DNA from: an uncultured Pseudomonadota bacterium
GTDB lineage: Bacteria > Pseudomonadota > Gammaproteobacteria > Steroidobacterales > Steroidobacteraceae
Direction of reading: 5' to 3'
NCBI GenBank assembly: GCA_903884235.1
Contig: CAISEB010000020.1
Location: 1-64,000 of the forward strand
Length of the DNA: 64,000 nt
Shown here piece after piece: positions 1 to 64,000 of this stretch. The position numbers and the translations under genes were made by a program. Position 1 is the stretch's first letter, and each line of letters opens with the position of its first letter. Below the pieces are notes generated by a model. It was not told where the DNA came from. It did no database searches and saw nothing but the letters and a program-made list of their open reading frames with translations.

Positions 1-288
1 ATCCGAAAACAGAACACTCTGTCGCGTGCTATCGTCATCCATGCAAAGGCCTTTGTTGTGCGGGGAAACACTTGTGGTAAAGCGTTTCTAGCACGATCGA
101 GGCCTTTGCGCTTCCTCAACTCATGAATTATTCAGGCTAGAGGGGCCGATGGACGGACGCGGCTCACGCCCTTCCGACCCGACTCGCGCAGCTTAGCCGC
201 TCGCGCCGTCAATCCGCCAAGCCATTGATTGGGCTGGCCTGGCACTCGTCCGGCGAGCGACGAGTCGCTATCCTACGAGGGGGCGACG
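1..288. other. Left-edge non-coding stretch
   Basis: No convincing gene is visible before the thioesterase. The first 130 bases are clearly richer in A+T than the rest of the window, as expected for a promoter region. They contain a perfect 12-base palindrome at 44-55 and a second copy of its right part (AGGCCTTTG) at 100-108. Whether this is the upstream region of the thioesterase or the tail of a gene lying to the left cannot be decided here. Confidence 0.4.
44..55. repeat. 12-bp perfect palindrome CAAAGGCCTTTG
   Basis: CAAAGGCCTTTG is its own reverse complement. Part of it (AGGCCTTTG) recurs at 100-108. It lies in the only AT-rich stretch at the window edge, so it could be a protein-binding site, but no regulator can be assigned. 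Confidence 0.3.
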
Positions 289-792
289 GTGCCGCCGCCG
301 GCCGCCCGCCACGGAGCCGCAACCAGACCCGACAGGACTCAGGACTTGGCATCAGAGACCTTCTACGCCGCCACGGTCGAAGCCAGTTGGCTCGACTCGC
401 TCGACCACGTCAACTTCCTCGAATACCAGCGCGCGGCGGACAAGGCCACGGATGGGTTCTGGATCGCGGTCGGAGGCGAGATGGCGGCGGCCGGCCGAAG
501 TACGCTCTCGATCGTCATCGTCGAGACGCACGCCCGGTACCTACGGGAACTGCGCCTCGGGGACGCCATCGAGATCCGGACGCGGATCATTTCCTTCGAT
601 CGCCGGAGGATCCACCTCGAGCACACGCTGCTGCGGGGTGAGGACGTGTCCTGCGTGATCGGTGTCCTCGGTCTCGCGTTCGACATCGTGGCACGTACCG
701 CGAGCCACTGGCCGGAGCCGATGCTGCTCGCATTCGCGGCGCGCTGCGAGCAGCCTCGGGTCGAACGCGTCGGCGCCCTGATCCCGGGTTGA
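289..792 (+). CDS. Acyl-CoA thioesterase, 4HBT hotdog family
   Basis: Predicted hotdog-fold thioesterase that hydrolyses an acyl-CoA to the free acid and CoA. The family signature is the D-x-x-D-H-V-N-F-x-x-Y segment near residues 36-46, followed by the long central helix and the strands of a single hotdog domain. The frame stays open from a TTG at 229, but I prefer the GTG at 289: a GAGGGGG Shine-Dalgarno sits 5 bases upstream and it gives 167 residues, normal for the family. The N-terminal 20 residues are still poorly conserved-looking, so a TTG at 346 is another possible start. It faces the acyl-CoA racemase gene that follows, so it is not in that operon although acyl-CoA chemistry is shared. 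The substrate is unknown; thioesterases of this type also occur in carnitine and betaine pathways. Confidence 0.75.
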   Translation: MPPPAARHGAATRPDRTQDLASETFYAATVEASWLDSLDHVNFLEYQRAADKATDGFWIAVGGEMAAAGRSTLSIVIVETHARYLRELRLGDAIEIRTRIISFDRRRIHLEHTLLRGEDVSCVIGVLGLAFDIVARTASHWPEPMLLAFAARCEQPRVERVGALIPG

Positions 793-834
793 AGCAAGTT
801 CCTCGCGACGGCACGATCCGGCGCCGGATCCCGT

Positions 835-2040
835 TCAGCTGTCCTTCGTGGCTACGGCCCGGGCGGCGACCAGCACGCCGATCTCCTCTTCGGAATACCC
901 GAGCTCGGCGAGCACGGCTGCCGTGTGCTCCCCGATTTCCGGCGCCGGCACCGGGGCGGCTGGCCGGCTGCGGCTGAAGCGCGGCGTCGGCGCATTCTGG
1001 AGCTGCCCGCCGACGCTGACGTAGGTACCGCGCCCGAGATGGTGCGGATGCTGCTGCGCCTCGGCGATGCTGAGCACCGGCGTCACGCACGCGTCCGTCC
1101 CCTCGAACAGCGCGAGGACCTCCGCCTGCGTTCGCGCCGCGAACGCAGTGGCGACGCGTGGCTTCAAGCGCGGCCAGATCTCCTCGATCAGCTCGTCATA
1201 GCGCGCGCCGTCCATCCTGAACTCGCCCGCCTGGAATTCCGCATAGTCGAGGCCGAGTCGTTCGAGCAGGACGCGGTGGAACTGCGGCTCCAGCGCGCCG
1301 ACCGCGACCCAGCGGCCGTCGCTCGTTCGGTAGGTGTCGTAGCAGTGCGAGCGACCGGACAGCCAGTTCACGCCGGGGGCATCCCGCCACAGGCCCGCGG
1401 CCATCTGCCCCAGCGCCATCGACAGGAACGACGTCGCCCCATCGACCATCGCCGCATCGACGACCTGGCCGCGCCCGGAGCGCTGCGACTCGATGTAGGC
1501 GCACAGGACGCCGAAGGCCATCAGCAGTCCGCCACCGCCGAAGTCCCCGACGACGTTGAGCGGCAGCACGGGCGTGCCGTCGGCCGTCCCGATCTGGTGC
1601 AGCAGGCCTGACATCGCGAGGTAGTTGATCTCGTGCCCGGCGGCCCGCGCCATCGGACCGGTCTGGCCGTAGCCCGTCAGTCGCGCGTAGACGAGCCTCG
1701 GGTTGGCCGCAAGGCAGGCGTCGGGACCGAACCCCAGCCGCTCCGCGACACCGGGTCGATGGGCCTCCACCAGCACGTCCGATCGCACGACGAGCTTCAT
1801 CAGGATCTCGACGGCGCGCGGGTCCTTGAGATCGAGTGCGATCGAGCGCCTGCTGCGCAGCTGCGGATCGTTCGGCGGGGACGCGAGCGGCCCGCCTGCC
1901 GGACGCTCGACGCGGATGATGTCGGCGCCCATGTCCGCGAGCATCATGCAGCCGTACGGCGCGGCGCCGATGCCTCCGATCTCGAGCACGCGGACACCGG
2001 CGAGCGGGCCGCGCGGGCGCTGATCCCATGGGGCGTTCAC
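835..2040 (-). CDS. mcr: Alpha-methylacyl-CoA racemase (CaiB/BaiF CoA-transferase family III)
   Basis: Probably epimerises (R)- and (S)-2-methylacyl-CoA esters so that an S-specific acyl-CoA dehydrogenase can act. The 401-residue protein carries the family III fold. Two catalytic residues of the racemase branch are visible: His136 in GHEINYLAMSG and Asp166 in VVGDFGGGG, matching His126/Asp156 of the mycobacterial racemase MCR. Translation starts at a GTG at 2040, five bases after the stop of the upstream acyl-CoA dehydrogenase, so it is the last gene of an icmF-acd-mcr operon. A true CoA-transferase role is less likely because the GHEINY block is racemase-like. Confidence 0.85.
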   Translation of the reverse strand: MNAPWDQRPRGPLAGVRVLEIGGIGAAPYGCMMLADMGADIIRVERPAGGPLASPPNDPQLRSRRSIALDLKDPRAVEILMKLVVRSDVLVEAHRPGVAERLGFGPDACLAANPRLVYARLTGYGQTGPMARAAGHEINYLAMSGLLHQIGTADGTPVLPLNVVGDFGGGGLLMAFGVLCAYIESQRSGRGQVVDAAMVDGATSFLSMALGQMAAGLWRDAPGVNWLSGRSHCYDTYRTSDGRWVAVGALEPQFHRVLLERLGLDYAEFQAGEFRMDGARYDELIEEIWPRLKPRVATAFAARTQAEVLALFEGTDACVTPVLSIAEAQQHPHHLGRGTYVSVGGQLQNAPTPRFSRSRPAAPVPAPEIGEHTAAVLAELGYSEEEIGVLVAARAVATKDS

Positions 2041-2045
2041 GTCCG

Positions 2046-3809
2046 TCAGGCGATCTCGGCCTCGACGACGCTGTCGCCACCCGCCGCGACGATGCGGCCG
2101 AGGCCGAGCGCCTGCGGCAGGATATTCGCGGCATAGAACTCGCAGTCGCGGCGCTTGCCCGCGGCGAACTCGGCATCCTCCTGACCGTCACGGGATGCGA
2201 GCGCATGCGACTTGGCCAGCATCCAGCCGCCGATGACGATGCCGGCGAGATGCAGGTACGGAACGGCGACCGCCTGCAGGTGCTGGGCACCGCGTCGACC
2301 CGCCTCGAGGACTGCGCCGGTCGCATGCTCGAGCAGGTCGACGCCCTCGAGCGCCCGCGTCGCCACCTGCTCGGACGCCCCGCCCGTGAGGCCGCTGAGT
2401 TCAGCGCGCATGTCCGCGAGCAGCGCGAGCATCGCGCGACCCTCGTCCCGACTGACCTTCCGGCCGACGAGGTCGATCGCCTGGATCCCGGTCGTGCCCT
2501 CGTAGATCGTCGTGATGCGCACGTCGCGCAGGTACTGCGCTGCGCCCGTTTCCTCGACGAAGCCCATGCCGCCGTGCACCTGGACGCCGAGGGACGCCAG
2601 CGTGTTGCCGTTCTCGGTCGCCCAGCCCTTCGCGATCGGGATCAGCAGGTCGCCCCGGGCCTGTGCCCGCGCGGCCGCAGCGGGATCGGCTTCGTGCCGC
2701 GCGAGGTCGAGTTGCAGCGCCGTGTACATCGTGAGCGCGCGCGCGGCCGAGATCGTCGAACGCATCGTCAGCAGCATGCGCTTGACGTCGGCGTGGCCAT
2801 TGATGGTGCCCGGCGCGCCCTCGCGCAGGCCGGCAGGTCGGCCCTGCACGCGCGTCCGCGCCCACTCCGCCGCCTGCTGGTAGGCACGCTCGGCGATCGA
2901 GTATCCCTCGAGCGCAACACCGAGGCGCGCGGCATTCATCATGATGAACATGTACTCGAGGCCGCGATTCGCTTCGCCGACGAGATAACCCACGGCACCC
3001 GGGCCACTGCCGTACGTCATCACGCATGTGGGGCTGCCGTGGATGCCGAGCTTGCGCTCGATCGCGGAGCAGCGCACATCGTTGCGCTCGCTGGGCGCAC
3101 CGCTCGCATCCGGGATGAACTTGGGCACGATGAACATCGAAATGCCCTTGACGCCCGCCGGCGCACCATCGATGCGCGCAAGCACGAGGTGCACGATGTT
3201 CTCGGTGTAGTCGTGATCCCCGTAGGTGATGAAGATCTTCTCGCCGAAGACCCGGAAGTGCTGCCCGTCCGGTTTCGCCCGCGTGCGCACGAGGCCAAGG
3301 TCGCTGCCTGCCTGCGACTCGGTGAGGTTCATCGTGCCGGTCCACTCGCCGGCCACCATCTTCGGCAGGAACGTCGCCTTGAGTTCGTCGCTGCCGCTGT
3401 GGCTGATCGCCTCGACGGCACCCCGCGTCAGCAGCGGGCAGAGCTTGAATGCGAGGCTCGCGGAGGTCCACATTTCCTCGACCGCGGTCGTCAGCAGTGT
3501 CGGCGCCCCCTGCCCGCCGTGCTCGGCGGGCGCGGCGAGGGTGCTCCAGCCCGCCTCGATGAACTTCGCGTACGCCGCCTTGAACTCCGGCGGTGCCAGC
3601 ACGCCGTCCGGCGTCCACTTCGCGCCAGCCCGGTCACCGGGTACGTTCACGGGCGAAATGACCTTCTCGGCGAACTGGGCTGCCTCCTCGAGCACCGAGT
3701 CGGCGTACTCCAGAGAGTAATCCTCGAGGCCCGGGCGACCCACGAGTGCCGAGTCACCAATGAGCTGGTGCAGTGCGAAGCGGATTTCCTTGAGAGGCGC
3801 GCGATACAT
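2046..3809 (-). CDS. Acyl-CoA dehydrogenase (about 590-residue class)
   Basis: FAD enzyme that introduces a 2,3-double bond into an acyl-CoA and passes electrons to ETF. The 587 residues have the N-terminal extension, the helical, middle and C-terminal dehydrogenase domains and the extra C-terminal segment of the long bacterial class. The NLTESQAGSD block (161-170) is the FAD/substrate motif. Glu437 in YEGTTGIQA is the expected catalytic base, and VHGGMGF (411-417) is a typical C-terminal block. The gene starts 27 bases after the icmF stop and ends five bases before the racemase start, indicating co-transcription. Chain length or branching specificity cannot be read from the sequence; the context argues for a short branched acyl-CoA. 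Confidence 0.92.
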   Translation of the reverse strand: MYRAPLKEIRFALHQLIGDSALVGRPGLEDYSLEYADSVLEEAAQFAEKVISPVNVPGDRAGAKWTPDGVLAPPEFKAAYAKFIEAGWSTLAAPAEHGGQGAPTLLTTAVEEMWTSASLAFKLCPLLTRGAVEAISHSGSDELKATFLPKMVAGEWTGTMNLTESQAGSDLGLVRTRAKPDGQHFRVFGEKIFITYGDHDYTENIVHLVLARIDGAPAGVKGISMFIVPKFIPDASGAPSERNDVRCSAIERKLGIHGSPTCVMTYGSGPGAVGYLVGEANRGLEYMFIMMNAARLGVALEGYSIAERAYQQAAEWARTRVQGRPAGLREGAPGTINGHADVKRMLLTMRSTISAARALTMYTALQLDLARHEADPAAAARAQARGDLLIPIAKGWATENGNTLASLGVQVHGGMGFVEETGAAQYLRDVRITTIYEGTTGIQAIDLVGRKVSRDEGRAMLALLADMRAELSGLTGGASEQVATRALEGVDLLEHATGAVLEAGRRGAQHLQAVAVPYLHLAGIVIGGWMLAKSHALASRDGQEDAEFAAGKRRDCEFYAANILPQALGLGRIVAAGGDSVVEAEIA

Positions 3810-3836
3810 GGCGATTCCCCTGGTCGATTCCTGGCG

Positions 3837-6800
3837 TTACATGCTGCGGCGATATTCGCCGCCAACGTCGTAGAGCCCGTGGCTCAACTGCCCGAGCGAG
3901 TAGAACTTCACCGCTTCCAGCAGGCTCTCGAACACGTTGCGCCTCGCCCTTGCGGTCGCCTGCAGCGTGGCGAGTGCGTCCGCGGCGCGGCCGTTGCGTG
4001 CGACCTGGAACGACTGCACGTTGCGGATCTGCTGCTGCTTCTCGTCTTCCGTGGAACGGATCAGCTCGATGGTCGTCGTGATCTCGCCGGCGTGGTCCTT
4101 GGGAAGGAACGTGTTCACGCCGATCAGCGGCAGTGATCCGTCGAACTTCTTGTGCTCGTAGTACAGGCTCTCGTCCTGGATCTTGCCACGCTGGTACATC
4201 GTGTCCATCGCGCCGAGCACGCCACCGCGCTCGGAGATTGCCTCGAACTCCTTGTACACGGCCTCCTCGACGAGGTCGGTCAGCTGGTCGACGATGAAGC
4301 TGCCCTGCCAGGCGTTCTCGCAGAAGTTCAGGCCGAACTCCCGGTTGATGATCAGCTGGATGGCCACAGCACGGCGCACCGACTCCTCGGTCGGGGTCGT
4401 GATCGCCTCGTCGTACGCGTTCGTGTGCAGCGAATTGCAGTTGTCGAGCAGCGCATAGAGCGCCTGCAGCGTCGTGCGGATGTCGTTGAACTGGATCTCC
4501 TGGGCGTGCAGCGATCGGCCGGACGTCTGGATGTGGTACTTCATCATCTGGCTGCGCGCACTCGCACCGTAGCGCTCCTTCATCGCCCGCGCCCAGATCC
4601 GCCGCGCCACGCGGCCGATGACGGTGTACTCCGGGTCCATCCCGTTCGAGAAGAAGAACGACAGGTTCGGCGCGAAGTCATCGATCTTCATGCCGCGCGC
4701 GAGGTAGTACTCGACGATCGTGAAGCCGTTCGAGAGGGTGAATGCGAGCTGCGAGATCGGGTTCGCACCGGCCTCCGCGATGTGGTATCCGCTGATCGAA
4801 ACCGAGTAGAAGTTCCGGACCTTGCGATCCACGAAAGACTGCTGCACGTCGCCCATCATCCTGAGCGCGAACTCGGTCGAGAAGATGCAGGTATTCTGCG
4901 CCTGGTCCTCCTTGAAGATGTCCGCCTGCACGGTGCCGCGCACGACGGACATCGTTTCGCACTTGATCCTGGCGTACGTCTCGGCGTCGACGACGTCGTC
5001 GCCGGAGACCCCGAGCAGTCCGAGTCCGAGGCCATCGTGGCCGTCGGGAAGGGCGCCGTGGTAGCGGGGCCGCTCGCGACCGGCGTACATCGCCCCGATC
5101 ACCTTCTCCGCCGCCGCCCAGCGCGCCGCGTCCGCACGCAGGTGCCTCTCGACCTGCTGGTCGATCGCCGTGTTCATGAACATCGCGAGGATCATCGGCG
5201 CGGGACCGTTGATCGTCATCGAGACGGACGTCGTCGGGGAACACAGGTCGAAGCCGGAATACAGCTTCTTCATGTCATCCAGCGTCGCGATGCTGACGCC
5301 GGAGTTGCCGACCTTGCCGTAGATGTCGGGGCGGACTGCCGGATCCTCGCCGTACAGCGTCACCGAGTCGAAGGCCGTCGACAGGCGCGTCGCCCGCTGG
5401 CCATGGCTCAGGTAGTGGAAGCGCCGGTTGGTGCGCTCAGGCGTCCCCTCGCCCGCGAACATGCGGATCGGATCCTCGCCGGCACGGCGGTACGGGTAGA
5501 TGCCGGCCGTGTACGGATACGAGCCCGGGAGGTTCTCCTTGAGCAGGAACCTCAGCAGCTCGCCCCAGCTCTGGTAGTGCGGCGCGGCGACCTTCGGCAC
5601 CTTCTGGTGCGACAGCGTCTCGATGTAGTTCTCGCCGGTGACGGCCTTGCCGCGCACGTCGTAGCTGTAGGTCGCGTCGGTCACGGACTTCAGTCGCTCG
5701 GGCCAGCCGCGCAACAGCTCCAGGGACTCCGAGGGCAAGCTCGCGAGCGCGTCGTTGTACCGCTGGCGCAGCGTCAGCGTCGTGCGATCGCCATCCGAGG
5801 TCAGTGCCTCGCTCGGGTACGGGTCGAGCGCCTTCGGCAGGCGCGGGTCCCCGACCTCGCGCAGGGCCTCCCAGACGGACTGCGCACGGTTCGCCTGCTC
5901 GTCCTGTCGCTCGACGTCCGCGGCAACCTGGCGTGCGGATTCGGCGATCTCGGCGAGGTAGCGGACCCGGTTGCCCGGGATCAGCACGGTCTCGCGCGGC
6001 TCGCGGATCGTCGTGTCGACGTCCGGCGTCCAGCGCTCGGCGTTCAGGTTCAACTTCTTGCGCAGCAGGCGGCAGAGGTTCGCGAACATCCAGGTCACGC
6101 CCGGATCATTGAACTGGCTTGCGATCGTCGGGTAGACCGGAACGTCGTCGTCCTTGAGGTCGAACTTCGTGTGATTCCGGCGCCACTGCTTGCGCACGTC
6201 GCGCAGCGCGTCCTGCGCGCCGCGGCGATCGTACTTGTTGAGCACGACGAGGTCCGCGAAGTCGATCATGTCGATCTTCTCGAGCTGGCTCGCAGCGCCG
6301 TAGTCCGAGGTCATCACGTAGATCGGGAAATCCACGAGGTCGACGATCTCGGAATCCGACTGGCCGATGCCGGCGGTCTCGACGATGACGAGATCGTAGC
6401 CCTGCCCCTTCAGGCAGAGGATGCAGTCCTTCAGCACGGCGTTGGTCGCTGCGTGCTGGCGGCGCGTCGCGAGCGAGCGCATGAACATCCGCGGCGAGCG
6501 CAGCGAGTTCATCCGGATCCGGTCACCAAGCAGGGCGCCGCCGCTGCGGCGACGGGTCGGATCGACGGCCAGCACGGCGATGCGTATCGCGGGGAAGGCG
6601 CCGAGGAATCGCAGCACGAGCTCGTCGACAACCGACGACTTGCCGGCACCACCCGTGCCGGTGAGCCCGATCACCGGCGTCTGCTTGCCGGCGAGCTCCC
6701 AGCGCTTGCGCAACGTCGCGAGCTCGGCCTCCGGGATCGCCCCCTCCTCGACGGCCGACAGCAGCCGACCGATCGACAGCTCGTCATCGAGCTGCACCTG

Positions 6801-7292
6801 CGTCGGCACGACGGTCGGTGTGCGCCGGTCGACCGCGCGCTTCATCAGGTCCTCGATCATCCCGACGAGCCCGAGGTGCGCACCGTCGTTGGGGTGGTAG
6901 ATCCGCTCGACGCCATAGGCCTGCAGCTCGGCGATCTCCTCGGGGGTGATCGTGCCGCCGCCGCCGCCGAATACCGCGACGTGGCCGGCGCCGCGCTCGC
7001 GCAGCATGTCCACCATGTAGCGGAAGAACTCGAGGTGGCCGCCCTGGTACGAGGACAGCGCGATCGCATCCGCATCTTCCTGCAGTGCCGCCCGGACGAT
7101 GTCCTCGACCGAGCGGTTGTGGCCGAGGTGGATGACTTCGCCACCTTGCGCCTGGATCAGCCGGCGCATCACGTTGATGGCGGCGTCATGGCCGTCGAAC
7201 AGCGACGCGGCCGACACGAAGCGGAGCGGCGTGCCGTCCGGCCGGGCCCCGGCATCGAGGTGGGACTGTCTTCCGTGCGCAGGGGTGGCCAT
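3837..7292 (-). CDS. icmF: Fused isobutyryl-CoA mutase IcmF with G-protein chaperone
   Basis: Adenosylcobalamin enzyme interconverting butyryl- and isobutyryl-CoA; family members also isomerise isovaleryl- and pivalyl-CoA. Domain order is the IcmF hallmark: B12-binding domain (about 25-155, DGHDAAI at 33-39 with the cobalt-ligating His35), MeaI-type GTPase (about 205-420, P-loop GTGGAGKS 212-219, NKYD 352-355), linker, and mutase TIM barrel (about 570-1120). Phe612 in RMFAGEG and Gln799 in DQAQNT are the isobutyryl-type pair where methylmalonyl-CoA mutase has Tyr and Arg. The frame is open to 7868, but the ATG at 7292 has a CAGGAG site six bases upstream and gives 1151 residues, the normal size. 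First gene of the operon, divergent from an AraC-type regulator. Confidence 0.95.
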   Translation of the reverse strand: MATPAHGRQSHLDAGARPDGTPLRFVSAASLFDGHDAAINVMRRLIQAQGGEVIHLGHNRSVEDIVRAALQEDADAIALSSYQGGHLEFFRYMVDMLRERGAGHVAVFGGGGGTITPEEIAELQAYGVERIYHPNDGAHLGLVGMIEDLMKRAVDRRTPTVVPTQVQLDDELSIGRLLSAVEEGAIPEAELATLRKRWELAGKQTPVIGLTGTGGAGKSSVVDELVLRFLGAFPAIRIAVLAVDPTRRRSGGALLGDRIRMNSLRSPRMFMRSLATRRQHAATNAVLKDCILCLKGQGYDLVIVETAGIGQSDSEIVDLVDFPIYVMTSDYGAASQLEKIDMIDFADLVVLNKYDRRGAQDALRDVRKQWRRNHTKFDLKDDDVPVYPTIASQFNDPGVTWMFANLCRLLRKKLNLNAERWTPDVDTTIREPRETVLIPGNRVRYLAEIAESARQVAADVERQDEQANRAQSVWEALREVGDPRLPKALDPYPSEALTSDGDRTTLTLRQRYNDALASLPSESLELLRGWPERLKSVTDATYSYDVRGKAVTGENYIETLSHQKVPKVAAPHYQSWGELLRFLLKENLPGSYPYTAGIYPYRRAGEDPIRMFAGEGTPERTNRRFHYLSHGQRATRLSTAFDSVTLYGEDPAVRPDIYGKVGNSGVSIATLDDMKKLYSGFDLCSPTTSVSMTINGPAPMILAMFMNTAIDQQVERHLRADAARWAAAEKVIGAMYAGRERPRYHGALPDGHDGLGLGLLGVSGDDVVDAETYARIKCETMSVVRGTVQADIFKEDQAQNTCIFSTEFALRMMGDVQQSFVDRKVRNFYSVSISGYHIAEAGANPISQLAFTLSNGFTIVEYYLARGMKIDDFAPNLSFFFSNGMDPEYTVIGRVARRIWARAMKERYGASARSQMMKYHIQTSGRSLHAQEIQFNDIRTTLQALYALLDNCNSLHTNAYDEAITTPTEESVRRAVAIQLIINREFGLNFCENAWQGSFIVDQLTDLVEEAVYKEFEAISERGGVLGAMDTMYQRGKIQDESLYYEHKKFDGSLPLIGVNTFLPKDHAGEITTTIELIRSTEDEKQQQIRNVQSFQVARNGRAADALATLQATARARRNVFESLLEAVKFYSLGQLSHGLYDVGGEYRRSM

Positions 7293-7415
7293 CGATGACT
7301 CCTGGGGCGAACGTGATCCGGCTCGCACCTGACCCGGATGGCGCCTTGGGCGGCCGGGGTCGGCTCCGAAACCGGAGTAAGATCCGTAATATAGACAAGG
7401 AGCGCCGGGTTTCCG

Positions 7416-8537
7416 GTGTCCTTTCCGCTCAGTATGCGTGATCCGAAAAGCCATGCCTCGGCGGCCACGCCGCCTGCCTCCCGCAGCCGATACCGGCCGA
7501 GCGCCGAAAAGGGCACGATCTCGATCCAGTTCGTCCGCGCGGTCGTCGAGGCCGTGAAGACCCGGGGGCTCGAGGCGGACTCTCTCCTGCGCGCAGCGGG
7601 CATCTCCCCGGAACTCCTCGATGTGCCGCGGGCCCGGGTTTCGCCCGCCCATTACTCGGCGCTCTGGCGCCTCGTGATCGAGCGGCTGGATGACGAGTTC
7701 TTCGGCCAGGACTCCCGGCGGATGAAGGCCGGGAGCTTTGCGCTGATGGTGCGCTCGGTGGTGCACTGCACCACGCTGCGCGCGGCACTCGACCGCGCGA
7801 GCCGATTCATGTCCGTGTTCCTCGACGACCTGTCGGTGGCCGTCGACGAGCGCGACGGCGAGGCGCACCTGGTCCTGCGGTCAAGACCCGGATCGGGTCC
7901 GACCAGGGTATTCGCGCACGAGACGCTGCTCGTCATGACCTATGGGCTCGCCTGCTGGCTCGTCGGCCGGCGGATCAACGTGATCGCGGCGAGCTTCGCC
8001 TATCCAGCGCCCACACACGCCGGCGAATATCCGGCTCTGTTCAGTGCGACGCTGCGCTTCGGCGAACCGACAACCTGCCTCATCATGGACGCGGCCGTGC
8101 TCGACCTCCCTGTCGTGCAGAGCGAACGCAGTGCGAAGGACTTCCTGCGCATTGCGCCGGAGAACATCCTGCTCCGCTACAAGAACACGCAGAGCCTGTC
8201 TGCACGGATCCGCCGACGGCTGCGACAGGCCTTGCCGAACGACCTTCCGGAACTCGAGACCATGGCTCGGGAGATCGGCACGGCCCCGGCCACGCTGCGT
8301 CGCCGGCTGAAGGCCGAAGGCGAGTCGTACCAGGCGATCAAGGACGAAGTGCGTCGCGACCTCGCGATCACGTATCTCAGCACCACGGACAAGAGCATCC
8401 GGGACATCGCGCTGGAGCTCGGGTTCCTGGAGCCGAGTGCGTTCCACCGTGCATTCCGGAAGTGGGCCCACACCTCGCCTGGCGCCTACCGGCGCGCCGA
8501 CAGTACCCAGCCAGGCGCAGGACGCCGACGGACCTGA
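7416..8537 (+). CDS. AraC-family transcriptional regulator with arabinose_bd-like N-domain
   Basis: Predicted activator of the OruR/ArgR-type AraC subgroup. Residues about 35-220 form the long N-terminal ligand domain of this group; the C-terminal 100 residues hold two helix-turn-helix motifs (METARE-type first HTH around 278-300, SIRDIALELGFLEPSAFHRAF second HTH around 330-350). The GTG at 7416 has AAGGAG 13 bases upstream, a little far; an ATG at 7434 is the alternative start. The gene is transcribed away from icmF across a 123-base gap, so control of the icmF operon by an acyl-CoA or organic-acid ligand is the natural inference. Its stop codon directly abuts that of the convergent HMG-CoA lyase gene. 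Confidence 0.88.
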   Translation: MSFPLSMRDPKSHASAATPPASRSRYRPSAEKGTISIQFVRAVVEAVKTRGLEADSLLRAAGISPELLDVPRARVSPAHYSALWRLVIERLDDEFFGQDSRRMKAGSFALMVRSVVHCTTLRAALDRASRFMSVFLDDLSVAVDERDGEAHLVLRSRPGSGPTRVFAHETLLVMTYGLACWLVGRRINVIAASFAYPAPTHAGEYPALFSATLRFGEPTTCLIMDAAVLDLPVVQSERSAKDFLRIAPENILLRYKNTQSLSARIRRRLRQALPNDLPELETMAREIGTAPATLRRRLKAEGESYQAIKDEVRRDLAITYLSTTDKSIRDIALELGFLEPSAFHRAFRKWAHTSPGAYRRADSTQPGAGRRRT

Positions 8538-9482
8538 TCAGGTCGCCGGAAAGGCGCCGGCCTTGGTCAGCATGCCAGGTACGGTCCGACCGAGTTGATC
8601 CTGCAGCCACCGGCCGGTGCGAATCAGCGCCTCGAGATCGATCCCCGTGGAGATGCCCATCCGCTGCAACATGTAGACGAGATCCTCGGTCGGGATATTC
8701 CCGGTGGCGGCGGGTGCGAACGGACACCCGCCGATCCCACCGAGGCTCGAGTCGAGCGTGGACACGCCCGCTTCGACCGCCGCATATGCGTTGGCGAGTC
8801 CGGTATTGCGAGTGTTGTGGAAATGGAAGCGCAACGCCATGTCCGGAATGCGCTCGCGGACCCGTCCGACGATCTCCGTCACCTGGCTCGGCACGCCGAC
8901 GCCGATCGTGTCAGCGATCGCGATCTCGAATGGACCCGCCTGCGCGACGCGCTCGACGACGTCGACGACCCGCGCGACCGGCACCTCGCCTTCGAACGGA
9001 CATCCGAACGCCGTGGATACCGTGATCTGGGCACGAATGCCGGCGGCGTGCGCATCCCGGGCGATGTCGCTCCACGCGGCAATCGACTCCTCCGTGGACA
9101 CGCCCTGGTTGCGACGATTGAAGGTATCGCTCGCCATGACGGCCATGCCGATCTCGGTACAGCCGGCGGCCCGGGCCCGCTCGAATCCCCTGCCGTTCAG
9201 CACGAGGCCGACGTACTGCACGTCGGGCCGGCGCGGCAAGGCCGCGAGCACCGCTTCGGCGTCGGCCATCTGAGGTACGCGCCGCGGGTTGACGAAGCTG
9301 GCGACTTCGATGCGTCGCAGGCCGGCGTCGATCGCGCCCTGGATGAACGCGACCTTCATCTCGGTCGACATGACATTGGGTTCGTTCTGCAGGCCGTCGC
9401 GCGGGCCTACCTCGACGATCTCGACGGTCCGGGTCGGCACCGCCACGACACCCTGGCGCATACCGGGTCGCGCGTCGCTCAC
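8538..9482 (-). CDS. mvaB: Hydroxymethylglutaryl-CoA lyase
   Basis: Cleaves 3-hydroxy-3-methylglutaryl-CoA into acetyl-CoA and acetoacetate, the last step of leucine/isovalerate degradation. The 314-residue protein has the DRE-TIM barrel signature VGPRDGLQNE (25-34), the metal-ligand pair His220/His222 in HFHNTR and the catalytic Cys253 in GGCPFAPAATGN. It starts at GTG 9482, overlapping the ridA-like stop by four bases (GTGA), so translation is coupled. No methylcrotonyl-CoA carboxylase or isovaleryl-CoA dehydrogenase lies beside it, so the rest of the leucine pathway must be elsewhere. The neighbouring icmF operon could supply isovaleryl-CoA. Confidence 0.93.
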   Translation of the reverse strand: MSDARPGMRQGVVAVPTRTVEIVEVGPRDGLQNEPNVMSTEMKVAFIQGAIDAGLRRIEVASFVNPRRVPQMADAEAVLAALPRRPDVQYVGLVLNGRGFERARAAGCTEIGMAVMASDTFNRRNQGVSTEESIAAWSDIARDAHAAGIRAQITVSTAFGCPFEGEVPVARVVDVVERVAQAGPFEIAIADTIGVGVPSQVTEIVGRVRERIPDMALRFHFHNTRNTGLANAYAAVEAGVSTLDSSLGGIGGCPFAPAATGNIPTEDLVYMLQRMGISTGIDLEALIRTGRWLQDQLGRTVPGMLTKAGAFPAT

Positions 9483-9874
9483 GATGTCCCCTCATGGCGC
9501 CGGCGCGCCGTCACTTCGATCTCGATCCGCATCCTGGGATCGGCCAGTCCCGCGCTGAACATCGTCGCCGCGGGGCGGATGTCCCCGAACCACTTGCGCA
9601 GCACCGGCCAGCAGGCCTGGAACTCCGCCGCGTCCGGCAGGATGTAATGCACGCGAACGACGTCTGCCAGGGTGCCGCCAGCCGCGACGAGCGCCGCGTC
9701 GATGTTCTTGAAGCACTGCTCCGCCTGCTCGATCACGCCGGACTCGATGGTCATGGTCGAATAGTCGAAGCCGGTCGTGCCGGACACGAAGATCCAGTCG
9801 CCATCGACCACCGCACGCGAATAGCCGATGTCGCGCTCGAAGGTCGAACCGGACGAGACGAGCCTGCGCGCCAC
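9479..9874 (-). CDS. RidA/YjgF family enamine-imine deaminase
   Basis: Member of the Rid family of small trimeric proteins that hydrolyse reactive enamines/imines formed by PLP enzymes. The 131-residue length is typical, and the C-terminal DPRMRIEIEVTA block holds the arginine that binds the carboxylate of the imine in active Rid proteins. Start is GTG 9874, three bases after the stop of the S10 peptidase gene, and the end overlaps the HMG-CoA lyase start by four bases. The VSGTTGFD segment near residue 31 suggests a Rid-subfamily paralogue rather than canonical RidA. Its exact substrate is unknown. Confidence 0.85.
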   Translation of the reverse strand: MARRLVSSGSTFERDIGYSRAVVDGDWIFVSGTTGFDYSTMTIESGVIEQAEQCFKNIDAALVAAGGTLADVVRVHYILPDAAEFQACWPVLRKWFGDIRPAATMFSAGLADPRMRIEIEVTARRRHEGTS

Positions 9875-9877
9875 GGG

Positions 9878-11512
9878 CTAGTTCGCCGCGCCGGCGGTGC
9901 GCCGGATGAAAGCCGCGACGCTGTCGTGCAGCTGCTGCAGGGACGAGTCCTTCGCGTAGACCATGTGGCCCGAGTCGTAGAACTGGAACTCGATGTTCGA
10001 CTGCAGGCTGGCCGGCATCTGCAGGTGCTGCATCTCGTAGACACCCTGGTAGAACGGCGTCGCGAGGTCGAAGTAGCCGGCGTGCACCTGCACCTTCAGC
10101 GTCGGGTTGGTCTTCATGGCATTCGCGAGATCCGGCATCACGTTCGCGCCCTGGCGCGAGTTCGCAGGCGGCGAGGAGCCCGGCTGCAGGTGCTGCCAGT
10201 TCCACGTGCGGTACGTGCCGATGCTGGGCTTGAACGTCCGCCCGTCGCCATAGTCGAGCTCGCGCCGCGCGTAGTCGTTGAACGCCGAGACGTACGCCGA
10301 GCTGATCGCCGCGGACTGCGGGTCGTAGTCCGAGCGCTGGCTGAGCGGATCGAGCGTGGGTCCCGAGAAGCGCGAATCGAGCCGCCCGGTGGAGAGGCCA
10401 TCCTCGATGCGCAGGGCCTGGCGGAACTCGCCGCCATCGATGCGCAGGTCCGCCTTCAGGAGATAGTCGACGGGGAGCCCCGTGTAGTCATGCAACCGGC
10501 CGGCGACGCGCGTGCGCTCGGTGGCGGGCAGCGCGGCTCCGGCCGCGAGCGCCGTCGCGTACTCGCCCATCGCGAAGCGCTCGACCTCGGCGAGGAAGGC
10601 CTCGAGATCCTTGTGCTCCGCCGGCAGCTTCTTGTGGTACCACGCAGTCGCCGCATACGTCGGCAGCACCGTGAGGTACGGCGTGTCGATGCCCGGGTTG
10701 GCGCCCGGCCGGTCCGGGCTGAGGTCCATGTTGAGGATCTGCGACAGCAGGATCACGCCATTGACGTCGATCGAGCGGTCGGACTGCAGCTGGTTGACGA
10801 GCACGGCCGCGCGCGGCGTGCCATAGCTCTCGCCGAAGATGTAGCGCGGCGAGTTCCAGCGACCGTACTTGGTCAGGAACTGCGTGATGAACTCGGCGAA
10901 CGCATACGCATCCTGGTCGACTCCATAGAACGCCTTCTCCGCGTCGCGGCCGCCGATGCGGCTGAAGCCGGTGCCCGGCGCATCGATGAACACGAGATCG
11001 CTGACGTCCAGCAGGCTCGCGCGGTTCGCCACGACCGTGTACGGCGCACCGGGCGAATGGACGTCGGTCGCGGTGACGATGCGCTTCGGGCCGAACGCGC
11101 CCATGTGCAGCCACATCGTCGCGGAGCCGGGACCGCCATTGAACAGGAACGTGATCGGCCGCACGCCCGGTCCGTTCCGGAAGTACGCCGCGTAGAACAT
11201 CGAGGCTTCGGCGGTGGGGTTCGCGGCCTCGCCGCTCGCAGTCGCCTCGGCCTTCGGGTCGCGCGGGACGTCGTCCCAGCCCTTCGGATGCACGACCAGC
11301 GTGCCCGCCACGGCCTGGTACTGGATCGTCTGGCCGCCGACGACGACCGATCCCGTCGTCCTGCGCGCCTCGGCGCGAAACGGCTGGAAGCGCGTCGGAT
11401 CGGGCTTCTCCGCATCCACGGTGGCGGATGGATCGACCGTCGACGCCGCGAGTCCCACGGACGAGAGCAGCAGGAACGCAACCAGTGCAGACGCACGATG
11501 TGCGATGTTCAT
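9878..11512 (-). CDS. Exported S10 serine carboxypeptidase
   Basis: Secreted alpha/beta-hydrolase carboxypeptidase of family S10. The N-terminus (1-23) is a Sec signal peptide ending near GLAAS. The oxyanion/N-glycine block NGGPGS is at 125-130, the nucleophile Ser229 in GESYGTPR, the acid Asp482 in HAGYFDLATP and the general base His516 in DSGHMVY, so the triad is complete. At 544 residues it is full length. It heads an operon with the RidA-like protein and HMG-CoA lyase (3-base gap, then overlap). Supply of amino acids from periplasmic peptides would link it with the leucine-pathway lyase. Confidence 0.92.
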   Translation of the reverse strand: MNIAHRASALVAFLLLSSVGLAASTVDPSATVDAEKPDPTRFQPFRAEARRTTGSVVVGGQTIQYQAVAGTLVVHPKGWDDVPRDPKAEATASGEAANPTAEASMFYAAYFRNGPGVRPITFLFNGGPGSATMWLHMGAFGPKRIVTATDVHSPGAPYTVVANRASLLDVSDLVFIDAPGTGFSRIGGRDAEKAFYGVDQDAYAFAEFITQFLTKYGRWNSPRYIFGESYGTPRAAVLVNQLQSDRSIDVNGVILLSQILNMDLSPDRPGANPGIDTPYLTVLPTYAATAWYHKKLPAEHKDLEAFLAEVERFAMGEYATALAAGAALPATERTRVAGRLHDYTGLPVDYLLKADLRIDGGEFRQALRIEDGLSTGRLDSRFSGPTLDPLSQRSDYDPQSAAISSAYVSAFNDYARRELDYGDGRTFKPSIGTYRTWNWQHLQPGSSPPANSRQGANVMPDLANAMKTNPTLKVQVHAGYFDLATPFYQGVYEMQHLQMPASLQSNIEFQFYDSGHMVYAKDSSLQQLHDSVAAFIRRTAGAAN

Positions 11513-11570
11513 GGGAACCTCGGCGAATGCGCCATGCCCGCGGGCGACGGCCGGAAGGGAACGGACGCCC

Positions 11571-11588
11571 GCCCGAGCCGGCTCGGGC
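11571..11588 (-). terminator. GC hairpin between psiF-like and S10 peptidase genes
   Basis: GCCCGAGCCGGCTCGGGC is a perfect 18-base inverted repeat, extendable by one C-G pair. It lies 27 bases downstream of the PsiF-repeat gene stop on the same strand. No T-run follows, so it may act as a pause, an mRNA end-protector or a Rho-linked end rather than a classical intrinsic terminator. Confidence 0.45.
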
Positions 11589-11615
11589 GCCCTGTGGTGT
11601 CGGTCCGTCGCGGCG

Positions 11616-11885
11616 CTACTTGGCGGCCGCGGCGTCCTTCTCGCACTTCTTCACGAAGCTGTTCTTCGCGGCACCCGCGAGCTTCTTCTCGGCCGCCTTC
11701 GCAACGCAGGCCTCGGCCGCGGTGGATGCCGCTGCGTCCTTCTCGCACTTCTTCATGAAGCTTGTCTTCGCGGCGCCCGCGAGCTTCTTCTCCGCGGCGC
11801 GATCCGCACAGCCCAGGTCCGCGGCCTGGGCCACGCCAAGGACACCGAACACGCACAACGCGCCAACCGTCAGGAACTGCTTCAT
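11616..11885 (-). CDS. PsiF-repeat small exported protein
   Basis: An 89-residue protein with a signal peptide (about 1-21, cleavage after VAQA) followed by two near-identical repeats of about 35 residues. Each repeat carries AAEKKLAGAAK and a KKCEKDAA end, with one Cys at its start and one at its end. This is the PsiF repeat, first noted in the phosphate-starvation-inducible protein PsiF of Escherichia coli; its biochemical function is unknown. The ATG at 11885 has AAGGAG six bases upstream and is clearly the start, although the frame stays open to 11957. The four cysteines suggest intramolecular disulfides in the periplasm. Confidence 0.85.
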   Translation of the reverse strand: MKQFLTVGALCVFGVLGVAQAADLGCADRAAEKKLAGAAKTSFMKKCEKDAAASTAAEACVAKAAEKKLAGAAKNSFVKKCEKDAAAAK

Positions 11886-11965
11886 CGATCGCTCCTTGGG
11901 AATTGCCGGATCACGGGGGTCGAGGCCGATTGCAGCAGGTGCGCCCGCGGGGCGCAACCCGGGCC

Positions 11966-12598
11966 TCAGCGGCGCCGCAGGCCGGCCACAAGCGCTCCGA
12001 GGCCGGCACGGAATTCATTGGCGCCCCCCATCGACGGGTGGCGGACGACCGCCGCCGGCTCCCGGCCCAGCGAGCGCAGCGTGCGGCCGGCCACCTGGCC
12101 GACCGCGACGACGCAGGCGCCGGCAAAGGCCCCGAGGACACCATTGAGCACGGCCCGCCCTGCCTCGAGCTCGGTGCGGGTCGGGGCACGGTTCGAGTAC
12201 GGATTGCCGTCCTTGTACGGGTGCCAGGCGAAGGAGTTCCACAGCACCGTGCGGTCCGCCACTCCATGGGCATGCAGCGCCCCCCAGACGACGGTCGCCG
12301 ATGGTTCGCACCACGGCCGCGGCCGGGCCGTGAACCGCCCGTCCACCGCGATGCGCGGGATGCGGCCCTCGAGCATCAGTCGCTCGTTCGTGAACGCCAT
12401 CCCGGAGAAGTGGCACCCCTGGTAGCCGGCCGCCTCGCCGATCAGGATGAGCAGCGGATCGACGTCGAAATGGCGCCGCAGGCGCCCGAGCCGGGCCGCG
12501 GGACCACCGCCCTCGATGTCCAGGGGATCGCGCTCGGCCCACGGGTTGAACACGCCAGGGCCATTGAATTGCTGCAGGGCATCGAAGGGAATCGTCAC
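11966..12598 (-). CDS. Uracil-DNA glycosylase superfamily protein
   Basis: A 210-residue protein with the two UDG-superfamily motifs in the right order: LIGEAAGYQGCHFSGMAF near 52-69 (motif A region) and HPSMGGANEF near 186-195 (motif B/Leu-loop region). It probably flips and excises, or only recognises, a damaged base. Unusually, motif A reads GEAAG where most family 4-like members have GEAPG. Start is GTG 12598; the frame continues open upstream to 13324 but only antisense to the FKBP gene. It is divergent from the FKBP gene across a 234-base gap that shows no further gene. Family membership is firm, activity is not. Confidence 0.8.
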   Translation of the reverse strand: MTIPFDALQQFNGPGVFNPWAERDPLDIEGGGPAARLGRLRRHFDVDPLLILIGEAAGYQGCHFSGMAFTNERLMLEGRIPRIAVDGRFTARPRPWCEPSATVVWGALHAHGVADRTVLWNSFAWHPYKDGNPYSNRAPTRTELEAGRAVLNGVLGAFAGACVVAVGQVAGRTLRSLGREPAAVVRHPSMGGANEFRAGLGALVAGLRRR

Positions 12599-12832
12599 GC
12601 CGGACCCGCTACCGCGCCCGGGGGTGGGCGCGCGTCGGCCGCAGTGTACGCAAACGCCCCGCGGGCGGCGTGCCGCATCGCCGCCCGCCGCTGGGCATGA
12701 CACCCCAATCGTGATCCCGGTCCGCCGGCGCCGGCCGGCGATGTGACACACTAGGCCGCGCTTCGAGGGCCGTCCCCCGCCGACGGGGGCACTCCGGAGC
12801 GACCCCTCAACCATCGCGGATGGATCCTTTCC

Positions 12833-13594
12833 ATGAAGTTCAAACACGCCTTGTCCGTGCCGGTCGCCGCCGGATTCCTGACCCTCGCGCTCTCGGCGAC
12901 GGCTGCCGACGCCCCGGCGGCTGCCCCGGCGAAGCCCGTCACCGCCAAGAACGCCGCGAAGCCCGCTGCGGCGCCGAAGGCCGACATGACGACGACGGTG
13001 AGCTACAGCGCCGGTCTCGCGTTCGGCGAGAGCCTGCATCGCGCCGGCATCACCAACGAGATCGAGCCCGCCGCCTTCACGAAGGGTGTCGAAGCCGCCC
13101 TCGCCGGCAAGACCGTGAGCGACGACGACAAGCAGCGCCTGTCGAAGCTCAACAATGACCTGATGGGCGCCATCGGCAACCGCAACCACGCCGCGGCGAA
13201 GGAATTCCTCGCCAAGAACGGCAAGGAAGCGGGCGTGAAGACCACCGCCAGCGGCCTGCAGTACAAGGTCACCGAAGCCGGTGAAGGCGCGTCCCCGAGC
13301 GGCACCGACGAGGTCACCGTGCAATACCGCGGCCGCCTGCTCGACGGCACTGAGTTCGACAGCTCCTACAAGCGCGGCCAGCCGGCGACGTTCCCGCTGA
13401 ACGGCGTCATCAAGGGCTGGACGGAAGGCCTGCAGCTGATGAAGCCGGGCGCGAAGTTCACGTTCTGGATCCCGCCCGAGCTCGGCTACGACATGAACGC
13501 GCGTGCGCCGATTCCGCCGGGTGCGCTGCTCGTGTTCGACGTCGAACTCGTCAGCGCGAAGGCCGCCGAGGCGAAGGCGCCCGAGGCCAAGTAA
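12833..13594 (+). CDS. FKBP-type peptidyl-prolyl isomerase, exported (FkpA/Mip-like)
   Basis: Periplasmic folding helper that isomerises prolyl bonds. Residues 1-25 are a signal peptide (cut near SATAA), 26-50 an Ala/Pro/Lys-rich linker, about 55-135 the helical FKBP_N dimerisation domain (VSYSAGLAFGESL), and about 140-240 the FKBP domain with GTEFDSSYKRGQPATFPL, GWTEGLQLM and IPPELGYD. The tail is an Ala/Glu/Lys-rich extension (AKAAEAKAPEAK). At 253 residues it matches FkpA/FklB/Mip. A strong hairpin follows the stop, separating it from the convergent GST gene. It is a stand-alone gene. Confidence 0.92.
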   Translation: MKFKHALSVPVAAGFLTLALSATAADAPAAAPAKPVTAKNAAKPAAAPKADMTTTVSYSAGLAFGESLHRAGITNEIEPAAFTKGVEAALAGKTVSDDDKQRLSKLNNDLMGAIGNRNHAAAKEFLAKNGKEAGVKTTASGLQYKVTEAGEGASPSGTDEVTVQYRGRLLDGTEFDSSYKRGQPATFPLNGVIKGWTEGLQLMKPGAKFTFWIPPELGYDMNARAPIPPGALLVFDVELVSAKAAEAKAPEAK

Positions 13595-13605
13595 GGCCGA
13601 CCCGC

Positions 13606-13634
13606 GTCCCGGACGCCGCGACGGCGTCCGGGAC
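13606..13634. terminator. Strong hairpin between convergent fkp and gst genes
   Basis: A perfect 13-bp stem (left arm 13606-13618, right arm 13622-13634) with a 3-base CGA loop lies between the FKBP stop (13594) and the convergent GST stop (13655). It is symmetrical, so it could end transcription from both sides. There is no T-tract in either direction. Confidence 0.6.
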
Positions 13635-13654
13635 CGGAGACTGCGGCTCCCGTC

Positions 13655-14320
13655 CTACACGAGGAGCTTGCGACCCGCCTCGGTGCGGGCCTCGTCATGG
13701 TTCTCGACCCGTGCCGGCACCTTGCGGCCGCGCTGCACCGCGGGCCGGGCCGCGATCCGCTCCACCCACTTCTCCAGGTGTGGCAGCCCCTCGAGGCTGA
13801 CGCCGGACCAGTCGTGGCCGTGGACCCAGCACCACAGCGCGATGTCGGCGATCGAGTAGTCGTTGCCTGCGATGAACTCATGCAGCGCCAGCTGGCCCTC
13901 GAGCACGCCAAACAGGCGCCGCACCTCACGCTGGTAGCGATCGATCGCGTACGGGATCTTCTCCGGCGCGTAGCGCAGGAAGACATTCGCCTGGCCCATC
14001 ATCGGACCGACGCCGGACATCTGGAACATGAGCCACTGGAGTACGCGGGAGCGGGCCTTCTTTTCCGTCGGCAGCAGCCGGCCGGCGCGTTCGGCGAGGT
14101 AGATCAGGATCGCGCCGGATTCGAACACGGCGAAGTCGTCGTTGCCGCGGTCGACGATCGTCGGGATGCGTCCGTTCGGATTGAGGCGCATGTACCAGTC
14201 CTGCTTCTGCTCGCCCTTGGACAGGTCGAGCGTGTGCACCGTGTACGGCATCCCGAGTTCCTCGAGCGCGATCGACACCTTCCAGCCGTTCGGGGTCGCG
14301 GCAGTGAACAGATCGATCAT
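13655..14320 (-). CDS. Glutathione S-transferase, YfcG/Ure2-like
   Basis: The 221-residue protein has an N-terminal thioredoxin-like domain with [18 protein letters not shown] (9-26), [11 protein letters not shown] (47-57) and FESGAI, and a C-terminal all-helical domain (about 90-205). The T-P-N-G start of the first helix and the long NPNGRIP loop are those of the YfcG/YghU disulfide-bond oxidoreductase group, which binds glutathione and reduces mixed disulfides rather than conjugating xenobiotics. It is monocistronic, downstream of the homocysteine methyltransferase on the same strand with a 127-base gap. Confidence 0.88.
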
Positions 14321-14447
14321 CGGCGTTTCCTCTCCCTCGTGAGTCGGCAGCGCCCGCCGGTGGCGGTGCGGCCTGAGGCTGACCTTCCGGTGACCAGCTT
14401 AAGACAGGAAAAGTATCGGTGCGAGTACGCGATTGCCGACTGGCGCC

Positions 14448-15332
14448 TCAGAACGCGGCGCGCAACTCGGCAATGTGCTCCGGACCGATTCCGCAACATC
14501 CGCCGACGATGCCGGCGCCACGACCGACCCAGTCGCGCGCCCAGCCGAGATAGCCCGCCGGCGTGAGGTCGGCACGGATGTCGAGCAGGTCCTCGTTGGC
14601 ATCCGCATCCGCGCGCTGCGGTGGGAATGCATTGGCGTAGACGCCGACCTGCAGGGCGCCCGCCGCGAGATCCGCGGCGATCGAGACCGCCTGCCCCATC
14701 ACCTCGGGCTGGCTGCAGTTGAACAGGACCGCCTCCGCGCCGAGCTCGCGGGCGGCGCGAACCGCATCCGCCACGGGCTCGCCCGAGCGCAGCTGCGGCT
14801 CGCCGCCGGCGGCGGGACCATCGACGAGCGTGAAGGACAGCCAAAGCGGCTTGCCGTCGCGGCCGACGACGGCGCGGATGAGTTCCGCCTCCTCGATCGC
14901 ACTCAGCGTCTCGCCCTGCCAGTGGTCGATGCTCGGGCGCAGCGCGCCGACGATGGTCTCCAGCAGCGGGCGTGCGACGGCCACGTCGAACAGGTCCGCG
15001 CGATACGACCCACAGACCGGCGGCAGGGAACCGGCGACGCGCACCGGGCGCGGCGAACGGGCCGCAACCTCGCGCGCGAGGGTCCCCGACAGCGCAGCGA
15101 GGCGGTGGCCGTCCCGCGCATGCCGTTCGTCGCCGAGATGGAACGGGACCAGCGCGTAGCTGTTGGTCGTGATCACGTCGGCGCCCGCCGCGACATACGC
15201 CTCGTGCACCTGCGTGACGAACTGCGGCGCCTCGATCAGGGCCAGGGCGGACCATTCCGGCTGGCGGAACGGCGCGCCGATGCGCTTCAGCTCGCGGCCG
15301 GTGCCGCCGTCGAGGAGGGTGATTCGCGTCAT
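14448..15332 (-). CDS. mmuM: Homocysteine S-methyltransferase
   Basis: Transfers a methyl group (from S-methylmethionine or SAM in characterised MmuM enzymes) to homocysteine. The 294-residue barrel starts with LLDGGTGRELKRIG; the zinc-binding cysteines are in LFNCSQPE and in GGCCGIGPEHI near the C-terminus. The ATG at 15332 fits the family N-terminus; the frame is open to 15398, adding residues unlike the family. No S-methylmethionine permease is adjacent. A betaine-using relative cannot be excluded from sequence alone, which is of interest given the methylated-amine locus at 42-52 kb. Confidence 0.88.
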   Translation of the reverse strand: MTRITLLDGGTGRELKRIGAPFRQPEWSALALIEAPQFVTQVHEAYVAAGADVITTNSYALVPFHLGDERHARDGHRLAALSGTLAREVAARSPRPVRVAGSLPPVCGSYRADLFDVAVARPLLETIVGALRPSIDHWQGETLSAIEEAELIRAVVGRDGKPLWLSFTLVDGPAAGGEPQLRSGEPVADAVRAARELGAEAVLFNCSQPEVMGQAVSIAADLAAGALQVGVYANAFPPQRADADANEDLLDIRADLTPAGYLGWARDWVGRGAGIVGGCCGIGPEHIAELRAAF

Positions 15333-15452
15333 GTCGGGGGGATCCAGCCGGTGGTGGGTTGCGCAGGATAGCCGGTCGCCGGGGGCGCACGCGACCATCT
15401 CGCCGCGCTACCCGCCCGTTTCATAAGGGGAAATCACTACCCACAGCGAGAT

Positions 15453-15471
15453 TTGAACGTATTTCAAATTA
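15453..15471. promoter_or_regulatory. Inverted repeat ATTTGAA-N5-TTCAAAT
   Basis: Perfect 7-bp arms with a 5-base spacer in the AT-rich gap upstream of the small membrane ORF at 15519. Symmetry and position fit a dimeric repressor or activator site. No regulator gene is adjacent, so the binding protein is unknown. Confidence 0.4.
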
Positions 15472-15518
15472 ATTGCTGCACTGCGACAATCGCCTCAGTC
15501 CACTTTGGAGTCCCGATC

Positions 15519-15638
15519 ATGGCGATCATCCTTGTCTCGATCCTCGGCTCGCTCTGCATGCTCCTCATCGAAGTCGTCGAACTGCCTCGCCGCGAACGCG
15601 CCTGGCACTACGCGATGGGGCTGGTCGGACGCTCGTAA
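15519..15638 (+). CDS. Candidate 39-residue membrane peptide
   Basis: A short ORF starting at ATG 15519 with TTGGAG nine bases upstream. The product begins with one hydrophobic helix (MAIILVSILGSLCMLLIEVV) and ends in a basic tail (PRRERAW... GRS), the layout of bacterial single-span small proteins. The same frame is open from 15453 but the upstream part lacks a ribosome site. The preceding AT-rich region and the inverted repeat at 15453-15471 support a real transcription unit. I recognise no family, and coding status is uncertain at this length. Confidence 0.4.
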   Translation: MAIILVSILGSLCMLLIEVVELPRRERAWHYAMGLVGRS

Positions 15639-15842
15639 GGCATTCCCGACACAGGGTCGCCGGACATGCGGGACATCCCCCAGTCCGGGCGGCCGCGCGG
15701 TTGCGGGTGAGCCCGTAGCCGGACGAAAGTGTGATGTGCGTCGCATGTTGAACGGCGGCACTCTCCCTAAACTGCCCTGAAATAATCAAATGTGCGAAAA
15801 GTGCAACGGTTGGTCGTGCACGCGCACACAGGGGAGTGAGAC

Positions 15843-16022
15843 ATGGTCAACCAGGATCTCTACGAGGTGTTCGTGCCGTCCACGGAGACCGTCGCGGGCG
15901 CCGTGCGGGAGTTCCACATGGCCCTCGAAATCGCCCGCAAGCACGACGGCGAGGTCTGGATCCGGCGCAATCTGAAGATGGAAGCGTGGCTCAACCGGAC
16001 CCCGGTTCGACCGAACGCCTGA
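15843..16022 (+). CDS. Small conserved-looking hypothetical protein (59 residues)
   Basis: A 59-codon gene with an excellent GGGGAG ribosome site seven bases before ATG 15843. The predicted product is soluble and highly charged: an N-terminal strand-like DLYEVFVPS, an amphipathic helix (AVREFHMALEIARKHDG) and EVWIRRNLKMEAWL. Codon use is GC-rich at third positions like its neighbours. It ends immediately before a pair of strong hairpins shared with the convergent mscL gene. I recognise no domain. The strong start signal and the tidy boundary with the terminator make it a likely real gene. Confidence 0.7.
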   Translation: MVNQDLYEVFVPSTETVAGAVREFHMALEIARKHDGEVWIRRNLKMEAWLNRTPVRPNA

Positions 16023-16041
16023 ACCCCGGCCTGGCCGGGGT
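16023..16041. terminator. First of two hairpins between small gene and mscL
   Basis: ACCCCGGCC-T-GGCCGGGGT is a perfect inverted repeat directly after the stop of the 59-residue gene. With a realistic loop it gives a 7-bp GC stem. It is symmetrical, so it could serve both convergent genes. No T-run follows. Confidence 0.5.
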
Positions 16042-16043
16042 CC

Positions 16044-16066
16044 GCGCGGGCCGGTCCGGCCCGCGC
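16044..16066. terminator. Second hairpin between small gene and mscL
   Basis: GCGCGGGCC-N5-GGCCCGCGC is a perfect 9-bp stem with a 5-base loop, 13 bases downstream of the mscL stop on the minus strand and two bases after the first hairpin. The tandem arrangement suggests bidirectional termination. Confidence 0.5.
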
Positions 16067-16079
16067 AGTCCCGACGATC

Positions 16080-16481
16080 TCAGCGCTTCGCGAGCAGGTC
16101 GCGAATTTCCGTCAGCAGCACTTCCTGGGCCGGCGGCGGCGGCGGTACTGCAGGCGCGGCTTCGGGCGCCGGCCGCTTCAGGCGATTCATCGCGCGGATC
16201 GCGAGGAAGATCACCAGCGCGATGATCAGGAAGTCGACGATCGACTGCATGAACGCGCCGTACTTCAGCAGCAGCGGATCGCCCTTGGCATTGGTGCCGA
16301 TCGCGACGGCCAGCTTCGAGAAGTCGTTGCCCGCGGTCAGCAGGCTGACCACGGGCATGATCACCGACTCGACCAGCGACGACACGATCTTGCCGAACGC
16401 ACCGCCGATCACGACGCCGACCGCCAGGTCGACGACGTTGCCGCGCATGGCGAACTCGCGAAACTCGGATGCAAGACTCAT
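16080..16481 (-). CDS. mscL: Large-conductance mechanosensitive channel
   Basis: Homopentameric inner-membrane channel that opens on membrane tension during hypo-osmotic shock. The N-terminus SEFREFAMRGNVVDLAVGVVIGGAF contains the N-terminal amphipathic helix and the start of TM1. TM2 is around 80-98 (DFLIIALVIFLAIRAMN), followed by a Pro-rich linker and the cytoplasmic helix EVLLTEIRDLLA. At 133 residues it is full length. The ATG at 16481 has AAAGGGG upstream. It is monocistronic and convergent with the 59-residue gene, with a double hairpin between them. Confidence 0.97.
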   Translation of the reverse strand: MSLASEFREFAMRGNVVDLAVGVVIGGAFGKIVSSLVESVIMPVVSLLTAGNDFSKLAVAIGTNAKGDPLLLKYGAFMQSIVDFLIIALVIFLAIRAMNRLKRPAPEAAPAVPPPPPAQEVLLTEIRDLLAKR

Positions 16482-16690
16482 CTGGAACCCCTTTGTATTG
16501 TGTCTTCAGGAATGATCGACACGCGCGCGGCCGGTGACCGGGCGTGCGCGCCGGCATCGTGCCGACGCTGAGCCGATTCGGTGCCCTCCAGGCACGCGCA
16601 CCATAGCATCCGATCCGGGCCCTGCCGAGACCCCGATCGGGCCCGGGCCATGGCATGCTCGCGTCGTCCTCGACCTGCCGGAGCCTCCCG

Positions 16691-17170
16691 ATGAGCGAAC
16701 CGACCCCGCGCCCACCCGTCCCGCCGTTCACGTTCGAGACCGCCACCGCCAAGGTGCGCGCGGCCGAGGATGCCTGGAACCGGCGCGATCCGGAGAAGGT
16801 CGCGCTCGCCTACAGCGAGGACAGCGCCTGGCGCAATCGCGCCGAGTTCCTGCAGGGACGGGCGGCGATCGCCGCCTTCCTGACCCGCAAGTGGGCCCGT
16901 GAAATCGACTACCGGCTGATCAAGGAGCTGTGGGCGTTCACGGACAACCGCATCGCGGTGCGCTTCGCGTACGAATGGCGCGACGACTCGGGCAGCTGGT
17001 TCCGCTCCTACGGCAACGAGAACTGGGAGTTCGACGCCTGGGGCTATATGCGCCGTCGCATCGCCTCGATCAACGACCTGCCGATCGCCGCGGCGGATCG
17101 GAAATTCCACTGGGCCGCGCCCGGCGTGCGCCCGGCGGATTACCCGGGCCTGTCGGACCTCGGGCTCTAG
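16691..17170 (+). CDS. NTF2-like protein, DUF1348 family
   Basis: A 159-residue protein of the SnoaL/NTF2 fold. The block [20 protein letters not shown] followed by [20 protein letters not shown] and GNENWEFD is characteristic of DUF1348, a family whose function is not established. ATG 16691 has GGAG eight bases upstream; an ATG at 16655 in the same frame would add residues of low complexity. The pirin gene begins 13 bases after the stop, so the two are probably co-transcribed. A small-molecule-binding or isomerase-like role is only a guess from the fold. Confidence 0.85.
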
Positions 17171-17183
17171 CGGGTCCGGGGCC

Positions 17184-18065
17184 GTGGGTGTCATCGCGGA
17201 ATTCGGCGGACACGAGAAGGACCTCGGTGGCGGATTCCGGGTCCGTCGCCTGCTGCCCGCGCTCGGGCGGCAGTCGGTCGGTCCGTTCCTCTTCTTCGAC
17301 CACTTCGGCCCGGTGACGATCGAGCCCGCCATGGACCTGGACGTGCGGCCCCATCCGCACGTGGGTCTCGCGACCGTCACGTACCTGTTCGACGGCGCGA
17401 TGATGCATCGCGACAGCCTCGGCTGCGTGCAGCGCATCGAGCCGGGCGCGATCAACTGGATGACGGCGGGTCGCGGCATCGTGCACTCGGAGCGCAGGCC
17501 GGAGGACCTCGCGACGCGCAGCTACGGGCTGCACGGGCTGCAGTTGTGGGCGGCACTGCCCCGGTCGCTCGAGGAATCCGATCCGTCGTTCGTCCATACG
17601 CCCGCCGAGGACATTCCGGCGTTCACGGCGGGCGCGGCGCGTGGTCGCGTGCTCGTCGGCAACGCATTCGGGTGCACCTCGCCGGTCCTGGCGGCATCAC
17701 CCACCCTGTATGTCGACCTCGAACTCGATGCCGGCGCCGAGATCGTCGTGCCGCCGCTGGCGCGCGAGCTCGCGGTCTACCCGATCGACGGCGCGGTCCG
17801 CATCGATGGCCGCGACGTCGCGCGCCAGACCATGGCGGTCGTGGACGCGGAGCGTCCGTTCCAGCTCGAGGCGCCGCGACGCGTACGGCTCGTGCTGATC
17901 GGCGGCGATCCGCTCGACGGCCGTCGCCACCTCTATTGGAACTTCGTCTCCTCGCGCAAGGAGCGGATCCTGGCCGCGGCTGCCGACTGGGAAGCGCGCC
18001 GCTTCCCGGGGATCGAGGGCGACGATACGTTCATTCCGCTGCCGGAGAACCGCCCGGCGCCGTAG
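17184..18065 (+). CDS. Pirin family protein
   Basis: Bicupin of the pirin family, 293 residues. The N-terminal cupin holds the metal ligands in RPHPHVGLATVTYLFDG, the following His in MMHRDSLG and GRGIVHSE; the C-terminal cupin (from about 170) is degenerate. Some pirins are quercetin 2,3-dioxygenases and others bind regulatory proteins, so the role is open. Start is GTG 17184 with a CGGGG sequence just upstream; a second GTG lies two codons on. It follows the DUF1348 gene closely and precedes a second pirin gene, an unusual pairing of paralogues. Confidence 0.88.
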   Translation: MGVIAEFGGHEKDLGGGFRVRRLLPALGRQSVGPFLFFDHFGPVTIEPAMDLDVRPHPHVGLATVTYLFDGAMMHRDSLGCVQRIEPGAINWMTAGRGIVHSERRPEDLATRSYGLHGLQLWAALPRSLEESDPSFVHTPAEDIPAFTAGAARGRVLVGNAFGCTSPVLAASPTLYVDLELDAGAEIVVPPLARELAVYPIDGAVRIDGRDVARQTMAVVDAERPFQLEAPRRVRLVLIGGDPLDGRRHLYWNFVSSRKERILAAAADWEARRFPGIEGDDTFIPLPENRPAP

Positions 18066-18155
18066 GCGTTCCTCGGCGTGGACCTCGCGTTTCCAGAACG
18101 CGATGGTCGATCCCCGTATGCTTCCCTCATCGTCCCCCTCGATGGAGGAGCTGCC

Positions 18156-18854
18156 ATGAAATACGTCCGCAAGGCCGCCGACCGCGGCCATTCCAACCAC
18201 GGCTGGCTGGACAGCTGGCACACGTTCTCGTTCGCCGACTACCACGACCCCGGCCACATGGGCTTCCGTGCGCTGCGCGTGATCAACGACGACCGCGTCG
18301 CCCCGGGTGCCGGCTTCGGCACGCATCCGCATCGCGACATGGAGATCGTCTCCTACGTCGTCAACGGCGGCCTCGAGCACAAGGACAGCATCGGCACGGG
18401 GTCCGTGATCCGCCCCGGCGAAGTGCAGCGCATGTCCGCGGGCACCGGCATCCGGCACAGCGAGTACAACGCGAGCCGGCAGGACCCTGTCCACTTCCTG
18501 CAGATCTGGATCCTGCCCGAGCGCGGTGGCCTCGAGCCCGGCTACGAGCAGAAGGCATTCGTGCCGGCCGAGCGCACCGATCGGCTGCGCCTGGTCGCGG
18601 ATCGCCACGGCACGGATGGCGCACTGACCATCCACCAGGACGTGCGGCTGTACGCCTCGACGCTGACGCCCGGCGCGACGCTGGACGTGCCGCTCGCGGC
18701 GGGCCGCTACGCGTGGCTGCAGGTCGTGACGGGCTCGCTGCAGGCCGCCGGCGAATCGCTCGCCGCGGGCGATGGCCTCGCGCTCGCCGAGGAGGCATCG
18801 CTGCGCCTGGAATCGACGGCAGGCGCGGAGGTGCTGCTGTTCGACCTCGCGTGA
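18156..18854 (+). CDS. Pirin family protein, YhaK-like
   Basis: A second, shorter pirin (232 residues) with the YhaK-type N-terminus RKAADRGHSNHGWLDSWHTFSF. Metal-binding residues are in GTHPHRDMEIVSYVVNG, EHKDS and GTGIRHSEYN. ATG 18156 is fixed by GGAGGAG five bases upstream. YhaK-type pirins respond to oxidative or nitrosative conditions in enterobacteria; that link is not shown here. It lies 90 bases after the first pirin gene and could share its transcript. Confidence 0.9.
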   Translation: MKYVRKAADRGHSNHGWLDSWHTFSFADYHDPGHMGFRALRVINDDRVAPGAGFGTHPHRDMEIVSYVVNGGLEHKDSIGTGSVIRPGEVQRMSAGTGIRHSEYNASRQDPVHFLQIWILPERGGLEPGYEQKAFVPAERTDRLRLVADRHGTDGALTIHQDVRLYASTLTPGATLDVPLAAGRYAWLQVVTGSLQAAGESLAAGDGLALAEEASLRLESTAGAEVLLFDLA

Positions 18855-18904
18855 GCAGGGCCCAGGGTGGGCGGGCGGTGGCGTGCGATGGTAGATTTCA
18901 GCGC

Positions 18905-19732
18905 ATGAAGAAAGCCAAGCCCCCCACCCTCTCGGCCCGCGAACTCGACGACCTGCTCGCCGTCGTCCTGCCTGCCGTCACCGCGGCCGGGCGCCTCACG
19001 ACGCGTCGCCAGCGCCGCGTCGGCATCCAGAAGAAGATCGACGGCAGCGAGGTCACCGCGGCCGACCGCGCCGCGGAACGCCTGCTGCGCCAGCGGCTGA
19101 AGGCCGCGTGGCCCGGCGATGCGATCCGTGGCGAGGAATACGGTGGCGACCTCGCGGCACACGGGCGCTCGTGGCTCGTCGACCCGATCGACGGTACGGC
19201 GTCCTACGTGCTCGGTCTCGGCACCTACGGCAGCCTGCTCGCGCTGCTCGTCGACGGCGAACCCGTCTTCGGCTGCATCCACCTGCCGGCGATGGGCGAG
19301 ACGACCTACGCCGCCACGGGCCATGGTTGCTGGCTGCTGCGCGACGGCGCCCGGCCTCGCCGGGTGCACGTCGCGAAGCCGCAGCCCTACACCGTCGCCA
19401 ATGCGGGCCTGACCAGCTACAAGCAGACCGATCTCTATCGCCCGGCCGGGCCGTGGCGCATCTCCGAGGTGATCCGCAGCATCGGCCGCATCCGCCTCGT
19501 CGGCGACTGCGTGCAGTACGCACTGCTGTGCCGTGGCGAACTCGACGCCGCGATCGATCCGCGGATGAGCGCCTGGGACATCGCGGCGCTGGTCGTGTGC
19601 GTACGCGAGGCGGGCGGCTCGGTCAGCGACTTCGCGGGCGCGGACGGCAACCTGCTCGGGGCCTCGACGTTCGTCGCCGCGAGCAGCCCGGCGCTGCGTC
19701 GCGCCATCTGCAGGCGACTCACGCCAGCCTGA
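18905..19732 (+). CDS. Inositol-monophosphatase family phosphatase
   Basis: Mg2+/Li+-sensitive sugar- or nucleotide-phosphate phosphatase of 275 residues. The metal-site motifs are all present: GEEYGG (about 77-82), WLVDPIDGTASY (about 95-106) and SAWDIAAL (about 221-228). The ATG at 18905 begins with a basic segment (MKKAKPP) and has no strong ribosome site, so an internal start is possible. Family members dephosphorylate inositol-1-P, histidinol-P, PAP or fructose-1,6-bisphosphate; the DPIDGTASY variant does not decide among them. It is convergent with the FAD oxidoreductase gene with only a 3-base gap. Confidence 0.87.
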   Translation: MKKAKPPTLSARELDDLLAVVLPAVTAAGRLTTRRQRRVGIQKKIDGSEVTAADRAAERLLRQRLKAAWPGDAIRGEEYGGDLAAHGRSWLVDPIDGTASYVLGLGTYGSLLALLVDGEPVFGCIHLPAMGETTYAATGHGCWLLRDGARPRRVHVAKPQPYTVANAGLTSYKQTDLYRPAGPWRISEVIRSIGRIRLVGDCVQYALLCRGELDAAIDPRMSAWDIAALVVCVREAGGSVSDFAGADGNLLGASTFVAASSPALRRAICRRLTPA

Positions 19733-19735
19733 CCT

Positions 19736-20938
19736 TCAGCCGATCACGTTGAGCTCGAGCAGCGGCCGCCCCTCGAGGATGCGCTCGAAGCCGAGCGGTG
19801 CGAGGTCGATCGTCGCGTAGCGGCCCGTCGTGATGCGCTCCGCGAGCGCAAGGCCCACCGCGGGCGCCTGCTGCAGGCCGTGCCCCGAGAAGCCGTTGAC
19901 GAAGTACAGGTTCGCAAGCGACGGGTGGGGACCGACGATCGCGTTGTGGTCGAAGGTGTTCATCTCGTAGTAGCCGGCCCACGCGCGCTCGAGCCGGGCC
20001 GCCTCGAACGCCGGGATCCGCGCGGCAAGCGCCGGCCACAGCTCCGCCTCGAACGGCGCGTAGTCCGGCTCGAGCGGCAGGTCGTCGGCATCCTCGTGCG
20101 GGACGGCGCCCGCGATGAACCGGTCGCCCTCGGGCCGGATCCAGAATCCGGTCGGGTCGATCAGCAGCGGGAAACGCTCGAGTCGTTCGCGGCAGGCGAT
20201 CACGAACACGGTGCGCCGCCGTGCGTGCACCGGCAGGTCGATGCCGGCCATCGCCGCGACGCCGCGCGCCCAGGGCCCCGCCGCGTTGACGACGCTGCCG
20301 CACGCCAGGCGGCTGCCGTCATCGAGCCGGACCGCGCCGATCCGGTCGCCCGCGCGCTCGAGGCCGACGACCTCCGCGCGCAGGTACCGGACGCCCTGGC
20401 TGCGTGCCTTGCGCGCGAACGCCGTCAGCAGCCCGTAGCCGTCGAACCAGCCCTCGCCCGACAGGCCCAGCGATCCGGAGACGAGGTCGTCGGTGGCGAG
20501 CCACGGGAACCGCTCGCGGAGTTCGGCCGGGCAGAGGAGCGCGACGTCGGCGCCATGGGCTCGCTGGATCGCGTGGGCCGCTGCGAGCACCGGCGCTCCA
20601 CTCGTCCCTGCGAGGTAGAGATAGCCCCCCTCGTGCAGGCCGACGTCCGGACGGTCGTCGTCGATCGCGAGGTGCTCGGCCGTCTCCCGCAGGAACTTCA
20701 CGCTCCACTGCGAGATCCCGATGTTGACCGGCGTCGTGTACTGCTGGCGGATCGATGCCGCCGAGAGCGCCGAGGAGGCCGCGCGGTAGGTCGGATCGCG
20801 CTCCACGACCGTGACCGGGAGCCCGGGCTCGAGGCGCGTCAGCCAGTATGCGAGCGCCGACCCCATCACGCCCCCGCCGACGATCACGATCTCGCTCGCC
20901 TGCCCGCCCACCTGCCACCTCATGATGCTCGGGCCCAT
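19736..20938 (-). CDS. FAD-dependent oxidoreductase of the DAO family
   Basis: A 400-residue flavoprotein with the Rossmann dinucleotide site EIVIVGGGVMGSALAYWL near residues 16-33 and the C-terminal FAD block NAIVGPHPSLANLYFVNGFSGHG. It resembles sarcosine-oxidase/FOXRED1-like oxidases of N-methyl or D-amino acids. Two ATGs (20938 and 20923) are possible starts and neither has a good ribosome site. It is divergent from lpxA across about 85 bases. No partner subunit is adjacent. It is one of four DAO-family enzymes in the window, so a secondary-amine substrate is plausible but unproven. Confidence 0.85.
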   Translation of the reverse strand: MGPSIMRWQVGGQASEIVIVGGGVMGSALAYWLTRLEPGLPVTVVERDPTYRAASSALSAASIRQQYTTPVNIGISQWSVKFLRETAEHLAIDDDRPDVGLHEGGYLYLAGTSGAPVLAAAHAIQRAHGADVALLCPAELRERFPWLATDDLVSGSLGLSGEGWFDGYGLLTAFARKARSQGVRYLRAEVVGLERAGDRIGAVRLDDGSRLACGSVVNAAGPWARGVAAMAGIDLPVHARRRTVFVIACRERLERFPLLIDPTGFWIRPEGDRFIAGAVPHEDADDLPLEPDYAPFEAELWPALAARIPAFEAARLERAWAGYYEMNTFDHNAIVGPHPSLANLYFVNGFSGHGLQQAPAVGLALAERITTGRYATIDLAPLGFERILEGRPLLELNVIG

Positions 20939-21024
20939 GGTAGCCGATGGCAGGTGCCGCGACCGCCATGGATGCGGCGATCCGGCGCGCGCGCTACGAT
21001 GCGCCGACGTCCGAGGATTCCGCC

Positions 21025-21777
21025 ATGAGCATCCACCCGACCGCGATCATCGAGGATGGCGCCACGCTGGGCGCCGGCTGCGTGATCCATGCGCACGCGA
21101 TCGTCACGCGCCACTGCACGCTCGGCGACGGCGTCGTCGTGCATCCATTCGCCGTCATCGGCGGCGATCCGCAGGACCTGGGCTTCGATCCGGCGACGAC
21201 CTCGGGCGTCACGATCGGCGCGCGCACCGTGCTGCGCGAGCACGTGACCGTCAACCGCGCCACGAAGCCCGGCACCGCGACCGAGATCGGTGCCGACTGC
21301 TTCCTGATGGCGACGAGCCACGTCGCGCACGATGGCCGGCTCGGCGACCGCGTGATCCTCGCCAACGCCGTGCTGCTGGCCGGCCATGTCTCGGTGGGCG
21401 AGCGCGCCTTCATCGGCGGCTCCGCCGCCGTGCACCAGTTCTGCAGGATCGGCGAAGGCGCGATGGTTGGCGGCCTCGCACGCGTCAGCCTCGACGTCCC
21501 GCCGTTCACGATGGTCAGCGAGCGCAATGCGCTGATCGGCCTCAACCTCGTCGGGCTGCGCCGGCGCGGCGTCAAGGGGGCAGCGCTCCTCGAACTGAAG
21601 CGCACGTTCCGGCACGTCTGCCGCTCCGCCGGCAATCCGCGCGAACTCGCGGCCGAGGCGCTTGCGTCGGGCGACTATCCATCGGCGGAGACGCAGCGCT
21701 TCCTCCAGTTCTTCGTCGGCGGGCGGCGCGGCTTCGCCCGGCCCCGCCGGGATGGCGACGACGGCGGCGGCGAGTAG
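21025..21777 (+). CDS. lpxA: LpxA-like acyl-ACP:UDP-GlcNAc O-acyltransferase
   Basis: Left-handed beta-helix acyltransferase for the first step of lipid A synthesis. Hexapeptide repeats run from residue 4 to about 180; IGGDPQDLGF (45-54) and ATSHVAHD (96-103, with His102 at the catalytic position) are LpxA landmarks, followed by NALIGLNLVGLRRRG and the C-terminal helical domain. Length 250 is normal. ATG 21025 has GAGG eight bases upstream. It is not in the usual lpxD-fabZ-lpxA-lpxB cluster but next to MFS carriers, and its C-terminus ends in a Gly/Asp-rich tail. It may be a displaced single copy or a paralogue with another nucleotide-sugar substrate. Confidence 0.82.
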   Translation: MSIHPTAIIEDGATLGAGCVIHAHAIVTRHCTLGDGVVVHPFAVIGGDPQDLGFDPATTSGVTIGARTVLREHVTVNRATKPGTATEIGADCFLMATSHVAHDGRLGDRVILANAVLLAGHVSVGERAFIGGSAAVHQFCRIGEGAMVGGLARVSLDVPPFTMVSERNALIGLNLVGLRRRGVKGAALLELKRTFRHVCRSAGNPRELAAEALASGDYPSAETQRFLQFFVGGRRGFARPRRDGDDGGGE

Positions 21778-23035
21778 CTTGGGCCCGGATTCGGGCGTGC
21801 CGAAGGGCGGCGCGTCAGAGGCTCTCCCGGCTGCGACGCCCCGGTTTCCATCGTCCCTGGTCGCGCTGCTGGCCGGTGCGATCTTCATCAACTACTTCGA
21901 CCGCGGCAACCTCGCGATCGCCGCACCCCAGGTCCAGGCCGAGCTCGGGCTCAACAACGCCGAGATGGGCCTCCTCTTCTCGGCGTTCTTCTGGTCCTAC
22001 GCGCCGATGCAGCCACTGGCCGGGTGGCTCGCGCAACGCCTCGACGTCCGCTGGCTGCTGGCCGGCGGCCTCGCCGCGTGGGCACTCGCCACGACGCTGA
22101 CCGGCTTCGCCGTCGGATTCGGGATGATCCTCGCGTTCCGGGTACTGCTCGGGCTCGGCGAGAGCGTGGCCTACCCCTGCAATGCCTTGCTGCTGGCGCG
22201 CCGGGTCGACATCACGGGTCGCGCTCGCGCCAACGGCCTGATCGCCGCCGGCCAGGCTCTGGGACCGACCGCCGGGACGATCGTCGGCGGCCTCGTGATG
22301 GAGCGATACGGATGGCGGCCAGCCTTCATAGCATTCGGCATCGGGTCGCTGCTCTGGCTGTGGCCGTGGATCGCCGTGACCCGCCGCGACGTGGCCACCG
22401 GGACTGTCGTGGCACCCGTTCGGTACGCGAGGATGCTCAGCGAGCGCTCTCTGTGGGGCACGAGCCTCGGACATTTCAGCGGCAACTACGCGTACTACTT
22501 CACCCTGACGTGGCTGCCGCTCTTGTTCGTGAAGACCTTCGGATTCAGCCTCTCGCACATGGCGATGGTCGGCGCGGGCATCTACGCCATCCAGTCCATC
22601 GTCGCGCCGGCGACCGGGTGGCTGTGCGATCGCCTCGTCCGTCGCGGCTGGCACGCCAGTCCGGTACTCAAGACCGCGATCGTGCTCGGCCACGTCGGCG
22701 TGACCGCGACGATGGCCGCCTGCGCGGGCGCAGGGCCGCGTGACTCCGTGGCGCTGCTGCTGGTCTCGGGTGTGTTCTTCGGCCTGCAGAGCGCGCCCCT
22801 CGGGGCGATCTCGCAGACGCTCGCCGGCCCGCGCGCCGCCGGGCAGTGGATGGGCATCCAGAACTTCGTCGCGAACCTCGCCGGCGTGACCGCGCCGGTC
22901 ATCACCGGCCTCGTCGTGGACCGCACGGGCAGCTTCGCCTGGGCGTTCGTGATCGCCGCGGTGATGACGCTCATGGGCGCATTCGCGTTCGCGCTCGTCG
23001 TCCGGCGCGTGGAGCCGATCGACTGGTCGGCGTGA
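21752..23035 (+). CDS. MFS transporter, anion:cation symporter type
   Basis: Inner-membrane carrier with twelve predicted helices. INYFDRGNLAIAAPQVQAELGL near the first helix and GLGESVAYPCNALLLARRV in the fourth/fifth helix region are typical of the ACS family (hexuronate, galactonate, phthalate and related organic-anion carriers). The start is uncertain: ATG 21752 overlaps the lpxA end by 26 bases, while GTG 21797 lies after it; neither has a strong ribosome site. It ends 12 bases before the stop of the convergent MHS-type carrier gene. The substrate is unknown. Confidence 0.87.
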   Translation: MATTAAASSLGPDSGVPKGGASEALPAATPRFPSSLVALLAGAIFINYFDRGNLAIAAPQVQAELGLNNAEMGLLFSAFFWSYAPMQPLAGWLAQRLDVRWLLAGGLAAWALATTLTGFAVGFGMILAFRVLLGLGESVAYPCNALLLARRVDITGRARANGLIAAGQALGPTAGTIVGGLVMERYGWRPAFIAFGIGSLLWLWPWIAVTRRDVATGTVVAPVRYARMLSERSLWGTSLGHFSGNYAYYFTLTWLPLLFVKTFGFSLSHMAMVGAGIYAIQSIVAPATGWLCDRLVRRGWHASPVLKTAIVLGHVGVTATMAACAGAGPRDSVALLLVSGVFFGLQSAPLGAISQTLAGPRAAGQWMGIQNFVANLAGVTAPVITGLVVDRTGSFAWAFVIAAVMTLMGAFAFALVVRRVEPIDWSA

Positions 23036-23047
23036 CACCGACCGAGC

Positions 23048-24364
23048 TCAGGTCCCGTCGTCCGCCAGGTCGCCGGTGCGCCCCTCGCCGAGCAGCGACA
23101 CCGACAGCAGCGTCACGCAGCAGGCGCCGGCCATGTAGATCGCGACACCCATCGTGCTGTGCGTGCGATGCAGGATTTCCATCGCCACCAGCGGCGCGAG
23201 GCCGCCGCCACAGGCCGATCCGAGCTGGTAGCCGAGCGACGCACCCGAATAGCGCACGCGCGTCCTGAAAAGCTCCCCGAACAGCGCGGCCTGGGGCCCG
23301 TACATCATCCCGTTCAGCACGAGCGCGCCGGCGATCGCGACGAAGATCAGCACCGGCGAACGTGTGTCGATCAGCGGGAAGAACGCGAAGGACCACAGGC
23401 CGACGCTGAGCGCGCCGAGCTTGAACACGCGCCGCCGCCCGTAGCGGTCCGACAGGCGCCCGAACCACAGCAGCGTCGGCGCCATCAGTCCGCTCGAGAG
23501 CATGATCGTCGTCAGCAACGTCGACTGCGGCAGCCCAAGCCCGAATTCGGTATTGGTGCCATACGCCATGACGAACGTGATCGAGATGTAGAACGACACC
23601 TGCACGGCGATGAATGCACCGGCCGCGAGCAGGATCTGGCGAGGGTGGGACGAGAATGCCTCGAGGATCGGCGAGCGCCCCCGCGGCTGCGCGCTTCGTG
23701 CCGCCGCGAGCTTCCGGAATGCGTCGGTCTCCTCGACCCGCACATGGACGTACCAGGCGAGGCCGACGAGGCCCAGGCTGAGCACGAAGGGGATTCGCCA
23801 GCCCCAGGCCATGAACGTCTCGTGCGAGGTGAGCGCGCCGACGATGAGGAACGCGAGATTCGCGAGCACGACGCCCGCGGGCGCGCCGACCTGGGCGAAG
23901 CTGCCGTAGAAGCCGCGCTTCTCCGGCGGCGCGCTCTCGACGACAAGCAGCATCGCGCCACCCCACTGGCCGCCGATCGCGAGCCCCTGCGTGAAGCGCA
24001 GCACGACCAGGATCGTCGGTGCGACGACGCCGATCGTCGCGTAGCTCGGCAGCAGGCCGACGAGCGCCGTCGAGACGCCCATCAGCACGAGGGCGGCCGC
24101 GAGCGCGGCCTTGCGGCCGACGCGGTCGCCGAAGTGCCCGAACAGCACCGCTCCCACCGGGCGCGCGAAGAAGCCGACCGCGAAGGTACTGAACGAGGCC
24201 AGCAGCGCGATCATCGGCGGCATCGACTTCGGGAAATAGAGCGCCGGGAACACCAGCGCCGCGGCCGCCCCATACAGGTAGAAGTCGAACCATTCGATGC
24301 TGGCGCCGAGCAGGCTCGTCGCCGCGAGCCGTGCCATCGGTGCCTGTTCGCGCGCCGCGGCCAT
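23048..24364 (-). CDS. MFS transporter, metabolite:H+ symporter (MHS/ProP/ShiA) type
   Basis: Inner-membrane proton symporter of about 438 residues. SIEWFDFYLYG at the first helix and GHFGDRVGRKAALAAALVLMG between helices 2 and 3 are diagnostic of the MHS branch (citrate, proline/betaine, shikimate carriers). ATG 24364 overlaps the amidohydrolase TAA by one base (TAATG), so it is translationally coupled as the last gene of an exported-hydrolase operon. An ATG ten codons upstream is in frame but inside the preceding gene. It probably takes up the small acid or amino acid released by the two upstream hydrolases. Confidence 0.9.
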   Translation of the reverse strand: MAAAREQAPMARLAATSLLGASIEWFDFYLYGAAAALVFPALYFPKSMPPMIALLASFSTFAVGFFARPVGAVLFGHFGDRVGRKAALAAALVLMGVSTALVGLLPSYATIGVVAPTILVVLRFTQGLAIGGQWGGAMLLVVESAPPEKRGFYGSFAQVGAPAGVVLANLAFLIVGALTSHETFMAWGWRIPFVLSLGLVGLAWYVHVRVEETDAFRKLAAARSAQPRGRSPILEAFSSHPRQILLAAGAFIAVQVSFYISITFVMAYGTNTEFGLGLPQSTLLTTIMLSSGLMAPTLLWFGRLSDRYGRRRVFKLGALSVGLWSFAFFPLIDTRSPVLIFVAIAGALVLNGMMYGPQAALFGELFRTRVRYSGASLGYQLGSACGGGLAPLVAMEILHRTHSTMGVAIYMAGACCVTLLSVSLLGEGRTGDLADDGT

Positions 24365-25689
24365 TAGCGGTGTCCGCCGAGCTCGTTGCGCCACACCCGG
24401 CCGTCCTTCATGACGAAGCCGACCGACTCAAGCCGGTGCACGTCGGCAAGCGGGTCGGCACCCACGGCGACGAGATCCGCCTCGGCGCCCTCGGCGATGA
24501 CGCCGATCTCGCCGGTGCGCCCGAGGAGCTCCGCAGCCCGGGACGTCGCGGACTGGATCGCCTGCATCGGCGTCATGCCACCCTCGACCATGTAGGCGAA
24601 CTCCTGCGCGATCTGCTCGCTCCACTTGATGCCGCCCATGTCGGTGCCGAAGGCGATCTTGACCCCCGCCTTCAGTGCCTTGCGGAACGAGATCGCGTGG
24701 ACCTCGCAGCGCTTGCGGTCGCGCCGGCCGCTCGCCGTGTCGGCCGGATCCCAGTCCTTGAAGTAGACCGCGAGGGTCGGGACGTACCACGTGCCCTGGC
24801 GCAGCATCTGCTGGATCTGGGCGTCGGTGAGCTCGAGGCCATGCTCGATCGAGTCGCAGCCGCCATCGAGCGCTCGCTGCAGGCCGATGCCATTGTAGGC
24901 ATGGCAGGCGACCTTGCGGCCCCAGCCGTGCGTCTCGTCGACGATGGCGCGGAGTTCATCGACCGTCAGGGTCGGCTGCGAGACCAGGTTACCCGCACCA
25001 TCCAGCCAGGAGCGGTGCGTCATGTAGACCTTGATCCAGTCCGCACCGTGGTCGAGCTGCGCGCGGGCCGCCTTGCGCGCCTCGACGGGGCCATCGATGA
25101 TCTGTGCGCCCTTCGGCATCTGCAGCTCGGGCGCGTAGTCCTCGAGCTGGTAACCACCCGTCGTCGAGATCGACAGCGTCGCGACGAACATGTGCGGCCC
25201 GGGCACGATGCCGCCGTCGATCGCCTGCCTGATGCCGACGTCGCCATATCCCGCCCCCTCCGTCTCAACGTCGCGGATCGTCGTGAAGCCCTGGTCGATC
25301 GCGCGGCGTGCCGCGACGATGGCCCGGGCAACCCGGTACGACAGCGGGTGCTTGAGCAGCTGGGCGTCGTAGCCCCCCTCCTCCGGCACCTCACCCTGCA
25401 GGAAGACGTGGGTGTGCGTGTCGATCAGGCCCGGCAGCAGCGTCGCGCTACCGAGGTCGATGACGTCCGCGTCCGTCGGCAGGTCGGCGGCGCCGCGATC
25501 GCGGACCGCCTTGATGTGGCCATCGACGACGACCACCGCAACGCCGGATCTCGGCCGAGGCGACACGCCATCGATCAGCGAACCCGCGAGGATCACGGTC
25601 GGACGCGATGCGGCATTGGCAGCGCCAGCCATCGCGCTCACGCCGAGAAGCGCGGCCGCGAGCATCCAGCGGGACGGCCGGGCGCTCAC
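24364..25689 (-). CDS. Exported metal-dependent amidohydrolase (prolidase/imidazolonepropionase-like)
   Basis: Amidohydrolase-superfamily enzyme of 441 residues with a signal peptide (about 1-27, cut near ANAAS). The metal site is visible: HTHVF after LLPGLID, the Lys in DWIKVYMTHR, His in CHAYNG, His in SIEHG and Asp in FGTDMGG. This pattern is shared by Xaa-Pro/Xaa-Arg dipeptidases and related bacterial peptidases. Start is GTG 25689, overlapping the glycosylasparaginase stop by four bases; the frame continues open upstream to 26139 only as a shadow. It acts in the periplasm between a glycosylasparaginase and a carrier. Confidence 0.88.
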   Translation of the reverse strand: MSARPSRWMLAAALLGVSAMAGAANAASRPTVILAGSLIDGVSPRPRSGVAVVVVDGHIKAVRDRGAADLPTDADVIDLGSATLLPGLIDTHTHVFLQGEVPEEGGYDAQLLKHPLSYRVARAIVAARRAIDQGFTTIRDVETEGAGYGDVGIRQAIDGGIVPGPHMFVATLSISTTGGYQLEDYAPELQMPKGAQIIDGPVEARKAARAQLDHGADWIKVYMTHRSWLDGAGNLVSQPTLTVDELRAIVDETHGWGRKVACHAYNGIGLQRALDGGCDSIEHGLELTDAQIQQMLRQGTWYVPTLAVYFKDWDPADTASGRRDRKRCEVHAISFRKALKAGVKIAFGTDMGGIKWSEQIAQEFAYMVEGGMTPMQAIQSATSRAAELLGRTGEIGVIAEGAEADLVAVGADPLADVHRLESVGFVMKDGRVWRNELGGHR

Positions 25690-26891
25690 GAGGCCACCTT
25701 CTGCGCCGGCGTCGGGGGCCAGCGTTGCGACGCACCCTCGAACAGGCTCACGGTCTTCTCGAGTCGCGGCGTGCCGTCGTGGACCGCGATCGTGTGCGGC
25801 TGGCCCGGCTCGTAGCCGGTCCACAGCGAAACGCCCGCGTAGGCGCCGTCCTTGCGCAGGACGTAGTACTTCATGTCGACGTACAACAGCCGCTCCTTCT
25901 CGTTGTTGAAATTTCGCGCAATGCGATGCAGCGCATCCATGCCCGCCTCGAACGGCGTCATGCCGTGTCGCATGTTCTCGACGATCGTGTGCGCGCCGAG
26001 CACGCGCAGGTTCTCCTCGCCGCTGCCGGTCGCACCGACCGAGCCGACGTCCTGGTCCGTATAGCAGCCGGCTCCGATCACCGGCGAATCGCCGAGTCGA
26101 CCCGGGATCTTCCAGGCCAGCCCGCTGGTGGACGTGCATCCGGACATGTCGCCGTTGGCGGCAAGGGTCGAGCAGTGGATCGTGCCGGTGGGCGGGAACA
26201 GCACCTTGTGGATGGCCGCCGTGCGCGCCGCGGGGTCGATCGCGAGGTCCTCCGCGAGGCGCTGCAGGCGCTCGTAGTACGCGGCGCCGTCATCGGAGCG
26301 CAGGCGCTCCTGGAGACGTTCGCGCCAGCGCGGGTCGGCGACGCCGGAGCCCCACCAGTCGGAGTGTGCCTCCTTCCACAGCAGCCACACCTTGCGGGAG
26401 GCCTCGGTCAGCAGGTCCTCGCGCTTGAAGCCACGGGCCACGGCAAAGCGCTCCGCGCCCTCGCCGACCATCATCACGTGGCCTGAATGCAGCATCACCT
26501 CGCGAGCGAGCCTTGCCATGCTGCGGATGTTGCGCACGCCGCCGGCGGCACCGGCACGACGCGACGGCCCGTGCATGCACGAGGCGTCGAGCTCGACGAC
26601 GCCCTCTTCGTTCGGCAGTCCGCCGAGGCCGACGCTGTCGTCTTCCGGATCGTCCTCGGCGCCGGCGACGACGCGGATCGCGGCCTCGAGCGTGTCGCCA
26701 CCACCCTTCAGGTACTGGTAGGCGCCCTCTAGGAATTCATAGCCGTTGCCGGCGGCGACGATGATCGGCCGCGACGCCGCCTGCATGCGCTGCTTCGGCA
26801 GCGGCTCAACCGCGCGGGCCTCGCCCGCCCCCGCGCTCCCCAGCGCGCCGAGGGCGAGTCCGGACACGAAGTCCCGACGTGACAATGGCAT
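25686..26891 (-). CDS. N4-(beta-N-acetylglucosaminyl)-L-asparaginase family Ntn hydrolase, Tat-exported
   Basis: Autoproteolytic Ntn hydrolase that cleaves the amide between an asparagine side chain and a sugar, or isoaspartyl bonds. MPLSRRDFVSG at the start is a twin-arginine signal. The precursor is cut before the nucleophile Thr237 in PPTGTIHCSTLA; SGLAWKIPGRLGDSPVIGAG and ATGSGEENLR are conserved active-site blocks of the beta chain. ATG 26891 has GGGGGG eight bases upstream; the frame is open to 26993. The 401-residue length fits bacterial members. It heads an operon with the amidohydrolase and MHS carrier. Confidence 0.92.
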   Translation of the reverse strand: MPLSRRDFVSGLALGALGSAGAGEARAVEPLPKQRMQAASRPIIVAAGNGYEFLEGAYQYLKGGGDTLEAAIRVVAGAEDDPEDDSVGLGGLPNEEGVVELDASCMHGPSRRAGAAGGVRNIRSMARLAREVMLHSGHVMMVGEGAERFAVARGFKREDLLTEASRKVWLLWKEAHSDWWGSGVADPRWRERLQERLRSDDGAAYYERLQRLAEDLAIDPAARTAAIHKVLFPPTGTIHCSTLAANGDMSGCTSTSGLAWKIPGRLGDSPVIGAGCYTDQDVGSVGATGSGEENLRVLGAHTIVENMRHGMTPFEAGMDALHRIARNFNNEKERLLYVDMKYYVLRKDGAYAGVSLWTGYEPGQPHTIAVHDGTPRLEKTVSLFEGASQRWPPTPAQKVAS

Positions 26892-27025
26892 TGGCGATCC
26901 CCCCATGAACTGAGCTGCACTGTAATGCAGCCGGCGCGGCCCTGCACGCCGCCGCGGGCTGCATCGCAGCACGACTCGGCACGATGTGCGCAAGAATCGG
27001 AGCGCGCGCCCCCGGGCCCGGCGCT

Positions 27026-27051
27026 ACCGTGCCTTACCTCCCAGGCACGGT
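27026..27051. promoter_or_regulatory. Inverted repeat in the ada leader
   Basis: ACCGTGCCT-N8-AGGCACGGT is a perfect 9-bp inverted repeat ending nine bases before the ada ATG. It occupies the ribosome-binding region, so it could be an operator or an mRNA hairpin that limits translation. It does not resemble the enterobacterial Ada box. Confidence 0.5.
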
Positions 27052-27060
27052 GCGCCTACA

Positions 27061-28173
27061 ATGAAGATCCTGAAGTTTCCACCGCAGGCGATGGCTACAG
27101 ACGCAAATTGCTGGCGCGCGGTCGTGTCGCGCGACGCACGCTGGGATGATCGGTTCTGGTACGGAACGCTCTCCACGCGCGTGTACTGCCGCCCTTCCTG
27201 CGCCTCGCGCCCGGCCCGGCGCGAGAGCGTCCGCTTCTTCGATTCCAGGGACGCGGCGGTCGCGGCGGGGTTCCGCCCCTGCAAGCGCTGCCGTCCCGAC
27301 CTCGCCCGGCCGCCGCTCGCCGGGCGGCTCGAGGCCTCGGCTCGCCACATCGCCGCGCATGCGAACGAGCGGCTGACACTCGCCGACCTGGCCGGACGGG
27401 CGTCCCTGTCCCCGGCGCACTTCCAGCGCGCGTTCAAGGCCCATTTCGGGGTCACGCCGCGGGAATACCAGGACGGACTGCGCCTGCGCCAGCTGAAAGG
27501 CGACCTGCGCGCCAGCGCGCGCGTGACCGATGCGATCAACGCGGCCGGCTATTCCTCGGCGAGCCGCGTGTATGGCGAGGCATCGCGCCAGCTCGGCATG
27601 ACGCCCACGGCGTACCGCGCGGGCGGTGCAGGGGAGACGATCGGCTATGCCTGCCGCGACACCGCGCTCGGGCGACTGATGATGGCCGCCACGGACCGGG
27701 GCGTCTGCTTCGCGGAGTTCGGCGAGTCGGATGCGGAGCTGCACGCAGGCCTCGCGAGGGAATTCCCCGCCGCGACACTCGTTGAGTCCACACGCGCGAA
27801 GTCTCCGGAACTCGACGACTGGATGAAGGCGTTCGCCCGCCACCTCGACGGGCGCACGGCGCGCCCGGACGTACCGCTCGACCTGCGCGGCACGGCATTC
27901 CAGGTGCGCGTCTGGCGCTTCCTGCTCGGCCTCGCCGACGGGGAGACCGTGACCTACACGGCGGTCGCGCAGGCGATCGGCGCGCCGAAGGCAGTCCGCG
28001 CGGCCGCCTCCGCCTGCGCCGCGAATCGCATCGCCGTGCTCATCCCCTGCCATCGCGTGCTGCGCGGCGACGGCGGCGTCGGTGGCTATCGGTGGGGCAT
28101 CGGGCGCAAGCAGTCGCTGCTGGAACAGGAGCGGGCTCGCGTGGACGGACCCCGCAGCCTCGCCCGGGGCTAG
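27061..28173 (+). CDS. ada: Bifunctional Ada: methylphosphotriester/O6-methylguanine methyltransferase and regulator
   Basis: DNA alkylation-repair protein and methylation-triggered activator. The N-terminal Ada zinc domain has the four cysteines Cys43, Cys47, Cys74 and Cys77 (VYCRPSC, PCKRC). An AraC-type HTH domain follows (about 95-180, SLSPAHFQRAFKAHFGVTPREY). The C-terminal MGMT domain has the acceptor Cys330 in IPCHRVL. ATG 27061 gives 370 residues; ATG 27091 is an alternative start that still keeps the zinc domain. The inverted repeat just upstream may control it. The gene is divergent from the glycosylasparaginase operon. Confidence 0.95.
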   Translation: MKILKFPPQAMATDANCWRAVVSRDARWDDRFWYGTLSTRVYCRPSCASRPARRESVRFFDSRDAAVAAGFRPCKRCRPDLARPPLAGRLEASARHIAAHANERLTLADLAGRASLSPAHFQRAFKAHFGVTPREYQDGLRLRQLKGDLRASARVTDAINAAGYSSASRVYGEASRQLGMTPTAYRAGGAGETIGYACRDTALGRLMMAATDRGVCFAEFGESDAELHAGLAREFPAATLVESTRAKSPELDDWMKAFARHLDGRTARPDVPLDLRGTAFQVRVWRFLLGLADGETVTYTAVAQAIGAPKAVRAAASACAANRIAVLIPCHRVLRGDGGVGGYRWGIGRKQSLLEQERARVDGPRSLARG

Positions 28174-28210
28174 ATCCTCTGCCGCCCTGGCGGCGGCGGA
28201 CCGTGGACGG

Positions 28211-29200
28211 CTAGTTCCTGACCTTGACCTGCATCTCGCTGCGCTTGTAGTCAATGATCAGAGTATCGAGCAGGCCCAGCACGTTCATGCCAATAAGCAC
28301 CGCAGGTTCCTTCGTCAGCTTCCAGTGTTGGAAGATGTAAAGATCGCCGGCGGTGAAGTGCGCGCCGCGGATCATCACGTCGCCGATGAAGATCGGTGGC
28401 GTGACGACACGATCGCCGCGCTGGACGTCCATCGTCGCGCCGGTGATCTCGTCGGCCGCGACGTCCGATGAACTCAGGTGCTTCACGAGCGCGTCCCGGA
28501 ACGCCTCGTTCGCGAGCGTCACCTGTCCGCCGGTGTCGATGATCGCCTTCGCGTGCACCTTGCCGATCTGCACGTCGGCGACGAGCAGCAGGCCGTTGGT
28601 GATATGCACAGGAATCGTCGTGAAGCCGGGCTCCGCCTTTTCGCGGTGGGACTTGGAGATCCGGATCTTGTCGTGGCGGAAATCGATGAAGATGCGCTTG
28701 TCGAGCAGGCCTTCGGTGCCGAGGATTCCGTCCGCGCCGCCCAGTGCATCGCTGATGATCGGCAGTCTCTTCGAATGCAGCTCGAGGTCGCCGACGACGA
28801 TGCTGTCCACATGGATGGTCGGCACGACGCGCGTCCCTGTGACGCCGCGCAGGTTCACCGAGTCCTCGGGATTGGGCACGACGCCGATCGCCTCGGCGAC
28901 CGCCGCGGACACCGCTGAATTGTCGGCTCCGGTGTCGAGCACCAGCCGGAACGGGCCCTTGTCGTTGATCAGTACCGGCGCCCAGATGCGGCCGATGCGG
29001 TCGCGCAGCGTCGGCGCGACGTAGCGGGGCTCCGGCGCCGACACGACGACGTCTCCTACGTTGCCCGCCGCAGGGGGGTTGATGACGGCAGCCGGCGTCT
29101 CTTCCGCAGCGGCAGGTCCCGTCCAGGCGACGAGCATGGCGGCACACGCCAGCGCGCAGCGCCGTACATGCCGCACGACCCGAGGTCCGCATCGTCCCAT
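28211..29200 (-). CDS. Exported retropepsin-like aspartic protease with two DTG motifs
   Basis: A 329-residue protein with a signal peptide (about 1-32, cut near AAAEE). It has two aspartic-protease lobes: Asp89-Thr-Gly in LVLDTGADNSAVS and Asp222-Thr-Gly in AIIDTGGQVTLAN, each followed by strand patterns and a hydrophobic-hydrophobic-Gly segment (GILGTEG near 158-164 and LIGMNVLG near the C-terminus). Many bacterial retropepsin-like proteins have one DTG and dimerise; here both halves are in one chain, like pepsin. ATG 29200 has GGAGGGGG upstream. It faces a divergent amidohydrolase gene and is convergent with ada. Substrate unknown. Confidence 0.85.
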   Translation of the reverse strand: MGRCGPRVVRHVRRCALACAAMLVAWTGPAAAEETPAAVINPPAAGNVGDVVVSAPEPRYVAPTLRDRIGRIWAPVLINDKGPFRLVLDTGADNSAVSAAVAEAIGVVPNPEDSVNLRGVTGTRVVPTIHVDSIVVGDLELHSKRLPIISDALGGADGILGTEGLLDKRIFIDFRHDKIRISKSHREKAEPGFTTIPVHITNGLLLVADVQIGKVHAKAIIDTGGQVTLANEAFRDALVKHLSSSDVAADEITGATMDVQRGDRVVTPPIFIGDVMIRGAHFTAGDLYIFQHWKLTKEPAVLIGMNVLGLLDTLIIDYKRSEMQVKVRN

Positions 29201-29396
29201 CGCGCCCCCTCCGGGAGATTCCTCCCCGCCGCCAGCCGGCATCGTCCCAGTATAGGTCGCCGGACGCACGGCCGGCACGGCTCGCCGCATGGGGCCCTCC
29301 GTCGGCCGCACGAGTCCGGGCTGCCGCGGTGAGCGCGGACTGGCATCATGGCGGCGCACCGGACTGGGGTCCGGACCTGACCATCGGGAACCCGAC

Positions 29397-31190
29397 ATGC
29401 TCCGCTTTCCGGCCTCCAGACACCTCGCGGCCCTGATTCTCTGCGCCCTGGGCGGCGCCGCTTCGGCAGCCACCGCGCCTGCCGACGCCGTCTACCGGGG
29501 CGGGGCGGTCTACACCGCCGATGCCGCCGACCACGTGCGCGAGGCGGTCGCGATACGCGGCGGGCACATCATCTATGTCGGCGCCAACGCCGGCACGAAG
29601 CGCTACGTCGGCAAGAAGACGCGGGTCGTCGACCTGCATGGCCGCTTCGTGATGCCCGGCCTCGTCGACGCACACATGCACCCCCTGGAAGGCGGCGCAG
29701 CCCTGCTCACCTGCAACCTCGAGTACCTGCGCCTGTCGGTGCCGGAATTCCAGGCCCGGATCCAGGCCTGCCTCGACAAGGACAGGAAGCACGAGCCCGA
29801 CGCCGCGCTCGCCGTCACGGCCTGGTTCCAGCAGGGCATGACGCCGGCAGGCGTGGAGATCAGCCACGCCACTCTCGATTCGCTGCACACGCAACGCCCG
29901 ATCCGCGTCCGCGATTCGTTCGGCCACACGGCACTCGCGAATGCACGTGCGCTCGCACTCGCCGGGATCACTCGCGACAGCAAGGATCCGCCGGGTGGCC
30001 AGATCCACCACGATGCCGCGGGCGAACCGACCGGCCTGCTCGAGGATGCCGCATCGGACCCGGTTGACCGGCTGTTCCCGGCGCCGACGGCCGAGGACCA
30101 CCGTGCCGCCGCGATTGCCGCGCTCGCCGCGATCGCGCGCCAGGGCGTCACCAGCGCCCTCGACGCGGATGCCGAGGATGGATCGACGATCGGCGAGCTC
30201 GCCGCGTTCGCGGCAGTGGCCCAGCAGGGCGGGCTCTCCGCGCGGATGCACTTCGCCATCCACATCTCGCCGACCGACGTCGAGAACCCCGGCGCCGCGA
30301 TCGCGCGCGTGCTGGACTTACGACGCCGCTTCGACCAGCCGCCGACCGGCGCCGCGCCCGGCATCACGGTCCGCAACGCCAAGCTCTACATCGATGGCGT
30401 GATCTCGGGGCCGGCCTTCACCGGCACGATGATCGAGCCGTACCTCGTCAACGCGGGGACCGCGGCGTCGCCGCACTGGGTCCCGGGCCCGAGCCGCGGC
30501 CCCGCGCCGTACTATGCGGCACCTGCGCTCGCGGACCTGCTGGCGCGCCTCGCGCGCGCCGGCATCGACCCGCACATGCACGCCGATGGCGACGGCGCCG
30601 TGCGCGCGGCGCTCGATGGCATCGAGTTGATGCGCAAGGCCGTGCCGGGCGCCGACATCCGCCCGGCGATCGCCCACGACGAAGTCGTGGCGCGCGCGGA
30701 CTACCCGCGCTATCGCACGCTGGGGACGTACCCGGTGCTGTCGTTCCAGTGGGAGAAGCCGGCGCCGGACACCGTCGAACAGCTCCGAGACTACTTCGGC
30801 CCGGAGCGCTGGGCCATCGCGGAGCCTGCCGGACTGCTGCTCGCCGCCGGCGCCCCAGTGGCCTTCGGCAGCGACTGGCCCGTCGATCCGCTGAACGAGT
30901 GGTTCGCGATCAAGGTGGGCATCACGCGCGAGAACGCACCGGACTCGGGCTACACCGGTCGCCTGGGCGTGGATCCCGGACTCACCGCCTTCCAGGCCTT
31001 GCGCGCGGCGACGATCGTCTCCGCAGCCGCACTGCATGACGATGCCCGCGTCGGCTCCCTCGAGGTCGGCAAGCTCGCGGACCTGATCGTGCTTGATCGC
31101 AATCCGCTCGAGATCCCGCCGGCCTCGATCGCCGAAGTGAAGGTCCTGGAGACCGTGGTCGGCGGCAGGGTCGTCTACAAGGCGCCCTGA
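29397..31190 (+). CDS. Exported YtcJ-like amidohydrolase (amidohydrolase_3)
   Basis: Metal-dependent amidohydrolase of 597 residues with a signal peptide (about 1-24, cut near ASAAT). Landmarks are MPGLVDAHMHPLEGG (HxH metal pair), the acceptor Lys in RNAKLYIDG, His in DPHMHADGDG, HDEVVARAD and the Asp in FGSDWPVDPLN. This arrangement is that of the YtcJ/amidohydrolase_3 family, often annotated by default as an N-substituted formamide deformylase. ATG 29397 is preceded by a CGGGAA site; an upstream in-frame start at 29289 adds non-signal-like residues. It is divergent from the aspartic protease and convergent with the ThDP enzyme. Confidence 0.9.
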   Translation: MLRFPASRHLAALILCALGGAASAATAPADAVYRGGAVYTADAADHVREAVAIRGGHIIYVGANAGTKRYVGKKTRVVDLHGRFVMPGLVDAHMHPLEGGAALLTCNLEYLRLSVPEFQARIQACLDKDRKHEPDAALAVTAWFQQGMTPAGVEISHATLDSLHTQRPIRVRDSFGHTALANARALALAGITRDSKDPPGGQIHHDAAGEPTGLLEDAASDPVDRLFPAPTAEDHRAAAIAALAAIARQGVTSALDADAEDGSTIGELAAFAAVAQQGGLSARMHFAIHISPTDVENPGAAIARVLDLRRRFDQPPTGAAPGITVRNAKLYIDGVISGPAFTGTMIEPYLVNAGTAASPHWVPGPSRGPAPYYAAPALADLLARLARAGIDPHMHADGDGAVRAALDGIELMRKAVPGADIRPAIAHDEVVARADYPRYRTLGTYPVLSFQWEKPAPDTVEQLRDYFGPERWAIAEPAGLLLAAGAPVAFGSDWPVDPLNEWFAIKVGITRENAPDSGYTGRLGVDPGLTAFQALRAATIVSAAALHDDARVGSLEVGKLADLIVLDRNPLEIPPASIAEVKVLETVVGGRVVYKAP

Positions 31191-31194
31191 TCCG

Positions 31195-32931
31195 TCAGCC
31201 GGTGATCCGCCGCCAGAGCGCGCGTCCGAGGAAGCGCGCCTTGGTGGCGAGATCGAATGTGCCGAGCGTCGTGCGCACGGCGCCATCGGTGAAGCGCGTC
31301 CGCTTCGAGTAGTCGATCCGCACGTCCACGAACACGGCCCGGCCGGCCGCTGCCTGCGCGAGCGCGACGTCGATCCCAGCCGGGACTGCCGCATCGTCCC
31401 CGATCAGCACGTGCCCGGCACCGACGGTGCAGGCGAGACCGGCGACATCGAGCGGCGCCAGCACCGAGCAGGTCTTGCGGTTGAGCGGGATCTGCTGCGC
31501 CTGCGCGATCTGCGCGAGTTCGCCGTCGTTGAACACGAACCAGACGATGCCGAGGCCCTGCGCAACGGCCGTGACGGCCTCGAGCCCCGTCATCCTGAGC
31601 GCGCCATCGCCGACGATACCGACCACTGCGCGCTGCGGCGCCGCCAGCTTCGCGCCGATCGTCGCCGGGATGCAGTAGCCCATGCAGTTGAAGTCGGTCG
31701 GCGACAGGTACGTGCGCGCGTCGAGGATGGGCATCAGCTCGGCGGTCAGGAACGTGTGGTTGCCGTCGTCCGCGACGACGATGCCGTCGCGCGGCAGCGC
31801 GGCCCGCAGCGCCGTGAAGAACCGCGCCGGGTTGACGCGGCCATGGCTATCGTGGCGGAGCCACTCGGCCAGGTACGCGGCCTTGTCGCGCGCGATCTGG
31901 GCGGCGCGGCGCTGGCCACGCGCGTCGTCCAGGCCGGTTCCGCGCCCGAGCGCCGCGTTGAGCGCCGCCAGCACCGGTTGCGCATCACCCACCAGCGCGA
32001 CCGCGGCGGGGTAGTTGCCACCGATCGCGGCGGGATTGATGTCGATGTGGACGAGGGCGGCAGGCACGCGCGCGCCGTAGCTGCCGGTCGCGATCTCGGC
32101 GAATCGAGTGCCCACCGCGACGAGGCAGTCGCAGTCCGCGAACGCGTTCTCGCCCGCTGGCGTGGCCGCCGGCCCGAGCGCGAACGATGCATGCAGCGGG
32201 TGATCGGCGGCGAAGCTCGACAGTCCCTGCAGCGTCGTCGACACAGGCGCGCCGAGGCGCTCGGCCAATGCCACGAGCTCGGCCCGCGCGCCGACCGCGC
32301 CCCAGCCACAGAAGATGGCAGGGGCACGCGCAGACGCGATGAGCTGCGCGGCGCGCTCGATCTCCGTCGCCGCCGGCATCCTCCCGGGTACCACAGCGGG
32401 ACGCCGGTCGGGACCCGTCTCGCCCCGGAACAGCTGCAGGTCGACCGGGATCTCGACGTAGACGGGCCCCGGCTCGCCGGAGGTCGCCTGCGCGTACGCC
32501 GCGTGGATCGCCGGCCGGATCTCGTCATGGGTACGCACCAGCCAGGTGCCCTTGGTGATCGGCCGCAGCATCGCGTGCTGGTCGACGTCATGCAGCTGGA
32601 ACTTGCGCCCGGTGTCCCGGCGCACGCCGCCGGAGATCACGAGCATCGGGATGCCGTCGAGGAATGCCTCGCCGATGCCACTCGCGGCATGGGTGAGCCC
32701 TGCCGCCGGCACGACGACCAGCGTGCCGATGCCGGCACCGCCGACTCGGCTGACCGCATCCGCCATGAACGCGGCGCCGCCCTCGTGCGCGACGAGCACC
32801 GGGGTGATGGTCTCGGAGGATGCGAGCTGGTCGTAGATCTCGGTGTTGTGGACGCCTGGGATGCCGAACGTGAAGCGCACGCCGAGTGATTCGAGCGCCT
32901 CGCGCACGAGCTCTGCACCGGTCTTCTTCAT
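31195..32931 (-). CDS. Thiamine-diphosphate-dependent enzyme, acetolactate-synthase-like
   Basis: A 578-residue ThDP enzyme with the three COG0028 domains: N-terminal pyrimidine-binding (catalytic Glu50 in VAHEGGAAFMADA), central, and C-terminal pyrophosphate-binding with GDGALRMTGLEAVTA...FND. ATG 32931 has GGAGGT six bases upstream, although the frame is open to 33090. HEGGAAFMADA and DDGNHTFLTAELMP differ from biosynthetic acetolactate synthase, so a decarboxylase or carboligase on another 2-oxo acid is likely. No small regulatory subunit is present. The SGNH hydrolase gene lies 79 bases upstream on the same strand. Confidence 0.87.
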   Translation of the reverse strand: MKKTGAELVREALESLGVRFTFGIPGVHNTEIYDQLASSETITPVLVAHEGGAAFMADAVSRVGGAGIGTLVVVPAAGLTHAASGIGEAFLDGIPMLVISGGVRRDTGRKFQLHDVDQHAMLRPITKGTWLVRTHDEIRPAIHAAYAQATSGEPGPVYVEIPVDLQLFRGETGPDRRPAVVPGRMPAATEIERAAQLIASARAPAIFCGWGAVGARAELVALAERLGAPVSTTLQGLSSFAADHPLHASFALGPAATPAGENAFADCDCLVAVGTRFAEIATGSYGARVPAALVHIDINPAAIGGNYPAAVALVGDAQPVLAALNAALGRGTGLDDARGQRRAAQIARDKAAYLAEWLRHDSHGRVNPARFFTALRAALPRDGIVVADDGNHTFLTAELMPILDARTYLSPTDFNCMGYCIPATIGAKLAAPQRAVVGIVGDGALRMTGLEAVTAVAQGLGIVWFVFNDGELAQIAQAQQIPLNRKTCSVLAPLDVAGLACTVGAGHVLIGDDAAVPAGIDVALAQAAAGRAVFVDVRIDYSKRTRFTDGAVRTTLGTFDLATKARFLGRALWRRITG

Positions 32932-33010
32932 GCTGCACCTCCGACGCAATCGATGATCGCCCGACACGCCGTCGACGCCGTGATCGCGGCACTGGATCTC
33001 GCCTGCAGGT

Positions 33011-33943
33011 TCATCGCGGCTCCACGCGCTCGCATCCGGAGGCCCGCGGCGCGACCTCGCGGGGCCGGGCAGGTCGCGCGGCCTGGGCATCGAGCTCGTC
33101 GTGCGCGACCTGCTGCAGGGCCCGCACCTGCGGCTCCGAGAGCCCGAGATCGGCCCCCGCCTTCTCGCCCGCGCCGAGGACGCGCGGATCGCGGTGCGTG
33201 ACGCTCCCGAAGATCACCAGCGCCTCCAGGTAGTAGCCGGCGGTACTCGCGTGGTACTGGTCCCAGCTCCACAGGTCGAGCTGGCCGAAGGCGGTGCCGT
33301 CGTAGGGGTTCGGATCGGCGACGCCGGTCGCGAACGCCCGATTCCACGCCTCGCCGACGGGGATCACGTCGCTCACGTAGGCCGATGCCGCCGCGGCCGC
33401 GTCGTTGCCCGCGCGCACGTCGAGCGCCATCGCCTCAACCGGCCTGCCGTACCAGTGCCCCGTCTTGAGGTACGTCTGGTCTGCCCGCGTCCAGGTCGCG
33501 TTCAGGTGCACCCTCGTCGACGGGTTCCGGCAATGGAACAGCGTCGCGAGGCGGCCGGCGTAGTCGGTGAGCATCGTCGCATCGCCGGGGTGCTCGCGAT
33601 CCAGCGTGCTGTAGCCACTCAGCACGACGTCGTCCCAGGCGCGATCGAGGAGCGCGCGGCGCTGGTTCCAGTGGTAGTCGAGGCCCACGCCTGGTGCCGT
33701 CTCGAGGCTGACGCTGAAGTCGAGCCCCGCCTCCTGCGCGAACCGGGCGAACAGCGCGGGCACGCCGCCGACGCCATCGCCGTTGAGATCGACGACCGAT
33801 TCCGGGTGGTAGACGCGCACCGGCGAGTTCGCGCCATAGAGGAAGCTGTTGCCGACGAACAGGATCGTGCCGGCCCGGGCGGTTCCGGCGCCCGCGACGC
33901 AGCAGAGCAGGATCGGCGCGATCAGCAGTCGCAGGTGCTTCAT
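33011..33943 (-). CDS. Exported SGNH/GDSL-type hydrolase
   Basis: Serine esterase-like protein of 310 residues. Residues 1-24 are a signal peptide (cut near TARAG). The nucleophile motif is degenerate: Ser33 in FVGNSFLYG. The C-terminal DQYHASTAGYYL supplies the expected Asp-x-x-His pair. Between them DLNGDGVGG (52-60) resembles the start of a calcium-binding loop but lacks the twelfth-position acid. The C-terminal tail is Arg/Pro-rich. The gene lies just upstream of the ThDP enzyme on the same strand and may be co-transcribed. Substrate could be an ester or acetylated glycan; not resolvable here. Confidence 0.75.
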   Translation of the reverse strand: MKHLRLLIAPILLCCVAGAGTARAGTILFVGNSFLYGANSPVRVYHPESVVDLNGDGVGGVPALFARFAQEAGLDFSVSLETAPGVGLDYHWNQRRALLDRAWDDVVLSGYSTLDREHPGDATMLTDYAGRLATLFHCRNPSTRVHLNATWTRADQTYLKTGHWYGRPVEAMALDVRAGNDAAAAASAYVSDVIPVGEAWNRAFATGVADPNPYDGTAFGQLDLWSWDQYHASTAGYYLEALVIFGSVTHRDPRVLGAGEKAGADLGLSEPQVRALQQVAHDELDAQAARPARPREVAPRASGCERVEPR

Positions 33944-34065
33944 GACGTCCTCGGCGGGGCTGCAGGCAGGCTATCACGGCGATCGCCCGCCGGAATCCGG
34001 TCCCCGCCCACACTGGCATCCGGAGCGCCGGGACGCTAATGTCCGCCGCAGGGAGACCCATCGGA

Positions 34066-35193
34066 ATGATCGAAGTCGACGTCTGCGTGATCGGGGGCGG
34101 CATGGCCGGCGCCTCGGTCGCTTACCATCTCGCACAGAACGCGCGCGTGCTGCTGCTGGAGCGGGAGCCGCATGTCGGCTACCACAGCACCGGACGATCA
34201 GCGGCGCTCTACTCGCCACAGTACGGCAGCCTCGCCATCCGGCGCCTGACTGCAGCGACCGGGCCGTTCCTGCGCGACCCGCCACCCGGGTTCGCATCGA
34301 CCGCGCTGCTGACACCACGTGGCTTCCTGACGATCGGGACCCGCGACGAGCTCGAGTCGCTCGCTTCCCTCGAGTCGCTGGCCCGCGCCACCAGCAGTCC
34401 GCTCGAACGCCTCACGGAAGCGGAGGTCCGCGCTCTCGTCCCGGTCATCCGCACCGGCGCGATCGACTGGGGGGCGCTCGATCCGGGCGCCATGGACATG
34501 GACGTCGACGCGCTGCTGCAGGGCTTCCTGCGCGGCGCCCGTGCGCACGGCACGCAGGTCGCCACGGGCGAGGAAGTCATGTCGCTCGAACGTGACGGCG
34601 CGGGCTGGCTGGTGCACAGCTCCACGCTGAAGATCCGCGCGGGAATCGTCGTCAACGCGTCCGGCGCCTGGGCGGACCCGACCGCGGCTCTGGCGGACAT
34701 CGCACCGCTCGGGCTGGTCCCGTACCGACGCACGGCGTTCAATTTCGACGCGCCGCAGCACGCCAACACCTCGACGTGGCCGATGGTCATCGACGCCGGG
34801 GAGCGGTTCTACTTCAAGGCCGACGCGGGCCGCCTGCTCGGGTCGCTGGCCGAGGAGGAACCGAGCCGGCCGTGCGATGCGCAGCCGGAGGACCTCGACG
34901 TGGCCATCGCGGTCGACCGGATCGAGCAGGTCATCGACTTCCCGATCCAACGCATCGTCCGCGCGTGGACCGGACTTCGGACCTTCGCGCCGGATCGAGA
35001 TCCGGTGTCCGGCTTCGAACCCTCGATCCCCGGCTTCTACTGGCACGCCGCGATCGGCGGCTACGGGATCCAGACGTCCGCGGCGCTCGGCGAGTTCGCG
35101 GCGGCGCGAATCCTCGGCAGGCCGCTGCCGGCTCCGCTCGCCGAACTCGGCCTGTCCAACGCAGACCTCGATCCGGCGCGCCTGCGCGCCTGA
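34066..35193 (+). CDS. FAD-dependent oxidoreductase (DAO family, D-amino-acid dehydrogenase-like)
   Basis: A 375-residue flavoprotein. VDVCVIGGGMAGASVAYHL (4-22) is the FAD-binding Rossmann motif and REPHVGYHSTGRSAA the second FAD-contact block; the C-terminus has WHAAIGGYGIQTSAALG. This branch oxidises D-amino acids, D-arginine or related amines and passes electrons to quinone or oxygen. ATG 34066 has GGGAG ten bases upstream; ATG 34039 is the alternative start. It is monocistronic and convergent with the class V aminotransferase gene. Confidence 0.87.
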   Translation: MIEVDVCVIGGGMAGASVAYHLAQNARVLLLEREPHVGYHSTGRSAALYSPQYGSLAIRRLTAATGPFLRDPPPGFASTALLTPRGFLTIGTRDELESLASLESLARATSSPLERLTEAEVRALVPVIRTGAIDWGALDPGAMDMDVDALLQGFLRGARAHGTQVATGEEVMSLERDGAGWLVHSSTLKIRAGIVVNASGAWADPTAALADIAPLGLVPYRRTAFNFDAPQHANTSTWPMVIDAGERFYFKADAGRLLGSLAEEEPSRPCDAQPEDLDVAIAVDRIEQVIDFPIQRIVRAWTGLRTFAPDRDPVSGFEPSIPGFYWHAAIGGYGIQTSAALGEFAAARILGRPLPAPLAELGLSNADLDPARLRA

Positions 35194-35202
35194 ACCTCGC
35201 CG

Positions 35203-36456
35203 TCAGCGGGCCCGGACGACCCCGTCGAGCACCTCGAGGATGCGATCGACTTCGGCCACCGTGTTGTAGTGCGCGAATCCAATGCGCACGACACCGCTGT
35301 CGCGCACGCCGAGCAGGCCCGATACCTCGTACGCGTAGAACGACCCGTCCCAGACGTAGATGTTGTGCTGCGCGAACGTGCGAGCGACCGCCTCGGCCGT
35401 GTGGCCCTCGACGGTGAAGCTGAACGTCGGCACCCGTCCCGCGACGGCAGCCGGCTCGCCGAGACCATACAGCCGGATGCCGGGCATCGACGCGATGCCC
35501 GCGAGGAAGTGGCTGGCGAGGATCGCCTCGTGCTCGGTGGCAGCGAGGAGTCCGGCACCCATCCTCGCGCGCAACGAATCCCCTGCGGGCCGCCCGAAGC
35601 GCTCGCCGAGCCAGGCGAGGTGCTCGAAGGCACCGTAGGTGCCGAGCTGGGCCTCGAAGGAGGGCGTGCCCGGGGCATGGCGGTACGGCATGGAGTCGGG
35701 GGATGGGCGGATCTTGAGCGGGCGCAGCCGTTCCGACAGCGCCCGGCGCACGTACAGCAGGCCCGCGTGCGGGCCAAAGTACTTGTAGGGCGAGCTGACC
35801 AGGATGTCGCAGTCGATCGCGCGGACATCGAGCTGGAAGTGCGGCGCGCTCTGCACGGCGTCGACCACCGTCACCGCACCGACGGCGCGGGCGGCGGCGA
35901 CGATGCGCGCGACATCGTTGATCGTGCCGAGGAAGTTGCTGGCGTGGTTGCACGCGACGAGCCGGGTGCGTGGCCCGATCAGGTCACCGAGCGTGTCGTA
36001 GCGATACTGGAACGTCTGCGGATCCACGTCCAGCCAGCGCACCGTGACGCCACGCTCCTCGGCGGCGATCAGCCAGGGACCGACGTTCGCGTCATGGTCC
36101 ATCCGCGTGACGACGATGTCGTCGCCGGGATTCCACTCGCGCATCAGCATCCGCGAGAAGTGGAACAGCAGCGAGGTCGTGTTGAGGCCGAACACGACCT
36201 CGTCGGCCTCGCCGCCGACGAACTCCGCCGCAGCCGCGTGCACGGTGGTCATCCACTCGCTGGTCAGGCGCGTCGTGAGGAACACGCCGGCCTCGTTGGC
36301 GCACTGGTCCACCATCGCCTGGCGCATCCGGTCCAGGCACTGCGTCGCGACCTGGGTTCCGCCGGGGGCGTCCGCGTAGAGCCGGGGCAGGCCGCCATCG
36401 CTGAGCCCCAGGGCCGGGAAAGCCTGCCGCACTTCGGTGTCGTTCCACTTCGTCAT
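35203..36456 (-). CDS. Class V aminotransferase, cysteine desulfurase-like
   Basis: PLP enzyme of 417 residues with the fold-type I class V pattern: DHDANVGPWL (120-129), Asp199 in VVDAVQSAPH and the cofactor lysine Lys225 in SSPYKYFGPHAG. The KYFGPHAG block and overall length match the 'cysteine desulfurase-like' subgroup (TIGR01976) rather than IscS/SufS. I do not see the mobile loop with a catalytic Cys at the usual place, so another beta-elimination or transamination reaction is possible. It is divergent from the DUF1993 operon. Confidence 0.85.
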   Translation of the reverse strand: MTKWNDTEVRQAFPALGLSDGGLPRLYADAPGGTQVATQCLDRMRQAMVDQCANEAGVFLTTRLTSEWMTTVHAAAAEFVGGEADEVVFGLNTTSLLFHFSRMLMREWNPGDDIVVTRMDHDANVGPWLIAAEERGVTVRWLDVDPQTFQYRYDTLGDLIGPRTRLVACNHASNFLGTINDVARIVAAARAVGAVTVVDAVQSAPHFQLDVRAIDCDILVSSPYKYFGPHAGLLYVRRALSERLRPLKIRPSPDSMPYRHAPGTPSFEAQLGTYGAFEHLAWLGERFGRPAGDSLRARMGAGLLAATEHEAILASHFLAGIASMPGIRLYGLGEPAAVAGRVPTFSFTVEGHTAEAVARTFAQHNIYVWDGSFYAYEVSGLLGVRDSGVVRIGFAHYNTVAEVDRILEVLDGVVRAR

Positions 36457-36614
36457 GTTCGATCGGATCCCTCGCGTGAATGGGCCTGGCCGCGCCGGCG
36501 ACACTATACGCGAGCCGGCGGGCCCGCCAGCGAGGCCATGGCCCACGCCGTGGTACGAAAATGCCGGCAGTGCGCCTACACTGTGCGCCCCGTCAAGCTC
36601 CCCCAGGAGAGGCC

Positions 36615-37124
36615 ATGACCCCCGCGATGTACAGTCACTCGATCCCCGCCCTGAAGCTCGGCCTGACGAACCTGTCGGCGCTGCTCGACAAGGCCGCCGC
36701 GCACGCGGACGCCCGCAAGATCGACGGCAAGGCGATCGCCGACGCGCGCCTGATCCTCGACATGTTCCCGCTCAAGCGCCAGGTGCAGATCGCCTGCGAC
36801 ACGGCCAAGGGTGCCGCGGCACGACTCGCCGGCGTCGAGATGCCCTCGCACGAGGACATCGAGGCGACGATTCCCGAGCTCAAGGCGAGGATCGCCAAGA
36901 CGCTGGCGTTCATCGATACCGTCCCTGCCGAAAATTTCGCCGGTGCCGAAACTCGCGACATCGTCCTCAAGTTCCCGTCCATCACGATGAACTTCACCGG
37001 CCCGAACTACCTGACGACGTTCGTGCTGCCGAACTTCTACTTCCACGTGATGGCCGTCTACTCGATCCTGCGCGCGAACGGCGTCGACGTCGGCAAGAAC
37101 GACTACCTCGGCAAGATCCAGTAG
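36615..37124 (+). CDS. DUF1993 family protein
   Basis: A 169-residue, mostly helical protein. The blocks SIPALKLGLTNLSALLDKA, DMFPLKRQVQIACDTAK and TMNFTGPNYLTTFVLPNFYFHV are the DUF1993 hallmarks; the family resembles DinB-like four-helix bundles and has no proven activity. ATG 36615 has AGGAGA upstream. It is the first gene of a rightward set with the methyltransferase (23-base gap) and the alpha/beta hydrolase. An intact frame extends upstream to 36480 but lacks family features. Confidence 0.87.
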   Translation: MTPAMYSHSIPALKLGLTNLSALLDKAAAHADARKIDGKAIADARLILDMFPLKRQVQIACDTAKGAAARLAGVEMPSHEDIEATIPELKARIAKTLAFIDTVPAENFAGAETRDIVLKFPSITMNFTGPNYLTTFVLPNFYFHVMAVYSILRANGVDVGKNDYLGKIQ

Positions 37125-37147
37125 GTCGCGGCGCCGGAGGCGGCACC

Positions 37148-37948
37148 ATGGAACCGGCGGCGGGTCGCCCGAGCGAACCGGGTGAGTACGACGAGGCGCT
37201 GCAGGCTCTGCTGCAGCTGATCTGGGGCGACGGCTTCCTGTCGCCCGGTGGCGCCGAGGAGATCCGGGAGCTGCTCGCCGGCAACCCGGTCCGAGGTTGC
37301 GACGTCCTCGACATCGGCTCCGCGCTCGGCGCGGTCGACCGGCTGCTCGTCGAGGAGCATGGCGCGAAGTCCGTGGTCGGCATCGACGTCGACCCGGTGA
37401 TGCTGCGCAAGATGGACCAGCGCATCGCCGCCGCCGGCCTGGCGGATCGCATCCGCAGCGTCTGCATCGAGCCGGGTCCCCTGCCCTTCGCGGACGCGAG
37501 CTTCGACGTCGTATTCTCTAAGGACTCGATCGTGCAGATCCCGGACAAGCCGGCGCTGTTCGCCGAGGTGCATCGGGTCCTGCGCCCCGGCGGCCGGTTC
37601 ATCGCCAGCGACTGGCTGCGTGGCGGATCGGGCGACTACTCGCCCGAGATGATCGAGTACTTCCGTCTCGAAGGCATTGCCTACAACATGGCTTCGCTGG
37701 CCGACAGCGCCGTGGCTCTGCAGTCGGCCGGCTTCGTGCGCATCGAGGTCACGGATCGCAACGCCTGGTACCTGCCGCTGGCGCGCCGCGAGCTGGAATC
37801 GATCTCGGGGCCGCTGAGGCCGCTGATCGTCGAGCGCATCGGCGAGGACAAGGCGGAGCACTTCGTGGCGAACTGGCGCCAGCTCGTGCTGGTGGTCGAA
37901 CGGGGCGAACTGCGGCCCGGGCATCTGAGGGCAACCAAGGCGGCCTGA
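37148..37948 (+). CDS. SAM-dependent methyltransferase, phosphoethanolamine N-methyltransferase-like
   Basis: Class I methyltransferase of 266 residues. VLDIGSALGAVD (about 53-64) is motif I, VVGIDVDPVML motif II, and VFSKDSIVQIPDKPALFAEV with RPGGRFIASDWL (motif III/IV region) strongly recalls the S-R-D-T-I-L-H-I-x-D-K-P-A-L-F signature of plant and nematode phosphoethanolamine N-methyltransferases. Motif I is odd (SALGAVD instead of GCGxGG). ATG 37148 has GGAGG seven bases upstream. Methylation of an amine headgroup is the favoured role, which could supply the choline/betaine-type compounds handled at 42-52 kb; that link is inference. Confidence 0.8.
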   Translation: MEPAAGRPSEPGEYDEALQALLQLIWGDGFLSPGGAEEIRELLAGNPVRGCDVLDIGSALGAVDRLLVEEHGAKSVVGIDVDPVMLRKMDQRIAAAGLADRIRSVCIEPGPLPFADASFDVVFSKDSIVQIPDKPALFAEVHRVLRPGGRFIASDWLRGGSGDYSPEMIEYFRLEGIAYNMASLADSAVALQSAGFVRIEVTDRNAWYLPLARRELESISGPLRPLIVERIGEDKAEHFVANWRQLVLVVERGELRPGHLRATKAA

Positions 37949-37968
37949 GGCTGCCAGGAGCTGGCGTC

Positions 37969-39060
37969 ATGGCATTCAGGTCCTTCCTCCTCGCGATCGC
38001 AGGCCTGCTGAGCGCGGGCATTGCTGGCGCCGAATCGCCTGCGTGGCCCACGCACGAAGGCGAGTTCGTGGCCACCGATTTCCACTTCGCCTCGGGCGAA
38101 ACCCTCCCGTCGCTGCGACTGCACTACACGACGCTCGGCTCGCCGCGGCGCGACGCAGGGGGCCATGTCACCAACGCCGTCCTGGTGCTGCACGGCACGG
38201 GCGGCGACGGCCACCAGTTCCTGCGGCCGCAGTTCGCGGAGGAGCTGTACGGCCCGGGCCAGCCCCTCGACCTCGCGCGCTACTACGTGATCCTCCCGGA
38301 TGGCATCGGCCACGGCAAATCCTCCAAGCCGAGCGACGGCGCCCATGCCCGCTTCCCGGCCTACGGCTACGTCGACATGGTCGAGGCGCAGCACCGGTTG
38401 CTGGTCGACGGTCTCGGCGTCGACCACCTGCGCCTGCTGATGGGCACGTCGATGGGCTGCATGCATGGATTCCTGTGGGGCGAGCGCTATCCGTCCTTCA
38501 TGGACGCACTGATGCCGCTGGCCTGCCTGCCCGTGCAGATCGCGGGTCGCAACCGGATGTGGCGCCGCATGATCATCGACGCGATCCGAGAGGATCCGGC
38601 CTGGAAGGGCGGCGACTACGAGAGACAGCCGGCCGGCGCGCTGCGCACCGCTGCGAGCCTGCTGATGATCGCCGGCAGCGCACCGCTGTGGTGGCAGTCA
38701 GAATGGCCGACCCGGGACGCTGCCGACAAGCGCGTCTCCGACTACATGGCAGGCTCGATCCCGGGGCTCGACGCCAACGACCTGCTCTACCAGGTCAGCG
38801 CATCGCGCGACTACGACCCGTCCACCCAGCTCGGCGCGATCACGGCACCGGTCCTGTGGATCAACTCCGCGGATGACTTCATCAATCCACCCGAGCTCGG
38901 CATCGCGGAGGTGCAGGCGAAGCGCCTCGCGCATGGCAGGTTCCTGCTCATCCCGGCATCGGTCGCGACCCGGGGGCACGGCTCACACACGTGGGCTGCG
39001 CTCTGGAAGGGCGAACTCGTCTCGTTCCTGAAGGCGACGGAGCCGGCCGCCGCGCACTGA
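37969..39060 (+). CDS. Exported alpha/beta hydrolase, homoserine-acetyltransferase-like fold
   Basis: A 363-residue alpha/beta hydrolase with a signal peptide (1-21, cut near IAGAE). VLVLHGTGGDGHQFL is the oxyanion region, Ser161 in GTSMGCMHG the nucleophile, Asp in INSADDFINPPE the acid and a His in GHGSHTW (337 or 340) the base. The overall shape (HYTTLGSP, YYVILPDGIGHGKSS) is that of MetX relatives, but the signal peptide argues for a periplasmic esterase. It closes the DUF1993-methyltransferase set, 20 bases after the methyltransferase gene. Confidence 0.88.
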   Translation: MAFRSFLLAIAGLLSAGIAGAESPAWPTHEGEFVATDFHFASGETLPSLRLHYTTLGSPRRDAGGHVTNAVLVLHGTGGDGHQFLRPQFAEELYGPGQPLDLARYYVILPDGIGHGKSSKPSDGAHARFPAYGYVDMVEAQHRLLVDGLGVDHLRLLMGTSMGCMHGFLWGERYPSFMDALMPLACLPVQIAGRNRMWRRMIIDAIREDPAWKGGDYERQPAGALRTAASLLMIAGSAPLWWQSEWPTRDAADKRVSDYMAGSIPGLDANDLLYQVSASRDYDPSTQLGAITAPVLWINSADDFINPPELGIAEVQAKRLAHGRFLLIPASVATRGHGSHTWAALWKGELVSFLKATEPAAAH

Positions 39061-39071
39061 GGCGGCCGCGG

Positions 39072-40022
39072 TCAGGCGAGGCGCGTGCGCGCCTCGTCGT
39101 ATTCGTGCCGGAGGCGCGCCACGAGATCGGCGACCGGCACGACAGCCTTCACGGCACCGACGCCCTGCCCCGCGCCCCAGATGTCCTTCCACGCCTTCGT
39201 CGTCGAATCGGCGCCGAAGTTCATCATGCCGGCATCGCCGGAGGGCAATGTCGCGGGATCGAGCCCAGCGGCGACGATCGATGCCTTCAGGTAGTTGCCG
39301 TTCACGCCCGTGAAGTAACTGCTGTAGACGATGTCGTCCGAGGTCGCATCGACGATCGCCTGCTTGTGTCCCGCGGATGCCCGGGCCTCTTCAGTCGCGA
39401 TGAACGCCGAACCGATGTAGGCGAAGTCGGCGCCGAGGGCCTGCGCCGCGAGCACGCCGCGCCCGGTCGCGATCGCGCCGGACAGCGCCACCGGCCCGTC
39501 GAACCACTCGCGGACCTCCTCGGTGAGCGCGAACGGGCTCTTCAGGCCCGCATGGCCTCCGGCGCCGGCGCAGACGAGGATCAGGCCGTCGGCTCCCTTC
39601 TCCACCGCCTTGTGCGCGAAGGCGTTGCTGATGACGTCGTGCAGCACGACGCCGCCCCAGCCATGCACCGCTTCGTTGACGTCGACGCGCGCGCCGAGCG
39701 ATGTGATCACGACCGGCACCCTGTACTTCTCGCAGACCGCCATGTCCTGCTCGAGCCGGCTGTTGCTGCGATGGACGATCTGGTTGACCGCGAATGGTGC
39801 GGCCGGGCGATCCGGGTGCGCGCGATCGTGCGCGGCGAGCGCTTCGGTGATCTCGGCCAGCCACTCGTCGAGCTGCGACGCCGGGCGTGCGTTCAGCGCG
39901 GGCATCGAGCCGATGATGCCGGACGTGCACTGGGCGATGACGAGCGCCGGGTGGCTGATGATGAACAGCGGGGCCCCGATCACCGGCAGGGTGGTCCGGC
40001 GCAGCACGGCAGGCAGGGTCAT
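39072..40022 (-). CDS. NAD(P)H-dependent flavin oxidoreductase / nitronate monooxygenase family
   Basis: FMN TIM-barrel enzyme of 316 residues. PVIGAPLFIISHPALVIAQC opens the barrel; the GGVVLHDVISN segment and CAGAGGHAG form the FMN-binding region, and LSGAIATGRG with GADFAYIGSAFIAT the phosphate clamp. Members oxidise nitronates or act as enoyl reductases. ATG 40022 has GGAG eight bases upstream. It follows the LysR gene by 50 bases on the same strand, so it may be the last gene of the run that begins with soxB. Function in that context is unclear. Confidence 0.88.
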   Translation of the reverse strand: MTLPAVLRRTTLPVIGAPLFIISHPALVIAQCTSGIIGSMPALNARPASQLDEWLAEITEALAAHDRAHPDRPAAPFAVNQIVHRSNSRLEQDMAVCEKYRVPVVITSLGARVDVNEAVHGWGGVVLHDVISNAFAHKAVEKGADGLILVCAGAGGHAGLKSPFALTEEVREWFDGPVALSGAIATGRGVLAAQALGADFAYIGSAFIATEEARASAGHKQAIVDATSDDIVYSSYFTGVNGNYLKASIVAAGLDPATLPSGDAGMMNFGADSTTKAWKDIWGAGQGVGAVKAVVPVADLVARLRHEYDEARTRLA

Positions 40023-40072
40023 CGACGGTACTCCGGGACGCACGGCGCCCCATTGTAGCGCCACCGGATGCG

Positions 40073-40990
40073 TCAGCGCCTGAGCTCGGCGAGCGCCCAG
40101 CTGATGAAGGCCCGGACGTCGGGCCGGGCGCGATCCTCGCGCCGATAGACGAGCCAGTAGGTGTCGCCGGATTCGACTTCGGCATCCGAGATCCGCACCA
40201 GTCGCCCCGGTCGCAGGCGACGCTCGCAGACGAACGTCGGCACGAGCGAGATGCCGAGGCCGCGCTCCGCGGCCGCGATCGCCGCCGGCAGCGTATCGAC
40301 CTGAATCAGGCCCGTCCCGCGCGCCGCCGGAAAGCCGGTCATCGAGAACCACTGGGTCCAGAGATCCGAGCGGCTGCGGTAGACGATCCGCCGCTGCTTC
40401 TCGAAGACATGCGCGCCGAGCTCGCGCGCGACCATCGAGACGGGCTTGGAGGTCGCCGCGACGAAGCGGGGGCTGAGGAGCTTCGTGGCGACCACATCGG
40501 GCGGCGGCTCCGCCGAGATCACGATCGAGACGTCGGCCTGGGTCGCGGCAGCGCCTGCGCGACCGGCACCGCTGGTGATGTCGAGGTCGACCCGCGACTG
40601 CATGCCGAAGAAGCTCTCGAGGCTGGGGATGAGCAGGTCCGTCGCGATGAACGGCGGTGCCGAGACACGCAGCACCCGGCGCCGGGTGCGACGCGCGGCA
40701 CGATCGAGCGCGGCGTCGAGCGACTCGAGCAGCGGATCGATCTCCTCGAGCAGCTGCCGTCCTGCATCGGTGAGCTCGATCGCGCGCGTCTTGCGCAGGA
40801 ACACCCGCTGCCCGAGGTGCGTCTCGAGGTCACGGATGCGATGGCTGACGGCCGAGGGCGTGATGAACAGCGCATCCGCTGCAGCCTTGAAGCTCAGCTG
40901 GCGGGCCGCCACGCTGAATGCGCGCAGCGCATCGAGCAGCGCCTGCCGCGGAATCCGCATCGGTCCCGCCGCGGACGATTTGGTGGTCAT
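40073..40990 (-). CDS. LysR-family transcriptional regulator, GcvA-like
   Basis: A 305-residue regulator. The N-terminal HTH (LLDALRAFSVAARQLSFKAAADALFITPSAVSHRI) is of the GcvA type, followed by the dimer helix and a two-lobe substrate domain (about 105-300). GcvA-like LysRs control glycine cleavage or beta-lactamase genes, which would suit its position downstream of sarcosine oxidase, whose product is glycine. ATG 40990 is chosen because the upstream extension lacks HTH features; ATG 40960 is a possible alternative. It sits between the GST and nitronate monooxygenase genes, all on the minus strand. Confidence 0.88.
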   Translation of the reverse strand: MTTKSSAAGPMRIPRQALLDALRAFSVAARQLSFKAAADALFITPSAVSHRIRDLETHLGQRVFLRKTRAIELTDAGRQLLEEIDPLLESLDAALDRAARRTRRRVLRVSAPPFIATDLLIPSLESFFGMQSRVDLDITSGAGRAGAAATQADVSIVISAEPPPDVVATKLLSPRFVAATSKPVSMVARELGAHVFEKQRRIVYRSRSDLWTQWFSMTGFPAARGTGLIQVDTLPAAIAAAERGLGISLVPTFVCERRLRPGRLVRISDAEVESGDTYWLVYRREDRARPDVRAFISWALAELRR

Positions 40991-41021
40991 GGCAATGGAG
41001 TCGCGGAACGAGCGCGCGACT

Positions 41022-41615
41022 TCAGAGCGAGTCCGTCGCCACGGCCCGCTGGAAGGCGGGACGCGCCTCGCAGCGCGCAAGATAGGCCGCGAGCACCGGG
41101 TCGTCCTTGACGAGCCCGAACATGATCAGGAAGCGACACGACGTCCCGAGCAGGACATCGGCCGCCGAGAAACGCTCGCCAAGCACCCACGGCCCCGCGG
41201 CGACGCCTTGACGCAGGACGTCGAGCATCGCCTCGTAGCTGCCCCAGCCATGGGCGCCGGCACTCACCGTCGCGTTCGAGAACTTCTCGGCCATCGCAGG
41301 CTCGATCACGGCGTTGGTGTAGAGCACCCACTGCAGGTAGGCACCTCGGGCCGGATCGGAGATCGCGGGCGCGAGCCCTGCGGCCGGATAGCGGTCGGCG
41401 AGGTAGATGCAGATCGCGCCGGAGTCCCACAGGCGCACGGCACCGTCCTCGAGGGCCGGCACCTTGCCCATCGGCGAGACGGCACGGAATGCGGGATCCG
41501 CCTTGGCGACAGGATCGCGGATGTCGATCAGCACGCGCTCGTACGGAACGCCGAGTTCCTCGAGCATCCAGGCCGCGCGCAGCGCGCGTGTCTTCGGGCA
41601 CCAGTAGAGTTTCAT
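41022..41615 (-). CDS. Glutathione S-transferase family protein
   Basis: A 197-residue GST with an N-terminal thioredoxin fold (MKLYWCPKTRALRAAWMLEELGVPYERV, VSPMGKVPALEDG, LWDSGAICIYLAD) and a helical C-terminal domain (FSAADVLLG). A cysteine at position 6 sits near where catalytic Ser/Cys/Tyr residues occur in GSTs. It starts 48 bases downstream of soxG on the same strand. A role in handling formaldehyde from methyl-group oxidation is conceivable but not shown by the sequence. Confidence 0.87.
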   Translation of the reverse strand: MKLYWCPKTRALRAAWMLEELGVPYERVLIDIRDPVAKADPAFRAVSPMGKVPALEDGAVRLWDSGAICIYLADRYPAAGLAPAISDPARGAYLQWVLYTNAVIEPAMAEKFSNATVSAGAHGWGSYEAMLDVLRQGVAAGPWVLGERFSAADVLLGTSCRFLIMFGLVKDDPVLAAYLARCEARPAFQRAVATDSL

Positions 41616-41663
41616 GGACGCTCCGCGCGGTACTGCGGCCGACCGTGGCCGTGAACGGGCATT

Positions 41664-42176
41664 CTAGCGGTCCCGGGCTGGCGCCCGCAGCCTCCCGAAG
41701 GCCGCCTCGAAATCGACCGCGAAGCTCGCCCGGACCCAGATCGCGTAGCCGCTGCTGACCCGGGCCAGCACGCACGGGCAGTCGAACAGCACCACCGATG
41801 CGCACTCGCGGCCGTCCAGGACGGATTCGCTGTCGATGCTCAGGCCTAGCGCCCGGCCGGCATCCGGGCCGGACAGGTGGAATTCGCACCACTTGCCGGT
41901 CGCGTCGATCGACATGCCCGCCGACGCGGCCACCGCGGCGTCGACGAGCGCGGTGATCTCATCGCAGGGTGCCGGCACGAGCCAGCGCGCCGGCGCGACG
42001 TGAAGCAGCACGGGGCGCCCCTCCGCGTCGTTGCGGACCTCGCCCGGTGCCGATGGCCAGCCGACGACGAACGCGCCTCCCGCCGGATACAGGAACGCGA
42101 CGAACTCGAGCACGCGGCCGGGCGAGTGCGCGACCAGCTCGATGCGCAGGCTCTTCAGTGCAGTCTGGGTGGTCAT
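41664..42176 (-). CDS. soxG: Sarcosine oxidase gamma subunit
   Basis: The smallest-conserved subunit of heterotetrameric sarcosine oxidase, 170 residues. It has the GcvT-like gamma fold with ARWLVPAP, SIDATGKWCEFHLSGPDAGRAL and a C-terminal RASFAVDFEAAFGRL. Alone it would be hard to recognise, but its ATG overlaps the soxA stop by four bases (ATGA), which fixes its identity in the BDAG order. It probably stabilises the complex rather than carrying a cofactor. Confidence 0.9.
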   Translation of the reverse strand: MTTQTALKSLRIELVAHSPGRVLEFVAFLYPAGGAFVVGWPSAPGEVRNDAEGRPVLLHVAPARWLVPAPCDEITALVDAAVAASAGMSIDATGKWCEFHLSGPDAGRALGLSIDSESVLDGRECASVVLFDCPCVLARVSSGYAIWVRASFAVDFEAAFGRLRAPARDR

Positions 42177-45109
42177 GACTTCATCCGCCCGCCACTGGCA
42201 TCGTAGTGGACGATCGAGGTCAGGCGGACGGCGCAGTCACCGATGCGCAGCGGGTCGCGCGCCGTCAGTACGGCTCCTTCTGCGTGGAGGCGGCTGACGA
42301 GCGCCAGGCCCACCCACTCACCGAGTGCAGGGCTATAGACGCTCGAAGTCACGTAGCCGCAGGGCCGGTTCGGTGCATCCGCCGCGGTCAGCTGCGCGCC
42401 GCCGTAGAAGCGCCCGCGACCGTCCACTGCGCGCACGCCGATCAGGCGCGGGCGCGTCGCCTCGCGGAAGGCCGGTCGATCGAGCAGGTCCCGGCCGATG
42501 CAGGGATTGCCGAGCTTGATCATCACGTCCATGCCGAGGTCCGCTGGCGTCGTCTGCCCGTTCAGCTCGGAGCTCACGAGATAGCCCTTCTCGACGCGCA
42601 GGATGTCGAGCGCCTCGAGGCCGTAGGGCTGCAAGCCGGCGGCGACCAGCGACTCCCAGAGGCCGACCGCGATGGCGGGGCGGCAGTGAAGCTCGAAGGC
42701 AAGTTCGCCGGAGAAGCTCGCGCGCAGCACGGCGAGGTCCTGGCCGCCATGCAGGCCGCGCGCGAACGCCATGTGCGTCAGCGCGTCGATCGATTCGGCC
42801 CACGACGCGCCGAGCACGGCGTTCAGTGCGGTGCGGCTGGTGGGGCCGGCGACGACGATCACCGCCCAGGCCTCGGTGACGTCCGTCACCGTGACCCCGC
42901 GACCACTCCACTCGGTGTCGCGGTAGTGCTCGAAGTGCGACAGCATGTGCGCGCCGTGACCGGAGCTCGTCGTCGCGAGGAAGCGGTCCTCGGCAAGCCG
43001 CAGCACGATGCCATCGTCGAGGACCATGCCGTCCTCGCGCAGGTTCACCATGTACTTGGACCGGCCGACCTTGATCGTGCTGGCCTTCGTCAGGTAGAGC
43101 GTGTCGAGGAAGGCAGCGGCGTCGGGCCCGGCCACCTCGATCTTGCCCAGCGTCGAACCGTCGACGATGCCACCGACCTCGCGCACTCGGCGCGCCTCGA
43201 CGATGCCCGCTTCGTACGCCGCGGGACCGTTCTGGGTGTAGTACCGGGGCCGCATCCACAGGTCCATCGGCTCCAGCACGCCGCCATGGGCGAGGTGCCA
43301 GTCGTACAGCGGCGTGCGCCGCGTGATGCGCAGGTTCTCATCGACCCGCAGCCCCGCGATCGATCGCATCGCCACCGAGTGGTAGGGCGGGCGCAGCCGG
43401 CTCGTGCCGACCTCGGCGAGCGGCTCGCCACGCAGCTCCGCGAGGATCGCCGCGCCGAGCAGGCCACCGATGCGCCCCTGGTCGGTGCCGAAGCCGAGCG
43501 CGGTGTATCGCTTGACGTGCTCGACGTCGATGAAGCCTTCCTCCAGCGTCGCGCGCAGGTCGGCCACGGTCGTGTCGTTCTGGTAGTCGATGAACTGCCG
43601 CTTCTCGCCAGCGCGATCGGCGGGCGAGCGCCAGAACGGCACCAGCCGCGGGGCGGGATCGCCCGCGCCCGTCGGCGCGGCGCTCGCATCGCTGCCGCGT
43701 CCGGCGACGCGCGCTGCATTTCGACCGGCCGCCGTGCCATCCGCGAGCACGGCGCCAAGCTCGAGGATGCCGTTGGCGCCACCGGCATTCGCACGCCCGG
43801 CAGGCTGTTCGGTCGCGACGAACGCGCCGAGTGACGCGTCGTAGCGCTTGGTGCCGCCCTCCTGGGTGCCGGCGTGGACCGATGGGCCCCATCCGCCACT
43901 CACGAGCAGCGCATCGCAGCCGAAATTGCGCGTCGCGCTGGGCGTCGCCAGTGGGGCAATCGTCGCCCCGCGCACCTCGCGACCGCCGCGTGCGGCGAGC
44001 ACGGCGTGCTCCGCGAGGCATTCCGTTCCGCCGGCCACGAGCGCCGCGCGCCGTGACGCCGCCGCGGCGCCGACGGCGTCGGCCGGGCGCGTGTCTACTA
44101 CGGCCCTGACGCGCATCCCGGCCGCGACGAGGCGCGTCGCCGCGGCGTAGGCGCGGTCGTGGTTCGCGAACAGGACCAGGGTCTTGCCGATCCGCACGCC
44201 GTAGCGCGCGAGGAACCGCTCCGCGGCACCGATCAGCATCACGCCCGGCAGGTCATTGTTGACGAACGCGATCGGTCGCTCGACCGCGCCGAGCGCGAGC
44301 ACGATCTGCTTCGGCCGGATCTTGTACATCGTGCTGCAGCCTGGCAGTCCGCCCGGCTCGAAGTGCGCGACATACTCGCCACCGTTGCCGGCAACGAGCG
44401 TGGTGGCCGTCAGGATTCGGGCACCGAGGCGATCGAGCTCGGCCAGCGTCGCGCGCACCCATTCGAGCGGCGCCTGACCGTCGATGGCTCCGCTCTCGAA
44501 TTCGAGCTCACCGCCGCAGACCGGCTCGCGCTCGACCAGGACGACGCGCGCTCCACCCCGCGCCGCTGCCAGGGCAGCGGCAAGCCCCGCGGCTCCGCCG
44601 CCGGCGACGAGCACGTCGCAGCTCGAGTGCTCGTGCGGGACTGGCGCGAGGTTCGCGTCGCGCGGCGCCGTCCCGAGGCCCGCAAGCGCGCGGATCGGCG
44701 CTTCCCAGGCATGCCACGACGGCCAGATGAAGGTCTTGTAGTAGAAGCCGGCGCCGAAGAATCCGCCCCCTGCCTGCAGCAGGGACGCCACGTCGTAGCG
44801 CAGCGACGGCCAGCGATTCTGGCTCCTCGCGACGAGCCCGTCGGTGAGCTCGAGCTGCGGCGCGTAGACGTTCGGGATGACGCAGGGATCGGTGCCGACC
44901 GTGAACAGTGCGTTCGGCTCCTCGGGACCGGCTGCGAGCACGCCACGCAGGCGGCGGTACTTCACGCTGCGTCCCATCGCCCGCACGCCATTGGCAAGCA
45001 GCGCCGAGGCGGCGGTGTCGCCGACCTGCCCCGTGTAGTCGCGTCCATCGAACCGGAAGCGGAGCGTCTCGCCGCGAAGGCGGGTGCCGCGACGCAGGTT
45101 GCCGCTCAT
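42173..45109 (-). CDS. soxA: Sarcosine oxidase alpha subunit
   Basis: The 978-residue alpha subunit holds NAD and the tetrahydrofolate-using domain. In order: N-terminal Fer2-like domain (about 1-100, GRSVKYRRLRGVLAAGPEEPNAL), NAD/FAD Rossmann domain (VLVAGGGAAGLAAALAAARGG near 168), a central domain, and the C-terminal GcvT/aminomethyltransferase domain (about 600-970) where the imine carbon is transferred to THF to give 5,10-methylene-THF. ATG 45109 overlaps the soxD stop by four bases and has GGAGGT six bases upstream. Together with SoxB it converts sarcosine to glycine. Confidence 0.95.
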   Translation of the reverse strand: MSGNLRRGTRLRGETLRFRFDGRDYTGQVGDTAASALLANGVRAMGRSVKYRRLRGVLAAGPEEPNALFTVGTDPCVIPNVYAPQLELTDGLVARSQNRWPSLRYDVASLLQAGGGFFGAGFYYKTFIWPSWHAWEAPIRALAGLGTAPRDANLAPVPHEHSSCDVLVAGGGAAGLAAALAAARGGARVVLVEREPVCGGELEFESGAIDGQAPLEWVRATLAELDRLGARILTATTLVAGNGGEYVAHFEPGGLPGCSTMYKIRPKQIVLALGAVERPIAFVNNDLPGVMLIGAAERFLARYGVRIGKTLVLFANHDRAYAAATRLVAAGMRVRAVVDTRPADAVGAAAASRRAALVAGGTECLAEHAVLAARGGREVRGATIAPLATPSATRNFGCDALLVSGGWGPSVHAGTQEGGTKRYDASLGAFVATEQPAGRANAGGANGILELGAVLADGTAAGRNAARVAGRGSDASAAPTGAGDPAPRLVPFWRSPADRAGEKRQFIDYQNDTTVADLRATLEEGFIDVEHVKRYTALGFGTDQGRIGGLLGAAILAELRGEPLAEVGTSRLRPPYHSVAMRSIAGLRVDENLRITRRTPLYDWHLAHGGVLEPMDLWMRPRYYTQNGPAAYEAGIVEARRVREVGGIVDGSTLGKIEVAGPDAAAFLDTLYLTKASTIKVGRSKYMVNLREDGMVLDDGIVLRLAEDRFLATTSSGHGAHMLSHFEHYRDTEWSGRGVTVTDVTEAWAVIVVAGPTSRTALNAVLGASWAESIDALTHMAFARGLHGGQDLAVLRASFSGELAFELHCRPAIAVGLWESLVAAGLQPYGLEALDILRVEKGYLVSSELNGQTTPADLGMDVMIKLGNPCIGRDLLDRPAFREATRPRLIGVRAVDGRGRFYGGAQLTAADAPNRPCGYVTSSVYSPALGEWVGLALVSRLHAEGAVLTARDPLRIGDCAVRLTSIVHYDASGGRMKS

Positions 45110-45348
45110 GTCGCACCTCCACCGAGGAGCGTCGTCTCGAGCACGGCGTCGGTCGACGGGTTGCGTCGCACGCGCAGCCACGCACGGCAGCCCAGCACGT
45201 GCTGCCAGTGCTCCGTGCTCTCGTCGAGGCGGGCGACGCGCTCGTAGACGCGGGCGTACGGACTGCTGCCCGGCTCCGGCAGTGTCTTGTGGAATTCGAA
45301 CTCCCGCAGCTCACGGGGCCCGCAGAACGGACAGGTCAGGCGGTTCAT
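45106..45348 (-). CDS. soxD: Sarcosine oxidase delta subunit
   Basis: An 80-residue zinc subunit. Cys6 and Cys9 (CPFCG) with His50 and Cys54 (HVLGC) match the Cys-Cys-His-Cys zinc site of known SoxD. The HW-x-H-x-x-GC-x-x-W block and the ending with RRNPST are family features. Its ATG overlaps the soxB stop and its stop overlaps the soxA start, each by four bases. The upstream open frame to 45510 is a shadow of soxB. Confidence 0.93.
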   Translation of the reverse strand: MNRLTCPFCGPRELREFEFHKTLPEPGSSPYARVYERVARLDESTEHWQHVLGCRAWLRVRRNPSTDAVLETTLLGGGAT

Positions 45349-46619
45349 AGGCGCACCGGGAACGGACCGCCGCCGCGTTCGTCGAGCAGGTGCCCGGTCT
45401 GGAATCGCGACAGCTTGAACGGCTTGATGAGATCGGGAGCGGTGCCGGTCGCGACGAGGGTCGCGCAGGCCGCGCCGGATGCAGGAATCGTCTTGAATCC
45501 GCCGTAGCACCAGCCCGCGTTCAGGAACACGTTGTCATGGCGCAGGCGGTCGATGATCGGGCTGCCGTCCATCGTCATGTCGTTGGTGCCGGCCCACTGG
45601 CGGACGATCTTGACGCCCGCCGCGCGCGGCAGCACAGCGACGGTTCCCTCGACGACGTTCTCGAGTCGCGACCACTGGCCTTCGCGCGTGTACGACGGGA
45701 AGCCGTCAAGGAACCCGCCCATGACGAGGCCGCCCTTGTCGGACTGCAGCACGTAGACCTCACCGTGGCCGGGATACACATAGATGATCACCGTGTTGAC
45801 CATCGGCTTGATCGGCTCGGTCACCATCGCCTGGAGCAGGTGCGTCTCGATCGGCAGCGGCATGCCGAGCATCGTGCCGATCATGCCGGTATGCCCGGCT
45901 GTCGCGAACAGGACCCGGTCGGCCTTCACGTAGCCACGCGAGGTCTCGACGCCCGTCGCGACACCCGCCGCCGTGCGCAGTCCCTGCACGTCGCAGTCCT
46001 CGATGATGTCGACGCCGTGGGCCGTCGCTGCGCGCGCATAGCCCCAGGCGACCGCATCGTGGCGCACCGTGCCGCCGCGGCGCTGCACCATGCCGCCGAA
46101 GATCGGGAACCGTCGCTGGCGCCTGGGCTCGAGCTCGGGACAGAAGCGCTCTAGCGCGGGCAGGTCGAGGAGTTCCGCGTCGATGCCGGCGAGGCGCATC
46201 GCATTGCCGCGGCGGGCCATGTCCTGCATGTCGCCATCCGACAGCGCGAGGTCGAGCACGCCACGCGGGCTGTACATCACGTTGTAGTTGAGGTCCTTCG
46301 ACAGCGTCTCCCAGCGGCGCAGCGAATCCTCGTAGAAGTAGTGGTTCTCCGGCAGCAGGTAGTTCGAGCGAACGATCGTCGTGTTGCGACCGACGTTCCC
46401 GTAGCCGACCAGCCGGCGTTCGAGCACCGCGACCTTCAAGCCATGGTCCCGGGCCAGGTGGTAGGCCGTCGCGAGCCCGTGGCCACCGGCACCGACGACG
46501 ACGACGTCATAGGCGTCCTTGAGCTTGCGGCCGGTCCACAACGGACTCCAGAAGCCGCCGCCGGAGAGGCGCGCGCGCAGCAGCGCGAGGGCGGAATAAC
46601 GCGGGATGGCGCCGGTCAT
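45345..46619 (-). CDS. soxB: Sarcosine oxidase beta subunit
   Basis: Catalytic flavoprotein of 424 residues that binds FAD noncovalently and FMN covalently. DVVVVGAGGHGLATAYHL (38-55) is the FAD site; GYGNVGRNTTIVRSNY is the family block around 72-87, and His187 in VRHDAVAWGYARAA is the predicted 8-alpha-histidyl-FMN residue. Sarcosine is oxidised here and the imine passes through a channel to SoxA. First gene of the four-gene soxBDAG set, 154 bases downstream of the BetI-like repressor gene on the same strand, with a hairpin between. Confidence 0.95.
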   Translation of the reverse strand: MTGAIPRYSALALLRARLSGGGFWSPLWTGRKLKDAYDVVVVGAGGHGLATAYHLARDHGLKVAVLERRLVGYGNVGRNTTIVRSNYLLPENHYFYEDSLRRWETLSKDLNYNVMYSPRGVLDLALSDGDMQDMARRGNAMRLAGIDAELLDLPALERFCPELEPRRQRRFPIFGGMVQRRGGTVRHDAVAWGYARAATAHGVDIIEDCDVQGLRTAAGVATGVETSRGYVKADRVLFATAGHTGMIGTMLGMPLPIETHLLQAMVTEPIKPMVNTVIIYVYPGHGEVYVLQSDKGGLVMGGFLDGFPSYTREGQWSRLENVVEGTVAVLPRAAGVKIVRQWAGTNDMTMDGSPIIDRLRHDNVFLNAGWCYGGFKTIPASGAACATLVATGTAPDLIKPFKLSRFQTGHLLDERGGGPFPVRL

Positions 46620-46722
46620 GGCGGGGACGTCCCGGGCCGGCGCCCGTTACAGTTCGTGTAGGTCACAGGTTCACTCGTCAGACACGCGGCCGCGGTGGTT
46701 CGAGAAGGCCGGGGAGCATACA

Positions 46723-46741
46723 CCGCGGTCACCGACCGCGG
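46723..46741 (-). terminator. Hairpin between the TetR gene and soxB
   Basis: CCGCGGTC-ACC-GACCGCGG is a perfect 8-bp stem with a 3-base loop, 33 bases past the TetR gene stop on the same strand. Without a T-run it may only attenuate. It implies soxBDAG could have its own promoter in the remaining 100 bases, but I see no convincing -35/-10 pair there. Confidence 0.4.
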
Positions 46742-46773
46742 AATCGCGGCAATTCGCACCGCCGGCACGCCAT

Positions 46774-47370
46774 TCACCTCACGCCGGCGACGGCCGCCAG
46801 CATCTGCGCGACGAGCGCGCGACGCCGTCGCGGTGGCAGCCGGGTGGGTTCGAAGGTCGATGCAATCCAGATGCCGTCGATGCCGGCGCTCAGCAGTTCC
46901 ACCGTGTCGCCGAGCGCCCGCGGCCTCGGCACCTCGCCGCGCCGGACGGCCTCCGACAGGTGGCGACGCAGGTGGCGGCGCCAGCGCGCGTAGTAGTCGC
47001 CATGCACCTTCGCGAGCGCCGGATTCTTGAGTGCACCATCCCAGAGGCTCACCCACACGCCCATGAACGTGGGCGCCCGCGGCGCCGGCACCATGAATTC
47101 GAGCGCAGCGCGCAGCCGGCCGAGACCGGGTTCGGCATGGGCGACCGCGGCATCCAGTTCCTTGAACGTCTGGTCCGCCATCCAGCGGAACGCGAATGCG
47201 ACCAGGTCGTCCTTGTCCCTGAAGTAGTGCCCGAGCACGCCGATGCTGAAGCCGCCTTCCGTTGCGATGCGGCGCACGGTCGCACCGCCGGAACCCTCCT
47301 TGCGGATCACCCGCACGGTGAGCGCAGCGATCTCCTCTCGGCGACGGGCGTGGTCGACGATCTTCGGCAT
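46774..47370 (-). CDS. TetR-family repressor, BetI-like
   Basis: A 198-residue regulator. The N-terminal HTH (about 10-60: TVRVIRKEGSGGATVRRIATEGGFSIGVLGHYFRDKDDLVAFAF) matches BetI, the choline/betaine-responsive repressor, including the H-Y-F at the end of the recognition helix; the C-terminal ligand domain follows (TFMGVWVSLWDGALKNPAL). It lies between soxBDAG (same strand) and the divergent MttB-DMGDH operon. A palindrome overlaps the opposing promoter, so it very probably represses that operon, and possibly its own, until a quaternary amine or derivative binds. Confidence 0.88.
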   Translation of the reverse strand: MPKIVDHARRREEIAALTVRVIRKEGSGGATVRRIATEGGFSIGVLGHYFRDKDDLVAFAFRWMADQTFKELDAAVAHAEPGLGRLRAALEFMVPAPRAPTFMGVWVSLWDGALKNPALAKVHGDYYARWRRHLRRHLSEAVRRGEVPRPRALGDTVELLSAGIDGIWIASTFEPTRLPPRRRRALVAQMLAAVAGVR

Positions 47371-47413
47371 CGAGCTCCCCGTTGCAGGCGCCGGCGGGCG
47401 GGCGATAGCCGCA

Positions 47414-47442
47414 ATTATAGCGGCGGACCGCGCGCCTGAACA
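47414..47442 (-). promoter_or_regulatory. Candidate promoter for the BetI-like gene
   Basis: On the minus strand a perfect TATAAT (47419 to 47414) is preceded at 17 bases by TGTTCA (47442 to 47437), a weak -35. Transcription would begin about 40 bases before the TetR-gene ATG at 47370. It lies a few bases from the operator-like palindrome at 47447-47460. Confidence 0.55.
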
Positions 47443-47446
47443 TTAA

Positions 47447-47460
47447 ATGACGATTGTCAT
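47447..47460. promoter_or_regulatory. Operator-like palindrome ATGAC-N4-GTCAT
   Basis: A perfect inverted repeat (ATGAC GATT GTCAT) whose right arm overlaps the -35 box of the rightward promoter. It lies just upstream of the leftward -35 in an AT-rich stretch of an otherwise GC-rich region. Position and size suit a TetR/BetI dimer that blocks both promoters. Confidence 0.6.
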
Positions 47461-47483
47461 AAATAAAAGCCGCGTGCTATAAA
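47454..47483 (+). promoter_or_regulatory. Sigma70-type promoter of the MttB-DMGDH operon
   Basis: TTGTCA at 47454-47459 and TATAAA at 47478-47483 are separated by 18 bases; both differ from consensus by one base. The predicted start site is about 65 bases before the TTG start of the MttB-like gene. The -35 lies inside the palindrome, consistent with repression by the neighbouring BetI-like protein. Confidence 0.65.
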
Positions 47484-47555
47484 AAGACGACGCCGAGCCG
47501 ACCAGCCGGGGGCGCGCACCCGCGCGTCGACTCGTGAACGGGCGGGAGAACAGCC

Positions 47556-49109
47556 TTGAGCGACCAGTCCACGTCCGGGCGCGCCACGCGCGCGACCTCG
47601 CGCGAGTCGAGGCGTGCCGCACGCGCGCAGCGCTCGGCGGTCAAGCTGCCGTACATCCGCCGCAAGCTGCCGACCGTGGAGCTGCTCAGTTCCGAGGCGG
47701 TCGAGGTCATCGAGGCGAACGCGGAGACCATCCTCGAGGAAGTCGGCATCGAATTCCGGCGCGATCCGGAGTCGCTGCGCCTCTGGCGCGAGTCCGGCGC
47801 CGACGTCAAGGGCGAACGCGTGCGCATCCCGCGCGGGCTCGCCCGGTCGCTGCTTAGCACCGCGCCGCGCGAATTCATGCTGCACGCCCGCAATCCGGAG
47901 CGGTCCGTCCGCTTCGGCGGCGATGCGACGGTGTTCTCGCCGGTGGGAGGTCCACCGTTCGTGACCGACCTCGACCGCGGACGGCGCTACGGCACGCTCG
48001 AGGACCTGCACAACTTCATCAAGCTCGCTCACACGGCGCCGGCGATCCACTTCTCCGGGGGCACGGCCGTCGAGCCCATGGACATCCCGGCCGGCAAGCG
48101 GCACCTCGATACGCAGTACGCGTACTTCCGCTACAGCGACCAGGGCTGCGAGGCGACGCCCGAGACGCCCGGGCACGCGGCGGACGCGGTCGACATGGCG
48201 CGCCTTCTCTTCGATGCGTCGTTCGTCGAGCGCAACGCGGTCGTGCTCGGCAACATCAATTCCAACTCGCCGCTCACCTTCGACGGCCGCATGCTCGGTG
48301 CCCTGCGCGTGTTCGCCGGCGCGAACCAGGGCACGATCATCGTGCCGGCGGTACTCGCCGGCGCCATGGGCCCGGTGACGACCGCCGGCTGCATGTCCGA
48401 GATCCTCGCCGAGACGCTCGCCGGCATGGCGCTGACCCAGCTCGTGCGGCCGGGGGCGCCGGTGATCATGGGGTCCTTCGTGGGGGCCATCTCGATGCGC
48501 TCCGGCGCGCCGACGTTCGGCACGCCCGAGGCCACGCAGATGATCTTTGCCACGGCGCAGCTGGCGCGCCGCCTCGGCGTGCCCTGCCGCAGCGGCGGCT
48601 CACTGTGCTCCTCGAAGGTGTCGGATGCGCAGGCTGCCTACGAGAGCGCGCACACGCTATTGCCGACGCTGCTCGCCGGGGTCAACCTCGTGACCCATGC
48701 CGCCGGCTGGCTCGAGGGCGGCCTCGTGTCCGGATACGAGAAGTTCGTGATGGACGTCGACCAGCTGGCGATGATGCAGGCGCTCGCGTCCGGCATGGAC
48801 ATCAGCGAGCGCGGCCAGGCGCTCGACGCGATCCGCGAGGTCGGGCCCGGCGGCCATTTCCTCGGCTGCGCCCACACCCAGGCGAACTTCGAGACGGCGT
48901 TCTACCAGTCCACGATCGCGGACTACTCGTCCTACGAGCAGTGGTCGATGGAAGGATCGCTGACCGCGGAGCAGCGCGCGAACGCGGTCTGGAAGAAGAT
49001 GCTCGCCGAGTACGAGGATCCGGGCCTGGATCCCGCCCGCGACGAGGCGTTGCTGGAGTACATGGCGAAGCGCCGCGCGGTACTGACCGACGCGATCGAG
49101 GAGGAGTAG
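47556..49109 (+). CDS. Trimethylamine methyltransferase (MttB) superfamily protein, non-pyrrolysine
   Basis: A 517-residue TIM-barrel methyltransferase. Family blocks are HFSGGTAVEPMDIP, NINSNSPLTFDGRMLGALRVFA, TTAGCMSEILAETLAG, CRSGGSLCSSKVSDAQAAYES and MDVDQLAMMQ. There is no in-frame amber codon, so it belongs to the large non-Pyl group whose characterised members demethylate quaternary amines (glycine betaine, proline betaine, carnitine) onto a corrinoid protein. Start is TTG 47556 with GGGAGAA seven bases upstream; the first 30 residues are Arg/Ser/Thr-rich. It opens the operon and is four bases from the DMGDH-like gene. No corrinoid partner or RamA-like activase is in the window. Confidence 0.9.
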   Translation: MSDQSTSGRATRATSRESRRAARAQRSAVKLPYIRRKLPTVELLSSEAVEVIEANAETILEEVGIEFRRDPESLRLWRESGADVKGERVRIPRGLARSLLSTAPREFMLHARNPERSVRFGGDATVFSPVGGPPFVTDLDRGRRYGTLEDLHNFIKLAHTAPAIHFSGGTAVEPMDIPAGKRHLDTQYAYFRYSDQGCEATPETPGHAADAVDMARLLFDASFVERNAVVLGNINSNSPLTFDGRMLGALRVFAGANQGTIIVPAVLAGAMGPVTTAGCMSEILAETLAGMALTQLVRPGAPVIMGSFVGAISMRSGAPTFGTPEATQMIFATAQLARRLGVPCRSGGSLCSSKVSDAQAAYESAHTLLPTLLAGVNLVTHAAGWLEGGLVSGYEKFVMDVDQLAMMQALASGMDISERGQALDAIREVGPGGHFLGCAHTQANFETAFYQSTIADYSSYEQWSMEGSLTAEQRANAVWKKMLAEYEDPGLDPARDEALLEYMAKRRAVLTDAIEEE

Positions 49110-49113
49110 GACC

Positions 49114-51531
49114 ATGAAGAGCCACTACAGGGCCGTCGTCATCGGCGGCGGGATCGTCGGCGCCAGCGTGCTCTACCACCTCACGAAGAAGGGCTGGACC
49201 GACATCGCGCTCATCGAGCGGGCGGAGCTGACGGCGGGTTCGACCTGGCATGCCGCAGCGGGCTTCCACTCGATCAACGACGACCCGAACATCGCCGCGC
49301 TTCAGGCCTACACGATCAAGCTCTACAAGGAGATCGAGGCCGAGAGCGGCCAGAGCGTCGGCATGCACATGCCTGGCGGCTACATGATCGCGACGACGCC
49401 GGCGCGCTGGGAGTGGCTGCGCGCGGAGTGCTCCGTCTACCAGACGCTGGGCATCGACGCGCGCGTCGTCACGCCCGAGGAGATCGTCGCGGACTGCCCG
49501 ATCGTCGACCCGACGGGCCTGCTCGGCGGGCTGTTCGATCCGCACGAAGGCGCCGTCGATCCGCACGGCACCACGCACGCGTTCGCGATCGCCGCCCGCA
49601 AGCGCGGCGCCGACGTCATCCTGCGCAACCGCGTCGTGTCGATGGCGCAGCTCCCGAACGGCCACTGGCAGCTCGAGACCGAGCATGGCCCCGTCGTCGC
49701 CGAGCATGTCGTCAACGCCGGCGGCCTGTGGGCCCGCAAGGTCGGCCGCATGGCAGGCCTCGACCTGCCGCTCACGCCGATGCAGCACCACTACCTGATC
49801 ACGGAAGACCTCCCGGAGCTCCTCGCGCGCCCCGACGAGATGCCGTGCGTGACCGACCTCGAGGGCTTCACGTACCTGCAGCAGGAGCGCAAGGGCGTGC
49901 TGCTCGGCGTCTACGAGCGTGATCCGCGCCACTGGAAGACCGAAGGTGCGGACTGGGACTACGGCATGGACCTCATTCCGGAGGAGATCGACCGCATCAG
50001 CCCGGAGCTCAGCATCGGCTTCAGGCGCTTCCCGACGCTGGAGCGCGCCGGCATCCGCCGCTGGGTCAACGGCGCCTTCACCTTCACGCCCGACGGCAAC
50101 CCGCTCGTCGGACCGGTTCCGGGACTGTCGAACTACTGGGTCGCGTGCGGCTGCATGTCGGGCTTCTCGCAGGGCGGCGCGATCGGCCTCGTGCTCTCCA
50201 ACTGGATGGCGGACAACGATCCGGGTTCCGACATCTTCGGCATGGACGTCGCTCGCTACGGTGCATTCGCCTCCAACGACCGCTACCTGCGTGACACGAC
50301 CGCGCAGTTCTACGCGCGGCGCTTCATCATCTCCTATCCGAACGAGGAGCTGCCCGCCGGGCGCCCGCTCAAGACCACGCCGAGCTATGACGCCCAGCGC
50401 GCGCTCGGTGCGCGCTTCGGCGTCGTCTGGGGCATGGAGAGCCCGCAGTACTATGCGGTTGGCGAACCGGAGTTCGTCGAGGAGCCGACGCTGCGGCGCA
50501 CGAATGCGGATCGCTTCGTCGCCGCCGAGGTGGCCGTGACGCGCGCTGCCGCCGGACTCGTCGACACGGGCGTCTATGCGCGCTACGAGGTGACCGGTCC
50601 CGGCGCCGAGGCCTGGCTCGACCAGCTGCTCGCCAACACGCTGCCGCCGGTCGGTCGGCTGCGCCTCGCCCCGATGCTGAGCCCGCGCGGCAAGCTGATG
50701 GGCGACCTGACGGTCACCCGCCTCGACCAGGACCGCTTCTGGCTGGTCGGCTCGTACTACCTGCAGGAATGGCACCTGCGCTGGTTCCGGGACCACCTGC
50801 CCCCATCTGGTGTATCGATCGAGAACCTGTCCGAGAGCTGGCTCGGCTTCTCGTTGTCCGGCCCGCGCTCGCGCGACATCCTCGCCCGCCTCACGCGCGA
50901 GGACGTCTCGGACGCGTCGCTGCCCTTCCTCGGATGCCGGTCGATCGACATCGGGCTCACGACCGCCGTGGTCGCGCGGCTGTCGCTCACGGGCGAGCTC
51001 GGCTACGAGATCAACGTCCCGGCGCTGCAGCAGCGCGCGCTGTGGACGGCGCTGCTGGAGGCCGGAGCCGACTTCGGCATGCGGCCGATCGGCATGCGCG
51101 CGCAGGACAGCCTGCGGCTCGAGAAGGGCTATGGCATCTGGTCGTTCGAATTCAGCGCCTCGAACACGCCCGCCCAGGCTGGACTGGACCGCTTCGTCGC
51201 CTGCGACAAGGGCGACTTCGTCGGCCGCGAGGCCGTCCTCGCCGAGCGCGAGACGGGGCCGGCAGAGCGGCTGGTGCTCCTCGAGGTGGACTCCCCGACC
51301 GCGGACTGCACGGGCTACGAGCCGGTCCACTGCGACGGCGAGCGCATCGGCTACGTGACGTCAGGCGCCTACGGCCACCACGTCAAGGCAAGCCTCGCGC
51401 TCGCCTACGTGCGCCGGGACATCGCGGACCGCCCGCGACCCCTGTCGGTCGACGTCATCGGCGATGCACGGCCGGCGCGAATCCTTGCCGAACCCCCCTA
51501 CGACCCGTTAGGGCGAAAGCTGCGTGGCTGA
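49114..51531 (+). CDS. Dimethylglycine/sarcosine dehydrogenase-like flavoprotein with GcvT domain
   Basis: An 805-residue protein with an N-terminal DAO domain (about 6-370: AVVIGGGIVGASVLYHLTKKG) and C-terminal GcvT/aminomethyltransferase domains (about 430-795: PRGKLMGDLTVTRL, GELGYEINVPA, SLRLEKGYGIWSFEFS). His46 in AGSTWHAAAGFHS corresponds to the histidine that binds FAD covalently in DMGDH/SarDH. Such enzymes oxidise an N-methyl group and pass the carbon to THF. ATG 49114 has GAGGAG upstream and lies four bases after the MttB-like stop. Substrate (dimethylglycine, another tertiary amine or sarcosine) is inferred from context. Confidence 0.9.
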   Translation: MKSHYRAVVIGGGIVGASVLYHLTKKGWTDIALIERAELTAGSTWHAAAGFHSINDDPNIAALQAYTIKLYKEIEAESGQSVGMHMPGGYMIATTPARWEWLRAECSVYQTLGIDARVVTPEEIVADCPIVDPTGLLGGLFDPHEGAVDPHGTTHAFAIAARKRGADVILRNRVVSMAQLPNGHWQLETEHGPVVAEHVVNAGGLWARKVGRMAGLDLPLTPMQHHYLITEDLPELLARPDEMPCVTDLEGFTYLQQERKGVLLGVYERDPRHWKTEGADWDYGMDLIPEEIDRISPELSIGFRRFPTLERAGIRRWVNGAFTFTPDGNPLVGPVPGLSNYWVACGCMSGFSQGGAIGLVLSNWMADNDPGSDIFGMDVARYGAFASNDRYLRDTTAQFYARRFIISYPNEELPAGRPLKTTPSYDAQRALGARFGVVWGMESPQYYAVGEPEFVEEPTLRRTNADRFVAAEVAVTRAAAGLVDTGVYARYEVTGPGAEAWLDQLLANTLPPVGRLRLAPMLSPRGKLMGDLTVTRLDQDRFWLVGSYYLQEWHLRWFRDHLPPSGVSIENLSESWLGFSLSGPRSRDILARLTREDVSDASLPFLGCRSIDIGLTTAVVARLSLTGELGYEINVPALQQRALWTALLEAGADFGMRPIGMRAQDSLRLEKGYGIWSFEFSASNTPAQAGLDRFVACDKGDFVGREAVLAERETGPAERLVLLEVDSPTADCTGYEPVHCDGERIGYVTSGAYGHHVKASLALAYVRRDIADRPRPLSVDVIGDARPARILAEPPYDPLGRKLRG

Positions 51532-51606
51532 AGCGCCCGATACAGAGGCGCGCGGAATGCCATAATCGACGGGCGCGGCGACTGGTCGCGATTGCAGGGG
51601 GTAGGG

Positions 51607-52893
51607 ATGCCGTTGCTGCGCCAGCCGGTGCGGATCCGGTGGTGGATCTTCTCGTTTCTGTTTGGGTTTGCGACGCTCGCCTACCTGCAGCGCACGAGCT
51701 TCACCGTCATCGCCCCCCAGATGATGCCGGACCTCGGCCTCAGCCATCAGCAGTTCGGCTGGCTGAAGACCATGTTCGCGACTGCCTACGCGCTGTCGCA
51801 GATCCCGTCCGCGGCCCTCGGCCAGTGGTTCGGCGCCCGCAAGACCTACGTGATCGTCGGCATCCTCGGCATTGCCGCGATGCTGATCTCGTCCGCCGCT
51901 CCGTTGATCGCCGGCGGACTCGCGCTCTACTGCCTGCTGCTGCTGTCGCAGATGCTGCTCGGTGCCTCCCAGGGCCCGGTGTTCCCGATGTTCGCCGGGG
52001 TCGTCCAGCAGTGGTTCCCGGAGAAGCGCTGGGCGCTGGCCAACGGCATGCAGTCCGCGGGCATGGACCTCGGCGGACTGATCGCGGCGCCGCTGCTCGT
52101 GTTCCTGATGCAGTCCTCGGGCTGGAAGGGCGCGCTGCTCTGGCTCGCGGTGCCCGCGATCGTGTTGACCGCTTGGTGGGGCTGGTACGGCCGGAACACG
52201 CCGGAGGAACACCCGTCGGTGCGGCCGGAGGAAATCGCCGAACTCGAGGGGACGGACCGGACGCCGGCACCACCGCTGACGGCATCCCGACTGTTCGCGA
52301 TCGCGACGAATCGCGACGTGCTGGTGCTCGCGCTGTCGTACCTGAGCATGAACTTCGCGTTCTACATCCTCAGCGACTGGTCGTTCATCTACCTCGTGGA
52401 AGTGCGCCACCTGCAGGGCGTCGAGAGCGGGCTCGCCGGCGCGACCCCCTGGCTCGGCGCAGCGCTCGGTGCCGCCGCCGGTGGCGCCGTCTCCGATCGC
52501 CTGGCGACGCGCATCGGGCCTCGCTGGGGTGATCGCCTCGTGCCGATGGTGACTCTGCCGCTGGCGGGCATCGTGCTGCTGACGACCACGCACTTCTCGA
52601 CGCCGTACGCCGCCGTCGCGGGCCTCACGATCGCGTTCGCGCTCGTGGAGTTCAATGAAGGCGCCTACTGGGCGGCGACGATGCGCGTCGCGCGCGCCGA
52701 TACAGGCGCCGCCACCGGCGTGCTCAACACCGGTGGCAACTTCGGCGGCATCCTGGTCGGGCCTGTGCTCGGCTACCTCTCGGGCATTGGTGCCTGGAAC
52801 GGCGCGTTCGCCCTTGGAACTTTCTTCTGCCTGGTCGCCGCGGCGCTCTGGCTGCTGGTCGACACCGATCGGCGGGTCATCGCCCGCTTCTGA
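51607..52893 (+). CDS. MFS transporter, ACS-type
   Basis: Twelve-helix inner-membrane carrier of 428 residues. YLQRTSFTVIAPQMMPDLGL after the first helix and LLGASQGPVFPMFAGVVQQWFPEKRWALANG in the fourth/fifth helix region mark the anion:cation symporter family. ATG 51607 has AGGGGG upstream. It is the third gene rightward in the methylated-amine operon, 75 bases after the DMGDH-like gene; a CATAAT-like sequence in that gap could give it a secondary promoter. It may import the amine substrate or a related carboxylate. Confidence 0.87.
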   Translation: MPLLRQPVRIRWWIFSFLFGFATLAYLQRTSFTVIAPQMMPDLGLSHQQFGWLKTMFATAYALSQIPSAALGQWFGARKTYVIVGILGIAAMLISSAAPLIAGGLALYCLLLLSQMLLGASQGPVFPMFAGVVQQWFPEKRWALANGMQSAGMDLGGLIAAPLLVFLMQSSGWKGALLWLAVPAIVLTAWWGWYGRNTPEEHPSVRPEEIAELEGTDRTPAPPLTASRLFAIATNRDVLVLALSYLSMNFAFYILSDWSFIYLVEVRHLQGVESGLAGATPWLGAALGAAAGGAVSDRLATRIGPRWGDRLVPMVTLPLAGIVLLTTTHFSTPYAAVAGLTIAFALVEFNEGAYWAATMRVARADTGAATGVLNTGGNFGGILVGPVLGYLSGIGAWNGAFALGTFFCLVAAALWLLVDTDRRVIARF

Positions 52894-52927
52894 TTCTCCC
52901 TGCATGAACCGTCTCGAGGAAACTGCG

Positions 52928-54238
52928 ATGCGCACCGATCCTGTCCATTCGCTGCTCGCAACCGTCGCCACCGCCCTGCTGGCCGTGTCCGCGCCGACGA
53001 TCGCCGCCGGGGATCCCGGCATCGAGGGCCGAATCGACCGCATCCTCGCGACGACGCCGCTCGTCGATGGCCACAACGACCTGCCCTGGGAAATCCGCTC
53101 GCTCTACAAGGGCGACGTCGGCGCGGTGGACCTCTCCGTCGACCAATCCACGCGTCCGGGACCTGGTGGCAAGCCCCCTCTGATGACAGACATGCCGAGG
53201 CTGCATGCCGGCCGCGTCGGCGCGCAGTTCTGGTCGGTGTGGATCCCGGTGGAGCTCCATGGCTTCGAGGCGGTGCAGGTCACGCTCGAGGAGATCGACA
53301 TCGTCAAGCGAATGGCCGAGCGCTATCCCGCGGACCTCGAGATGGCCTACACCGCGGCGGACATCCGCCGCATCCACAAGGCACACAAGGTCGCCTCGCT
53401 GATCGGCGTCGAGGGCGGGCACCAGATCAACAGCTCGCTCGCGGTGCTGCGCCAGTACTACGACGCCGGCGCGCGCTACATGACGTTGACCCACACTGCC
53501 AATACGCCCTGGGCGGATGCCGCGACCGAGAACCCGCAGCACCATGGCCTGAGCCCGTTCGGCGTCGAGGTCGTGCGCGAGATGAACCGCCTCGGGATGC
53601 TCGTCGACCTGAGCCACGTATCGCCCGAGGCGATGAAGGTCGCGCTCGCCGTCACCGAGGCGCCGGTCATGTTCTCGCACTCCTCCGCGCGCGCGATCGT
53701 CGATCATCCGCGCGACGTCCCGGATGACGTGCTGAAGCTGGTTGCGTCGAACGGTGGCGTCGTGATGGTCAACTTCTACCCGCCGTACGTCTCGCAGGCG
53801 CGCGCGAAGTGGGAAGCCGACCGCGATGCCGAGAAGGCGCGCTACAACAGCCCACCCTATGGCGGCCTCTACATCGGCCAGCCCGAGCGGTCGGATGCCG
53901 CGCTCGCTGTCTGGGATGCGGCGCACCCAAGGCCCGTCGTGACGCTCGCGGAGGTCGCCGACCACATCGAGCACGTGCGCCGGGTCGCCGGCGTCGACCA
54001 CGTCGGGCTCGGATCCGACTTCGACGGCATCGAGGACACGCCGACCGGTCTCGAGGGCGTCAACCGGTTCCCGGCGCTCCTCGCCGAGCTCGCGCGTCGC
54101 GGCTGGTCCGATGCGGATCTCGCGAAGGCGGCCGGCGAGAACCTGCTGCGCGCGATGGCGACGGCGGAAAAGGTCTCGCAGCGGCTGCGCGCCACGCGGC
54201 CGGCGTCGATCGCCACGCTCGAGGGCATGCCGCACTGA
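52928..54238 (+). CDS. Exported membrane dipeptidase, M19 family
   Basis: Zinc dipeptidase of 436 residues with a signal peptide (about 1-27, cut near TIAAG). Zinc ligands are His49/Asp51 in VDGHNDLPW, Glu in IGVEGGHQ, His in LVDLSHVS and His in MFSHSSAR; GSDFDG completes the renal-dipeptidase pattern. ATG 52928 has GAGGAAA seven bases upstream, better than an in-frame ATG at 52904. M19 enzymes hydrolyse dipeptides, often with D-residues, and some act on N-methyl or modified amino acids. It follows the MFS gene by 34 bases, so it is probably part of the operon. Confidence 0.92.
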   Translation: MRTDPVHSLLATVATALLAVSAPTIAAGDPGIEGRIDRILATTPLVDGHNDLPWEIRSLYKGDVGAVDLSVDQSTRPGPGGKPPLMTDMPRLHAGRVGAQFWSVWIPVELHGFEAVQVTLEEIDIVKRMAERYPADLEMAYTAADIRRIHKAHKVASLIGVEGGHQINSSLAVLRQYYDAGARYMTLTHTANTPWADAATENPQHHGLSPFGVEVVREMNRLGMLVDLSHVSPEAMKVALAVTEAPVMFSHSSARAIVDHPRDVPDDVLKLVASNGGVVMVNFYPPYVSQARAKWEADRDAEKARYNSPPYGGLYIGQPERSDAALAVWDAAHPRPVVTLAEVADHIEHVRRVAGVDHVGLGSDFDGIEDTPTGLEGVNRFPALLAELARRGWSDADLAKAAGENLLRAMATAEKVSQRLRATRPASIATLEGMPH

Positions 54239-54297
54239 CGGACGGCGACCTTCTGCTACCCTAGTCGCCTGCCACGACGACCCCGGGACCCTCCACG

Positions 54298-55239
54298 ATG
54301 GGCGACTACACGTTCGCGTTCCAGACCTCCACGACCCACGCCGGGTTCCTGAAGGCGCCGTCGCTCGAGGCGAAGCCAGATGCGCCGGTCGTCATCGCGG
54401 GCGTCCCGTGGGACGGTTCGACGACCAACCGTCCCGGATCGCGCTTTGGGCCGTACCAGATCCGTCGTGCCAGCCACATGCTGTGCGACGGGACGCACCC
54501 GCTCTGGGGCGTCACGCCGCTTGGCATGATCGCGGACGCCGGCGACCTCACGCTGCCGAACACCTCGCTCGCCGGAATGCGTGCGGCGATGGCGCCGCAG
54601 GTCGCGGAACTGATCCGGCACCACCACATGGTGTGGCTCGGCGGTGACCATTCGATCACGCTGCCGCTGCTGCGCGCGTACCGCGCCCAACATGGGCGCC
54701 CGCTCGCGATCGTGCACTTCGACGCGCACTGCGATACTTGGACGGACCACTTTGGCGAGCCATCCGGTCACGGGACCTGGGTGCACGAGGCCATCGTCGA
54801 AGGGCTCATCGACCCGGCGCTCACCGTGCAGGTCGGCATCCGCTCGTCCGCGGCCCCCGAGACCGCGAACTACGTCGCCGATCGCGGCGGCCTGATCTAT
54901 ACCGCGCGCGACCTGCGCGGACTCGAAAACAAGACCCAGCTCGCGCCGATCCTCGATGCCGTGCGCGCGCGGTTCGCCGCGGCGGGCCCCGTGCCGGTCT
55001 ACCTGTCGCTGGACATCGACTGCCTGGATCCCGCATACGCGCCGGGCACCGGCACGCCAGAGCCGGGCGGACTCACCTCGTCACAGGTGCTGACGCTGCT
55101 CGAGGAGTGGAGCGACCTCGGTTGGGTCGGCATGGACCTGTGCGAGGTCGCACCGCCCTACGACCACGCGGAGCTGACGAGCAACGCGGCGTCGACGTTC
55201 GTCTGGACGTACCTGTGTGCCAGGGCGCGTGGCCGCTGA
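54298..55239 (+). CDS. Agmatinase-family ureohydrolase
   Basis: Mn2+ ureohydrolase of 313 residues that removes urea from a guanidino compound. The metal ligands are all visible: His118 in GGDHS, Asp142/His144/Asp146 in FDAHCDTW, and the DID pair in SLDIDCLDPAYAPGTGTPEPGGL. The conserved glutamate is in DLCEVAPPYD. Overall it is closest to SpeB agmatinases. No putrescine genes are adjacent; it closes an operon of N-methyl amine genes 59 bases after the dipeptidase. A substrate such as a methylated or carboxylated guanidine is therefore possible, but agmatine remains the default. Confidence 0.88.
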   Translation: MGDYTFAFQTSTTHAGFLKAPSLEAKPDAPVVIAGVPWDGSTTNRPGSRFGPYQIRRASHMLCDGTHPLWGVTPLGMIADAGDLTLPNTSLAGMRAAMAPQVAELIRHHHMVWLGGDHSITLPLLRAYRAQHGRPLAIVHFDAHCDTWTDHFGEPSGHGTWVHEAIVEGLIDPALTVQVGIRSSAAPETANYVADRGGLIYTARDLRGLENKTQLAPILDAVRARFAAAGPVPVYLSLDIDCLDPAYAPGTGTPEPGGLTSSQVLTLLEEWSDLGWVGMDLCEVAPPYDHAELTSNAASTFVWTYLCARARGR

Positions 55240-55257
55240 CGCCCCGTCCGACGGGCC

Positions 55258-55632
55258 TCAGAGATTGGTGTAGACGACGTCGCTGAACGAGTCGACCGGG
55301 AACACGTAGAACAGCTTGAGCAGCGCCGTCCCGTCGTTGCGGATGGCGTGCGGCAGGTTTCCCGGGATCGAGATCGTGGTGCCGGGACCGACGCGCTGTT
55401 CGCGATCCCCAAGGGTCACGACGCCGGTTCCCGCCAGGAAGTAGTACAGCTCGAGCGGCGGGTGGCGGTGCAGGTCCAGCGACCCACCGGGCTCGATCTC
55501 GCAGACGCCACTGGTCAGCGTCCGGGTCGGCGTGCGGTCCGCGCTGGTCAGCGTCCGCCAGGTGACGCCCACGTCCTCGCCACTCTCGAGGGGAACCTCC
55601 AGTTCTTCGGTCACGAACGGCGCATCGACCAC
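55258..55632 (-). CDS. Single-domain cupin protein
   Basis: A 124-residue cupin. HRHPPLELYYFLAG supplies His-x-His and Glu metal ligands, and SIPGNLPHAIRNDG the second cupin motif with its His. Such proteins include dioxygenases, isomerases and lyases; nothing decides among them. It is convergent with the ureohydrolase gene across an 18-base gap and seems monocistronic. The TWRTLTS and DVVYTNL ends are not known to me as signatures. Confidence 0.8.
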   Translation of the reverse strand: MVDAPFVTEELEVPLESGEDVGVTWRTLTSADRTPTRTLTSGVCEIEPGGSLDLHRHPPLELYYFLAGTGVVTLGDREQRVGPGTTISIPGNLPHAIRNDGTALLKLFYVFPVDSFSDVVYTNL

Positions 55633-55673
55633 GACAGCCTCCTTGGGGTGCGTCCCCCAGTATATGCCGCCGC

Positions 55674-56135
55674 TCAGGCCGTGCGGCGGTGCGCGAGCCA
55701 GCGGTCGAGATGCTTCGCGAAGGCGTTTCGCTCGGACAGGCCGAGTGGCGGCGGGCCACCACCCACCATGACGCTCGAGCGCATCGTGTCCATGAAGTCA
55801 CGGAGATTGAGCTGCCCGCGGATCGTGTCGTGGGAGAACTTCTCGCCGCGCGCGCTCAGCGCATCGGCTCCCTTGGCCATGACTTCGGCCGCGAGCGGGA
55901 TATCCGAGGTGATCACGAGATCACCGGCGCCGGCCCGTTCGACGATTGCGTGATCCGCGACATCGAAGCCCGAGGACACCACGAGCATCCGAACGCTCGG
56001 CACGCGCGGCAGCCCGAGTGGCTGGTTGGCGACGAAGGTGACGGGCACGCGCGTGCGCTCCGCCGCCCGGCACAGGATCTCCCTGACGAGCTTCGGACAT
56101 GCGTCCGCATCGACCCAGATCGTCGCCTCGGTCAT
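55674..56135 (-). CDS. yaiI: YaiI/YqxD family protein (UPF0178, DUF188)
   Basis: A 153-residue PIN-like protein. [18 protein letters not shown] (4-21), [17 protein letters not shown] and [11 protein letters not shown] are the YaiI/YqxD signatures; the acidic residues lie where PIN-type nucleases bind metal. The biological role is unknown. It is divergent from the NIF3/CutA-like gene and in the same direction as the cupin gene, 41 bases apart. Confidence 0.92.
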
Positions 56136-56253
56136 TGCATGGAATCCTGGAACGTTGCCGCTGGCACTTTATCCGAATGGCCGCCCGGTCGCCCGACGGC
56201 ACCGCGCCGGGCGACGCGGACAGGTAAGCTTTCACCTTCGACCTGGAGGCCCC

Positions 56254-56682
56254 ATGACCCCGACCCTGCGCTGCGTGCGCCGCATCACGGTGCACTGCCC
56301 CATCCGGCCGGAGACCCTGGGCGCGGTCGCCGCTGGCTCCGTCGACGCACTGGCGACGGATCCGGGCATCGCTCCGCTGCTGGCCCTGATCGAATCGTCG
56401 ACGGAGTTCGGTGACTTCGGGCGCTACAAGGGCGTGTGCGAGATCGGCCTCGGTCTCGAGGCGTTCACGCCGCAGGCCGGCGCGAGCCCGACGCTCGGCA
56501 CGGCCGGCCGCCGCTCGATGTCGCCGACCGCGACGCTGACGACGTACGTGTCGACCGAGATCGACGGCGCGCGCCTCGCGGCGCTGGTCGGCGTCCTCGC
56601 GGCGCGGCACCCTTGGGAGGTGCCGGTCATCGAGATCGCCGACGTGCGCCTCGCGGAGCGCGAGGTTCAGGCGAGCGTGTAG
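56254..56682 (+). CDS. Stand-alone NIF3/CutA-like small domain protein
   Basis: A 142-residue protein whose central pattern (FGDFGRYKGVCEIGLGLEAF, PQAGASPTLGTAG, then a hydrophobic strand and HPWEVPVIEI) resembles the domain inserted in NIF3/YqfO proteins and related to CutA and PII (G-D-Y-x-x-C ... G-x-F-x-P ... G-x-x-P-x-x-G ... AHPYEEPAYD). ATG 56254 has GGAGG five bases upstream. Its stop overlaps the end of the convergent aldehyde dehydrogenase gene by 16 bases. Role unknown; metal or ligand sensing is suggested only by fold analogy. Confidence 0.7.
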   Translation: MTPTLRCVRRITVHCPIRPETLGAVAAGSVDALATDPGIAPLLALIESSTEFGDFGRYKGVCEIGLGLEAFTPQAGASPTLGTAGRRSMSPTATLTTYVSTEIDGARLAALVGVLAARHPWEVPVIEIADVRLAEREVQASV

Positions 56683-58106
56683 GCGGTCTTCACCGTCGTG
56701 TAGAACTCGACCGCATAGCGTCCCTGCTCGCGCGGACCGTACGAGGAGCCCTTGGTGCCGCCAAAGGGCACGTGGTAGTCGACACCGGCCGTCGCCAGGT
56801 TGACCATCACGAGCCCTGCGCGGGCCCGGCGGGTGAAGTCCCGGGCGTGCTTCAGGCTCCGCGTGCAGATGCCGGCACTCAGTCCAAACGGTGTGTCGTT
56901 CGCGAGCGCCAGCGCCTCGTCGAAATCCGCGGCGGCGATCACCGAGGCACAGGGCCCGAAGATCTCCTCGCGGCTCGTACGCATCGCGTTCGTCGCGCCG
57001 AGGAACACGGCCGGGCGCATGTAGTAACCGCGGGTCGGCCGCTCGACGAGATCGCCGCCGACGACGGTCGCCCCTTCCTCGCGAGCGAGTGCCACGTAGC
57101 GCTGGTTGCCGGCCAGCTGCGACTCGGAGACGACGGGGCCGATCTGCGTGTCGGCCTCGATCGCGTTGCCGACCTTGAGTGCGCTCGCGGCCTTCGTGAG
57201 CCGTTCGCTGAACTCGGCAAGGATGCCGCGCTCGACGATGAACCGGCTCGTCGCCGTGCAACGCTGGCCCGTCGAGTAGAACGCGGCGTTGACGCACGCC
57301 GGCAGCACGACGTCGAGATCGGCGTCATTCATGATGACCATCGGGTTCTTGCCGCCCATCTCGGCCTGCACGCGCAGCTGGCTCGCCGCGGCACGCGCGA
57401 CGATGTCGCGGCCGACATCGACCGACCCGGTGAACGACAGCGCCGAGACGCCAGGATGCGACAGCAGCGCCTCGCCGACCACGCGGCCACGTCCCATCAC
57501 GAGGTTGAACACGCCGGCGGGGCAGCCGCTCTCGACAAGCACCTCGGCAAGCACGTGCACCGACGCGGGGGTGAGGTCCGCCGGCTTGATGACGACGGTA
57601 TTGCCGAACGCGAGCGCGGGCGCGATCTTCCAGGCCGGGATCGCGATCGGGAAGTTCCAGGGCGTGATCAGCGCCACGACGCCGATCGGCTCGCGCCGGA
57701 CCTCGACGTCGACGCCAGGACGCACCGACTCGAGCGACTCGCCAGGGATGCGCAGCACCTCGGCGCCGAAGAACTTGAAGATCTGCCCCGCGCGCGTCAC
57801 CTCGCCGATGCCCTCGGCCAGGGTCTTGCCCTCCTCGCGCGACAGCAGCCGCCCGTACTGCTCGCGCCTAGCGAGCAGCGTCGAGCCGACCCGATCCAGC
57901 AGGTCGCTGCGCAGCTGCAGCGTCCCGTCGCGCCATTTCGGCAGCGCCCGCGCGGCAGCCTGCACGGCGGCATCGACGTCCGCGGCATCGCCCTGCGCGT
58001 AGATGCCGACCACGTCGTCGAGGTCGGACGGATTGACGTTGGCCTGCGCGCCGCGACCCCGCACCCACTGGCCGTCGATCAGGTTGAGCTTCGTTTCGTC
58101 GGTCAT
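56667..58106 (-). CDS. Aldehyde dehydrogenase, semialdehyde-type
   Basis: NAD(P)-dependent aldehyde dehydrogenase of 479 residues with catalytic Cys283 in STGQRCTATSR and Glu249 in QAEMGGKNP, plus the nucleotide-binding PWNFPIAIP block (149-157). It is closest in feel to 2-oxoglutarate-semialdehyde/succinate-semialdehyde types. As third gene of the glutarate operon (19 bases after the CoA-transferase), oxidation of glutarate semialdehyde to glutarate would make metabolic sense. ATG 58106 has AGGAAG upstream; the frame extends to 58538 as a shadow. Confidence 0.9.
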   Translation of the reverse strand: MTDETKLNLIDGQWVRGRGAQANVNPSDLDDVVGIYAQGDAADVDAAVQAAARALPKWRDGTLQLRSDLLDRVGSTLLARREQYGRLLSREEGKTLAEGIGEVTRAGQIFKFFGAEVLRIPGESLESVRPGVDVEVRREPIGVVALITPWNFPIAIPAWKIAPALAFGNTVVIKPADLTPASVHVLAEVLVESGCPAGVFNLVMGRGRVVGEALLSHPGVSALSFTGSVDVGRDIVARAAASQLRVQAEMGGKNPMVIMNDADLDVVLPACVNAAFYSTGQRCTATSRFIVERGILAEFSERLTKAASALKVGNAIEADTQIGPVVSESQLAGNQRYVALAREEGATVVGGDLVERPTRGYYMRPAVFLGATNAMRTSREEIFGPCASVIAAADFDEALALANDTPFGLSAGICTRSLKHARDFTRRARAGLVMVNLATAGVDYHVPFGGTKGSSYGPREQGRYAVEFYTTVKTAYTLA

Positions 58107-58125
58107 GTCGTGATCTTCCTGTGGG

Positions 58126-59307
58126 TCATCCCGCACTCGGCGGCAGGCCGAGCTCGCGGCGGACTTCATCCGTGTGCTCGCCGAGTCGCGGCGAAGCGTG
58201 GCGCAGCGCGAGCTCTGCATCCGAGAAGCGGAACGGCGAGCGCACGGACGGCACGCTGCCGCCCTCGATGCCGCTCGCCGGCAGGTCGACCCGCATGCCG
58301 CGGTGCAGGACCTGCGGATCGCGGAATACGTCCGCAACCGTGTTGATGGGGCCGGCCGGGACGCCGAGCGGCTCGAGGCGCGCCAGCAGCTCGTCCCGGG
58401 CCCAGGGCCTGACGAGCGCGGCGAGCTCCGGCACGAGCACGGCCCGCTCCCGGACGCGCGCGGCGTTCGTGGCGAAGCGCGGATCGTCTCCCAGGTCGGG
58501 CCGCCCGAGCACTTCGCAGAACTTCCGGTACTGGGCATCGTTGCCGACGGCGATCATCACATGTCCGTCGCGCGTCGGGAACGTCTGGTACGGCACGATG
58601 TTCGGGTGTCCATTGCCGAGGCGACGTGGCACGTTGCCGGAGACGAGGTAGTTCAGCGCCTGGTTGGCGAGCACCGAGACGATGACGTCCATCAGCGCCA
58701 TGTCGACGTGCTGCCCGCGTCCCGTACGCTCGCGCTGCGCGAGCGCTGCCTGGATGGCGATGACACCATAGACGCCGGTGAAGATGTCGGCGAAGGCGAC
58801 GCCGGTGCGCTGCGGGTCGCCACCCGGGTCGCCGGTCAGGTCCATGATCCCGCCCATGGCCTGGATCATCGCATCGTATCCGGCGCGCTCGGCGTAGGGA
58901 CCGTCCTGGCCGAAGCCCGTGACGGAGCAGTAGACGAGGCGCGGGTACTTCTTCGACAGCGTCGGGTAGTCGAGGCCGTACTTCTCGAGCCCGCCGGTCT
59001 TGAAGTTCTCGACGACGACGTCGGCGCGCGAGATCAGCCGGTCCACGAACTCGAGGTCCGCGGCCGAGCGGTAGTCGGCTACGACCGAGCGCTTGCCACG
59101 GTTGCAGGCGTGGTAGTACGCCGCGTCACCGGGCGAGCCGTCCTCCCGCGCCACGAACGGAGGGCCCCACTTGCGCGTGTCGTCGCCCTCCGGGGACTCG
59201 ACCTTGATCACGTCAGCGCCGAGGTCGGAGAGCGTCTGGCCGATCCAGGGACCGGCCAGGATGCGCGCGAGCTCGACGACCCTGAGGCCCGCGAGGGGAG
59301 CGTCCAT
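58126..59307 (-). CDS. CaiB/BaiF CoA-transferase, succinyl-CoA:glutarate type
   Basis: Family III CoA-transferase of 393 residues. VVELARILAGPWIGQTLSDLGADVIKVE (10-37) is the CoA-binding start, and Asp174 in GVAFADIFTGVYG is the residue forming the acyl-anhydride/CoA intermediate. The neighbour gcdH, eight bases upstream, points to glutarate activation with succinyl-CoA, as in the human SUGCT/GCDH pair. Start ATG 59307. Other dicarboxylates are possible, since the family cannot be assigned by sequence alone. Confidence 0.9.
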   Translation of the reverse strand: MDAPLAGLRVVELARILAGPWIGQTLSDLGADVIKVESPEGDDTRKWGPPFVAREDGSPGDAAYYHACNRGKRSVVADYRSAADLEFVDRLISRADVVVENFKTGGLEKYGLDYPTLSKKYPRLVYCSVTGFGQDGPYAERAGYDAMIQAMGGIMDLTGDPGGDPQRTGVAFADIFTGVYGVIAIQAALAQRERTGRGQHVDMALMDVIVSVLANQALNYLVSGNVPRRLGNGHPNIVPYQTFPTRDGHVMIAVGNDAQYRKFCEVLGRPDLGDDPRFATNAARVRERAVLVPELAALVRPWARDELLARLEPLGVPAGPINTVADVFRDPQVLHRGMRVDLPASGIEGGSVPSVRSPFRFSDAELALRHASPRLGEHTDEVRRELGLPPSAG

Positions 59308-59315
59308 GCCTGCTC

Positions 59316-60512
59316 CTAGAAGAACGCCTGCAGGCCCGTCTGCGCGCGTCCGAGGATCAGCGCGTGCACGTCATGGGTGCCTTCGTAGGTATTCACGGTC
59401 TCGAGGTTCTGTGCGTGGCGCAGCACGTGGTACTCGGCCTGGATGCCGTTGCCGCCATGCATGTCGCGCGCCATGCGGGCGATGTCGAGGGCCTTGCCGC
59501 AGTTGTTACGCTTGATCAGCGAGATCATCTCGGGGGCCATCTTGCCCGCATCGAACAGCTGCCCGACGCGCAGTGCGGCCTGCAGGCCGAGCGTGATCTC
59601 GGTCTGCATGTCGGCGAGCTTCTTCTGGTAGAGCTGCGTCTGCGCGAGTGGCCGGTTGAACTGCTTGCGGTCGAGGCCATAGCTGCGGGCGCGGTGCCAG
59701 CAGTCCTCGGCGGCACCCATGACGCCCCACGCGATCCCGTACCGGGCGCGGTTGAGGCACTCGAATGGGCCCTTGAGGCCGGACACCTCCGGCAGCAGCG
59801 CGTCCTCGCCGACCTCGACGTTGTCCATGACGATCTCGCCGGTGACCGACGCGCGCAGCGAGAGCTTGCCCTCGATCTTCGGCGCCGACAGGCCCTTCAT
59901 CCCCTTCTCGAGCACGAAGCCGCGGATCGCGTTGTCGTGCGCGGCGGACTTCGCCCAGACGACGAACACATCAGCGATCGGGCTGTTGGAGATCCACATC
60001 TTCGAGCCGATGAGGCGGTAGCCGCTCGCGGTCTTTTCCGCACGCGTGCGCATGCCGCCCGGATCCGAGCCCGCGCCGGGCTCGGTGAGGCCGAAGCAGC
60101 CGATCCATTCGCCGGACGCCAGCTTCGGCAGGTACTTGCGGCGCTGGGCTTCGCTGCCGAACGCGTAGATCGGGTACATCACGAGCGAGGACTGCACGCT
60201 CATCATCGAGCGGTAGCCTGAGTCGACGCGCTCGATCTCGCGCGCGACGAGCCCGTAGGCGACGTACGACGCACCGGCGCCGCCGTACTCGGCCGGCAGC
60301 GTGACGCCGAGCAGGCCGAGCGAGCCGTACTGGCGGAACACCTCCGGATCGGTCTTCTCGTCGAGGTAGGCGCGCGTCACCTTCGGCATTAGTTCGGTCT
60401 GCGCGAACTCGCGTGCACTGTCGCGGATCAGGCGTTCTTCATCGCCGAGCTGTTCGTCGAACAGGAACGGGTCGCTCCAATTGAAGGTCGGGGCGCTCTT
60501 CGGGTCGGCCAT
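59316..60512 (-). CDS. gcdH: Glutaryl-CoA dehydrogenase
   Basis: FAD enzyme that oxidises and decarboxylates glutaryl-CoA to crotonyl-CoA in lysine/glutarate breakdown. The 398 residues show [22 protein letters not shown] at the start, [14 protein letters not shown] (FAD motif), the Arg-containing [17 protein letters not shown] helix and catalytic Glu377 in [17 protein letters not shown], all characteristic of GCDH. It is the first gene of the operon with the CoA-transferase and aldehyde dehydrogenase, and is divergent from a LysR gene. Confidence 0.95.
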
Positions 60513-60585
60513 GGCGTCGGTCCTCGGGCAAGTAGGGGCAGCACTCGGCGTGCGCGGCGTGTGGCGGATTAGGCCAGACCCTTTT

Positions 60586-60603
60586 AATGACTTTCAATGA
60601 CTT
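60586..60603. promoter_or_regulatory. Direct repeat AATGACTT x2 in the gcdH/LysR gap
   Basis: AATGACTT occurs at 60586-60593 and 60596-60603, a 10-base period, i.e. one DNA turn. It is flanked by TTT and AAA so that the ends are symmetrical. On the minus strand TTGAAA within it and CCTAAT 18 bases on could form the gcdH promoter. A LysR-type binding site is likely. Confidence 0.5.
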
Positions 60604-60641
60604 AAATGTTATTTTTGATGCTCCTGCAGGATCAATATCCG

Positions 60642-61565
60642 ATGCTCGACACGCGCCAGCTCCGCACCTTCGTCGCGCTCGCCGAGGAGCTGCATTTCGG
60701 GCGCGCCGCCGATCGGCTCGAGATCGCCCAGTCGGCGCTGAGCCGGCAGCTCCAGGACCTCGAGGCCGACCTCGGTCTTCGGCTCCTGAACCGCGGCCGC
60801 CGCGCCGCCGTGACGCTCACCGAGGCCGGCCAAGCGCTGCTCGGCGAGGCCCGCGTCGCCCTCCAGCAGCTGGAGCGCGCGGAAGCCGCAGCGCGACGTG
60901 CCGGGCGCGGCGAGGTCGGCCGCCTCGAGATCGGCTACGTCACCTCGGCGGTGCTGAGCGGCGTGCTGCCGGAGGCACTCGGCCGCTTCCGGCTGGCCCG
61001 ACCCGACGTCCAGGTGCAGCTGAACCCGATGGAAACCCCGCGCCAGCTGGCGGCGCTCGCCGACGGCCTGCTTGACGTCGCCGTGGTCCGACCTCGCAGC
61101 AGCTATCCCGACGGGATCGAGGCGACCGTCGTGCATCGCGAATCGATGCTGCTCGCCCTGGCGGCAGACCACCCGCTCGCTCGGACGCGCATCGACCTCG
61201 CGGCGCTCGCCAACGAGCCTTTCGTGATCCCGCAGTTCGACGAGAGCGCGGGCTTCGCCGAACACCTCGCGGCGCTGGCCGCGCGCGGCGGCTTCGAACC
61301 GAAGCAGACCTACCGCGTGCGCGACTTCGTCACCGCGATCGCGATGGCGGCCGCGGGCTACGGCGTCGTGCCGGTACCGCGCTCCGTGACCAGCATTGCG
61401 CTCGAAAACGTCGTATTCCAGCCGATCCACGGCTACGAGGGCGTCGCGGAACTCGCGATCGCACACCGCGTGGCCAGCGCATCGCCGGCCACGCGGGCGT
61501 TCCTCGCCGTCGCGGTCGGCTTCGGGATCCCCTCCTTCCAAGCGGCCTCGGAGGTCGTGACATAA
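60642..61565 (+). CDS. LysR-family regulator of the glutarate operon
   Basis: A 307-residue LysR protein. The HTH (LRTFVALAEELHFGRAADRLEIAQSALSRQLQDLEADLG) is at about 5-43, followed by the linker helix and the effector domain (about 90-290), where LPEALGRFRLARPDVQVQL is the usual first strand region. It is divergent from gcdH, the classical place for a GcdR-type activator responding to glutarate or glutaryl-CoA. ATG 60642 fits the family N-terminus; an upstream ATG at 60606 would add twelve residues. Confidence 0.9.
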   Translation: MLDTRQLRTFVALAEELHFGRAADRLEIAQSALSRQLQDLEADLGLRLLNRGRRAAVTLTEAGQALLGEARVALQQLERAEAAARRAGRGEVGRLEIGYVTSAVLSGVLPEALGRFRLARPDVQVQLNPMETPRQLAALADGLLDVAVVRPRSSYPDGIEATVVHRESMLLALAADHPLARTRIDLAALANEPFVIPQFDESAGFAEHLAALAARGGFEPKQTYRVRDFVTAIAMAAAGYGVVPVPRSVTSIALENVVFQPIHGYEGVAELAIAHRVASASPATRAFLAVAVGFGIPSFQAASEVVT

Positions 61566-61617
61566 TTCGAAGCTGCAGACGTGTGATTGAGTCAGATAAC
61601 CATCACGAGGGATGAAC

Positions 61618-62058
61618 ATGGAACGTCGCGAATTGCTGAAGGCTGCCACGGGACTCGCGCTCGCAGGCGCCGCCGCCGCGGCCGCCGCGGAGCAGACCGG
61701 GGGCCACGACGCCGAGCACCACCACCATGCGGGCAGCTCGCCGCTCGGGGACTCGGCGATCCACTGCGTGCACATGGCAGAGCTCTGCCAGGCGCACTGC
61801 TTCGACCTGCTCGCCAAGGGCAACCAGGCGCTGGCCGCCTGCGCCCGCTCGGTGACCGGCCTCGAGGCCGTCTGCCACGCCCTCGCGGTGCTTGCGGCCC
61901 AGAATTCGCCGCATCTCGCGCACTACGCCGCGGTGGCCGGCGACGTGTGCAAGGGTTGCGAGGACGAGTGCCGAAAGCATGTCGAGCATCCGCCGTGCAA
62001 GGCCTGCGCGGACGCCTGCGCTGCCTGTGCCCAGGAGTGCGCGAAGATCGCCGCCTGA
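61618..62058 (+). CDS. csp1: Tat-exported four-helix copper-storage protein, Csp1-like
   Basis: A 146-residue protein. MERRELLKAATGL is a twin-arginine signal (cut near residue 24), followed by a His-rich segment (HDAEHHHH) and a helical bundle with exactly 13 cysteines, many as C-x-x-C or C-x-x-x-C (CKGCEDEC, CKACADACAACAQEC). The 13-Cys Tat-exported bundle is the pattern of methanotroph Csp1, which stores up to 13 Cu(I) per monomer in its core. ATG 61618 has GAGG seven bases upstream; ATG 61612 is too close to that site. A strong hairpin follows the gene. Confidence 0.88.
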   Translation: MERRELLKAATGLALAGAAAAAAAEQTGGHDAEHHHHAGSSPLGDSAIHCVHMAELCQAHCFDLLAKGNQALAACARSVTGLEAVCHALAVLAAQNSPHLAHYAAVAGDVCKGCEDECRKHVEHPPCKACADACAACAQECAKIAA

Positions 62059-62065
62059 GCCCCCA

Positions 62066-62095
62066 CACCCCGCCGCGGCGTACCGCGGCGGGGTG
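62066..62095 (+). terminator. Strong hairpin after the csp1-like gene
   Basis: A perfect 13-bp stem (62066-62078 with 62083-62095, sequence CACCCCGCCGCGG on the left) closes on a 4-base CGTA loop, seven bases after the csp1-like stop. There is no T-run, but stem strength and position support transcription ending here. Confidence 0.6.
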
Positions 62096-62284
62096 GATCC
62101 CGGGCCGTTCCGGCCACCCCGGGACATGACGGTTCTGCCGTAATTTCCCTGATGGAAACCCCCAACCCCTGCACTGCGTACCCCATTGCGGCGGATGGCC
62201 ATCTTCCGTAGAACGGTTGCACGGGTCGATCTGCGCCAAATTCTGGACGATCGGCCGGCCTCGAACGACAGCGAGCCTGCGACC

Positions 62285-62530
62285 ATGTATCAAGACACCC
62301 AGTTTCCGGTGCTCAACCGATTCATCACATCCGGCGGCACGATCGACGTGGGCCGCATCGAGAGCATCGACTGCGCCGCGGTCGCCTCGGACTCCCAGAA
62401 GTTCTGGGTGGCGCTGACGCGCCGGCACGATGAGCCGCTGAGCGCGCTGCTGCAGCGACTGAACGACACGCTCGAGTACTGCCTCGAACGCAACGAGCAG
62501 GTCGACGAACTCGGGACCTCCGCCCACTAG
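62285..62530 (+). CDS. Hypothetical 81-residue protein
   Basis: Unrecognised small protein. From ATG 62285 it begins MYQDTQFPVLNRFITSGGTID and ends in a helix rich in Glu/Gln (NDTLEYCLERNEQVDELG); composition and third-position GC look coding. The frame is open from 62186, so an ATG at 62195 is another start; neither has a strong ribosome site. It stands between the csp1-like terminator and the TonB-receptor gene. No domain can be named. Confidence 0.5.
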   Translation: MYQDTQFPVLNRFITSGGTIDVGRIESIDCAAVASDSQKFWVALTRRHDEPLSALLQRLNDTLEYCLERNEQVDELGTSAH

Positions 62531-62643
62531 TCCGCGCCGCCTCTCGCGATCCGTCACATCGATCCTGGACAGCGCCGCCGCACGCGGCGCCCCGGGGTGC
62601 GTCCCGTGGTAACCTGCCGGGCCACGCCCGCGCCGGATCCACG

Positions 62644-64000
62644 ATGACAACGCTGTACGGTCCCGTACTCCTCTTCGTGCTCGCACAACCCGCGATCGCG
62701 GGTCCCGCGGCCGCGTTCGATGAGGTCGTGGTGCTCGCGACGCGCCATGCCGCGACCTCGCTCGAGGTGCCGGCCTCGGTGGATCGGGTCGAGGGGTCGG
62801 CGCTGCGCGAGGGGCTCGGCGTCAACCTGTCCGAGAGCCTGGGTCCCGTGCCCGGGATCTCGGTGCAGAACCGCCAGAACTTCGCCCAGGACCTGCAGCT
62901 GTCGATCCGCGGCTTCGGTGCACGCGCGAGCTTCGGCGCGCGCGGCCTCCGCCTCTATGCCGACGGCATCCCGGCGACGATGCCGGACGGCCAGGGCCAG
63001 TATTCTCATTTCGACCTGACCGGCGCCGACCACATCGAGGTGCTGCGCGGCCCGTTCTCGGCGCTCTACGGCAACGCCTCGGGCGGCGTGATCGCGATCT
63101 ACACCGCCGATGCCCCGGCCGGTGGCCTCGTGGAGGGCACGGCCGAGGCCGGCAGCTTCTCGACGCAGCGCTACGCCCTGCGCGGCGGTGGCGAGTCCGG
63201 TGGCGCCCACTACATCCTCGACGCCGCCCACTTCAGCACCGACGGCTATCGCGACCACAGCCACGCCGAGCGCAACTCGGCGAACGCGAAGCTCAAGCTC
63301 GACCTCGGTGCGCGGACACGCCTGACGTTCGTCGCGAACGCGGTGGGCACGCCGCCGGTCGACGACCCGCTCGGCCTCACGGCCGCGCAGCTCGCCGCCA
63401 ACCCGACCCAGGCCGGCGCCAACGCGCTCACCTACAACACGCGCAAGAGCCTCGCCCAGGAGCAGGCCGGCGCCACGCTCGAGAGCCAGCTGACGGACGC
63501 GGACCGCATCACGGCGCTGGCCTACGCCGGGCATCGCCACACGACGCAGTTCCAGGCGATCCTGCAGAGCGTGGAGCTGGCCAGCCCAACCCACCCGGGC
63601 GGCGTGATCGACCTCGGGCGCGACTACCGGGGCGGCGAGCTCAGGCTCGCCGACAGCCGGACGCCGGGCGGGACCCCCCTCGAGGTCACGGCCGGGGTCA
63701 GCTACGACGTCCTCGAGGAGGCGCGGCGCGGGTACTTCAACTTCGACGGCACCGACCTCGGCGTCGAAGGCGCGCTGCGCGGCGACGAGGGCAACCGGGT
63801 CCGCAGCCTGGACGAGTACCTGCAGGCGGAGTGGCTGCCGGCCGAGCGCTGGCGGATCGTCGCCGGGCTGCGCCACTCGGATGTCCACATCGTCTCGCAC
63901 AACCACCTGCTGGCGACGCCGCCGACCTCCATCGACTACGCCGCGACCAACCCCGTGGCCGGGATCACGCTGCGGGCGACGCCGGAGCTGTCGGTCTATG
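62644..64000 (+). CDS. TonB-dependent outer-membrane receptor, YncD/PqqU-like (3' end outside window)
   Basis: The frame is open from ATG 62644 to the window edge (452 codons, no stop), so this is a 5' fragment of a gene of perhaps 650-700 codons. A short signal peptide (cut near PAIAG) precedes the plug domain: FDEVVVLATRH, PGISVQNRQNFAQDLQLSIRG, LRLYADGIPATMPDGQGQ and HIEVLRGPFSALYGNASGGV. The barrel begins near residue 165. The G-A-R-x-x-F-G-x-R-G and PATMPDGQGQ blocks resemble YncD/PqqU, the PQQ receptor of Escherichia coli; that resemblance is from memory. The ligand is not proven. Confidence 0.9.
   Translation, partial: MTTLYGPVLLFVLAQPAIAGPAAAFDEVVVLATRHAATSLEVPASVDRVEGSALREGLGVNLSESLGPVPGISVQNRQNFAQDLQLSIRGFGARASFGARGLRLYADGIPATMPDGQGQYSHFDLTGADHIEVLRGPFSALYGNASGGVIAIYTADAPAGGLVEGTAEAGSFSTQRYALRGGGESGGAHYILDAAHFSTDGYRDHSHAERNSANAKLKLDLGARTRLTFVANAVGTPPVDDPLGLTAAQLAANPTQAGANALTYNTRKSLAQEQAGATLESQLTDADRITALAYAGHRHTTQFQAILQSVELASPTHPGGVIDLGRDYRGGELRLADSRTPGGTPLEVTAGVSYDVLEEARRGYFNFDGTDLGVEGALRGDEGNRVRSLDEYLQAEWLPAERWRIVAGLRHSDVHIVSHNHLLATPPTSIDYAATNPVAGITLRATPELSVY

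Follow-up and report, generated by a model that had tools for sequence, protein, structure and literature searches.

Divergent control of genes for methylated amines by a TetR-family protein has a demonstrated example: BetI2-betTA of Ruegeria pomeroyi DSS-3 is a divergon of the plan proposed for the locus described here (PMC12442346). The BetI1 box of R. pomeroyi is ATTGACG*CGTCAAT (PMC12442346). Demethylation of glycine betaine by MtgB, MtgC and MtgD is described for R. pomeroyi and Desulfitobacterium (PMC12478193).

The locus studied here lies in a 64-kb stretch of DNA from an uncultured Steroidobacteraceae bacterium; by "the window" we mean this whole stretch. A TetR gene (tetR) and a gene for an MTTB-family methyltransferase (mttB) point away from each other across a short gap. 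With good confidence, we read this gap as the control region of an autoregulated TetR divergon, which would respond to a ligand from the betaine pathway rather than to choline.

The shared gap and its conservation

The gap between tetR (46774-47370, minus strand) and mttB (47556-49109, plus strand) covers 47371-47555, that is 185 bases, and contains the following elements:

47414-47419, minus strand: leftward -10, TATAAT, for tetR, read from the sequence
47447-47460, no strand: palindromic operator ATGACGATTGTCAT, the predicted TetR site, from the sequence and the orthologous gaps
47454-47459, plus strand: rightward -35, TTGTCA, read from the sequence; it overlaps the right half of the operator
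47475-47483, plus strand: rightward extended -10, TGC-TATAAA, present as TGCTATAA in L001-L003, L009 and L010 (L numbers are loci; L001 is the window)

Every element listed in an earlier, sequence-only reading of this DNA, from the length of the gap to both promoters and the palindrome over the rightward -35, is found in the window to the base. TATAAA itself occupies 47478-47483 (plus strand), with an 18-base spacer from TTGTCA. The half-sites of the operator, ATGAC and GTCAT, are perfect, and 6 of the 7 pairs of the 14-mer match. No -35 can be recognised for the leftward TATAAT: with a spacing of 17 bases, TGTTCA agrees at 3 of 6 positions.

These elements are not there by chance. When both strands of the 64 kb are searched with spacers of 15-19 bases, TTGTCA-N18-TATAAA is the sole sigma-70-like promoter pair that matches at 10 of 12 positions, and the leftward TATAAT is the single TATAAT on either strand. 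The patch at 47440-47484 (45 bases) has 31% GC, against 70% for the window. A promoter scan demanding T at position 6 of the -10 reported nothing in the window; it missed the rightward pair because of this requirement. The proposed genome search for further copies of ATGAC-N4-GTCAT gave four exact matches in 4.12 Mb, one of them in the window; the other three have CNNG centres and lie inside long overlapping reading frames or in GC-rich coding-like DNA.

When the family was searched exhaustively (217 genomes), 17 genomes were found to have this TetR, those of the window and 16 relatives; class-wide sampling added no further orthologue at E<=1e-25. The pattern NTNAC(A/G)NNTGTNAT is present in all 14 mttB-tetR gaps, window included, at 56-119 bases from the start of tetR. 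It appears in 0-0.15% of the shuffles of each gap, a figure that measures rarity and is not an independent test, as the pattern was derived from the same 14 gaps; the argument is therefore the position of the site and its persistence. Two of the 14 loci, L005 and L008, are short contigs where only the N-terminus of the mttB product is visible. The operator takes these forms:

ATGACGATTGTCAT: the window (L001)
ATGACACTTGTTAT: L002
ATGACAATTGTCAT: L003
CTTACATGTGTTAT: L004-L008
ATTAC(G/A)NNTGTTAT: L009 and L010
ATAACANNTGTTAT: L011 and L013-L015

In L012, whose locus ends at a contig edge, no site was seen. L016 and L017 are orthologues with another neighbour, not mttB, opposite; they have AGAAC(A/G)NNTGTTCC upstream, which is a related but different site. 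In ten relatives TNACRNNTGTYATA is rare, with 1-5 matches genome-wide, and one of these is always in the tetR-mttB gap. The palindrome is imperfect outside its core in several clades, with CTTAC...GTTAT in L004-L008, and two-fold symmetry is not strictly kept. The ATGAC half-site given by the sequence-only reading is present in the window, but it is a local variant: most orthologues have ATAAC or TTAC. Judged from the aligned forms, the general operator is nearer to ATAACA-NN-TGTTAT, and ATGAC/GTCAT is the version of the window's clade.

That reading had staked its shared operator on conservation in relatives with the same gene pair, and here it holds. The mark of an autoregulated TetR divergon is a conserved palindrome in the shared gap that overlaps promoter elements; the palindrome is found in 14 of 14 gaps, and in the window it overlaps the rightward -35. 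Because it is kept in every relative that has the gene pair and a readable gap, the palindrome is very probably the on/off switch for the betaine-type demethylation genes.

The promoters differ more between clades. The extended -10 is kept in L001-L003 and L009/L010, and its -35 counterpart in L002/L003 is TTGTTA/TTGTCA. In the other clades mttB mostly begins close behind the operator, and the sole -10-like sequence, TTATAAAT, overlaps the right half of the operator; in L011 this sequence is TTATATAT. In every clade, then, the rightward promoter lies under the operator, but the part covered is the -35 in one arrangement and the -10 in the other; the position of this promoter with respect to the operator has changed between clades. 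In the short-leader clades the right half, TGTTATAAAT, is at the same time the -10-like sequence, and its conservation may partly reflect promoter function. On the other side, the leftward -10 is TATAAT in L002/L003, as in the window, and TATGCT in L009/L010. Both clades keep it at a distance of exactly 27 bases from the operator, so that relative to the leftward promoter the operator spans about -40 to -53.

In the mechanism that we propose, a dimer of the TetR protein would bind the palindrome at 47447-47460 and cover the -35 of the rightward promoter, which would serve mttB, a dimethylglycine-dehydrogenase-like gene and a transporter gene. The bound dimer would also lie just upstream of, or over, the leftward -35 region and would probably damp the leftward promoter, which would serve tetR and, by read-through, the sarcosine oxidase (sox) genes. 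Both transcripts would be held down until a small ligand frees the repressor.

Control could also be one-way, with TetR repressing mttB alone and with tetR and sox driven by promoters of their own, independently of it. We think this unlikely, yet some observations fit it: there is overlap between the operator and the rightward promoter in all clades, whereas the leftward start is some 40-53 bases downstream of the operator, and in two clades a conserved GTGTAT(G/C)CT precedes soxB. The latter is found where the tetR-soxB gap is longer (46620-46773 in the window), as GGTGTATGCTCCCC (minus strand), conserved in L002/L003, in the window's clade and as GTGTATCCTC in L013-L015; it is possibly a separate sox promoter outside operator control. 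Against one-way control stands the tight packing of tetR and soxB in six orthologous loci, where about 20-41 bases at most separate the tetR match from the start of soxB, a spacing that fits a single leftward transcript of tetR and soxB. So does the fixed distance of 27 bases to the leftward -10 in two clades. Further, TetR proteins commonly autoregulate.

The flanking genes, the regulator and the ligand

The genes on the two sides of the gap are, from left to right:

41664-42176, minus strand: probable soxG (gamma subunit), from its position after soxA and its appearance
42173-45181, minus strand: soxA-type sarcosine oxidase alpha subunit (TIGR01372, 953.6 bits, below the strict cut-off of 1164; PF17806)
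45106-45348, minus strand: probable soxD (delta subunit), overlapping the end of soxB, from position and sequence appearance
45345-46619, minus strand: soxB-type sarcosine oxidase beta subunit (TIGR01373, 530 bits, above the cut-off)
46774-47370, minus strand: TetR-family repressor of 198 aa with a TetR_C_6 (BetI-type) C-terminal domain, from profile scores
47556-49109, plus strand: MTTB-family methyltransferase resembling MtgB, with a TTG start and GGGAGA upstream (PF06253, 715 bits)
49114-51531, plus strand: dimethylglycine-dehydrogenase-like FAD oxidoreductase with GCV_T domains (PF01266, PF16350, PF01571, PF08669)
51592-52893, plus strand: MFS transporter (PF07690)

The annotated start of soxA is probably too far upstream. 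MtgB is the glycine betaine:corrinoid methyltransferase. The nearest solved chains to the MTTB protein are 4yyc, 2qne and 9yce; 9yce is a glycine betaine methyltransferase (5.9e-121), but higher scores go to 2qne and 4yyc (putative), chains whose function is unproved. The 4.1-Mb genome has nine MTTB-family genes, one of them just past the window (C20:65826-67289). The window that holds mttB also has, at 3837-7868 (minus strand), a frame of 1343 aa that contains a B12-binding domain and is probably the methionine synthase MetH.

Taken by gene family, these proteins form an apparent route from glycine betaine, the presumed substrate of the MTTB protein, over dimethylglycine and sarcosine to glycine. 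Such a route would agree with the MtgB pathway that is described for marine bacteria (PMC12478193). As the proteins of this route lie on both sides of the gap, the ligand is expected to be one of its compounds, most likely glycine betaine or dimethylglycine, or else sarcosine. Choline, one of the ligands that the sequence-only reading put forward for a binding test, appears less likely as inducer, as the neighbouring genes resemble a set for demethylating betaine, dimethylglycine and sarcosine.

A true BetI, and with it a switch that answers to choline, is improbable. The regulator is a TetR protein by both of its domains, which are above their gathering scores (TetR_N, 29.2 against 24 bits; TetR_C_6, 79.3 against 27 bits). 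The BetI-type C-terminal domain bears out the description "BetI-like TetR" in part, and the best named model is indeed BetI. However, with the BetI equivalogs TIGR03384 / PRK00767 the scores are 85.6 bits against a cut-off of 201.3 and 70.1 bits against 118, both far below the curated cut-offs. A BetA above its cut-off is encoded in the genome, but on another contig (C16:184172). The neighbours of tetR are the MTTB, dimethylglycine-dehydrogenase-like and sox genes, instead of betA, betB or betT, and they act downstream of glycine betaine.

The operator also speaks against a true BetI. The site upstream is not of the ATTGA...TCAAT type and does not fit the box of R. pomeroyi (PMC12442346). ATTGA-N4-TCAAT has no exact match in the genome and four with one mismatch, all on other contigs, compared with two in a backwards control. 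This is a caution against naming every TetR_C_6 protein BetI.

The recognition helix and related sites

The predicted recognition helix of the TetR in the window is FSIGVLGHYF. Among the 17 aligned orthologues GVLGHYF is found only in L001-L003, the others having GVLTHYF, GVLSHYF or GVITHYF, and L001-L003 are also the sole loci with ATGAC. The difference is Gly47 against Thr or Ser elsewhere; in TetR-type proteins this residue would be expected to face the DNA. The three loci form one clade (94/97 support), so the coincidence is a single event and only suggestive.

We tentatively propose, as a possibility rather than an expectation, that in the window's clade the operator changed from ATAAC/TTAC to ATGAC together with the change from Thr/Ser to Gly47, a small natural case of co-evolution of repressor and operator. 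GTTAT has become GTCAT in two of the three members; in L002 one half has changed, and this locus may represent an intermediate. Before the shift, the -10 would have moved out of the operator and left the right half-site free to change. If true, the comparison of clades provides a simple case of a repressor and its operator changing together.

The same genome has a 35%-identical TetR paralogue (C41:91822; L112 5790-6485) with ATAACAAGTGTTAC upstream of its start; the single orthologue of this paralogue found in the family, in genome G050, has ATAACACCTGTTAC. The paralogue is followed by a gene resembling repeated 6-pyruvoyl-tetrahydropterin synthase. The idea that the operator shift avoids cross-talk with this paralogue is weakened, as the search of the family genomes found the C41 regulator only in G000 (the genome of the window) and G050; G105 and G114 have the shift but not the C41 regulator.

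A genome-wide regulon was rejected. ATNACA-NN-TGTNAT with at most one mismatch occurs at 6 places in 4.12 Mb (control 2), and only those in the window and at the C41 paralogue are just upstream of a TetR gene. Rejected as well was a site general to the wider TetR family: an ACA-NN-TGT palindrome is present in 3 of 65 upstream stretches of remote homologues, against 0.27 expected. In the alphaproteobacterial relatives from Neorhizobium (43%) and Ruegeria (31%) the TetR neighbours other genes, and the AC-N4-GT palindromes upstream are only suggestive. One relative, genome G057, has a second good site, CTAACAATTGTTAT, flanked by an aldehyde-dehydrogenase-like gene on one side and a 285-aa frame on the other (L134, G057:C11:105522); it is possibly a further target there.

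It is also improbable that the AT-rich patch is mainly promoter, with overlapping -10 and -35, and the palindrome incidental or bound by another factor. In favour of this are the conserved, -10-like sequence TTATAAAT inside the site and the rarity of AT-rich patches in the GC-rich window. Against it, no rightward -10 includes the left half (TNAC), which is nevertheless kept in 14 of 14 gaps; a site of the same class accompanies the paralogous regulator; and the half-site change coincides with that of the recognition helix.

Comparison with known systems

The type of switch is well known, and the novelty is modest: the site and the set of genes it joins were not found described in the literature searched, where we found no paper on a regulator for the pair of MTTB methyltransferase and sarcosine oxidase genes. 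What the comparison adds is a defined candidate operator for a group of TetR proteins beside a betaine-demethylation gene set with both of these enzymes.

BetI2-betTA shares with our locus a TetR-family regulator, divergent catabolic genes for a methylated amine, palindromes that overlap promoter -35 elements and boxes outside the classic betI consensus (PMC12442346). It differs in that its effector is choline and that two boxes overlap around AAACTTGAAC, whereas here there is one 14-bp site and the genes are those of betaine demethylation.

The sequence-only reading had held that the half-sites differ from the bet operator. This is right for their spacing, as the halves abut in the BetI1 box while here, in TGACG-AT-TGTCA, they are two bases further apart; the half-site TGAC(G) itself is common to both, as is a dyad covering the -35 (PMC12442346). 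The family consensus departs further, being closer to ATAACA-NN-TGTTAT.

As in the MtgB/MtgC/MtgD system (PMC12478193), an MTTB-family (PF06253) methyltransferase would carry out the first demethylation, and demethylation of dimethylglycine and sarcosine would follow. Unlike in that system, the putative MTTB methyltransferase gene here is divergent from a TetR gene that is itself followed by sarcosine oxidase.
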